From Propionibacteriaceae bacterium (lineage in GTDB: Bacteria; Actinomycetota; Actinomycetes; Propionibacteriales; Propionibacteriaceae): a stretch of DNA of 34,685 nt. This document shows positions 1 through 34,685 of the stretch, piece by piece. A program made the position numbers and the translations under genes. Numbering within the stretch: position 1 is the stretch's first letter; each line of letters begins with the position of its first letter. The notes under the pieces were generated by a model. That model did not search any database. It was not told where the DNA came from and saw only the letters and a program-made list of their open reading frames with translations. The stretch spans positions 1-34,685 of the forward strand of contig WRIC01000017.1 of assembly GCA_009782915.1 (NCBI GenBank). Direction: 5' to 3'.

Positions 1-124
1 AAGGGGACGGGGCGTTTGACACGCGCTAAGCAATAGGGGCCGGGGCGTTTGACACGCGCTATGTGTCAAACGCCACGTCCCCTCGTGTCAAACGCCCCGT
101 CCCCTTGGGTCGTCCCCTTGGGTC
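1..124. repeat. Cluster of four REP-like repeat copies
   Basis: Two direct copies (1-23 and about 36-55) are followed by two inverted copies (63-82 and 84-106) of a unit with core GGGGCGTTTGACACG. Copy 4 (84-106) is the exact reverse complement of copy 1 (1-23), so the region can fold into a large cruciform or hairpin. A further 11-base unit, CCCCTTGGGTC, repeats at 101-111 and 114-124. It lies just upstream of pcrA and may be the terminator or spacer of a gene beyond the left edge. No T-run follows the stems, so an interspersed palindromic repeat is favoured over a classical terminator. Confidence 0.75.
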
Positions 125-174
125 TAATCTGCGACACCTGAGGGGTAATCCTCGGTTGTGTCAGATGGGGGTCG

Positions 175-180
175 TAGAGT
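175..180 (+). promoter_or_regulatory. Candidate -10 box (TAGAGT) for pcrA
   Basis: TAGAGT fits TANNNT and ends 10 nt before the ATG at 191, so transcription would start within a few bases of the start codon. There is no clear -35 and no Shine-Dalgarno in front of 191, which fits a leaderless or nearly leaderless mRNA. Confidence 0.35.
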
Positions 181-190
181 TGGTCCTCTC

Positions 191-2641
191 ATGGCTGACA
201 TCTTCGACAATATGTCCTCCTCGGATGTGGAATCACTGTTTTCACCTCCGCAGGATGGTGATGTGACACCGGCACCTGTCCCCATGCTCACACTCGTGGA
301 CGATCTCAATCCACCTCAGCGTGAGGCTGTGCTTCATCGAGGCTCACCACTGTTGGTGGTTGCTGGTGCCGGGTCAGGAAAAACACGGGTTCTGACTCGG
401 CGCATTGCGTACCTCATCAAAGAAGCGGATGTGCATCCGGGGGCTATCTTGGCAATCACCTTCACCAATAAGGCTGCCGGGGAGATGCGTGAGAGAGTGG
501 GTGAATTGGTGGGGAATCGCTCCCGGTTCATGTGGGTGGCGACCTTCCACAGCGCATGCGTACGAATCCTGCGCAAAGACATCGACCGTCTGCAGGTGAG
601 CAAGACTTTTTCGATCTATGACGCCACCGACTCAAAGCGTCTCATCTCACTGATTCTCAAAGAAAAGAATCTTGACGCCAAGAAGTTTCCTGCACGGGTG
701 GTACGGTCCTGGATCTCTGAGCAGAAGAATGGACTGGTCACCCCCACCCAGGCTGCGGTCGACTATCAGCAATTTCCCCACAACATCTACGCCGAAGTTT
801 ACGGTGAATACAACCAGCGCCTCGCAGCTGCCGATGCTTTGGATTTCGATGACCTGCTGATGAAAACAGTCCAACTCCTGCGAGACCATGACGACATTCG
901 GGAGAAATATCGTCGTCGATTCCGCCACGTACTCGTCGATGAATACCAGGACACCAACCATGCCCAGTATGTCCTGATTCATCTGCTCTGCGGTCCAGAA
1001 CTGGGTCTCGACAAAATAGAGCCACCCGAATTGATGGTTGTCGGTGACTCAGACCAATCAATCTATGCTTTCCGTGGTGCATCGATCCAAAATATTTTGA
1101 ACTTCGAACAGGATTTCCCGGGGGCTCAAACCATCGCGTTGGAGCAGAATTATCGGTCCACCCAGACAATCCTGTCCGCTGCCAACTCGTTGATTCGACA
1201 CAATCAGGCTCGAGTAGAGAAAAACCTGTGGACGGACGCTGGAGATGGGGCCATGGTGACAGGTTATGTTGCCGATACTGAGCATGATGAAGCCCGTTTC
1301 ATTGCTGAGCAGATTCTAGCCCTCTCGGCCCAAGGGGAGTCGTATTATGGTCAAGCTGCAGTGTTCTACCGTACCAACGCTCAATCCCGAGCTGTAGAGA
1401 GTGTTTTTGTCCAGATGGGTGTGCCCTATCGCGTGGTGGGTGGGGTGAAATTCTATGAGCGCAAAGAGGTACGCGATGCTATCGCCTATCTGCGTGCCAT
1501 CGCCAACCCCGCTGACGAGGTGTCGATCGAGAGAATCATCAACGTTCCCAGGCGCGGACTCGGGGACACCACCCAAGAGATTCTTCGCTCGCAGGCGCGC
1601 AACAACTCGATCACCATCACCCAAGCAATGGAGGGGGCTGATCAGATTCCTGGACTCAGTGCGCGGGCAGTGAAAGGGATCGTGGCTTTTGCTGAGATGA
1701 TGGCCAGCCATCGGGCCATGGTGGTGGAAGGGGTTCCTGCCGATGAGATTCTGCGCTCCATACTGGCTAGCTCAGGGTACTTGGACACTCTGAAAAACTC
1801 GGTGGACCCTCAAGATGAGACCCGCTTGGAAAACCTTGCCGAACTCATTGCGGTCGCCACAGAATTTGTTGGTGCTGCCCATGAGGTGGATGTGGTCGAG
1901 GTGGGCGGTACTCGCGATGATGATCCCCTAGCGGGGGATGCGGGAGACTGGCTGGGTGGTGCCGATGTGGGCAGTGAGATTCCTGGTGGGTTGATCGGGT
2001 CACCAGAACCCGATGACTCTTTGGCTGCCTTCTTGGAGAGGATTGCGCTGGTGGCCGATTCTGATGAGATACCCGATGGTGGCCAAGGAATGGTGACCCT
2101 TATGACCTTGCATACAGCGAAAGGACTCGAATTCGATACTGTCTTTGTCACTGGTTGTGAGGAGGGCCTGTTTCCTCATGAACGAGCCAGCGAATCACGT
2201 GCCGATTTGGAAGAGGAACGCCGCCTAGCGTACGTGGGTCTCACGCGGGCCCGGAAAAGATTATATGTGTCCAGAGCGCAGGTGCGTACCCTGTGGGGAA
2301 CCCCCTCGTACAACCCAGCGAGTCGTTTCTTGGCAGAGATCCCAGCCCACCTTATGGAATGGGTCCGGGAAGAAAAAGTGGCATCATGGCAGGTTGCCTC
2401 GCGTTCAACAGTGTCCAGCCATGTGACGCCATCGCCCACCTCAGGCAGGTTCTCCACCTCGGCTCGACCCAAAACCCAACTCGTTCTTGCTGAGGGGGAC
2501 CGCGTCTTGCATTCCACCTTCGGACTCGGCACAGTAGAAGAAGTGATCGACGGTGAGGATGACACCCGAGTGAGAGTATCCTTCGGGTCGGCGGGGGTGA
2601 AGATCCTCTCGGTGAAACACTCACCACTAGAGAAACTGTAG
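191..2641 (+). CDS. pcrA: ATP-dependent DNA helicase PcrA/UvrD (SF1A)
   Basis: 3'-5' helicase of the UvrD/PcrA (actinobacterial UvrD1) type, acting in nucleotide excision repair, replication restart and removal of proteins from DNA. About 816 residues, normal for the family. Visible motifs: Q-motif region NPPQREAV, Walker A GAGSGKT (about residues 59-65), Walker B DEYQDTN, motif IV QNYRST, motif V TLHTAKGLEFD with GLFPHERA, motif VI YVGLTRARKRLY. A C-terminal Tudor-like segment (VLHSTFGLGTVEEV) is the RNA-polymerase-contact module typical of PcrA. I chose ATG 191 because it follows a TANNNT box by 10 nt; a GTG at 158 in the same frame is the alternative and adds 11 residues. The stop at 2641 overlaps the Shine-Dalgarno of the next gene, so the two are probably co-transcribed. 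Confidence 0.95.
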   Translation: MADIFDNMSSSDVESLFSPPQDGDVTPAPVPMLTLVDDLNPPQREAVLHRGSPLLVVAGAGSGKTRVLTRRIAYLIKEADVHPGAILAITFTNKAAGEMRERVGELVGNRSRFMWVATFHSACVRILRKDIDRLQVSKTFSIYDATDSKRLISLILKEKNLDAKKFPARVVRSWISEQKNGLVTPTQAAVDYQQFPHNIYAEVYGEYNQRLAAADALDFDDLLMKTVQLLRDHDDIREKYRRRFRHVLVDEYQDTNHAQYVLIHLLCGPELGLDKIEPPELMVVGDSDQSIYAFRGASIQNILNFEQDFPGAQTIALEQNYRSTQTILSAANSLIRHNQARVEKNLWTDAGDGAMVTGYVADTEHDEARFIAEQILALSAQGESYYGQAAVFYRTNAQSRAVESVFVQMGVPYRVVGGVKFYERKEVRDAIAYLRAIANPADEVSIERIINVPRRGLGDTTQEILRSQARNNSITITQAMEGADQIPGLSARAVKGIVAFAEMMASHRAMVVEGVPADEILRSILASSGYLDTLKNSVDPQDETRLENLAELIAVATEFVGAAHEVDVVEVGGTRDDDPLAGDAGDWLGGADVGSEIPGGLIGSPEPDDSLAAFLERIALVADSDEIPDGGQGMVTLMTLHTAKGLEFDTVFVTGCEEGLFPHERASESRADLEEERRLAYVGLTRARKRLYVSRAQVRTLWGTPSYNPASRFLAEIPAHLMEWVREEKVASWQVASRSTVSSHVTPSPTSGRFSTSARPKTQLVLAEGDRVLHSTFGLGTVEEVIDGEDDTRVRVSFGSAGVKILSVKHSPLEKL

Positions 2642-2651
2642 GAGGTGCCCG

Positions 2652-4115
2652 GTGAAGGTAGAAACCCTAGACCTTGACGAAGATCGGGTCACCCCTACCA
2701 TGCCCTGGTGGGTGGCGGCCCTCGGTGGCGCAGTGGTGTGTGCTGCGGTGGGCTGGGCACTCGTAGCAGGGATCATCGCTTCGGCAATGTTGCCGCACCA
2801 GCAAATTGACACCGATCTGACAGTACGTTTGGCTACCGGGTTGTGGCTTCTCACCCATGGTGGAGTCTTTCAAGCAAGCGGGCTTGAAATCACCATGATC
2901 CCGCTGGGGTTCACCGGGATCATTGCCGTACTGCTTTATGCTGTGGGCGCCTACGCTGGTAAACAAGCGGACCTGGCAGGAGGCCAGACGTCAACCCAAG
3001 CGGTGGCGAAGGTCATTGGTGTGATGATGGCCACCTACACCGTACTTGTGGTCAGTGCAGCACTGATCTTGGATGTGGCAGGGCCCCATCTTCGAGCAGG
3101 TTTTGGGGCTGTGGTCTTGACGATCACAATGGGTGGGCTCGGTGCACGACGTGGGGTGTGGGCTGGCAATTCACAGCCTTATCCTTCCTGGATTCGTGCC
3201 ATACCGCGGGCTGTTCTTGTCGGGGTGGGCCTAGGTTTCCTGGGGGGGCTCGCACTGGTGATCTCTGCCTTGCTCACCCACCGTGACCAGTTTGTTTTCC
3301 TCACAGAACAACTCCACCCAGGATGGTCAGGGGCTATTGGTCTAGCACTGATCCAATTCTTCTATATCCCGAATTTTGCGCTGTGGGCTTTGACCTGGTC
3401 TCTCGGGCCTGGTTTCAGTGTGGGGGATGAATCGATTGTTTCGCTGATGGGCTCCCATGTGGGGTTACTGCCCGGATTCCCGATCACTTCGGCGTTACCT
3501 GTCAGCCCTGGTGCCAACTCGCTGATCTGGCTGGCTATTCCCGCTGTGGCCGGGGTTGGTTCAGCAGTGGTGATTCTTGCTCACCGTCCACGGGCTCGCG
3601 CAGATGAGACCGGGTTGGTTGGCGGCCTTGTTGGTGTCATCACAGGACTCGTGTTGACAGGTTTGGCTGGTCTCACCCGGGGTCACTTGGGGGTGGATCG
3701 TATGACAGATCTGGGACCTTTCCTGCCCCCCCTGCTTTTGATCGCACCTGGGGTCATGGGGTTGTCAGCGATGCTCACTGGCTTGATTGTTGGGTTGTTG
3801 AGACGCCCTGCGGTCAAGACTGATCATCGATGGTGGACGAGATGGGGTCGCCAGGATCACGTACCGGCATCACCAATCGATCAGGGTGACCTTAACGAGA
3901 CTGTCAACCTCCAGGATGTTCATCAGGATACGGACACTGTACGGGAGGAGTCTGGCAGGGTTCGCATGGGTTGGTTGACACCTGTCTTCCAGAAATCGAA
4001 GAAAACATCCACTGATTCCGACCCGCACGCGTCACCGCCGGAACCTCCCCAACGCATTGAAGAGATCACTGGTGAACAACTACCCTTGGATTTCCATGGC
4101 AACCAGGTAGAGTAA
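2652..4115 (+). CDS. perM: DUF6350 / PerM-like polytopic membrane protein
   Basis: Integral membrane protein of 487 residues with many hydrophobic segments from about residue 20 to 385, then a charged cytoplasmic tail of about 100 residues. The composition and the position between a uvrD1/pcrA-type helicase and purN-purH match the actinobacterial DUF6350 family, to which mycobacterial PerM (implicated in cell division/FtsB stability) belongs. The start is GTG at 2652, with GGAGGT at 2641-2646 directly behind the pcrA stop. The stop at 4115 is 5 nt from purN. Assignment rests on synteny and topology rather than a catalytic motif, so the biochemical role is open. Confidence 0.8.
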   Translation: MKVETLDLDEDRVTPTMPWWVAALGGAVVCAAVGWALVAGIIASAMLPHQQIDTDLTVRLATGLWLLTHGGVFQASGLEITMIPLGFTGIIAVLLYAVGAYAGKQADLAGGQTSTQAVAKVIGVMMATYTVLVVSAALILDVAGPHLRAGFGAVVLTITMGGLGARRGVWAGNSQPYPSWIRAIPRAVLVGVGLGFLGGLALVISALLTHRDQFVFLTEQLHPGWSGAIGLALIQFFYIPNFALWALTWSLGPGFSVGDESIVSLMGSHVGLLPGFPITSALPVSPGANSLIWLAIPAVAGVGSAVVILAHRPRARADETGLVGGLVGVITGLVLTGLAGLTRGHLGVDRMTDLGPFLPPLLLIAPGVMGLSAMLTGLIVGLLRRPAVKTDHRWWTRWGRQDHVPASPIDQGDLNETVNLQDVHQDTDTVREESGRVRMGWLTPVFQKSKKTSTDSDPHASPPEPPQRIEEITGEQLPLDFHGNQVE

Positions 4116-4120
4116 CTACC

Positions 4121-4696
4121 GTGCCTGAAAAACTCCGCCTCGTTGTCCTGATCTCAGGGGCGGGTACCCTGCTTCAAGGGTTGCTGGACGCGATCTCAGG
4201 AGGAAACCTGGATGGTGAAGTGGTGGGTGTGGGATCTGATCGTCAAGCTGAGGGACTGATGCGGGCAACTGTGAGCGGGATACCTACCTTTGTCGTACCT
4301 CTCAACAAGGGCGATGACCGAGCTCGATGGGACGAACACCTCAAGGATGCAGTGGCCGAATTCAAACCCGATCTGGTGATCTCGGCAGGGTTCATGAAAT
4401 TAGTGGGTCAAGCTTTCCTCGCAGAATTTGGTGGCCGTTTCATCAACACCCATCCCGCCTTGCTCCCTAGTTTCCCTGGGGCCCATGCTGTCCGTGATGC
4501 TCTCGCCGCTGGAGTCAAAGTCACCGGGTGTACGGTGTTTGCCGTGGACGAGGGGATCGACACGGGACCGATCATCGCTCAGGAGGCCGTGGCCGTACTG
4601 CCTGGTGATGATGAGGAAACCCTGCATGAACGAATCAAAACCGTCGAGCGACGACTGCTCGTGGACGTCGTGAAAAACTGGAGGAAGAATGACTGA
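4121..4696 (+). CDS. purN: Phosphoribosylglycinamide formyltransferase (GART 1)
   Basis: Transfers the formyl group of 10-formyltetrahydrofolate to GAR, the third step of IMP synthesis, in the cytosol. 191 residues, normal length. Catalytic residues align with the family at a constant offset of three from E. coli PurN: Asn109 and His111 in [14 protein letters not shown], and Asp147 in [10 protein letters not shown]. The N-terminal phosphate loop reads ISGAGTLLQ, where ISGNGSNLQ is usual, so the Asn after Gly is replaced by Ala; the rest is canonical. The start is GTG at 4121, 5 nt after the previous stop. Its last 8 bases overlap purH, so the two are translationally coupled. Confidence 0.95.
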
Positions 4697-6230
4697 TCAA
4701 CGGAAAATTACTCGAGCCCTGGTGAGCGTCTATGACAAGACTGGGCTGGTGGAACTCGGTCAGGTGTTGGTCGAGGCTGGCGTGGAAATCGTCTCCACCG
4801 GGTCCACGGCTTCAACCCTGCGGAACGCTGGTGTGGCAGTGACCGCGGTAGAAGAGGTGACCGGATTCCCGGAGTGTCTCGATGGGCGGGTGAAGACCCT
4901 CCACCCCAAGATCCATGCTGGGATCCTCGCTGATTCTCGCCTGGACTCCCATGTAGCTCAGTTGGCCGACTTGGGGGTCGCAGCCTTTGATCTGGTGGTG
5001 GTGAATCTCTATCCCTTCAGTGCCACGGTTGCGTCGGGGGCCGCACCCGATGAGTGCATCGAGCAGATCGATATCGGTGGGCCGACGATGGTGCGTGCGG
5101 CCGCTAAGAATCACCCAACAGTGGCGGTGGTGACCTCCCCAGGGCAGTACGAGTCGGTGGCCCAGGCGGTGGTTGCAGGGGGATTCACCCTGGCTGAACG
5201 CCAGCTGTTAGCCAAGCAGGCTTTTATTCACACGGCGGATTATGACATTGCGGTGGCCACATGGATGACCGAGACTTTCACTGGTGGGGTGGCACCCAGT
5301 TGGGTGGGGCGTACCTTCACTCAATCCCAGCTCCTGCGTTATGGGGAGAACTCCCACCAGGAAGCAGCCCTCTATGTGGGGGCCGGTTCTGCATTGGCCC
5401 AAGCAGAGCTGTTGGGGGGCAAAGAGATGAGCTACAACAACTATGTGGACACTGAGGCTGCCTATCGTGCTTGTTATGACCATGAGCAGCCGGCGGTCGC
5501 GATCATCAAACACGCCAACCCGTGTGGGATTGCTGTGGGGGAGACTATTGCGCAAGCGCATCTGAAAGCCCACGAGTGTGACCCTGTGTCCGCCTATGGG
5601 GGGGTGGTGGCTGCCAACCTCGAGGTGGATGGTGAGTTGGCTTCGAACCTTGCGGAGATTTTCACTGAGGTGATCATCGCTCCAGGGTTTGCTGCTGATG
5701 CTTTGGTCGTACTGAAAAAGAAGAAGAACCTGCGTATCGTCCAGGCTGAGCCCTATCCTCGTGCCCGCCAGGAGTTGCGCCCCATTTCGGGGGGAATGCT
5801 CGTCCAGGAACCCGACTATATTGATGCCGCTGGTGATGATCCTTCCACCTGGGAGTTGAAAGCCGGTCAAGCGGTTTCTGCAGATGCTTTGGCGGATCTC
5901 GCGTTTGCTTGGAGGGCAGTACGCGCGGTGAAATCGAATGCAATCCTTCTCGCTTCGGATGGTGCTTCGGTGGGTGTTGGTATGGGCCAGGTCAATCGTG
6001 TGGATTCCTGCAAGCTCGCCATTGAGCGTGCCGGTGATCGGGTGAAGGGTTCTGTGGCAGCCTCGGATGCTTTCTTCCCCTTCGCCGATGGTCCCCAGTT
6101 GCTCATTGACGCTGGTGTGGTTGCCATTGTTCAACCCGGCGGCTCGATCCGCGACCAGGAGGTCATTGATGCTTGCGAGGTTGCCGGTGTAGCCCTCTAT
6201 TTCACCGGCGTACGCCACTTCTACCACTGA
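4689..6230 (+). CDS. purH: Bifunctional AICAR formyltransferase / IMP cyclohydrolase
   Basis: Last two steps of IMP synthesis: AICAR to FAICAR using 10-formyl-THF, then ring closure to IMP. 513 residues. The N-terminal MGS-like cyclohydrolase domain shows SVYDKTG, STGSTA and [15 protein letters not shown]. The C-terminal formyltransferase domain has the catalytic Lys274-His275 in [11 protein letters not shown] and ends with the canonical [10 protein letters not shown]. The ATG at 4689 has GGAGGAAG immediately upstream and overlaps the 3' end of purN by 8 bp, a tight operon. Downstream, at 6295, lies the first long hairpin repeat. Confidence 0.97.
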
Positions 6231-6294
6231 CTCCTTCGCGTTGACCTGGCTCACCACACGCGGCCCGGTTCACCACCGGTGGCCCAGCTCACCA

Positions 6295-6358
6295 CCCCTG
6301 ACCCCTGAAACTCAACTCGCGTCCACAGTTAACGGTCATCATGACCGTTAACTGTGGA
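6295..6358. repeat. 64-bp direct repeat with perfect 18-bp hairpin (copy 1)
   Basis: Identical to 7354-7417. The last 37 bases (6322-6358) are a perfect inverted repeat: two 18-bp arms around a single C, with tip GTCAT-C-ATGAC. It is preceded by 27 bases of unique but equally duplicated sequence. It sits between purH and the AbiEi-like gene. No T-run follows, so an intrinsic terminator is not obvious. Confidence 0.9.
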
Positions 6359-6380
6359 TAGGAAGAAAAGTTATCCACAG
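6352..6380. repeat. Inverted pair of DnaA-box-like 9-mers
   Basis: CTGTGGATA (6352-6360) and TATCCACAG (6372-6380) are exact inverted copies 11 bp apart, and TTATCCACA at 6371-6379 is a consensus DnaA box. The first arm overlaps the end of the 64-bp repeat. It could be a DnaA regulatory site or simply a second hairpin. It is too isolated to be an origin. Confidence 0.4.
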
Positions 6381-6429
6381 AAACCGAATTCTGTGACATT
6401 GTCGGGTCCGGATTCACCATTGTCTTGGT

Positions 6430-7347
6430 ATGAGAGTTGATAGGCAGGCTCTTGAAAGAGCTCAGGCACTCGCATTGAAACGAGGTGGGGTGCTCACTGC
6501 AGCTCAAGCGAATTCTGTGGGAGTGAGTGAAACCACTCGTCGCCGGCTCATTGATGAAGGTACGTGGCGAAGGATTCGACGTGGGATCTTTGCGGTGACT
6601 CCTGATTCGTTTATGCAGAGAGTATGGGCTGGGGTGATCATGGGCGGGCCACGGTCAACTATTGGGGCTGAGGCTGCTTTGTGTTTGTGGAAACTCTCCA
6701 CTGAACCCCGTCAGATCACAGTGTTTGTTGGTGAACAGACTTTCCTGGTTGATCGCCTCTGTTGGAGGTTTATCCAATCAGAACGCTTGCAGGTGGGTGA
6801 TCCTCCCCGAACTCCTGTGGCACAGGCGGTGATTGATGTTGGTGAAAAATGGACAATCGATCATCTCGTACACCTCTTGGGTAGTGCAATCTCATTGAGG
6901 TTAGTCACCAAGTTAGAGCTACTCACCGAACTCGAATCGCGTACCTATCATCGCCAACGCCGACTCATGGTTGAGTTGATTCATGAGGCCTCTGATGGTG
7001 TCCATTCAGTCTTAGAACGCCACTATCGCCGTGGGGTGGAGGCTGCCCATGGGCTCCCACAACCGAAACGCCAAGCTTTTCCTGTGGGACCATATCGAGT
7101 TGATAATTGGTACGCGCCGTATAAGCTCATTGTTGAGGTCGATGGCAAGGCAACACACCGTGGTTTGGCATCAACCCTCGACATGGACCGGGACAATGTT
7201 CACATGATGCATGGAATCGCGACTCTTCGTTTTGCGTGGTCCCATGTGGTGCATCACCCGTGCAAGACTGCGCAGACAGTGGCTCAAGCTTTGGCACGTG
7301 GTGGGTGGTTAGGCCAACCCCGCCGTTGTCCCCAGTGTCCGCAGTAA
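6430..7347 (+). CDS. AbiEi-type winged-helix / DUF559 (PD-(D/E)XK-like) protein
   Basis: 305 residues. The N-terminal 60 residues form an HTH-like segment rich in Arg (GVSETTRRRLIDEGTWRRIRRGIF), as in AbiEi/type IV antitoxin-like proteins that start with a 'transcriptional regulator' domain. The C-terminus (about residues 210-290) resembles the DUF559/Vsr-like nuclease fold: a VDNWY strand, then LIVEVDGKATH with conserved acidic residues and a Lys. Stand-alone genes of this build are common and variable in actinobacteria, and their function is not settled (defence, TA remnants and DNA processing are all suggested). No partner toxin gene is adjacent. The gene is bracketed by two identical 64-bp hairpin repeats. 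The start ATG at 6430 has no clear Shine-Dalgarno. Confidence 0.7.
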   Translation: MRVDRQALERAQALALKRGGVLTAAQANSVGVSETTRRRLIDEGTWRRIRRGIFAVTPDSFMQRVWAGVIMGGPRSTIGAEAALCLWKLSTEPRQITVFVGEQTFLVDRLCWRFIQSERLQVGDPPRTPVAQAVIDVGEKWTIDHLVHLLGSAISLRLVTKLELLTELESRTYHRQRRLMVELIHEASDGVHSVLERHYRRGVEAAHGLPQPKRQAFPVGPYRVDNWYAPYKLIVEVDGKATHRGLASTLDMDRDNVHMMHGIATLRFAWSHVVHHPCKTAQTVAQALARGGWLGQPRRCPQCPQ

Positions 7348-7353
7348 TGGAGG

Positions 7354-7417
7354 CCCCTGACCCCTGAAACTCAACTCGCGTCCACAGTTAACGGTCATCA
7401 TGACCGTTAACTGTGGA
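7354..7417. repeat. 64-bp direct repeat with perfect 18-bp hairpin (copy 2)
   Basis: Exact copy of 6295-6358, with the hairpin at 7381-7417. It begins 6 nt after the AbiEi-like stop codon and ends 53 nt before the convergent end of the MerR-type gene, so it could also act as a bidirectional stop for both. Confidence 0.9.
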
Positions 7418-7470
7418 CACGAACGGGGTTTCATTACCACGGGCTGTGGACATGGGTTGGTTTGGGCATT

Positions 7471-8304
7471 CTAGGCGACGGGGTAGTTGATTTCGGTGAC
7501 CCAGTTGTCGGGGTTGGGGTCCTGGGAGGGGCCGATGATGTAGAGGTTGAACATGGGGCCGGTGGGGGTGAGTCCTTGGGCAGCGATCCACGTACCGATT
7601 GCTTCGCAGACCGCGGCCGTACCCTCGTAAGAGCCGTAGAGTGTGGCGTAGGCGACCTGTTGTTCCTGGGCGGTGACGAGTGTTACTGGAGCGGGTGGGG
7701 TTTGGTCGCCTGAGTACTCGGCCCACACAGCCATGTCGATGTCGGACTCGCGATAGTCGGAGTCATAGAAGGTGGCGCCGAAACGTGGACCAAGGTGGCT
7801 CATCCACTGGGAACCTGGGGTTTTCAGTTGCTCAGAGAACTGCGCCCACAGCTCACCTTCGCTGTGATAGTCAGCAACGGTTTCGCGCAGGGCAACCATG
7901 GTCAGGGCGGGCAGGGTACGGGTTTCAACGGTGATAGACATGTCAGACTCCTTAATCTGGTTGAGGATGGTTGAAAGCAGAGCTTGCTGATCAGCGATCT
8001 TCTGGGCCGCGACCTCTAAGGAGTGGCCGTGTTCTTCGAGTTTGGCGCGTACGGCGTCCGCATCGAAAAACAACGGCAACAACTCAGTGATCTGGGTGAT
8101 CCCACAACCGACATCCCGCAGTACCCTAATCCGACCAGCAACCTTGAGTTGCCCGGGGGAATAGAACCGGTAGCCGTTGGCAGGGTCCACATAGTCGGGT
8201 ACGAGCAGGCCACGTTCGTCATAATGGCGCAGCATCCGTACCGACAACAAAGTGAATCGGGAAAAGTCCCCGATCCCCAGAAAATACTGTTCAGTGTTAC
8301 TCAT
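7471..8304 (-). CDS. MerR-family regulator with GyrI-like ligand-binding domain
   Basis: 277 residues. The N-terminal MerR winged helix (about residues 8-75) contains LLSVRMLRHYDERGLL and NGYRFYSPGQL, followed by a coiled-coil linker (about 80-118). The C-terminal half (about 120-277) is a GyrI-like/effector-binding domain, the BltR/TipAL/BmrR arrangement that senses small, often cationic, drugs. The target is unknown, and no drug exporter is adjacent. Upstream, at 8311-8341, lies a promoter with the 19-bp spacer and dyad typical of MerR regulation, directly before the ATG, which suggests autoregulation from a leaderless transcript. Confidence 0.88.
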   Translation of the reverse strand: MSNTEQYFLGIGDFSRFTLLSVRMLRHYDERGLLVPDYVDPANGYRFYSPGQLKVAGRIRVLRDVGCGITQITELLPLFFDADAVRAKLEEHGHSLEVAAQKIADQQALLSTILNQIKESDMSITVETRTLPALTMVALRETVADYHSEGELWAQFSEQLKTPGSQWMSHLGPRFGATFYDSDYRESDIDMAVWAEYSGDQTPPAPVTLVTAQEQQVAYATLYGSYEGTAAVCEAIGTWIAAQGLTPTGPMFNLYIIGPSQDPNPDNWVTEINYPVA

Positions 8305-8310
8305 GAATCC

Positions 8311-8341
8311 ATTTCAGCCTCTGACACAGTGTGAGAGTCAA
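8311..8341 (-). promoter_or_regulatory. MerR-type promoter/operator: 19-bp spacer with dyad
   Basis: On the minus strand, TTGACT (8341-8336) is a -35, TGAAAT (8316-8311) a -10, and the spacer is 19 bp. Over the spacer lies an imperfect 19-bp dyad at 8319-8337: CTCT-ACAC pairs with GTGT-AGAG around a central A. Overlong spacers twisted by a dyad-bound activator are the hallmark of MerR promoters. The -10 ends 6 nt before the ATG at 8304, so the mRNA would be leaderless. Confidence 0.6.
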
Positions 8342-8426
8342 CTTCTTTGTTCAGGTGTCTCACCGGTTTACGTTATTGTGTCACGGATTGAGTGCACGAG
8401 AGTCGCAGAGTGAGAGATTAGTGAGG

Positions 8427-10505
8427 CTAGCCGAGTTTCTCCACCAGGACTGGTTCGAGATAGGGGGTCAGTGTGTTGGCAAATGTTGTTGTCATGTGAC
8501 CTTGGTCAAAGTAAATAATTACCCCTCCCACAACAGAGAAGCATGAGGACTCATCGCAGAAAGTGTCGGAGAAGTCGAGAGCTGTGATGCGTGTGTCTTT
8601 CATGTCAAGAGCTGCATCGTAAAGTGGATCAGGCAGCAGGGTCAAAGACCGTGAATCGTCACACCGGCTCAAGTCCGAGAGATTCGTCGAAACACAGTCA
8701 GCAATGTTGTGAGAAAGGTAAGGCACATCTTTGATGACGACAACCTGAATGTCGTTCTCAAGGAAAATCTGGAGAAGATCACGGTTCATGTCGTACTTCA
8801 TTTCCAGGTCATTTTCCTGAGGAACATCCTTCAATCCAACCGATTGCGAGAAAACAGACATAACGACGACTTGGACATTGTTGAGTTTCATGTCCTCAAT
8901 GGCAGACGTGGTGAAGTCCAGGCAACTCTCAGTGATGTGTGGCCGAGGAAACTCGGGAATGTAGAGTGGAAGAAGTGAGGGCTGACATCTGCTAGCCAGA
9001 TAGGTGCGCAATCCCCAACCGTGGCGGTGTGAAATTGTGACGAGCGGTTCGACGTAGGGTCCAGCATGAGAATTTCCAAAGATGGCAATCTTGGGAGCTT
9101 TCGAAGACAAAGCCCCATATCGGCAGGTGGGGTATCGATCGGGTTCTTGAGCCAGCCACCAGCACTTGTCTGCGTAGGCAATACTTTTGTCCTCCATAGC
9201 GTGGATGGGTGAGATGTAGAGTTCACTGCCATGAGGGTCATCACCCGTACACTGCGGATCGAGACGAGCATCTGCACCAACGCAGGTTGCTGTCGAAGGG
9301 AACGCAGGCTTCTGTGTGGCTTGGGAGGTATAGGCGAGCAAACCCACCCCACAGCTGGAGGTGAACAACATTCCTATGATGAGGAAAATCCATGTTCGAC
9401 GAAGAGGTTCGCCTAAGGGATGAAGTCCGCGGAAACGATCTTCAATCCAAGTTTTTGATCCCCATGCCAGGAGAATAACAAGCGCGATTGCTGCCAATTT
9501 GTGTGACCAGGTTAAGGAATGCCCCAAGAACCAGGCGCCAGCGATGATGATAGGCCAATGCCACAGATATATTGAGTAAGAGATGTCACCTAAAAATTGG
9601 AAGGGGCGAAGCCCGAGTATTCGATCAAGAGATAACCGAGATGTGGTGGGCCCACATGCGATCACAAGGACGGCTCCAAGAATGGGAACAGCAGCGATCC
9701 ATCCAGGGAAATGAGCGCCTGTGAGGAGGAAACTGGAGGCGACCATGGCAACGACACCAATGACAACACCTGCCTCTTTCACATGTGGGTGGGCGCTTAG
9801 GCGGGTCTGCACAATCGGATATACCACAGCCAATGTGCCACCAGCCCCGAGTTCCCACATTCGTGTATATGTTGTGAAATATGCGATGGCTGGGTTCGTA
9901 TACGTGACCACGATGGAACTGATGAAAGAGCCAACAGTGACACCGAGGATGCCCCAACCCGCAATGAGACGGAATTTCAATCCAAGGTGACGTGCGAGGA
10001 CACCGGTCAGAACAATGAGTAGTGGCCAGATGAGATAGAACTGCTCTTCCACTGACAGCGACCAATAGTGTTGGTAGGCGGTGGGTGGGTTCTGGGCAGC
10101 GAGATAGTCTACGGAGGTGCTGACGAGTTCCCAATTTTGGACATACAGAGCCGAGGTAATAGCTCCGCGCCCATGGGAGATCCATTGGGTTGGTGGTGCA
10201 ATAAACCTTACGAGTGCCAATGTCACCAGGATGACCGTAAAAGCAACAGGGAGGAGACGCCGCACCCTTCTACCCCAGAAGTCAAGGATATCGCGCCAAG
10301 ATTGGGGCGGTTTTCGAAGCAGATTTGTGGTAATCAGAAACCCAGAAATGACAAAGAAGATGTCAACTCCGATAAAACCACCAGAGAGCCGATGAGGCCA
10401 CAGATGGTAGAAGAGAACCAGTCCTACTGCTAGGGCACGCATCCATTGAATATCAGTGCGGGTGGTGCTACGAGGAACTTGTTTCGCTGTTTGGGTGTTG
10501 TCCAT
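8427..10505 (-). CDS. Membrane acyltransferase 3 (OafA/OatA-like) with C-terminal SGNH domain
   Basis: 692 residues. The N-terminal acyltransferase-3 domain (about residues 15-370) has about ten membrane helices and the motifs LFYHLWP (catalytic-type His), GVDIFFVISGFLIT, YWSLSVEEQFYLIWP and SIYLWHWP. An extracytoplasmic SGNH hydrolase-like domain follows (about 400-692): block I IFGNSHAG with the nucleophilic Ser, and the late D-x2-H block FDQGHMTT. Such fusions O-acetylate or otherwise acylate cell-wall polysaccharide, peptidoglycan or lipids at the membrane surface; the acceptor cannot be told. GGAG lies 7 nt before the ATG, and TAAGCT at 10528-10523 could be its -10. It is transcribed toward the MerR-type gene but separated by 122 bp that contain that gene's own promoter. 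Confidence 0.9.
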   Translation of the reverse strand: MDNTQTAKQVPRSTTRTDIQWMRALAVGLVLFYHLWPHRLSGGFIGVDIFFVISGFLITTNLLRKPPQSWRDILDFWGRRVRRLLPVAFTVILVTLALVRFIAPPTQWISHGRGAITSALYVQNWELVSTSVDYLAAQNPPTAYQHYWSLSVEEQFYLIWPLLIVLTGVLARHLGLKFRLIAGWGILGVTVGSFISSIVVTYTNPAIAYFTTYTRMWELGAGGTLAVVYPIVQTRLSAHPHVKEAGVVIGVVAMVASSFLLTGAHFPGWIAAVPILGAVLVIACGPTTSRLSLDRILGLRPFQFLGDISYSIYLWHWPIIIAGAWFLGHSLTWSHKLAAIALVILLAWGSKTWIEDRFRGLHPLGEPLRRTWIFLIIGMLFTSSCGVGLLAYTSQATQKPAFPSTATCVGADARLDPQCTGDDPHGSELYISPIHAMEDKSIAYADKCWWLAQEPDRYPTCRYGALSSKAPKIAIFGNSHAGPYVEPLVTISHRHGWGLRTYLASRCQPSLLPLYIPEFPRPHITESCLDFTTSAIEDMKLNNVQVVVMSVFSQSVGLKDVPQENDLEMKYDMNRDLLQIFLENDIQVVVIKDVPYLSHNIADCVSTNLSDLSRCDDSRSLTLLPDPLYDAALDMKDTRITALDFSDTFCDESSCFSVVGGVIIYFDQGHMTTTFANTLTPYLEPVLVEKLG

Positions 10506-10582
10506 GGATACTCCGAGCAGTTAGCTTAGCAGGAGCTATCAGTGGAGGAGGGTCAGGGTTGGGTTTGTTCTGGTCGATGTGT

Positions 10583-11329
10583 TTATTCAACGTCGTACCT
10601 CAGGAGCACCCGCCCATCATCGTAACTGGCGGCTTCCAGCAGGGTGAGTTTGGTTGGCGGGTCCATGCTACCCAGGTCGGGTGAGACCATCATGGAGGTA
10701 CGGCCTTCACCGCCCGCGAGGATGGGCATGACCTCAATATCCAGCTCATCAACGAGACCAGCTCGTAGAAGGGCGCCCCCGAGTTGGGCTCCACAGGTGG
10801 CAGCGACAGTTGTCACACCCAAGGTGTCAGCCATGGTGGAAAGCATGAGATCCAACTCGACCTGCTCTTGTCCAACGACGAGGTACGGGATGTCTTTGGA
10901 GCGCAGAAATGCGAGATAGTGTGGTGGGGTGGTACGACTGACCACGACCAAGAGATGAACCCCCTCCCACTGCTCTCCGGGGAAGGTGGTGTACTCCCAT
11001 TCGACACGTCCGCGGGAGTTGATGATCGCCAGCCACCGCCTCGTACTGGCGAGAACCTCGGGGGGAAGAAAATGCTCGGTGAGGTCTGTGACGGGTTCCA
11101 TCCCTTGAGCAATGTTGACCCCGAGCGGTTCACTGTCAGGCAGAACGAAGGTTCCCGAGCCTTCCAGAAAAACCTGGGGTTGGTGTCGGGCGGTGACCCA
11201 CGAGTATCCGCCCTCGTCGTACCTGGGCCACCGGTCGTCGTCCATCACTAGGACCTCCGGTGATAGCGCGACCCTCCCATCAGCGGTCGCCACCTGGTAC
11301 ATCACGACCTTGGGCATGTCACCCATCAT
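10583..11329 (-). CDS. RibD C-terminal-domain (dihydrofolate-reductase-like) reductase
   Basis: 248 residues, one RibD_C/DHFR-like Rossmann domain. Visible features are the N-terminal MYQVATADGRVA strand, SRTTPPHYLAFLRSKDIPYLVVG, the NADPH-binding segment TCGAQLGGALLRAGLVDELDIEVMPILAGG, and the terminal LLEAASYDDGRVLLRYDV strand. Stand-alone members reduce pyrimidine-like or other small substrates with NADPH; no riboflavin genes are nearby, so the substrate is unknown. It overlaps the rhodanese stop by one base (TAATG) and is surely co-translated with it. An AAGGGGA sequence lies just before the start. Confidence 0.85.
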   Translation of the reverse strand: MMGDMPKVVMYQVATADGRVALSPEVLVMDDDRWPRYDEGGYSWVTARHQPQVFLEGSGTFVLPDSEPLGVNIAQGMEPVTDLTEHFLPPEVLASTRRWLAIINSRGRVEWEYTTFPGEQWEGVHLLVVVSRTTPPHYLAFLRSKDIPYLVVGQEQVELDLMLSTMADTLGVTTVAATCGAQLGGALLRAGLVDELDIEVMPILAGGEGRTSMMVSPDLGSMDPPTKLTLLEAASYDDGRVLLRYDVE

Positions 11330-11613
11330 TAGTCCCCTTGGGCGTCTTGGTAGAGAACCTGTGCGCCGGTGGCAACGCAGGCGCCCATGATTCCGTAACT
11401 GGAGACATCGGTGAATCCTTGGGCTTTGAGCCGGGTTTTAGCTCGACCGGCTCGCCCTCCACCATTGCAGTAGACAATTAGTTCGGTGTCTTGGTCGTAT
11501 TGGCTGACCCGTGAGAGGAATTCTGGATTGTGGAAGTCGATGTTGACTGAGCCCTCAATGTGACGCATAGCGTGTTCTTCGGGGGTACGGACATCGATGA
11601 TGACTCTGCTCAT
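11329..11613 (-). CDS. Single-domain rhodanese-like sulfurtransferase
   Basis: 94 residues, a single rhodanese domain of GlpE/PspE size. It has the IIDVRTPEEHAMRHIEGSVNID start typical of the fold (an excerpt of which is DVRTPEEH) and the active-site loop YCNGGGRAG with Cys49 as likely persulfide carrier. The role is probably sulfur transfer or thiol redox; no partner is obvious apart from the co-translated RibD-like reductase (TAATG overlap). The composite repeat begins only about 18 bp upstream of its start codon, so its promoter must lie inside or beyond the repeat. Confidence 0.9.
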   Translation of the reverse strand: MSRVIIDVRTPEEHAMRHIEGSVNIDFHNPEFLSRVSQYDQDTELIVYCNGGGRAGRAKTRLKAQGFTDVSSYGIMGACVATGAQVLYQDAQGD

Positions 11614-11630
11614 GGTTCCATCATCTCAGA

Positions 11631-11870
11631 CCCCGTCACCCTGCGGAGCGCAGCGACTCGCAGGGGCCAGAAATCATAGTGGAACAACTGTCCAGTCTGG
11701 ATTCTGCGACTTTGCGCAGAATGACTGGGTTGGGTGCGCAGAATGACGGGGTTGGGTGCGCAGAATGACGGGGTTGGGTGCGACTTGTCGCCTCCGATTG
11801 TCACCCCTACGGTCCGCGGAGCGTTTCGAGTTCGGGGGTTGGGTGCGACTTGTCGTCCCCAATAGTCACC
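11631..11870. repeat. Composite hairpin repeat R1 (full element plus tandem arms)
   Basis: The full element at about 11633-11724 has, in order: hairpin CCTGCGGAGC...CTCGCAGG, an outer inverted pair CCAGA/TCTGG around a variable spacer, then hairpin TTCTGCG...CGCAGAA. It is followed by 22-bp tandem units with core TGCGCAGAATGACGGGG (about 11733-11776). Two exact 20-bp direct repeats of GGGTTGGGTGCGACTTGTCG follow at 11771-11790 and 11836-11855. It fills the 261-bp gap between the rhodanese gene and uppS. Relatives are at 18948-19110, 30376-30600, 32271-32368 and 34393-34488. Confidence 0.85.
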
Positions 11871-11874
11871 TGGC

Positions 11875-12648
11875 TCATGCGGTTCCGAAACGGCGTTCGC
11901 GGTCTCCATAGAGTTCGATAGCTCTCCACAGGTCGCGTCGATCAAAGTCGGGCCACAGGACATCCAGGAACACCATCTCGGAGTAGGCGGCCTGCCAGAT
12001 GAGAAAATTGGAGGTACGTTGCTCACCGGAGGAACGGATGAACAGATCCACGTCTGGGATGTCAGGGCAATAGAGGTACTGGGCGAAGCGGGATTCCGTG
12101 AGGCGACTGGGGTCGAGTTTGCCTGCTTGGGCATCGAGAGCGATCTGGCGGGCCGCGTCGGTTACTTCGGCGCGTCCCCCATAGTTGACACAGAATTGCA
12201 GGGTGAGGGTGGAATTGTTTTTGGTAATCTCTTGGGCGATTTCGAGTTCCTTGATCACCGAGGCCCACAGTTTGGGTCGGCGTCCTGCCCACCGGATGCG
12301 TACGTCGAGGGCATCGAGGTCTTCACGGCGACGGTGAATCGTGTCACGGTTGAACCCCATCAACCAACGTACTTCCGCCGGTGAGCGTTTCCAGTTTTCG
12401 GTGGAAAACGCATAGACGGTCAAGGTTTTCACCCCGATTTCGATGGCACCCTCGATCACATCGAAGAGGGCTCCTTCACCGCGTTCGTGGCCGTCGGTTC
12501 GCGGGAGTCCGCGTTGTTTGGCCCAACGCCCGTTACCATCCATGACGATCGCGACATGGTCTGGTACATCAATTCCTATGGGTGGGGTGGCTCCCGACGG
12601 GTGTGGTGTGGGGGGTCGTTTCTCGGGGTGGATATATCCTTGGACCAT
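11875..12648 (-). CDS. uppS: (2Z,6E)-type cis-prenyltransferase: undecaprenyl/decaprenyl diphosphate synthase
   Basis: Condenses isopentenyl diphosphate onto an allylic diphosphate to make the C50-C55 polyprenyl carrier for cell-wall synthesis. 257 residues from the chosen start. Motifs: HVAIVMDGNGRWAKQRGL with the catalytic Asp, HERGEGAL, YAFSTENWKR, and RSSGEQRTSNFLIWQAAYSE (region V). ATG 12648 is preferred over the in-frame ATG at 12711 because TAGGAT ends exactly 7 nt before it (leaderless pattern), because 257 residues is the usual length, and because the longer form would overlap recO. It is divergent from recO, a neighbour in many actinobacteria. Confidence 0.95.
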   Translation of the reverse strand: MVQGYIHPEKRPPTPHPSGATPPIGIDVPDHVAIVMDGNGRWAKQRGLPRTDGHERGEGALFDVIEGAIEIGVKTLTVYAFSTENWKRSPAEVRWLMGFNRDTIHRRREDLDALDVRIRWAGRRPKLWASVIKELEIAQEITKNNSTLTLQFCVNYGGRAEVTDAARQIALDAQAGKLDPSRLTESRFAQYLYCPDIPDVDLFIRSSGEQRTSNFLIWQAAYSEMVFLDVLWPDFDRRDLWRAIELYGDRERRFGTA

Positions 12649-12655
12649 AGTGATG

Positions 12656-12665
12656 ATCCTAGCGT
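12656..12665. promoter_or_regulatory. Bidirectional core promoter uppS | recO (overlapping -10 boxes)
   Basis: On the minus strand TAGGAT (12661-12656) lies 7 nt before the uppS ATG. On the plus strand TAGCGT (12660-12665) fits TANNNT and would start a recO transcript with a leader of about 25 nt. The two boxes share the central TA at 12660-12661. No convincing -35 is visible on either side. Confidence 0.5.
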
Positions 12666-12697
12666 GAGGTGGGGTCTGGTGAGTTGGCGGAGAGCAC

Positions 12698-13438
12698 ATG
12701 GGTACGTTCAATGACGAAGCCGTCGTTTTGCGTACTCATCGACTTGGGGAGGCTGACCGGATCATCACCTTGTTGACTCGTCGCCATGGGAAGTTACGCG
12801 GGGTGGCCAAGGGTGTGCGGCGTACCTCATCGAAATTCGGCGCTCGACTGGAACCATTCTCCCAAGTAGACCTGCAGATCCGGGAGGGGCGCAGTCTCGA
12901 CATCTTCACCTCGGTGGTCTCCAAGAACCTGCTGGGGAAACCTTTTCTGGATGATTTTCCTCGGTTTACCGCAGCTGAGGTCATGGTGGAGATCGCCGAC
13001 AAGTTGATCCCCGAGGAGCGTACTCCAGCCTTGCAACACTACTTGTTGTTGGTGGGTGCACTGCGGGTTTTGGGGGAGGGAACAACCCATGGCGTACGCC
13101 CACCAGCGATGATCCTTGATTCGTACATCCTGCGTGCTGCTGGTGTGGCGGGGTACGCGCCACAGCTGGAGTCGTGTGCCTCGTGTGGGGCACAGGGTGC
13201 CCATAGTTTTTTCTCCCCTGTCGCTGGCGGTACGGTGTGTGCCCGATGCCGTCCGGCAGGGTCACCTGCTCTTGGTGAGGACACCCGCCGATATCTCATC
13301 GCGCTACTCACTGGCGACTGGCAAGCAACTGCCGAGATCCCCGAGTCGCGTATCACTGAGGGTTCTGGTTTGGTGAGGGCCTTCCTCGATTGGCATGTCG
13401 AACACGCGGTCCGCTCCCTCAAACATGTTGAACGATAG
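12698..13438 (+). CDS. recO: DNA repair protein RecO
   Basis: Recombination mediator that loads RecA onto SSB-coated single-stranded DNA (RecF pathway). 246 residues. The N-terminal OB-fold begins with DEAVVLRTHRLGEADRIITL, and FGARLEPFSQVDLQI follows. The central zinc motif is complete: CASCGA and, after about 18 residues, CARC, giving four Cys. A C-terminal helical domain ends in EHAVRSLKHVER. The ATG at 12698 is preceded by GGCGGAGA. It is divergent from uppS and shares its core promoter. Confidence 0.95.
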   Translation: MGTFNDEAVVLRTHRLGEADRIITLLTRRHGKLRGVAKGVRRTSSKFGARLEPFSQVDLQIREGRSLDIFTSVVSKNLLGKPFLDDFPRFTAAEVMVEIADKLIPEERTPALQHYLLLVGALRVLGEGTTHGVRPPAMILDSYILRAAGVAGYAPQLESCASCGAQGAHSFFSPVAGGTVCARCRPAGSPALGEDTRRYLIALLTGDWQATAEIPESRITEGSGLVRAFLDWHVEHAVRSLKHVER

Positions 13439-13446
13439 GTGGCTTA

Positions 13447-14283
13447 GTGGGGACTGTGTTCACTGCCTCGGCTCCTGGTTACACCATGGTGGCACCAAGC
13501 GGAGTCCCACAGACCTATGCGGGTGGCTACACGACAGGGGGACAGGCACCACTGTCACAGGCGGGTCAACCATTTTCCTCTGGGGAACCGAGACTTCCAG
13601 AAAACCCAGAGCGAGCACTGTTGCTGATGGTGGCCTTGCTGGGTTTCCTCGTAGTCATGGCGATCCTGTCCTTGTTCCTGTGCCAATTGCCGACATTCAG
13701 CAACATGGGTGCCTGGTCGGAACTCGGACACAGGCTGTCTGTTGTGCGGAATGTGACCTTTAGCTTCCTTGTCGGGTGTGGATTATATTGCTCTCAGAAA
13801 CCGCAGAAAAGTTTGTGGGGTGGAGCTGGCATCGTTATTGTTGTCTCGGCGATTTTTGTCTCACTGGTTCCAACAGTCTTTCACGAAGATGCTCACTGGG
13901 AGTTAGGCAAGCAGTGGGCGATGCTCGCAAACAGGGTAATCTACGCGGTAATTATCATCATGGTGGGTTTCGCTGTTAGCATCGCGCTCAAGAATCACCC
14001 CCGCCGATTGCTGGTGTCTGGTCTGGTCGCGGCTGTTGTAGGACTGTTGCACCGCTTATTCGGTATGTTCGATCCGTCATGGCATTTCATGGACAAATTC
14101 GGGTCATCCTTTAACCCGGAAACCGTGCCCCCAGCCAATTTCTTTATCAATCTGACTGTCGTTGATGTGGTGGTGGTGACCGTCTTCATATCGGCACTCA
14201 ACCCGCTGATCACGTGGCTGGTCATTCGTCGCAGTTGGATGAATCAACCTGCTGGTAGTGCGTTGCCGCCTCAGTTCACGTGA
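13447..14283 (+). CDS. Unrecognised membrane protein with about six TM segments
   Basis: 278 residues, no family recognised. The N-terminal 55 residues are rich in Gly, Pro, Ser and Thr with no signal peptide, as in many actinobacterial membrane proteins with disordered cytoplasmic tails. Hydrophobic segments lie at about residues 60-82, 98-112, 124-146, 162-180, 187-204 and 236-260. There is no catalytic motif. I use GTG 13447, which follows AGGTGG at the recO stop by 4 nt; GTG 13456 is an alternative. It is 8 nt behind recO, so it is likely read from the recO promoter, but its codons and content look more lineage-specific than the flanking housekeeping genes. Confidence 0.65.
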   Translation: MGTVFTASAPGYTMVAPSGVPQTYAGGYTTGGQAPLSQAGQPFSSGEPRLPENPERALLLMVALLGFLVVMAILSLFLCQLPTFSNMGAWSELGHRLSVVRNVTFSFLVGCGLYCSQKPQKSLWGGAGIVIVVSAIFVSLVPTVFHEDAHWELGKQWAMLANRVIYAVIIIMVGFAVSIALKNHPRRLLVSGLVAAVVGLLHRLFGMFDPSWHFMDKFGSSFNPETVPPANFFINLTVVDVVVVTVFISALNPLITWLVIRRSWMNQPAGSALPPQFT

Positions 14284-15669
<1,386 letters not shown>

Positions 15670-15731
15670 GTGAGTCAACCAGCTCCCAACCACCAATAGT
15701 GGTGACCGTGCTCATTATTCAGCAACTTTTT

Positions 15732-15782
15732 CGACTGGTGATGACTTAACCCCCATTATGAGGGTTAAGTCATCACCAGTCG
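15732..15782. repeat. Long CAT-N-ATG hairpin (palindrome A)
   Basis: Perfect 21-bp arms at 15732-15752 and 15762-15782. After one C/A mismatch the pairing continues as CAT (15754-15756) and ATG (15758-15760) around a single T. The whole 51 bases are therefore a nearly perfect hairpin with the same single-base, CAT-N-ATG tip as the repeats at 6322, 7381 and 17482. It lies between purA and the AAA_14 gene. No poly-T follows in either direction. Confidence 0.85.
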
Positions 15783-15826
15783 TAGCAAACAGGTGGCTCA
15801 TGACCTGCCACCGGTGAAATGCAGGA

Positions 15827-16939
15827 TTGAAGCTCAGAAATGATCTCGGGCGAGGGAAAGCCGTCATCTTGATGGGGGCACGCCAAGTGGGGAAAACCAC
15901 CGTACTGCATAAACTGCTTGATGGAACACCAGGGGTGCTGTGGCTCAGTGGGGATGACCTGGATGTTCGTTCCCTTTTCGACCAAGCCACCTCTACTCGA
16001 TTGAAAACGGTCATCGGGCAACATCACACTCTTGTCCTCGATGAAGCACAACGCATCGAAGATATTGGGATCAAGCTCAAGATCATTACTGACCAGATTC
16101 CCGAGATTCAGGTAATAGCCACGGGAAGTTCCTCATTCGAGTTGGCCAACAAAGACAATGAGCCCCTGACCGGTAGGAAATTTACCCATCAGATGTTCCC
16201 TTTGTCGTACGAGGAAATGGTGAATCATCATGGTCTTCTCGAAGAAAACAGACTGCTCACTCATCGACTAGTGTTTGGATACTATCCCGATGTGGTCACG
16301 CACCCTGGCTCCGAGAAAGTGATTCTTCGGGAACTGTCTGATAGTTATCTCTTCAAGGATCTCCTCAATTGGGGGATAGTGAAAAAAACTGACTCACTGG
16401 TCAAACTCCTTCAAGCTCTCGCATACCAGGTCGGTTCGCAAGTGTCCTATCCTGAAATCGGGAACCTCTGTGGTTTGGACTACAAAACCGTTGATAAATA
16501 TGTCACCTTGCTTGAACAGGCGCACATAGTTTTCCGCTTGAGCTCTTTTAGCAGGAATCTGCGCAACGAACTGAAGAAAAGCAGAAAGATCTATTTCGTC
16601 GACAACGGTATCCGCAATTCACTGATCGCGAATTTCGCCCAGTTTGAATCACGCGCGGACTTCGGAGCGCTGTGGGAGAATTATCTGATGTCTGAGCGCA
16701 GAAAAGCTGTGCACTACCATGACATTTGGGCTAATACCTGGTTCTGGAGAACAACCCAACAATCTGAGATCGACCTCATTGAGGAAGTTGATGGGCACCT
16801 CGCAGCCTATGAATATAAGTGGAATCCTTCAGCGAAAACCAAGAAGCACAAACTGTTCCTTGAAACGTACCCAGGAAGTCAACTCAGGGTCATCCATAGG
16901 GGCAATGTTGAGGAGTTCCTTCTTGTTCCAAGTCCCTAG
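15827..16939 (+). CDS. AAA_14 / DUF4143 ATPase (possible damaged N-terminus)
   Basis: 370 residues. ATPase part: Walker A GARQVGKTT (residues 17-25), Walker B TLVLDEAQ (about 68-75), sensor-like VIATGSSSFEL. The DUF4143 part begins after YYPDVV, with a winged-helix segment PEIGNLCGLDYKTVDKYVTLLE and YFVDNGIRNSL. The C-terminus shows a PD-(D/E)XK-like pattern, EIDLIEE then YEYKW. Function in the family is unclear; these genes are mobile, patchily distributed and often near TA or defence genes. The only start in frame is TTG 15827, with almost no room for a ribosome site, and family members usually have 10-15 more residues. A GTG at 15814 in another frame reads VKCRIEAQ before a stop, so a frameshift near 15835 may have separated the true start. 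Confidence 0.75.
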   Translation: MKLRNDLGRGKAVILMGARQVGKTTVLHKLLDGTPGVLWLSGDDLDVRSLFDQATSTRLKTVIGQHHTLVLDEAQRIEDIGIKLKIITDQIPEIQVIATGSSSFELANKDNEPLTGRKFTHQMFPLSYEEMVNHHGLLEENRLLTHRLVFGYYPDVVTHPGSEKVILRELSDSYLFKDLLNWGIVKKTDSLVKLLQALAYQVGSQVSYPEIGNLCGLDYKTVDKYVTLLEQAHIVFRLSSFSRNLRNELKKSRKIYFVDNGIRNSLIANFAQFESRADFGALWENYLMSERRKAVHYHDIWANTWFWRTTQQSEIDLIEEVDGHLAAYEYKWNPSAKTKKHKLFLETYPGSQLRVIHRGNVEEFLLVPSP

Positions 16940-16994
16940 TGGTGATTCATTTCGCATGACGGATAATCACCGCTCAACCCAGGAGAACTAAAAT

Positions 16995-17024
16995 ATGCCA
17001 AGAAGCGATAGGTTGACAGTATGA
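16995..17024 (+). CDS. Candidate 9-codon leader peptide before the HD gene
   Basis: ATG 16995 has AGGAGA at 16981-16986 with 8-nt spacing and reads MPRSDRLTV, stop. Its TGA overlaps the ATG of the HD gene (ATGA at 17021-17024). The HD gene itself has only a weak ribosome site, so the leader could deliver ribosomes by termination-reinitiation. There is no other evidence that it is expressed. Confidence 0.35.
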   Translation: MPRSDRLTV

Positions 17025-17464
17025 ATGAGAGTTTAGTTGAGGTGGCGCGCCGGTTGGCAACTCAGGCGCATGGGGAGCAGAAGGATCGAGCTGGGAGACC
17101 GTACATTGATCACCCTCGTCGAGTGGCTGGGCGCTTGGAGGATCAAGGGGAGACCGCTGAGGTGGTGGCTGCTGGTTGGTTGCATGATGTTCTTGAGGAC
17201 ACCCCCATCACAACAGAGGATTTTCGTGCGCTGGGAATACCTGAGGCAGTGATCGAGGCAGTTGAGTCGGTCACCAAGCGTCCTGACGAATCCAAACAGG
17301 ATTACGCTTTGCGTGTGAAGTCCTGCGAGATGGGTCTCAAGGTCAAACGAGCTGATCTTGCAGACAACATGGACCCGAATCGTCTCGCTCTGCTTGATGA
17401 ACCCACCAGGGAGAGGTTGACAGAGAAGTACGCCACCATGGTCTCTCTTCTCGATGCTCAATAA
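17021..17464 (+). CDS. Small HD-domain (p)ppGpp-hydrolase-like protein (MESH1/SAH type)
   Basis: 147 residues, essentially one HD domain like the hydrolase half of Rel/SpoT without a synthetase. The ligands line up with Rel-type hydrolases: His31, His55-Asp56, Glu59-Asp60 in GWLHDVLEDT, and Asp112 in KVKRADLADN (KxADxxxN). The 24-residue spacing between the first His and the HD pair is the same as in Rel enzymes. It would remove pyrophosphate from the 3' position of (p)ppGpp, or act on related nucleotides such as NADPH as MESH1 does. It follows the AAA_14 gene on the same strand and may form a two-gene cassette between two long hairpins. The assignment is strong for the fold and moderate for the substrate. 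Confidence 0.8.
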   Translation: MNESLVEVARRLATQAHGEQKDRAGRPYIDHPRRVAGRLEDQGETAEVVAAGWLHDVLEDTPITTEDFRALGIPEAVIEAVESVTKRPDESKQDYALRVKSCEMGLKVKRADLADNMDPNRLALLDEPTRERLTEKYATMVSLLDAQ

Positions 17465-17481
17465 CCGTGTAGAAGGCGTTC

Positions 17482-17522
17482 AGTGGCAACTTATTAGTCA
17501 TCATGACGAATAACTTGCCACT
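17482..17522. repeat. Long CAT-N-ATG hairpin (palindrome B)
   Basis: Arms of 20 bp (17482-17501 and 17503-17522) with two mismatches around a single C; the tip is GTCAT-C-ATGAC as in the repeats at 6322 and 7381. It lies 17 nt behind the HD gene stop. Confidence 0.8.
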
Positions 17523-17598
17523 AAACCCATGTTTGGGTGGTCGTTGTGGTGCTTGATTGAGCAGACCCCACCTGCGACACCATGTCGGTGGTCTGTGT

Positions 17599-17604
17599 TA
17601 AAGT
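17599..17604 (+). promoter_or_regulatory. -10 box TAAAGT in front of the riboswitch
   Basis: TAAAGT lies 6 nt before the first base of the P1 stem of the putative SAM-IV aptamer (17611), which is where a transcript would begin. The -35 is weak (GCGACA about 19 bp upstream). Confidence 0.5.
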
Positions 17605-17610
17605 GTTCAT

Positions 17611-17751
17611 AGGTTCAGAGACACGACCGTGAACCCTCAGGAGTAGGTCGTTCGGCAACCGGCCCCGCGCTGGTGCCTTCCTGGGAAAACCTGGCCACGA
17701 GTAATCGCTACGTGGTCACGCGGGATCCGGTCAGGGTCCCTGACCGAAAGG
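17611..17751 (+). promoter_or_regulatory. SAM-IV-type (SAM clan) riboswitch with expression platform
   Basis: Elements in the order and spacing of the SAM-I/SAM-IV clan: P1 AGGTT (17611-17615) with AACCT (17688-17692); P2 ACGACC (17623-17628) with GGTCGT (17646-17651); P3 opening GGCAACC (17654-17660) and closing GGTGCC (17672-17677). The P2 loop CAGGA (17638-17642) can pair with TCCTG (17679-17683), the clan's pseudoknot. GAGTA...CTAC (17699-17711) resembles the extra SAM-IV stem. Then a perfect 8-bp hairpin GGTCAGGG-T-CCCTGACC (17729-17745) sits directly before the ribosome site AAAGG (17747-17751), 8 nt from ATG 17760, which suggests translational control. SAM-IV is known mainly from actinobacteria. 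Assigned by eye, not by covariance model. Confidence 0.75.
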
Positions 17752-17759
17752 CGCAAGCC

Positions 17760-19049
17760 ATGAAATTGCTGTATCCAGCAAACCTTAACCCCCACCTCCA
17801 CCCCAATCAGAATGAATTCGACATCATTCGCAAGCATTTTGACTGGGGCAGGGCAATGTTCCAAACAATGTGGCACACCCAAGAACGTGAATCTGACTCC
17901 TATTTACTCCACTATTTGAAAAAGCAGGGTTTGCCTGTCAACAAGAAAACACTAGCCACGCTTCGGGAGTATCTGGGGATTCGTGCCCCTAGTGTCGTAC
18001 CACGACGCAGAGCAAGTATCGTACGGATTGAACCGAACAAAACGGATCACAACACAGCCGGGATTGATGTTCGATCCTCGTACTCCCCAGTGATCATCAA
18101 TGTTCCCCATGCGGGCTTGGACTGGCCCAAGGATGGGATCGCCATGCCCAAGCGAGAAGACCTCGCTGAAGAGATCACGGTCATGGCAGATCTTTTCGTT
18201 GACCGCATCGCAAAAGCAGTGGTCCATGAAGCAGCTGACCGGTCCTTTACTAGCAACGAGAACGGTTCACAATCGCAGATTCCACAAGCAATGCGCTGGC
18301 CGACTCTGGTGATCAATCTGGTTTCCCGGTTGGCCATGGATCCGGAGCGTCTCGACGATGAGACTGAAGAAATGTCCGCAGTTGGGATGGGTGTGGTCTA
18401 CGAGCGTGACCACTTGGGTGGTGAACTCTATTCAACGCCACTAACTGAGGCACAGATCAAGCGCCGGAAACAGTTGTGGTATAAACCGTATGCAGCAGTG
18501 ATGGAGGATCAAGTTGAGTGGGCTTTGGAAAGGTATGACCGGTGTTTGATCATAGACCTCCATTCGTACAGCGTGGAACCTCTTGCCTGTGAACGGCACC
18601 CTGAGGCTCGAAGACCCGATATTTGCTTGGGGTACGAGGATTTCCATGATCCAGGAATCGATGAGGTGGAGCGCATCTTCAACAGCTACGGCTTTTCAAC
18701 GGCGAGAAATGAGCCGTACTCAGGGTCATATGTTCCCTTGGAGTTGTGGCGCAAAGACCCACGGGTGAAATCCATCATGGTGGAGATACGCAAAGACCAG
18801 TATCTCGATGGTTTGACACTGTTAAGTGAGCGTGTCACGCACCTGGCTACTGCTCTCTATGACGTCATGCGCCAGTGGCATTTGCTTCGAGAGTCCGGTG
18901 ACTGGGAAAACGAGTGTCATGACGATGATCGCTGGGGTGAGACTGTGGATTCTGGATTCTGCGACTTCGCGCAGAATGACGGGGTGGGGTGTGTGGGTTC
19001 GCTTGAGTTTGGGTGTGGATTCTGGATTCTGCGACTTCGCGCAGAATGA
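17760..19049 (+). CDS. N-formylglutamate amidohydrolase-family enzyme under SAM riboswitch
   Basis: 429 residues. The first 105 form an unrecognised charged/helical extension. The FGase-type (zinc carboxypeptidase-like) domain follows: IINVPHAG (about 112-119), the Arg/Glu-rich YERDHLGGELY, IDLHSYS (265-271), EPYSGSYVP (318-326) and SIMVEIRKDQYL (338-349). Known members cleave N-formylglutamate to formate and glutamate in histidine breakdown, but no hut genes are nearby. Control by a SAM riboswitch points instead to methionine or sulfur supply, for example release of methionine from N-formylmethionine (inference). ATG 17760 is chosen for its AAAGG site; an upstream GTG (17673) lies inside the aptamer. 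From about residue 395 the frame runs through repeat R2, so roughly the last 35 residues are repeat-encoded. Confidence 0.85.
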   Translation: MKLLYPANLNPHLHPNQNEFDIIRKHFDWGRAMFQTMWHTQERESDSYLLHYLKKQGLPVNKKTLATLREYLGIRAPSVVPRRRASIVRIEPNKTDHNTAGIDVRSSYSPVIINVPHAGLDWPKDGIAMPKREDLAEEITVMADLFVDRIAKAVVHEAADRSFTSNENGSQSQIPQAMRWPTLVINLVSRLAMDPERLDDETEEMSAVGMGVVYERDHLGGELYSTPLTEAQIKRRKQLWYKPYAAVMEDQVEWALERYDRCLIIDLHSYSVEPLACERHPEARRPDICLGYEDFHDPGIDEVERIFNSYGFSTARNEPYSGSYVPLELWRKDPRVKSIMVEIRKDQYLDGLTLLSERVTHLATALYDVMRQWHLLRESGDWENECHDDDRWGETVDSGFCDFAQNDGVGCVGSLEFGCGFWILRLRAE

Positions 19050-19110
19050 CGGGGGTGGGGTGTGCAGAATGACGGGGATGGGGTGTGCGGAGTGACGGGG
19101 GTGGGGTGTG
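18948..19110. repeat. Composite hairpin repeat R2 (half elements, tandem arms)
   Basis: Two copies of the hairpin TTCTGCGACTTCGCGCAGAA (about 18957-18976 and 19026-19045) are each followed by TGACGGGG. Then come 23-bp tandem units of the type GCAGAATGACGGGG+TGGGGTGT (about 19040-19110). The repeat covers the 3' end of the amidohydrolase gene and the whole gap up to the purD promoter. Confidence 0.85.
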
Positions 19111-19113
19111 CAG

Positions 19114-19119
19114 TAAACT
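19114..19119 (+). promoter_or_regulatory. -10 box TAAACT for purD (leaderless)
   Basis: TAAACT ends 6 nt before the GTG start of purD, so the start codon is at or next to the 5' end of the mRNA. It lies just beyond the repeat R2 tandem arms, which therefore occupy the -35 region. Confidence 0.5.
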
Positions 19120-19125
19120 TGGGAT

Positions 19126-20421
19126 GTGAAAATTCTTGTTGTTGGCTCTGGTGGTCGTGAGCATGCGTTGGCGGTAGCGATAGCACGGGATGATGATGTT
19201 GAGGCTGTCCATGTTGCGCCGGGGAATCCGGGGACATGGGCCATGGATACCAAGTACGGTGTTGATCACCACACTGAACTGGGGGAGAAGATACGCTCAC
19301 TCGACCCTATGGATGCCGTAGCGGTGGTGGAGCTGGCTCAAACCCTCGACATTGACCTGGTGGTCATTGGTCCAGAGGCACCGCTGGTGGCTGGTGTCGC
19401 CGATGGAGTACGCGTGGCGGGGATCACCTGTTTCGGACCCACCCAGGAAGCCGCTCAACTCGAAGGCTCCAAACAGTACGCCAAAGAAGTCATGAATGCT
19501 GCGGGCGTACCCACGGCCCGATCCTACTATTGCACCACTCAGGATCAGATCGAAGAAGCCCTCGATGAGCTGGGCGCCCCCTATGTAGTCAAGAACGATG
19601 GCCTTGCAGCTGGCAAAGGTGTCGTTGTCACCGACAACCGCGACGAGGCACTCGCCCATGGGCTGGCCTGCGGGCAGGTCGTCATTGAGGAATATCTCGA
19701 TGGACCCGAGGTGTCCCTCTTCGCCATCTGTGACGGTGACAAGGCCCTCCCACTGATTCCCGCCCAAGATTTCAAGAGAGTGGGCGAGGGTGACACAGGG
19801 CCCAACACTGGGGGAATGGGCGCCTATTGCCCGCTGCCGTGGGCACCCGAGGGGCTCACCGAGGCGGTGATGGACCAAGTGGTCAACCCCACTTTGGCAG
19901 AAATGAAACACAGGGGAACCCCCTTCCAAGGTCTGCTCTACGTGGGTCTAGCGCTCACCAGCAAGGGTTTACGAGTGGTCGAATTTAACGTACGATTTGG
20001 GGACCCCGAGACTGAGGCGATTCTTCCCCTGCTCACTACTCCACTAGGGCAGACACTGCGCGCAGCAGCCACCGGATCCCTAGCAGACACCGCACTCACC
20101 TGGCAGGAGGGGGTGTCGATCGTTGTGGTGTACGCAGCTCAGGGATACCCCGGAACCCCCGACAACACCGGCACGATCGCTATCCCCGACCCCGGCGAGA
20201 CAGTCCAGGTGATTCACTGCGGAACAACCTTCGGCCCATCCCACTCGATTATCCCCAAGGGTGGGCGCATTCTTGCGATCGTTGCCCAAGGGGAGAACCT
20301 TCATCAAGCCCGCAACCAGGCGTACGGTTTGATGGAGACTATCGACTATCCGACCGGGTTCTATCGAACAGACATAGCCGAGAGTGCTGCCCAAGGACTC
20401 ATCGCAACCCCCACCCTCTAG
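19126..20421 (+). CDS. purD: Phosphoribosylamine-glycine ligase (GARS)
   Basis: PRA + glycine + ATP to GAR, the second step of IMP synthesis. 431 residues, ATP-grasp fold. Motifs: KILVVGSGGREHAL at the N-terminus, APGNPGT, DLVVIGPEAPLVAGVAD, YVVKNDGLAAGKGVV, GEGDTGPNTGGMGAY and FNVRFGDPETEAILP. The start is GTG 19126, 6 nt behind a TANNNT box, with no room for a Shine-Dalgarno leader. The TAG stop overlaps the GGAGA of purB, so purD-purB form an operon. Confidence 0.97.
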   Translation: MKILVVGSGGREHALAVAIARDDDVEAVHVAPGNPGTWAMDTKYGVDHHTELGEKIRSLDPMDAVAVVELAQTLDIDLVVIGPEAPLVAGVADGVRVAGITCFGPTQEAAQLEGSKQYAKEVMNAAGVPTARSYYCTTQDQIEEALDELGAPYVVKNDGLAAGKGVVVTDNRDEALAHGLACGQVVIEEYLDGPEVSLFAICDGDKALPLIPAQDFKRVGEGDTGPNTGGMGAYCPLPWAPEGLTEAVMDQVVNPTLAEMKHRGTPFQGLLYVGLALTSKGLRVVEFNVRFGDPETEAILPLLTTPLGQTLRAAATGSLADTALTWQEGVSIVVVYAAQGYPGTPDNTGTIAIPDPGETVQVIHCGTTFGPSHSIIPKGGRILAIVAQGENLHQARNQAYGLMETIDYPTGFYRTDIAESAAQGLIATPTL

Positions 20422-20428
20422 GAGAAAC

Positions 20429-21856
20429 ATGACGACCCCGAACATTCTGGCCACACGGTATGCCTCCGATGAGATGCGGACCATCTGGTCACCGGAGAAC
20501 AAGGTCACTGCTGAGCGCAACCTGTGGATCGCCGTGATGGAAGCCCAGCGCGACAATTCGGTGAGCTTTGGTGATGATGATCCCGGTCAGGTCATCACGG
20601 CCTATCGCGAGAAGGTCGACCAGATTGATCTTCGGTCTATTGAAGCCCGTGAGAGGGTCACCCGCCATGACGTGAAAGCACGCATCGAAGAGTTCAATGC
20701 ACTCGCGGGGTATGAACACATCCACAAGGGAATGACCAGTCGTGACCTGACCGAGAACATTGAACAATGGCAGATCCTCAGCTCCCTTCAACTGATCGCA
20801 GACAAAGGTGTAGCCATACTCGCTCGTTTAGCTGACCTCGCCCAACAGTATCGAGATCAACCCATGGCTGGGCGCTCCCACAATGTCGCTGCCCAAGTCA
20901 CCACCCTGGGGAAGAGGATCGCTACCGTTGCTGAAGAGCTGCTCATGGCCTACTCTCGTCTTGATGAATTCATTGAGCAATACCCGTTTCGGGGTTTGAA
21001 AGGCCCCATGGGAACCGCCCAAGACATGCTGGACCTGGTGGGTGGTGACCAAGATAAACTCACCGATATTGAACGAAAGATGGTGGGCAGTCTCGGTGGT
21101 GAAAGATGGTTCACCTCCACTGGCCAGGTTTATCCGCGAAGCCTCGATTTCGAGACCATCTCTCTGCTGGTGCAGATTGCTGCGCCCTGCTCGAATCTGG
21201 CGACCACCATCCGGTTGATGGCTGGTCATGAGCTCGTCACCGAGGGTTTCCGCCCAGGTCAGGTGGGAAGCTCGGCGATGCCCCACAAGATGAACGCCCG
21301 CTCCTGTGAGCGTGTCAATGGTCTGACAGTGATCCTGCGCGGATACCTATCCATGGTCAGTGAGTTGGCGGGCAACCAGTGGAATGAAGGTGATGTCTCC
21401 TGTTCAGTGGTACGCCGGGTTGCTCTTCCCGACGGGTTCTATGCTCTTGATGGACTTTGTGAAACCCTGCTGAGTGTCTTGGAGGGTTTTGGCGCCTTCC
21501 CCGGTGTGATCGATGCGGAACTGGGTCGCTATCTTCCTTTCCTGGCGACGACGAAAATCCTGATGGCTGGCGTCCAGTTGGGTGTGGGTCGTGAAGAGGC
21601 GCACGAGATCATCAAAGAAAAAGCTGTTGCTGCTGCCCTGGCGATGCGTGAAGGACAGCCGAACACATTCCTGCAGGATCTCGCAGACGACGGCCGGTTG
21701 TCTTTGACGTACGAGCAACTCACCTCACTCATCGCAACCCCCCTGGAGTTGACGGGAACTGCCACACACCAAGTTGATCAGATCGTCCAGCGAATCAGTA
21801 GGCTCGTAGCCGAGCGTCCAGAGGCTGCTACCTATCGAGCGGGTTCTGTGCTCTGA
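20429..21856 (+). CDS. purB: Adenylosuccinate lyase
   Basis: Cleaves SAICAR to AICAR and adenylosuccinate to AMP, both releasing fumarate. 475 residues, fumarase/aspartase superfamily. The start ATG 20429 has GGAGA directly upstream and gives the canonical MTTPNILATRYAS; an in-frame ATG at 20384 lies inside purD and is rejected. Motifs: HDVKARIEEF, GMTSRDLTEN, GRSHNVAAQ and the signature GSSAMPHKMNARSCERV, whose loop Ser is the catalytic base in this superfamily. The 3' end overlaps the convergent DsbA-like gene by 25 bp. Confidence 0.97.
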   Translation: MTTPNILATRYASDEMRTIWSPENKVTAERNLWIAVMEAQRDNSVSFGDDDPGQVITAYREKVDQIDLRSIEARERVTRHDVKARIEEFNALAGYEHIHKGMTSRDLTENIEQWQILSSLQLIADKGVAILARLADLAQQYRDQPMAGRSHNVAAQVTTLGKRIATVAEELLMAYSRLDEFIEQYPFRGLKGPMGTAQDMLDLVGGDQDKLTDIERKMVGSLGGERWFTSTGQVYPRSLDFETISLLVQIAAPCSNLATTIRLMAGHELVTEGFRPGQVGSSAMPHKMNARSCERVNGLTVILRGYLSMVSELAGNQWNEGDVSCSVVRRVALPDGFYALDGLCETLLSVLEGFGAFPGVIDAELGRYLPFLATTKILMAGVQLGVGREEAHEIIKEKAVAAALAMREGQPNTFLQDLADDGRLSLTYEQLTSLIATPLELTGTATHQVDQIVQRISRLVAERPEAATYRAGSVL

Positions 21857-22707
21857 TCGTCGGTGGCCTCAGGTGGGTTCTGTACGACACCTGTGAGGAA
21901 CTCCAGGAATCCATCCGGGTCAACGTCAACGATGGGGACAAGATACTGTTCACCATCGATCTCAGTGGTGCCCACCAAATCACCCAGGGTGACCTGAATA
22001 CCGTTGACATAAAAGTTTGGGGTACCACCTGATGGCGCATTGTAGTATTCCATGGCTTCGATATATCTCAGTGTTTTCTGGGTGTCGTAGCATACTTGGA
22101 AGCTGTCCAGCTCATCCCCGGTTATCCCGGCTGCACTAGGAATGGACTCACGCAGTTGCTCGTCGGTCCACAAATCCTTCTCGTCAAGGGGGGGAGTGTC
22201 GAAAACAAGCCGATGGTATTTCTCAAACTTGCCCACTGTGTCAGCGCAGGTGGAGCCCATCGAGGCTCGCCTTGATGCTGTGTTGTGGAGGTTCACATCC
22301 ATGAAACTGCGCACATGGACCCTCAAGATGATGTCCCCACGATCGGCGAGGGCATGCACGGTGTCACCAAAGAGAGAGTACGCCTCGTGGCAGTGGCCAC
22401 ACTGATAGTCGAGGTGCTCATCGAAAATGATGGCGTCCGGTTTCACATTCGGGTTCTTCACTTCGATGAACATCATCTCGCTGGTCCCCCCCGGGGGAAT
22501 AAAAGCATCAGAGAAATCAGGGGTGTCGTCGGGTGGGGTAGAGCCCCACTGCCTGGCCACCACACCCATCGTGGCTAAAGCAATCACCACGAGCCCCACA
22601 ATGACCATGAAAATCTTGTTGCGTTTCTTTTTCTTAGCTGCCACTTGTTGCTCGTAGCGTAGTCGAGCTCGGTAGTTCTGTTCAGCGTTTTTATGCTTCT
22701 TTGACAT
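21832..22707 (-). CDS. Membrane-anchored DsbA-like thioredoxin-fold protein
   Basis: 291 residues. A Lys-rich cytoplasmic N-terminus (1-31) and one TM anchor (about 32-52) are followed by an extracytoplasmic DsbA/thioredoxin_4 domain with active site Cys103-Gly-His-Cys106 (DYQCGHC) and the cis-Pro loop GGTPNFYVNG. A further Cys pair (Cys in STCADT and FQVCYD) may form a structural disulfide, as in actinobacterial DsbA-like proteins. The likely role is oxidation of secreted thiols. ATG 22707 follows AAGGAAG and is 9 nt behind the MauE-like gene, so the pair probably works together. Its 3' end overlaps purB by 25 bp, tail to tail. Confidence 0.9.
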   Translation of the reverse strand: MSKKHKNAEQNYRARLRYEQQVAAKKKKRNKIFMVIVGLVVIALATMGVVARQWGSTPPDDTPDFSDAFIPPGGTSEMMFIEVKNPNVKPDAIIFDEHLDYQCGHCHEAYSLFGDTVHALADRGDIILRVHVRSFMDVNLHNTASRRASMGSTCADTVGKFEKYHRLVFDTPPLDEKDLWTDEQLRESIPSAAGITGDELDSFQVCYDTQKTLRYIEAMEYYNAPSGGTPNFYVNGIQVTLGDLVGTTEIDGEQYLVPIVDVDPDGFLEFLTGVVQNPPEATDDQSTEPAR

Positions 22708-22716
22708 TGTTCTTCC

Positions 22717-23235
22717 TTAGTCGGCTTTGCTATCAGCGATGGTGGTATCTGAGTCTATCCATGAATCTAGTGAGAAGCGCGATTGAGGGAAAATAATAAG
22801 CCAGATCGCGCACAGAGCGAACCCCAGATCCCGCAGAATGTCTTGAAGATATTTCGTCGATTCTCCGGGTTCAAGGAATCCACCAGGGGTGAAACATCCA
22901 CAGTCGATTGACAACCCACGTACCCACGCTGAGGTGATTCCAGCAATATAGATCACCATCATCAGGCCCCCGAGTAGGGCAGTCCAGCGAGTGAACAGTC
23001 CAGCGATGATGACCACACCGACAAGAATCTCTAGCACCGGCAAACCGTACCCGATCACCGTCACCAGCGCATCAGGGAAAGGAAGTTGGTACGCCTGCAC
23101 AGCGCGCAGCGACTGGGAAAGATCAGTGATCGACAAAAGTCCAGCGATCAGAAGTGCTCCACCCAAGATGAGACGCGCAACCAAGGAAATCCACATCCTG
23201 GGCTTGTTGTGCGCGCCCACATCCACGTCAGACAT
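22717..23235 (-). CDS. MauE/DoxX-like membrane protein (redox partner)
   Basis: 172 residues with four hydrophobic segments (about 15-35, 55-80, 85-105 and 135-155). A cysteine pair in SIDCGCFTPGG lies in the loop before the last helix. MauE/DoxX-like proteins sit next to DsbA-like proteins in actinobacteria and are thought to pass electrons or disulfides across the membrane, as DsbB/VKOR do. That role is inferred from the Cys-Gly-Cys and the tight pairing with the DsbA-like gene downstream. The start ATG 23235 follows TAGACT by 7 nt (leaderless). Confidence 0.8.
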   Translation of the reverse strand: MSDVDVGAHNKPRMWISLVARLILGGALLIAGLLSITDLSQSLRAVQAYQLPFPDALVTVIGYGLPVLEILVGVVIIAGLFTRWTALLGGLMMVIYIAGITSAWVRGLSIDCGCFTPGGFLEPGESTKYLQDILRDLGFALCAIWLIIFPQSRFSLDSWIDSDTTIADSKAD

Positions 23236-23242
23236 GATAGTC

Positions 23243-23248
23243 AGTCTA
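23243..23248 (-). promoter_or_regulatory. -10 box TAGACT for the MauE-like gene (leaderless)
   Basis: On the minus strand TAGACT (23248-23243) is followed by GACTATC and the ATG at 23235, a 7-nt gap. The 16-base string TARACTRACTATCATG recurs at the ABC transporter start (26818-26833). Confidence 0.55.
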
Positions 23249-23272
23249 CCTGAGCAGTAATGAAGTCCCCGG

Positions 23273-24607
23273 TCACATTCCCGCGGCGACAGCTGCGCCA
23301 GCAGCTAACCAGGCCCGTTGGGTTGCAGGTTTCAGGTTGTCGAAAAACAAGGTGCCCTCCAGCATCGAAGGATCATAGGGTACGTGGACCACGCTGCGCG
23401 ATAGGGAGAGATATCCTCCCCGAATCCGGCGAATCGATTCTTCTGAGGCTTTCGGATCGGACTGGGTGATGACCGTGACAGAGTTCTGAACCAGGTAGGA
23501 ACTATGTTCATTGCGTCGCATCAGGGCCTCCAAAAGCAGAGCCCCAGCTTCGGCATGGTCAGCGCGGGTTGTGGTGGCGATCACCAACTGGTCACAGTGA
23601 TCGATCATGCGACGCCACATCGGATCGGATTCGTCATTGCCCGAATCCATGATGATCAAACGATAATACTTGGTGGCCACTCGCCAAATCGCATCCACAT
23701 CATAGGGAGTGATCCTCTGCTCATCAGCAAGAACCTGTGATTTGGAGCGAAGAACATCAAACAGGTCACGGCTTTGATGGTGGACATACTGGTTAATGTC
23801 TGTGGCTTGGGTGTCGGCTTCCAGCAAGCGAGGGATAGCGGGAAGAAGATCCAGCAGAGTGGCCTGATGAGGGCCCTGCTCGGTTCGCCAACCGAGCGTA
23901 CCACGGGTTTGGTTGTTGTCCCAGGCGAGAACCCCCGGTCCACCGAATCGCGCGAAAATGGCGGCTAAACAGATCACTGTCGGGGTTTTGCCGGCCCCGC
24001 CTTTGCCGTTGACCACAGCGATAGTACGCGGTTCGGGCCATTGGCGTGACACCGCAGCGCGATGGGCGCGATCAGCCATTTCAGCATCCGACGGTGGCAG
24101 AGGAATCCCACGGCGTGCCAGAGCGCCGCGCCAACCCTGCTCGGCTGGAACCTCACTCAATTCTGGGGACAAGTCTCGCCGTGAAGCACTGGCTGGTTCC
24201 GATTGGGTGGGTTGAGATTCGAAAGGCTGAGGGTGGAGTAGAGGAGAAGACGGGGGAAGCGGCAGTGGTTCAGTGACATAAATAGACCCAGTGTCGGTGG
24301 TTGGTTTCATGTCGCGAGGAGCCTCAGTGACCGTACCGTCTGCGTGAACAACCAACCGGAAAAGCCCATCAGGGTCGGAGCAGATCACCATCAGTGGATT
24401 GGTGTAGTGCCCCGCCTCTTTGATGAGGATTTCTATCGACTTTTTTCTCGCTGAGGTGAGGTCGGCGGCTGAGACAGCGGTGGAATGTTGATTGATAAGG
24501 ACTTCGCCTACGCCATTGGACCTCAAAAAGACTGCACAGACAGGCGAGAGAGAATTGGTGGGCGTCACGCGCGGAACCCCTTCCTTGTCGTCTGAGATGG
24601 AAGTCAA
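23273..24607 (-). CDS. ParA/MinD-type P-loop ATPase with N-terminal extension
   Basis: 444 residues. Residues 1-110 form an unrecognised small domain (CAVFLRSNGVGEVLINQ), 110-165 a Pro/Ser-rich linker, and 190-444 a deviant-Walker ATPase. The signature is VNGKGGAGKTPT, with Lys202 as the intermolecular lysine and Lys207-Thr208; Pro209 replaces the usual Thr of KGGVGKTT. Later motifs are LAWDNNQTRGTLGWR and LIIMDSGNDESDPMW, the latter at the usual DxAG/DxPP place. Actinobacterial relatives occur near T7SS, cell-polarity and conjugation genes; none is here, and no ParB or parS-like gene is adjacent. The start is TTG 24607, because no ATG occurs before residue 73. Confidence 0.78.
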   Translation of the reverse strand: MTSISDDKEGVPRVTPTNSLSPVCAVFLRSNGVGEVLINQHSTAVSAADLTSARKKSIEILIKEAGHYTNPLMVICSDPDGLFRLVVHADGTVTEAPRDMKPTTDTGSIYVTEPLPLPPSSPLLHPQPFESQPTQSEPASASRRDLSPELSEVPAEQGWRGALARRGIPLPPSDAEMADRAHRAAVSRQWPEPRTIAVVNGKGGAGKTPTVICLAAIFARFGGPGVLAWDNNQTRGTLGWRTEQGPHQATLLDLLPAIPRLLEADTQATDINQYVHHQSRDLFDVLRSKSQVLADEQRITPYDVDAIWRVATKYYRLIIMDSGNDESDPMWRRMIDHCDQLVIATTTRADHAEAGALLLEALMRRNEHSSYLVQNSVTVITQSDPKASEESIRRIRGGYLSLSRSVVHVPYDPSMLEGTLFFDNLKPATQRAWLAAGAAVAAGM

Positions 24608-24622
24608 AAAGCTGGAAACCTC

Positions 24623-24628
24623 AGTATA
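24623..24628 (-). promoter_or_regulatory. -10 box TATACT for the ParA-like gene
   Basis: TATACT (24628-24623, minus strand) ends 15 nt before the TTG start, giving a leader of about 9 nt containing a weak GAGG. No clear -35 is visible; the box lies just after the stop of the SNF2 helicase gene upstream. Confidence 0.4.
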
Positions 24629-24647
24629 GCGGTCTCAAGCTCACCCC

Positions 24648-26807
24648 TCACGCCAGGTCGCGCGCCTGTTCGATAGACACCAACTGTTGGTTGAGGCCCT
24701 CAAAACTCACATCGATCGCTTGACCTGAGCGTGCAGCTACCTCGGAGTGGCGAGCGTATTGATCAAACTCCTTGGTTTTCGAAGCCAAGAGTTCCACCAG
24801 TGATTGATCGATAGAATTCTCTGCGAGGATGCGATATACCTGAATGGGACGTACCTGTCCCATGCGATGGGAGCGAGCGATAGCTTGATCCTCACTGGTG
24901 GGGGTGAGCTGTGGTTCCAGGAGGATCACCACCGAAGCCGCCTGGATGTTGAGCCCCACACCACCGACCTTGATTTGGCCAAGAAGAAGCGCTGGGCCAC
25001 TATGGGTTGTGAAATCATCAAGGATACTCTGACGCTTCTTGGGGGAGATTTCACCAGTCAAAGGGCCAAAAACCTTGATCGGTGAAGCCAACTCAGCTCG
25101 GGAAAGAGTGTTCAAGAAAAATGAGTACGCCACCACTTTAAGGCCATTGGCTGAGGCCTCCTCCACCAGTTCGATAAACCTGGTGAGCTTCGCTGAAAAA
25201 TCGGCTTCGTACCCTGCTTGACGCATCGCCATGAGGTTCCCCGAACGTACTGCTGAAGCGTAGGCAACCAGATCAGCTGGGGTGAAAAACACCCACTCGT
25301 CCTGATCGATGCGCGGTGGAAGCTCCTGGAGAACATCAACGGCATTGCGGCGCAAGTAAACCGGGGAAACCGCTTGACGGAAAGCCAATGCGGTGGTGGG
25401 AAGCTTGCCTGGTGGGAGAACATCGGATTGAAGGTAGCGGACCAAGGTGGTGAACTCTTCGACACGATTCTCCATCGGAGTGCCAGTCAAAAACCACACA
25501 TAGTCGGCCTTGTCACACATGGTTTTCACCATTCGTGAACGCCCAGTACGAGGGTTCTTGGCGTAGTGGGCTTCATCAACAATGAGAACACCCAGTCGCA
25601 GAGAACTCGGAAACCTCAGTCCCTTCATCGTGTCAAAGGTAGTGACTCCGATGCACCTCTTCTCCAACCATTCATCCACCTCATCTTGGCGATCGTACCC
25701 ATGAATCTCCACATACTCTAAAGCCGTTCGTACCGTGATCTCGCGCCCCCAATTAGCCATCACCGACGCGGGGCAGATCACCAAACTCGGGTGAACCTCC
25801 TCGGATGATTCTCGGGCTTGGGCCAGGCGATGACACAGCCCAGCCAATGCTTGGATCGTTTTCCCCAAACCCATTTCGTCACCCAGAATCACTCGGCGCT
25901 GAACCAGGGCAAACTTCGCCCCAAACACCTGATAGCCACGAAGATTAACATTGAGAAGGCTCTGGTCAAGTCCCTGTGCGTTGACCTGGGCCACAATCTC
26001 ATCGGTCAAGTAACCCTGGGTGGCATCAAGAGGGGTCGTTGTGGGAACAAACTCAGCCAACAGTGAATAAAAATCAGCGGCTCTCGTTTCGAAACTCGGC
26101 CAAGGGTCGCTGTGCGGTGAATTGGTCAGTGCGATCACCTCGTGGGCAACCCTGTGGGCTTCCTTCGTGGAATCCTGGTCGAGGATATCCCTGATACGCC
26201 ACAGGGAATCCAACACCTGGGTACGCTTGGAGCCCCGCGTGACCAACCAGCGTACTGGTCGAATCGGTTCCCCAAGCCCCAGGTTAAGCGTGAGACGATA
26301 GCTCAGATCGCCCAAGTGACTCAACCAATTCGAGCTGAGGGCACGAACTTGGGCGTACCTCTGTAAAGACTGCAGGAGCTTTGTTGCCTGCTGATCTGTT
26401 GGATCAAAGTCGATGCGGACACTCATTTCCTTGGCAAGAGAATCCCACAAGGTAGCGCAAGCGGCCATGAGAGACCGGCAGGTCGCTGCCCCCACACCAG
26501 GTATCGCCCTCAACTGTTGTTCGCGCAGAAACATGATCTGGCCAACAGTGGTGAAACCCTGATTCCGCAAAGGCGAAAGACTCAGTCTCCCCTGGGTGGA
26601 GTCGCGCAGAATAGATAAATCCATGGATTCCATGCGGGCGCGCGTTTTGCGAGCAACCAAGTCTTGGTGGCTGAGGTGGACGGCGTTCTTCGATGCCTCG
26701 ATCCCGTCCAAACAAGAATGCAGAGTCTTCTCTAGGGTGCGCCCATCACGAAACCACTGACGCAGAATCGGAAGATCCTTCGAACTCTTCTCTCGGCTGG
26801 TGGCCAC
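24648..26807 (-). CDS. SNF2-family ATPase/helicase with N-terminal HhH domain
   Basis: 719 residues. An N-terminal region (about 70-125) contains a helix-hairpin-helix, FLREQQLRAIPGVGAAT, a non-specific DNA-binding motif. The SNF2 core follows: LRGYQVFGAKFAL, Walker A GDEMGLGKT (309-317), VICPASVMANWGREI, DEAH (411-414), WFLTGTPMENRVEE, then the C-terminal lobe with KVGGVGLNIQAAS and DQAIARSHRMGQ. Motifs are intact, so it should be an active DNA translocase; the role may be chromatin or nucleoid remodelling, repair or defence, and no nuclease or methylase is fused. The start is GTG 26807, 6 nt behind TACACT (leaderless). It is divergent from the ABC transporter. Confidence 0.88.
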   Translation of the reverse strand: MATSREKSSKDLPILRQWFRDGRTLEKTLHSCLDGIEASKNAVHLSHQDLVARKTRARMESMDLSILRDSTQGRLSLSPLRNQGFTTVGQIMFLREQQLRAIPGVGAATCRSLMAACATLWDSLAKEMSVRIDFDPTDQQATKLLQSLQRYAQVRALSSNWLSHLGDLSYRLTLNLGLGEPIRPVRWLVTRGSKRTQVLDSLWRIRDILDQDSTKEAHRVAHEVIALTNSPHSDPWPSFETRAADFYSLLAEFVPTTTPLDATQGYLTDEIVAQVNAQGLDQSLLNVNLRGYQVFGAKFALVQRRVILGDEMGLGKTIQALAGLCHRLAQARESSEEVHPSLVICPASVMANWGREITVRTALEYVEIHGYDRQDEVDEWLEKRCIGVTTFDTMKGLRFPSSLRLGVLIVDEAHYAKNPRTGRSRMVKTMCDKADYVWFLTGTPMENRVEEFTTLVRYLQSDVLPPGKLPTTALAFRQAVSPVYLRRNAVDVLQELPPRIDQDEWVFFTPADLVAYASAVRSGNLMAMRQAGYEADFSAKLTRFIELVEEASANGLKVVAYSFFLNTLSRAELASPIKVFGPLTGEISPKKRQSILDDFTTHSGPALLLGQIKVGGVGLNIQAASVVILLEPQLTPTSEDQAIARSHRMGQVRPIQVYRILAENSIDQSLVELLASKTKEFDQYARHSEVAARSGQAIDVSFEGLNQQLVSIEQARDLA

Positions 26808-26813
26808 ATAAAC

Positions 26814-26823
26814 AGTGTAAACT
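26814..26823. promoter_or_regulatory. Bidirectional core promoter SNF2 gene | ABC transporter
   Basis: The near-symmetric decamer AGTGTAAACT carries TAAACT on the plus strand (26818-26823, 7 nt before ATG 26831) and TACACT on the minus strand (26819-26814, 6 nt before GTG 26807). The two -10 boxes share the central TA and both transcripts would be leaderless. The start codons are only 24 bp apart, so no other promoter position fits. Confidence 0.6.
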
Positions 26824-26830
26824 AACTATC

Positions 26831-27625
26831 ATGGACAGTGCTTCATCCAAGCAGACCTCCACCCCCATAGATGTGAACGTGGCAAGTTTGCGTGGGCTGA
26901 CCAAATACTTCGGGTCAATGTGTGCGGTCAACCAACTCAACCTCGATATTCCCCGAGGATCCATGTACGGGTTTGTGGGGCCTAATGGCGCAGGAAAAAC
27001 CACCACCCTATCGATGCTCACCGGGATGTTGCGCCCCGACATGGGACAAGCCTGGGTGACAGGACTGGACGTGTGGGCCAACCCAACAGCGATCCGCTCC
27101 AAAGTGGGCGTACTGCCTGATCGGTTGCGACTGTTTGATCGGCTCTCCGGCCAAGAACTACTCACCTACGTTGGTTTGTTGTACGGCATGGATAAAGCGA
27201 CAGTGGCTAGTAGGTCAACTGATCTCCTGATGGCGTTGGGACTGGGTGATGATTCCCGCAAAGCTGTCGCCGACTACTCAGCAGGAATGACCAAGAAAAT
27301 CGGTTTGGCGTGTGCGGTCATCCATGCGCCAGATCTGCTCGTACTCGATGAACCCTTCGAAGCCATCGATCCAGTGTCAGCACGAGTGATAGCCGAGATT
27401 CTTCGCGGATTCACCACTGATGGGGGTACGGTGATCCTCTCCAGCCATGTGATGGAAACAGTGGAGAAACTCTGTGACCACGTGGCCGTGATCGCTGGGG
27501 GGAACCTACTGGCTGCTGGGACGGTTGAACAAGTCGCTGCGGGCCAAGACCTCGAATCACGGTTCATAGAAATGGTGGGCGGGGTCTCCTCCGCAGGAGA
27601 ATTAACATGGTTGCGACCCTCCTGA
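26831..27625 (+). CDS. ABC transporter ATP-binding protein
   Basis: 264 residues. Walker A FVGPNGAGKTTT (48-59), D-loop/Walker B LLVLDEPFEAIDP, switch His in ILSSHVMETVE. The signature is YSAGMTKK instead of LSGGQ, a variant common in the ABC-2-type exporters of actinobacteria. It energises the permease encoded immediately downstream (19-bp overlap). The ATG 26831 is leaderless behind TAAACT; an in-frame upstream ATG at 26693 lies inside the divergent helicase and is rejected. The substrate is unknown. Confidence 0.92.
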   Translation: MDSASSKQTSTPIDVNVASLRGLTKYFGSMCAVNQLNLDIPRGSMYGFVGPNGAGKTTTLSMLTGMLRPDMGQAWVTGLDVWANPTAIRSKVGVLPDRLRLFDRLSGQELLTYVGLLYGMDKATVASRSTDLLMALGLGDDSRKAVADYSAGMTKKIGLACAVIHAPDLLVLDEPFEAIDPVSARVIAEILRGFTTDGGTVILSSHVMETVEKLCDHVAVIAGGNLLAAGTVEQVAAGQDLESRFIEMVGGVSSAGELTWLRPS

Positions 27626-29301
27626 GATTGAAATATCACTTGGTTATTGCCGACATGAAAAGGTCGGTTGGCCGTGTGGTGTTGTTTGTCTTTTTCGCGC
27701 TGTACTGCCTGATGATGGTTTTCATAGCCTTAGTGGGTTTCGGTGCGGCTTCTGAGTATCGTACCGGGAACGAACACGTGGTGGCGTCGATCACAACCTT
27801 TGTTGGTTCCCTGGTCATCGCAGGATGGACGATCCTGCCGCTACTATTCTTTGGGGTAGATCAAACCCTTGACCCTGCGCGATTTCGACCCTTTCCACTG
27901 CGGGGATCTCGGTTAGCTCCCGGACTTGTTCTGGCAGGAGTCATTGGGTTACCAGGGTTAGTAACGGCTGTGTTGTGTCTCGGGGTAGCGCTACTGTGGC
28001 TCGGCCATGGTGCTGTCTTTGTTGGGTTGATAGCTGGAAGTCTAGGATTCCTCATGTCCCAGGTGGGGTGCCGCCTCGCAACAACCGCTTTGTCAGGGAC
28101 ACTGTCGTCACGCAAGATGCGCGATCTGACCGGGGTGATTGCGCTCATTGTGATCCTGGTGCTATCCACTGGTGGATACGTCGTCTCTATGGGTCTTTCC
28201 TTGTGGTCAAGTCGTGCAGGTGGTGGGGCTGCCACTCTCGCCACAGTTGAACAGATCGCTGGCGTTTTAGCATGGACTCCGCTCGGTTCACCATGGGCGA
28301 TCCTGGGCGCTGCCGGACAAGGACAGTGGGGGATGAGTGTGGTTTTCCTGGTTCTCACCTGCTGTTATCTGGGGCTCGGCATCTGGGGGTACGGTGTGGT
28401 GTTGGATCGGGCGATGCTTGCCCCTGACCGGGTGTCATCTGCACGTGTGATGGGATCGGGCAACATCATTGATGCGGTGAGCTCCTGGCCGGGGTTGTCT
28501 GGCAGGTTGGCTGGTATGGGAGCCATCATGGGCAGATGCTTGCGCTACTGGAGACGTGATCCACGTTATCTCGGTCAGCTCCCTGCCGTACTCATGATGC
28601 CTGTCTTGTTCACGATCATGGGTTTGACGATGCCGCTCATGGTTGAAGCTGGTGGAGACGAGGTACCCCTAGAACTCATGGGGTTCATGTCCAACCTGTC
28701 ACTGGGATTGATCGCTTTCGGGCTGGGGTTTGCCGCCGTCATGGCTGGGTATACCTTGAGCGCTGATCTTGCCTATGATTCAACAGCCTGGTGGATTCAT
28801 CTCACCAGTGGGGTACGAGGGTGGCAGGATCGACTGGGCCGTGTTCTCGCCTCAGTGGTCGTGATGGGACCACTGGTTCTCGTGGTGGGTATTGCTGTGC
28901 CGTGGTTTCTTTATTCCGGCTCGGTCGTACCTAATGTGGTGGGGGCGATGATCGTCCTCTATGCTGCGGGTTTGGGGGTATCGTCGATCTTCTCAGCGTG
29001 GATTGTTTACCCGGTCGCCTTGCCAGGGGAATCCCCACTTAAAATGCGTACCGGCATGATGGGCGCCCAGATGCTCTCCCAATTCGGATCCTTGACGATC
29101 GCGGGGTTACTGGCCCTACCTGTTTGTCTGTGGGCAATTGTTGCACGCGGATGGATGTCATGGATCGTCCTTGCTGTGGGCGTGGTGTGGGGTGGCATCC
29201 TGATGGCCGCAGGGGTGTTTCTTGGTGGAAAACTCACAGAATCACGCGGACCGACCATTTTGTCTATCCTCATGAAAAACGACTCCAAAGACCGCAACTA
29301 G
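27607..29301 (+). CDS. ABC-2-type exporter permease
   Basis: 564 residues with about 12 hydrophobic segments in two similar halves. It starts KRSVGRVVLFVFFALYCLMM and has repeated motifs typical of large actinobacterial ABC transporter permeases. It overlaps the ATPase gene by 19 bp and has AGGAG 8 nt before its ATG, so synthesis is coupled. Direction is assumed to be export; the substrate (antibiotic, peptide or lipid) is not indicated. No other component follows; the t6A operon starts 80 bp downstream with its own promoter. Confidence 0.85.
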   Translation: MVATLLRLKYHLVIADMKRSVGRVVLFVFFALYCLMMVFIALVGFGAASEYRTGNEHVVASITTFVGSLVIAGWTILPLLFFGVDQTLDPARFRPFPLRGSRLAPGLVLAGVIGLPGLVTAVLCLGVALLWLGHGAVFVGLIAGSLGFLMSQVGCRLATTALSGTLSSRKMRDLTGVIALIVILVLSTGGYVVSMGLSLWSSRAGGGAATLATVEQIAGVLAWTPLGSPWAILGAAGQGQWGMSVVFLVLTCCYLGLGIWGYGVVLDRAMLAPDRVSSARVMGSGNIIDAVSSWPGLSGRLAGMGAIMGRCLRYWRRDPRYLGQLPAVLMMPVLFTIMGLTMPLMVEAGGDEVPLELMGFMSNLSLGLIAFGLGFAAVMAGYTLSADLAYDSTAWWIHLTSGVRGWQDRLGRVLASVVVMGPLVLVVGIAVPWFLYSGSVVPNVVGAMIVLYAAGLGVSSIFSAWIVYPVALPGESPLKMRTGMMGAQMLSQFGSLTIAGLLALPVCLWAIVARGWMSWIVLAVGVVWGGILMAAGVFLGGKLTESRGPTILSILMKNDSKDRN

Positions 29302-29322
29302 CGTGTCAAAACACCTCCGTCC

Positions 29323-29352
29323 GTCGGCGGTTGTCACGTCGGCGGTTGTCAC
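29323..29352. repeat. Tandem 15-bp duplication upstream of tsaE
   Basis: GTCGGCGGTTGTCAC occurs twice head to tail (29323-29337, 29338-29352), directly before the tsaE -10 region. The preceding CGTGTCAAAACACCTCCGTC resembles, with changes, the inverted repeat copies at 63-106 and may be a decayed relative. Confidence 0.8.
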
Positions 29353-29359
29353 GCTCACG

Positions 29360-29365
29360 TAGGAT
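29360..29365 (+). promoter_or_regulatory. -10 box TAGGAT for the t6A operon
   Basis: TAGGAT lies 18 nt before ATG 29384 and is identical to the uppS -10. Transcription would start about 29372, leaving a short leader with AAAGG at 29373-29377. Confidence 0.45.
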
Positions 29366-29383
29366 AGTGGCGAAAGGTGAGTG

Positions 29384-29920
29384 ATGATCGGTCCGATACG
29401 GTTGGTGGTTGCTACGCCTGAGGATATGTTTTCCTTGGGTGCTGATCTGGCGCGCCTCGTACGCCCCGGTGACCTGGTGATCTTGACCGGCGAATTGGGG
29501 GCTGGGAAAACAACACTCACCCAGGGGATCGGTCACGGATTGCAGGTACGCGACCAGGTCATCTCGCCCACCTTCGTACTGTCACGGGTGCATCGATCCG
29601 AGGTTGGACCCGATTTGGTCCACATGGACGGCTATCGATTGACCAGCTCCTTTGAGGTGGATGATCTGGATCTTGAAGCTGAGATGCCCACCTCAGTCAT
29701 CGTGGTGGAATGGGGAGGCGGACTTGTGGAGCATCTCAGCGAATCGCACTTGGATATCACTATCAACCGGTCGTTGGATGTGGAGGACGACACCCGGCAT
29801 GTGGAGATTGTGGCCACAGGTCCGCGTTGGGAGAATCTTCTAGCTGACTGGGAGGCACTGATCAACCAGGATATGGGTCGTGATGCTCTAGCTGATGCTG
29901 AAGGGAGTTTCGATGAGTGA
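29384..29920 (+). CDS. tsaE: tRNA t6A modification ATPase TsaE
   Basis: P-loop ATPase that turns over the TsaB-TsaD-TsaE complex, which puts threonylcarbamoyl on A37 of ANN-decoding tRNAs. 178 residues. Walker A TGELGAGKTTLTQ (about 36-47), then the family signature SPTFVLSRVH, HMDGYRL and VVEWGG. ATG 29384 has AAAGG upstream; the GTG three bases earlier is possible. The last 8 bases overlap tsaB. Confidence 0.95.
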   Translation: MIGPIRLVVATPEDMFSLGADLARLVRPGDLVILTGELGAGKTTLTQGIGHGLQVRDQVISPTFVLSRVHRSEVGPDLVHMDGYRLTSSFEVDDLDLEAEMPTSVIVVEWGGGLVEHLSESHLDITINRSLDVEDDTRHVEIVATGPRWENLLADWEALINQDMGRDALADAEGSFDE

Positions 29921-30743
29921 CCTGATTCTCGGGATCGATACCTCCACGACAGTCAGTGTGGGGCTAGCCCGTGACGGTGAGATCCTGCGGTCGTATTCGA
30001 CGACAGACACCCGAAGCCATGTGGAGACCTTGGTGGGCGTGATCCAGCAGGTGATGGGTGAGATTCCGCTACGTGAATTGACTGGCGTCGCTGTGGGGAT
30101 GGGGCCTGGTCCTTTCACCGGACTGCGGGTGGGGATCGTGGCGGCCACCACCCTTGCCTCCACCCTTGGGATTGGGGTCATCCACGTGTGCAGTCTGGAC
30201 ATTCTTGCTCGCCAGTACGGAGGTTTCGCATCGGGTGGTGACTTCCTGACCTGCACTGATGCCCGACGCAAAGAGGTTTATTGGGCACGGTACGATGCGC
30301 AGGGCACCCGTGTCGATGGTCCCCACGTCTCCAAACCCGAGGATCTGCCTGATGCGGAGTGTTTCGGCCCCGGAACCCCGTTTTTCTGCGCATCCCCAGC
30401 CCCGTCTTTCTGCGCGTCCCCAACCCCGTCTTTCTGCGCGTCCCCAGCCCCGTCTTTCTGCGCGTCAGTCGCAGAATCCAGACTCCACAGTTCAACGAAT
30501 GTGGGTTCTGGCCCCTGCGACTTCGCGCAGGGTGACGGTGGTGAGGGTGCGCAGGGTGACGGTCTTCGGAGTGCTCATGGTGACGGTGGTGAGAGTGGTG
30601 ACGCGATGACACTGGATGCTGGGTTCCTGGCGGCTTGTGCTCGCTCGTTTGTTGATGTGGGACCGACACCGCTCTACCTTCGCCATGCGGATGCCGTACC
30701 CTCAACTCGTGTGAAATCTGTTCTACCGGGGGTGAGCCCATGA
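29913..30743 (+). CDS. tsaB: TsaB with repeat-derived in-frame insertion
   Basis: Non-catalytic ASKHA-fold partner and scaffold of TsaD. 276 residues, while about 200-230 is usual. Normal features: LILGIDTSTTVSVGLA at the N-terminus, the TsaD-contact segment VGMGPGPFTGLRVGI (about 61-75), and the DARRKEVYWARY strand. Residues about 156-231 do not belong to the family: they are encoded by repeat R3 and begin with SFCASPAP units of exactly 8 codons (24 bp), followed by Gly/Asp-rich repeats. After this the normal C-terminus resumes (TLDAGFLAACARSF...PLYLRHADAV). The frame is open throughout, so the protein is probably made with a loop of about 75 residues. ATG 29913 overlaps tsaE by 8 bp, and the stop overlaps rimI (ATGA). 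Confidence 0.92.
   Translation: MSDLILGIDTSTTVSVGLARDGEILRSYSTTDTRSHVETLVGVIQQVMGEIPLRELTGVAVGMGPGPFTGLRVGIVAATTLASTLGIGVIHVCSLDILARQYGGFASGGDFLTCTDARRKEVYWARYDAQGTRVDGPHVSKPEDLPDAECFGPGTPFFCASPAPSFCASPTPSFCASPAPSFCASVAESRLHSSTNVGSGPCDFAQGDGGEGAQGDGLRSAHGDGGESGDAMTLDAGFLAACARSFVDVGPTPLYLRHADAVPSTRVKSVLPGVSP
30376..30600. repeat. Composite hairpin repeat R3 inside tsaB
   Basis: Three to four 24-bp units of CCCCGTCTTTCTGCGCGTCC type (30376-30399, 30400-30423, 30424-30447, partial 30448-30466). They run into a full element (about 30449-30535): TTCTGCG...CGCAGAA, CCAGACT, a spacer with ACAGTTCAACGAATGTGG, TTCTGG, then CCCTGCGACTTCGCGCAGGG. Further TGACGGTGGTGAGGGTGCGCAGGG-like arms continue to about 30600. 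Orientation is as R5 and opposite to R1. Confidence 0.85.
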
Positions 30744-31186
30744 GCGGTTTACGCGAAGTCGAACCTGATGACCTGGCTTCGATCATGGAGTTGGAGCAGT
30801 ACGCCCCACTGCCAACGTGGTCGAAGTCCTCGTGGATGGAGGAAACCACCAAACACCATGTGGTGGTCAGCGACACCCAGCCGATCGTGGGGGTCATCGC
30901 TCTAGGACTGGTCAGTGGAACAGCGGAGGTACGCCGAGTGGTGGTCCTTCCACAGAACCGTCGACAAGGGTTGGGTCGGTCCCTGATGGAGTACGCGTAC
31001 AGGTGGGCTGAAAACTCTGGTGCGACCGAGATTTTCCTTGAAGTGTCCGCAAGTAATACCGCAGCGCTGGGACTCTATCGCAAAATAGGATTCCAAGATG
31101 TGAGTGTTCGCAGGGATTACTACGGGCCAGGCGATGATGGAGTGGTGATGTGTCTGCCCATCGATGATACCCAGGAGGATTCATGA
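30740..31186 (+). CDS. rimI: Ribosomal protein S18-alanine N-acetyltransferase-like GNAT
   Basis: 148 residues, GNAT fold. Motif A (acetyl-CoA) is [20 protein letters not shown], with the Q/R-x-x-G-x-G/A core as RRQGLG; motif B has [20 protein letters not shown]. It stands between tsaB and tsaD, the standard actinobacterial position. Members acetylate the N-terminus of S18 and possibly other proteins. It overlaps both neighbours by 4 bp (ATGA), so the four genes are one translationally coupled operon. Confidence 0.92.
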
Positions 31187-32226
31187 GTGAACCGTTGATC
31201 CTCGGTATCGAATCCAGTTGCGATGAGACAGGTGTGGGTATCGTTCGTGGACACGAGATTCTGGCCAATGAGGTTGCCTCCTCAGTAGAGGAGCATGCCC
31301 GTTTCGGTGGGGTCGTACCCGAAATCGCATCGCGCGCCCACCTGGAATCATTTGGCCCCACGCTCGCCCGCGCTGTCGAAACCGCTGGAATCGATTTGTC
31401 TGAGATTGACGCGGTCGCGGTCACCGCAGGGCCGGGTCTCACTGGTGCGCTGGTGGTGGGTTTGTCGGCAGCGAAAACCTTAGCGTACGCGTTGAACAAA
31501 CCGCTCTATGGAGTGAACCACCTGATCGCCCACGTGGGGGTGGACACCCTCGATCATGGGCCATTACCTCAGCCGTGTGCTGCCCTGTTGGTGTCCGGGG
31601 GGCACACCTCGATTCTGCACGTGGAAGACATTGCCACCCGAGTCACGGAAATCGGTTCGACCATTGATGATGCAGCCGGGGAGGCGTACGACAAGGTGGC
31701 CCGCCTGCTTGGTTTAGGGTATCCCGGTGGTCTGATTATCGATCAACTAGCCAGTGAAGGTGACCCCAAGGCGATTCGTTTCCCACGGGGTTTGACTGCA
31801 CCCCACGATAGGGAGAAGCATCGTTTCAATTTCTCATTCTCGGGGTTGAAAACTGCGGTTGCCCGGTGGGTGGAGATCCGTCGTCGTGACGGTGAGGTGA
31901 TCGTACTCGAAGATGTGGCGGCCAGTTTCCAGGAAGCGGTCGGGGATGTGTTGAGTGCCAAAACTGTGGACGCCTGTCAACATCTCAGTGTCGACACTCT
32001 CGTACTCGGTGGGGGGGTGGCCGCTAATTCGCGAGTACGCTCCCTGCTGGAGTCGCGCTGTGGTGAGGCAGGAATAACTCTTCGTCGTCCCAAGCCTGGT
32101 TTGTGCACAGACAATGGTGTCATGATCGCGGTCCTGGGTTCCCAATTGGTACGAGCCGGAGTCCAACCCTCCCCACTGGACATCTCCCCAGACTCATCTA
32201 TGCCCATCTCAACAGTGTCGATCTAA
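31183..32226 (+). CDS. tsaD: tRNA N6-adenosine threonylcarbamoyltransferase TsaD
   Basis: Transfers threonylcarbamoyl from TC-AMP to A37 of tRNA. 347 residues. Motifs: [13 protein letters not shown], the metal ligands His113 and His117 in [60 protein letters not shown] and the late metal Asp in CTDNGVMIA. In the metal motif most family members read NHLEGH, where this one has NHLIAH; the two His are kept. ATG 31183 overlaps the rimI stop by 4 bp. Repeat R4 follows 44 bp behind its stop. Confidence 0.97.
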
Positions 32227-32270
32227 CACAGTGGGGACGGGCCCTTTCGTGTTCTCGGTGGTTACTCATG

Positions 32271-32368
32271 GGCCCTGCGACTTCGCGCAGGGAGACGGGG
32301 GGAGGTCGCGCAGGGAGACGGGGGAGGTCGCGCAGGGAGACGGGGGAGGTCGCGCAGGGAGACGGGTG
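32271..32368. repeat. Composite hairpin repeat R4 (CCCTGCG type, tandem arms)
   Basis: Hairpin CCCTGCGACTTCGCGCAGGG (about 32273-32292) is followed by three further units of 22-23 bp, each GAGACGGGGGAGGTCGCGCAGG-like. It occupies the 241-bp gap between tsaD and the lipoprotein gene. The outer CCAGA/TCTGG core seen in R1, R3 and R5 is missing. Confidence 0.85.
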
Positions 32369-32405
32369 CATTCTTGTCTTGCCCGCGCACATCGTTGTTT
32401 GTTGA

Positions 32406-32411
32406 TAGAAT
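32406..32411 (+). promoter_or_regulatory. -10 box TAGAAT for the lipoprotein gene
   Basis: TAGAAT lies 56 nt before ATG 32468, after the repeat. The best -35-like string, TTGCCC at 32379-32384, is 21 bp away, which is too far to be convincing. Confidence 0.35.
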
Positions 32412-32467
32412 TGTTCACTCACGATGATTCGAATGCGGATGTCGACAATCACCCGGAGGGAAATACT

Positions 32468-33007
32468 ATGAAATTGAGACTGTCTTTTGTTGCGCTGTTG
32501 GCGGGAGCTGCGTTGGCGCTGTCTGGTTGTGGGGACACGCCTGTTCCTGAGGAAACCGATGTTCCAGATCCTGGCACTCCAACAGAGCAGGTTGAAGCCT
32601 TCGACAGATACATCAACATTATTGGGCTAGGTATGACAGAGGAACAAGTCACCTCGCACATGGCTGATCTGCAATGGCCCTACGACATAGCGTATGAGGA
32701 TGGCGGATCAAGCGCTTTTATCGAAGCAGACGAGATTAGCATTTGGATAACTGAGGACAGAGTCGGCGTTATTGGCACGTACTCAACCGCCATGCAAACC
32801 AATCGTGGCGTTCGTGTCGGTGACCCGGAATCCAAGGTTATAGACCAGTACGGCGACAACTACACAGAAGTGAATGCCACAGGTGGGCCTGGTCGCCAGG
32901 TGGAGTATTTTGATGGCCAAACATACCTTCGAATCTCTTTCGATGAATCAAACACAGTGGCATGGTGGGAGATTGCACAAGAAAGCACAGCTGGTTACGA
33001 CAACTAA
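32468..33007 (+). CDS. Small secreted lipoprotein of unknown function
   Basis: 179 residues. Signal peptide: KLRLS basic start, hydrophobic FVALLAGAALA, lipobox LSGC, so Cys20 should be lipidated and the mature protein anchored to the outer face of the membrane. An acidic Pro/Thr/Glu linker (GDTPVPEETDVPDPGTPTEQ) follows. A domain of about 130 residues begins with an amphipathic helix (GLGMTEEQVTSHMADL) and contains RGVRVGDPESKVIDQYGDNY, a pattern like the SmpA/BamE-type or PepSY-like small lipoprotein domains with a G-x-[ST]-x-x-x-V turn. No family is firmly recognised. ATG 32468 has GGAGGG at 32455-32460. Confidence 0.8.
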   Translation: MKLRLSFVALLAGAALALSGCGDTPVPEETDVPDPGTPTEQVEAFDRYINIIGLGMTEEQVTSHMADLQWPYDIAYEDGGSSAFIEADEISIWITEDRVGVIGTYSTAMQTNRGVRVGDPESKVIDQYGDNYTEVNATGGPGRQVEYFDGQTYLRISFDESNTVAWWEIAQESTAGYDN

Positions 33008-33016
33008 TCAGTGATG

Positions 33017-33050
33017 AACGGGATCGGTGCTCAGACATCGGTCCCGTTTG
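33017..33050. terminator. Bidirectional hairpin terminator
   Basis: Stem AACGGGATCGGTG (33017-33029) pairs with CATCGGTCCCGTT (33036-33048), with one G-T-type wobble region and a 6-nt loop, followed by TG and a short T-rich stretch. It lies between the convergent ends of the lipoprotein gene and the menJ-like gene. The reverse strand has only AAACGGG before the stem, so termination toward the minus gene would be weaker. Confidence 0.6.
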
Positions 33051-33090
33051 TCATACTCTAGTAACACGCGGGGACCCCCCTGGGTTGCAC

Positions 33091-34347
33091 TCAGGCCTTG
33101 GGTGCTAGTCGGGTGAGTGCGTTGACCACCAGGTCATAGAAGTCGCGACCGGGACGGTCGGTGAGGTGGGAGAGCATCCGGTGGGTGAGGGTACGCACCA
33201 CCGGGATCGGCAAGCCGTAGTGAGCAGCGATTTTCATGATCTTGGGGTTGGAAATGATACGGCTAAACGTATTGCCCAGCTGGAAGTATCCACCCCATTC
33301 CTCGTGCATCTGGCGGGCGTACCCGATGAGCGCCCGCTCAGCTCCCATAGTGTTCACTCCACGTGCGTGGGCTTGAATGATATGGTCGGCAGCGAAACGA
33401 CCCGATTCCATGGCGTACGAGATCCCCTCACCATTGAAAGGGTTGATGGCGCCCGCAGCATCACCCACTAAGAGGAGCCCTTTCGCGTAGATGGGTTTGC
33501 GATTGAAACCCATGGGAAGGGCTGCCCCCTGGATGGGCCCGACCTGAGTGGTCTCGTTGAACCCCCAGTGCTGATCAAGTCCACCCAACCAGCGTTTCAT
33601 CGAATCACGCAAATCAACATGACCGAATCGTTTCGCATCGGGCAACCCCAACCCAACATTGCAGGTTCCATCATCGAGAGGGAAGCTCCACGCGTACCCC
33701 GGCAGAAGATGAGGTACGGGGGAGTCATCCCACAGCTCCAACCAGGAGTCGATGAACTCGTCGTTTGCTCGTGGTGAGGTGAAGTAGGTGCGGATAGCCA
33801 AACCTAGGGGGCGGTTCTCTATGCGATGGCGCCCCATAGCCACTCCCAAGCGGGCCGAGTTGCCATCGGCTGCCACCACCAGGGGTGCGGTGAATTGGCG
33901 ACCGTCTTTCGTGGTGACCCCAGTGATGCGTCCCCGATGGATGATGGGCGCTGCAACGTTGGTTGCGGTGAGGAGCCGTACCCCTGCGTCCATGGCACGT
34001 TGAGCAAGGAATTCATCAAACACTGACCGTCGTACTGTCATCCCGAAGTTGGGAAAGTCACTGAGCTCGGGCCACTGCATCTGATAATGGGCACGCCCCA
34101 CATGAATCCGCAACCCCTTGTTGCGTTTCCAATCCAAAGTTGAGGGCCGTACCCCCAAACTCACGAGTTCTTTGATCGCCCGCGGAGTCAACCCATCCCC
34201 ACACACTTTCTCGCGCGGAAAAGTGGTCTTCTCCAGTAGCAGTACGTCCAACCCTGCTTTCGCCAGATGGATTGCCGTCGATGATCCACCGGGCCCAGCA
34301 CCCACCACGATCACATCGGCTTCATGGGTCGAGTCTTGGCCAGTCAT
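33091..34347 (-). CDS. menJ: FAD-dependent geranylgeranyl/menaquinone reductase
   Basis: 418 residues, GGR family. FAD-binding N-terminus DVIVVGAGPGGSSTAIHLAKAG, the family block FPREKVCGDGLTPRA, VVAADGNSARLG, and the second FAD motif LLVGDAAGAINPFNGEGISYAM. Mycobacterial MenJ saturates one isoprene unit of menaquinone; archaeal relatives saturate lipid chains. The menaquinone role is inferred, as no men genes are nearby. ATG 34347 has AGGAG at 34356-34352 (4-nt spacing); ATG 34350 is possible, and the in-frame ATG 34377 has no ribosome site. It lies 13 nt behind the vapC-like stop on the same strand. Confidence 0.9.
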   Translation of the reverse strand: MTGQDSTHEADVIVVGAGPGGSSTAIHLAKAGLDVLLLEKTTFPREKVCGDGLTPRAIKELVSLGVRPSTLDWKRNKGLRIHVGRAHYQMQWPELSDFPNFGMTVRRSVFDEFLAQRAMDAGVRLLTATNVAAPIIHRGRITGVTTKDGRQFTAPLVVAADGNSARLGVAMGRHRIENRPLGLAIRTYFTSPRANDEFIDSWLELWDDSPVPHLLPGYAWSFPLDDGTCNVGLGLPDAKRFGHVDLRDSMKRWLGGLDQHWGFNETTQVGPIQGAALPMGFNRKPIYAKGLLLVGDAAGAINPFNGEGISYAMESGRFAADHIIQAHARGVNTMGAERALIGYARQMHEEWGGYFQLGNTFSRIISNPKIMKIAAHYGLPIPVVRTLTHRMLSHLTDRPGRDFYDLVVNALTRLAPKA

Positions 34348-34360
34348 CATTCTCCTTAGG

Positions 34361-34685
34361 TCAAGCGCCTTTGTCATTCTGTGTTTGCGTGCCAGTCATT
34401 GTGCGCGAAGTCGCAGAATCCAGACTCCCCAGCCCTTCAACTATGGTTTCTGGACCCTGCGAGTCGCTGCGCTCCGCAGGGTGATGGGTTGCTGGTTGGA
34501 CGGGTACGACAGTGAGCACGGCTTCTAAACCCGAAAAGTCGTGAGGGTTAGCGGTATAGAGCGGGAGTCGGCGTACTGCGGCGGTTGCGGCGATCATGAG
34601 GTCCATGCGACGCGGACGAGGGTGCCGACCAGTAGCAAGGACGAGAGCTGCAAGCTCACCGAAAACTGTGGCGGCTTCCCCGTCA
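34361..34685 (-). CDS. VapC-like PIN-domain toxin, C-terminal part, with repeat-encoded tail (partial at edge)
   Basis: Open from the right edge (frame of 34684) to TGA at 34361, 107 residues. The first 60 residues are the conserved end of a type II VapC RNase: GELAALVLATGRHPRPRRMD, then LMIAATAAVRRLPLYTANPHDFSGLEAV and LTVVPV. They include the acidic residues of the last PIN block (R-x-x-D-LMIAATA and NPHDF). The natural stop would be expected soon after VVPV; instead the frame continues for about 43 residues through repeat R5. The start, the first PIN motifs and the vapB partner lie beyond the window. Confidence 0.85.
   Translation of the reverse strand, partial: DGEAATVFGELAALVLATGRHPRPRRMDLMIAATAAVRRLPLYTANPHDFSGLEAVLTVVPVQPATHHPAERSDSQGPETIVEGLGSLDSATSRTMTGTQTQNDKGA
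34393..34488. repeat. Composite hairpin repeat R5 (full element)
   Basis: Same orientation as R3: ATTGTGCGCGAAGTCGCAGAAT hairpin remnant, CCAGACT, a spacer with CCCTTCAACTATGG, TTTCTGG, then CCCTGCGAGTC...GACTCGC-type second hairpin ending CCGCAGGGTGATGG. When reversed it matches R1 over about 90 bp. It encodes the end of the vapC-like ORF. Confidence 0.85.

Follow-up and report, generated by a model that had tools for sequence, protein, structure and literature searches.

A SAM-IV-like leader in front of an FGase-family hydrolase gene in a Propionibacteriaceae bacterium suggests SAM-repressed salvage of methionine from N-acyl-methionine

The leader RNA and the gene behind it

The window, that is the whole stretch of DNA analysed here, comprises 34,685 nucleotides of contig WRIC01000017.1 from the genome of a Propionibacteriaceae bacterium (G000), and all parts described below lie on its (+) strand. 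An HD_4-domain (SpoT-like) gene recognised by Pfam (17021..17464) stands just upstream of a leader RNA, which is followed by a gene of 429 codons (17760..19049) from the N-formylglutamate amidohydrolase (FGase) family. The leader contains a SAM-IV-like riboswitch aptamer at 17612..17728, with P1, a short P2, P3, P4 and two pseudoknots, which we recognise from a match to RF00634 and from covariation in nine leaders. In a permissive Rfam search of 17480-17800, RF00634 (SAM-IV) matched over its full length at 17612-17728 with 37.1 bits (E 3.1e-5), against a gathering cut-off of 38 bits; the second line of this search was a chance-level snoRNA (8.7 bits vs a cut-off of 41). At gathering level the whole window returned 0 matches, whereas relatives with the same leader score 54.7 and 50.5 bits. 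The first-pass annotation would have given up its proposal for want of both a SAM-clan hit above threshold and conserved stems: the match falls short of the curated threshold by 0.9 bit, but conservation of the stems is seen in the leaders compared.

By reading of the sequence, P1 pairs 17611-17615 with 17688-17692, P2 pairs 17623-17628 with 17646-17651 and P3 pairs 17659-17662 with 17670-17673, and P4 is present in the window leader as well. Pseudoknot 1 joins a strand of the P2 loop (17638..17642) to 17679-17683, and pseudoknot 2 joins a strand of the P3 loop (17665..17669) to 17719-17723. The order of P1, P2, P3 and P2-loop pseudoknot that had been noticed at first sight is confirmed by this reading. 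The window leader was aligned up to the start codon with eight others from its bacterial family, and the alignment was compared with a structure (P1, P2, P3, P4 and the two pseudoknots) that was written from the window sequence, itself one of the nine rows. Pairing holds in 94.4% of the cells, and compensatory changes on both sides occur in 12 of the 31 pairs; 0 of 500 shuffles reached the pairing percentage and 0 of 500 the compensatory count. Further pair types, one of five measures, were reached by 35 of the 500. When the partners were slid by 1-3 columns, pairing fell to 31-47%. Compensatory changes include C-G to U-A in P1, U-A to A-U in the P2-loop pseudoknot and U-A to G-C in the P3-loop pseudoknot. 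Pseudoknot 1 has such changes in two of its five pairs and also shows weak points (one pair unpaired in 6/9 rows, two pairs gapped in 5/9 rows), and pseudoknot 2 has one compensatory pair with 97.8% of cells paired. Taken alone, the window leader folds no better than its own shuffles (z -0.95). With our custom model R1, whose training rows include the window itself, it reaches 85.1 bits. We consider it very likely that the window leader belongs to the SAM clan, and the earlier claim of a SAM-IV-like riboswitch before this gene is borne out by the RF00634 score together with the compensatory changes.

With SAM-IV (RF00634, Rfam clan CL00012) the leader shares the order of P1-P4, the GGCAACC and GGUGCC core, the full-length match, and both the P2-loop and the P3-loop/3' pseudoknots (77% and 98% of cells paired); stems and core letters were verified by alignment and pair counts. 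It departs from SAM-IV in its score, in its target, which is not metXY, and in P2, which is a single helix. According to a passage in PMC4239095, SAM-IV regulates metXY in Actinomycetales. Since 17629-17645, as read from the sequence, leaves no inner helix and the internal loop within P2 of RF00634 is absent, we file the leader as SAM-IV-like and not as a strict member. The part of PMC2864571 that treats SAM-I/IV variants names the missing P2 internal loop as their mark, and window-type leaders share this feature with the SAM-I/IV-variant RNAs (RF01725). Unlike these, the window leader has P4 and the 3' pseudoknot, and it is reported as SAM-IV by clan competition.

A -10 box ending 6 nt before P1 had been proposed. 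A weak -10-like hexamer, TAAAGT, does stand there (17599..17604) by reading of the sequence, but a consensus scan passed no promoter at the window leader. No terminator was found in this leader either. The Shine-Dalgarno sequence GAAAGG (17746..17751) lies 8 nt before the ATG at 17760, and two alternative hairpins precede it. Hairpin A (17722..17740, pairing 17722-17727 with 17735-17740) appears in the predicted fold of 17715-17770 and uses some of the bases of pseudoknot 2, while hairpin B (17728..17746, pairing 17728-17735 with 17739-17746) abuts the Shine-Dalgarno sequence and excludes hairpin A. The perfect 17-nt hairpin that the first-pass annotation had set on the ribosome site exists (17729-17745) but abuts the Shine-Dalgarno sequence and does not cover it. 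Four leaders with a similar platform could be compared (G000, G121, G142 and G016). For hairpin A, 95.8% of cells are paired with one compensatory pair, and 253 of 500 shuffles do as well; for hairpin B, 90.6% of cells are paired (8/500 shuffles) and one pair is compensatory (116/500). We infer SAM binding, the direction of switching and the mechanism of the window leader as follows. The leader would sense SAM and repress translation of an FGase-family hydrolase of N-formyl- (or N-acyl-) amino acids. When SAM is high, the aptamer would close and pseudoknot 2 would occupy bases required for hairpin A, after which hairpin B would form against the Shine-Dalgarno sequence and translation would fall. 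When SAM is low, hairpin A would form and break up hairpin B, and the enzyme would be made.

The coding sequence starts, by reading, at ATG 17760 and not at GTG 17673 of the longest open reading frame. Its product matches PF05013 with 142.6 bits (curated cut-off 28.9) and keeps the family motifs PHAGLDWP, DPER, DLHSYS and EIRKD in alignments, in which the letters after HSY/HSF vary by lineage (HSYR, HSYS, HSYP, HSFP). Solved relatives of the family profile are 2q7s, named N-formylglutamate amidohydrolase, and 2odf, a hypothetical protein. PF05013 membership and these relatives make the protein resemble HutG, the N-formylglutamate deformylase. In contrast to HutG, it scores 33.5 bits with the TIGR02017 model against an equivalog cut-off of 278.75, its genome has no detected urocanase and its leader is of the SAM type. 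A plain HutG is out, with the HutG cut-off missed by far and no urocanase found. Indeed, urocanase (PF01175) was not found in G000, G121, G115, G142 or G166, so the non-histidine setting suspected from the window alone holds in all five. About 108 residues precede the Pfam domain (105 in the first-pass annotation), but this extension is absent from the nearest orthologue, and no homology was found between it and the small ORFs that separate FGase from SAM-IV in G166 and G142. A dispersed genomic repeat makes up the 3' end of the coding sequence (18933..19049, from about residue 392), and 11 further sites in the window's genome match the C-terminus of the protein, starting at residue 375 or 392. 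The repeat bears a palindrome and has units at 18955-18981 and 19025-19051; having run into the FGase gene, it is read there as the last codons.

SAM-IV and FGase genes in related actinobacteria

With an E limit of 0.01, RF00634 matched in 25 of 147 genomes of the family, in 23 of them over the cut-off. An FGase relative occurs in four of the 147 (G000, G121, G115 and G142) and is preceded by SAM-IV in all of these except G115. In G121, from the same genus, SAM-IV (54.7 bits) lies directly before an orthologue with 54% protein identity. The aptamer thus recurs before an orthologue, as the first-pass annotation had led one to expect, and separately other FGase-family genes are SAM-IV-led too. 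The arrangement in G142 is SAM-IV (50.5 bits), a 137-aa ORF, an N-terminal fragment of FGase and then an HD-domain gene. No SAM-IV was found at the FGase of G115; this FGase is part of a 949-aa frame and is preceded in it by a segment without a Pfam match that, judged by eye, looks membrane-bound. Within the window's genus, an FGase gene is present in only 3 of 19 genomes. The HD domain after the G142 fragment (L048:8069-8503) is 45% identical to that of the window's HD_4 gene; with HD beside SAM-IV/FGase in both places, the two may travel together. Next to the SAM-IV-FGase unit stand gene pairs that we take to be AbiEi/AbiEii-like and VapC-like (L046:1814-3460 in G121, L048:5485-6488 in G142), and these neighbours suggest a mobile or defence-island setting. 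A phage origin was not supported (two phage records only, 22-26% identity; none found in viral contigs), nor was a plasmid origin: among the matches listed, Rhodococcus plasmid relatives reach 33-37%, and the four scanned had no SAM-IV.

At the level of the order, the FGase profile matched in 7 of 293 genomes. One of them, G166 from another family, has SAM-IV (64.9 bits), a 101-aa ORF and, overlapping it, an FGase gene with an in-frame stop; no SAM-IV was found at the FGase genes of G230, G257 and G270, which belong to the same order outside the family. At class level, FGase matches occurred in 40 of 394 genomes, and 38 of the 40 (without G448 and G648) were tested for SAM-IV. SAM-IV leads the FGase transcription unit in ten of the 38, namely G000, G166 and eight genomes of the Nanopelagicaceae-like family (f29). 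The other 28 gave no SAM-IV in the stretch scanned, which in 25 of them covered only ~1.5 kb upstream, so that a SAM-IV several genes ahead would go unseen there.

Among 151 f29 genomes, a census identified FGase in 30. Contig ends truncate five of these loci (G725, G738, G743, G750, G793), and our counts rest on the other 25. In 18 of the 25, SAM-IV is followed by genes for a solute-binding protein, a permease and an ATPase, with FGase last; in one (G717), SAM-IV lies directly before FGase without a transporter. In the remaining six, all of genus g152, the transporter is not preceded by SAM-IV; instead, a SAM-IV directly follows FGase, and metY comes next in five of them, while in G790 the contig stops there. 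The operon of L103 encodes Pfam SBP_bac_3, BPD_transp_1 and ABC_tran domains, i.e. an amino-acid ABC transporter; the transporter genes of the other f29 loci were recognised by tblastn with those of L103, and the PDB relatives of this transporter are general amino-acid binders. The leading SAM-IV scores 42.5-103.6 bits with Rfam itself in the first eight f29 genomes and 82-106 bits with model R1, whose training set includes seven of those eight, in the added ones. SAM-controlled operons for methionine uptake and salvage are a known kind. The f29 operons resemble them in that a riboswitch of the SAM type precedes an amino-acid ABC importer, and differ in their last gene, the FGase-family hydrolase.

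From a profile scan of named genome contigs, 80 of 530 relatives were taken, 55 of Streptomyces type and 25 others, the latter overlapping the f29 set and not additive to it. Among the matches listed, these 25 loci comprise 14 with SAM-IV before transporter and FGase, one with SAM-IV directly before FGase, two with SAM-IV only after FGase, three (L119, L120, L128) with transporter and FGase but no SAM-IV found, and five that are cut upstream. None of the 55 Streptomyces-type loci among the matches listed had SAM-IV in the upstream stretch scanned, of up to 6 kb (2.2 kb in L127). As SAM-IV was not found in these stretches, nor at the four Rhodococcus plasmid loci scanned or at the FGase genes of G115, G230, G257 and G270, the link does not extend to the FGase family as a whole. 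Six of the 55, again among the matches listed, have metY-metX upstream of FGase (L132, L138, L145, L161, L165, L185), and in L132, L165 and L185 metX ends 25-86 nt before it. A large ORF forming one cluster lies upstream in 46 of the 55 listed loci and, judging by the sequences of L129 and L132, is presumably a monomeric isocitrate dehydrogenase.

In a tree of 93 FGase sequences the SAM-linked genes fall, as we read it, on three branches, formed by the window's genus, by G166 among its order relatives and by a Nanopelagicaceae-like clade. Support for the forks around G166 is weak and the branches of G000, G115 and G166 are long, which makes their placement unsure. The count given by the tree program sets the SAM group against two 'near' rows only and is no test of three origins. 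The three branches may reflect either repeated recruitment or an old link that was often lost.

Several other SAM-IV-like leaders came up alongside these loci. Short-P2 leaders directly precede a gene for a protein of ~280 aa in five genomes of the same family (L018, L020, L022, L023 and L024 in G046, G055, G124, G095 and G084); a DUF3293 domain (30.7 bits) was recognised in the L018 protein, the one scanned, which the remaining four resemble by eye. Such DUF3293-type genes are possibly methionine-linked as well. At L014:1501-1943 and L016:1501-1945, SAM-IV (72.6 and 68.5 bits) lies directly before look-alike proteins of ~105 aa without a Pfam match. In L019 (G016), a SAM-IV-like leader with a window-like platform is followed by a CRISPR-like array ~60 nt past the putative start, and the target gene seems to be missing. 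We dropped the idea of a link between SAM-IV and CRISPR there: as read from the orientation of its repeats, the array has the riboswitch at its distal end, and the two look merely adjacent.

Probable methionine salvage and alternative explanations

The metabolic setting differs between these genomes. Of nine genomes, MetE-type PF01717 was found in one (G166, partial), MetH-type PF02965 in all but G000, G121 and G115, and PF01053 (Cys_Met_Meta_PP; MetB/C/Y type) above cut-off in all but G000. With no MetE, MetH or PF01053 enzyme detected, G000 looks like a methionine auxotroph, and we regard this as likely, although the genome is 93.5% complete and absences may be gaps. It carries one SAM-IV only, in front of the FGase gene. 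Urocanase, besides being absent from the five genomes named above, was not found in G527, G587 and G635; it was found in 5 of 13 genomes tested, all five among the eight Nanopelagicaceae-like ones.

We think it probable that the SAM-IV-like riboswitch represses an FGase-family hydrolase which salvages methionine from N-formyl- or other N-acyl-methionine. Acting on N-formyl-methionine or a related N-acyl-methionine, the enzyme would set free formate and methionine, and the methionine would serve a cell that seems unable to make its own. Judged from the sequence comparisons, SAM control of the FGase gene is well supported. These FGase branches are likely to be linked to methionine in function; the SAM-IV-led transporter operons, the metY-metX neighbours and the likely auxotrophy fit methionine salvage. 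For the substrate, N-formyl-methionine would be the best single guess. The proposal of a SAM-repressed formylmethionine salvage, with which the first-pass annotation began, holds in part: the SAM-clan leader, the non-histidine setting and the methionine-linked context speak for it, and as a whole it is partly supported. We count against our explanation the score below the Rfam cut-off, the single-helix P2, the FGase loci at which no SAM-IV was found before the gene or its transporter, and the presence of the gene in only 3 of 19 genomes of the genus. It also counts against it that the FGase of G142 is only a fragment and that of G166 has an in-frame stop, and that G121 and G115 also lack MetE/MetH domains and the FGase of G115 has no SAM-IV.

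The enzyme might instead salvage, under SAM control, another N-acylated sulfur amino acid, such as N-acetyl-methionine, N-formyl-cysteine, methionine sulfoxide derivatives or formyl peptides. The family annotation names a fold and not a substrate, HutG is excluded by its curated cut-off, and the letters behind HSY/HSF differ between lineages, all of which agrees with a different substrate. However, of the solved relatives 2q7s bears the name of an N-formylglutamate amidohydrolase and 2odf is a hypothetical protein, no other acyl group in particular is indicated by the data, and we consider this reading unlikely.

Rather unlikely, too, is a role in one-carbon supply, in which N-formyl-glutamate or another N-formyl compound would be hydrolysed and the formate would supply the formyl- and methyl-folate from which methionine is remade. 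Control by SAM would be sensible here as well, as methyl groups are wanted, and the nearness to metYX, a MetH domain in all four Nanopelagicaceae-like genomes tested (G527, G587, G615, G635) and urocanase in 5/8 Nanopelagicaceae-like genomes agree with it. Yet in G000, whose only SAM-IV heads the FGase gene, the absence of a MetE or MetH domain and of a sulfhydrylase-type enzyme above cut-off closes the way from methyl-folate to methionine by known routes, and an importer in the operon suits a methionine-bearing substrate better. That the aptamer is a relic or changed, with a mobile cargo gene landed behind SAM-IV and a coupling in the window that means little, would agree with the patchy occurrence (3/19 in the genus), the presumed TA/Abi-type neighbours in G121 and G142, the broken FGase copies in G142 and G166 and the repeat that invaded the 3' end of the window gene, but is improbable given a leader that is conserved to the start codon, with covariation, before proteins only 54% identical, and SAM-IV-led FGases on three tree branches.

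Implications for methionine metabolism

Returning to methionine salvage as the preferred explanation, Nanopelagicaceae-like bacteria would run the same pathway with an amino-acid ABC importer of their own under SAM-IV control. In its fullest form, the data would describe a new methionine-salvage pathway in which N-formyl-methionine is imported and deformylated under SAM repression by means of SAM-IV, an SBP_bac_3-type importer and an FGase hydrolase. It would be present in about a fifth of the f29 genomes sampled, reduced to riboswitch and enzyme in G000, and SAM-IV would have been recruited three separate times. We put this forward tentatively, as possible rather than probable. In the open-access literature searched, we found no paper that joins FGase or an N-formyl hydrolase with a SAM riboswitch and none on an N-formylmethionine deformylase; the one riboswitch paper that came up for Nanopelagic bacteria concerns vitamin B1, to judge from its title. 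The novelty of the proposal is bounded by that search.

The result probably ties these FGase branches to the methionine economy and not to histidine breakdown. It also shows the short-P2 SAM-IV-like leader at the head of genes beyond metXY, including the DUF3293-domain family. If the proposed function is true, the annotation 'N-formylglutamate amidohydrolase' would be wrong for many actinobacterial genes, and bacteria would import N-formyl-methionine as a nutrient and recycle it under the control of SAM.
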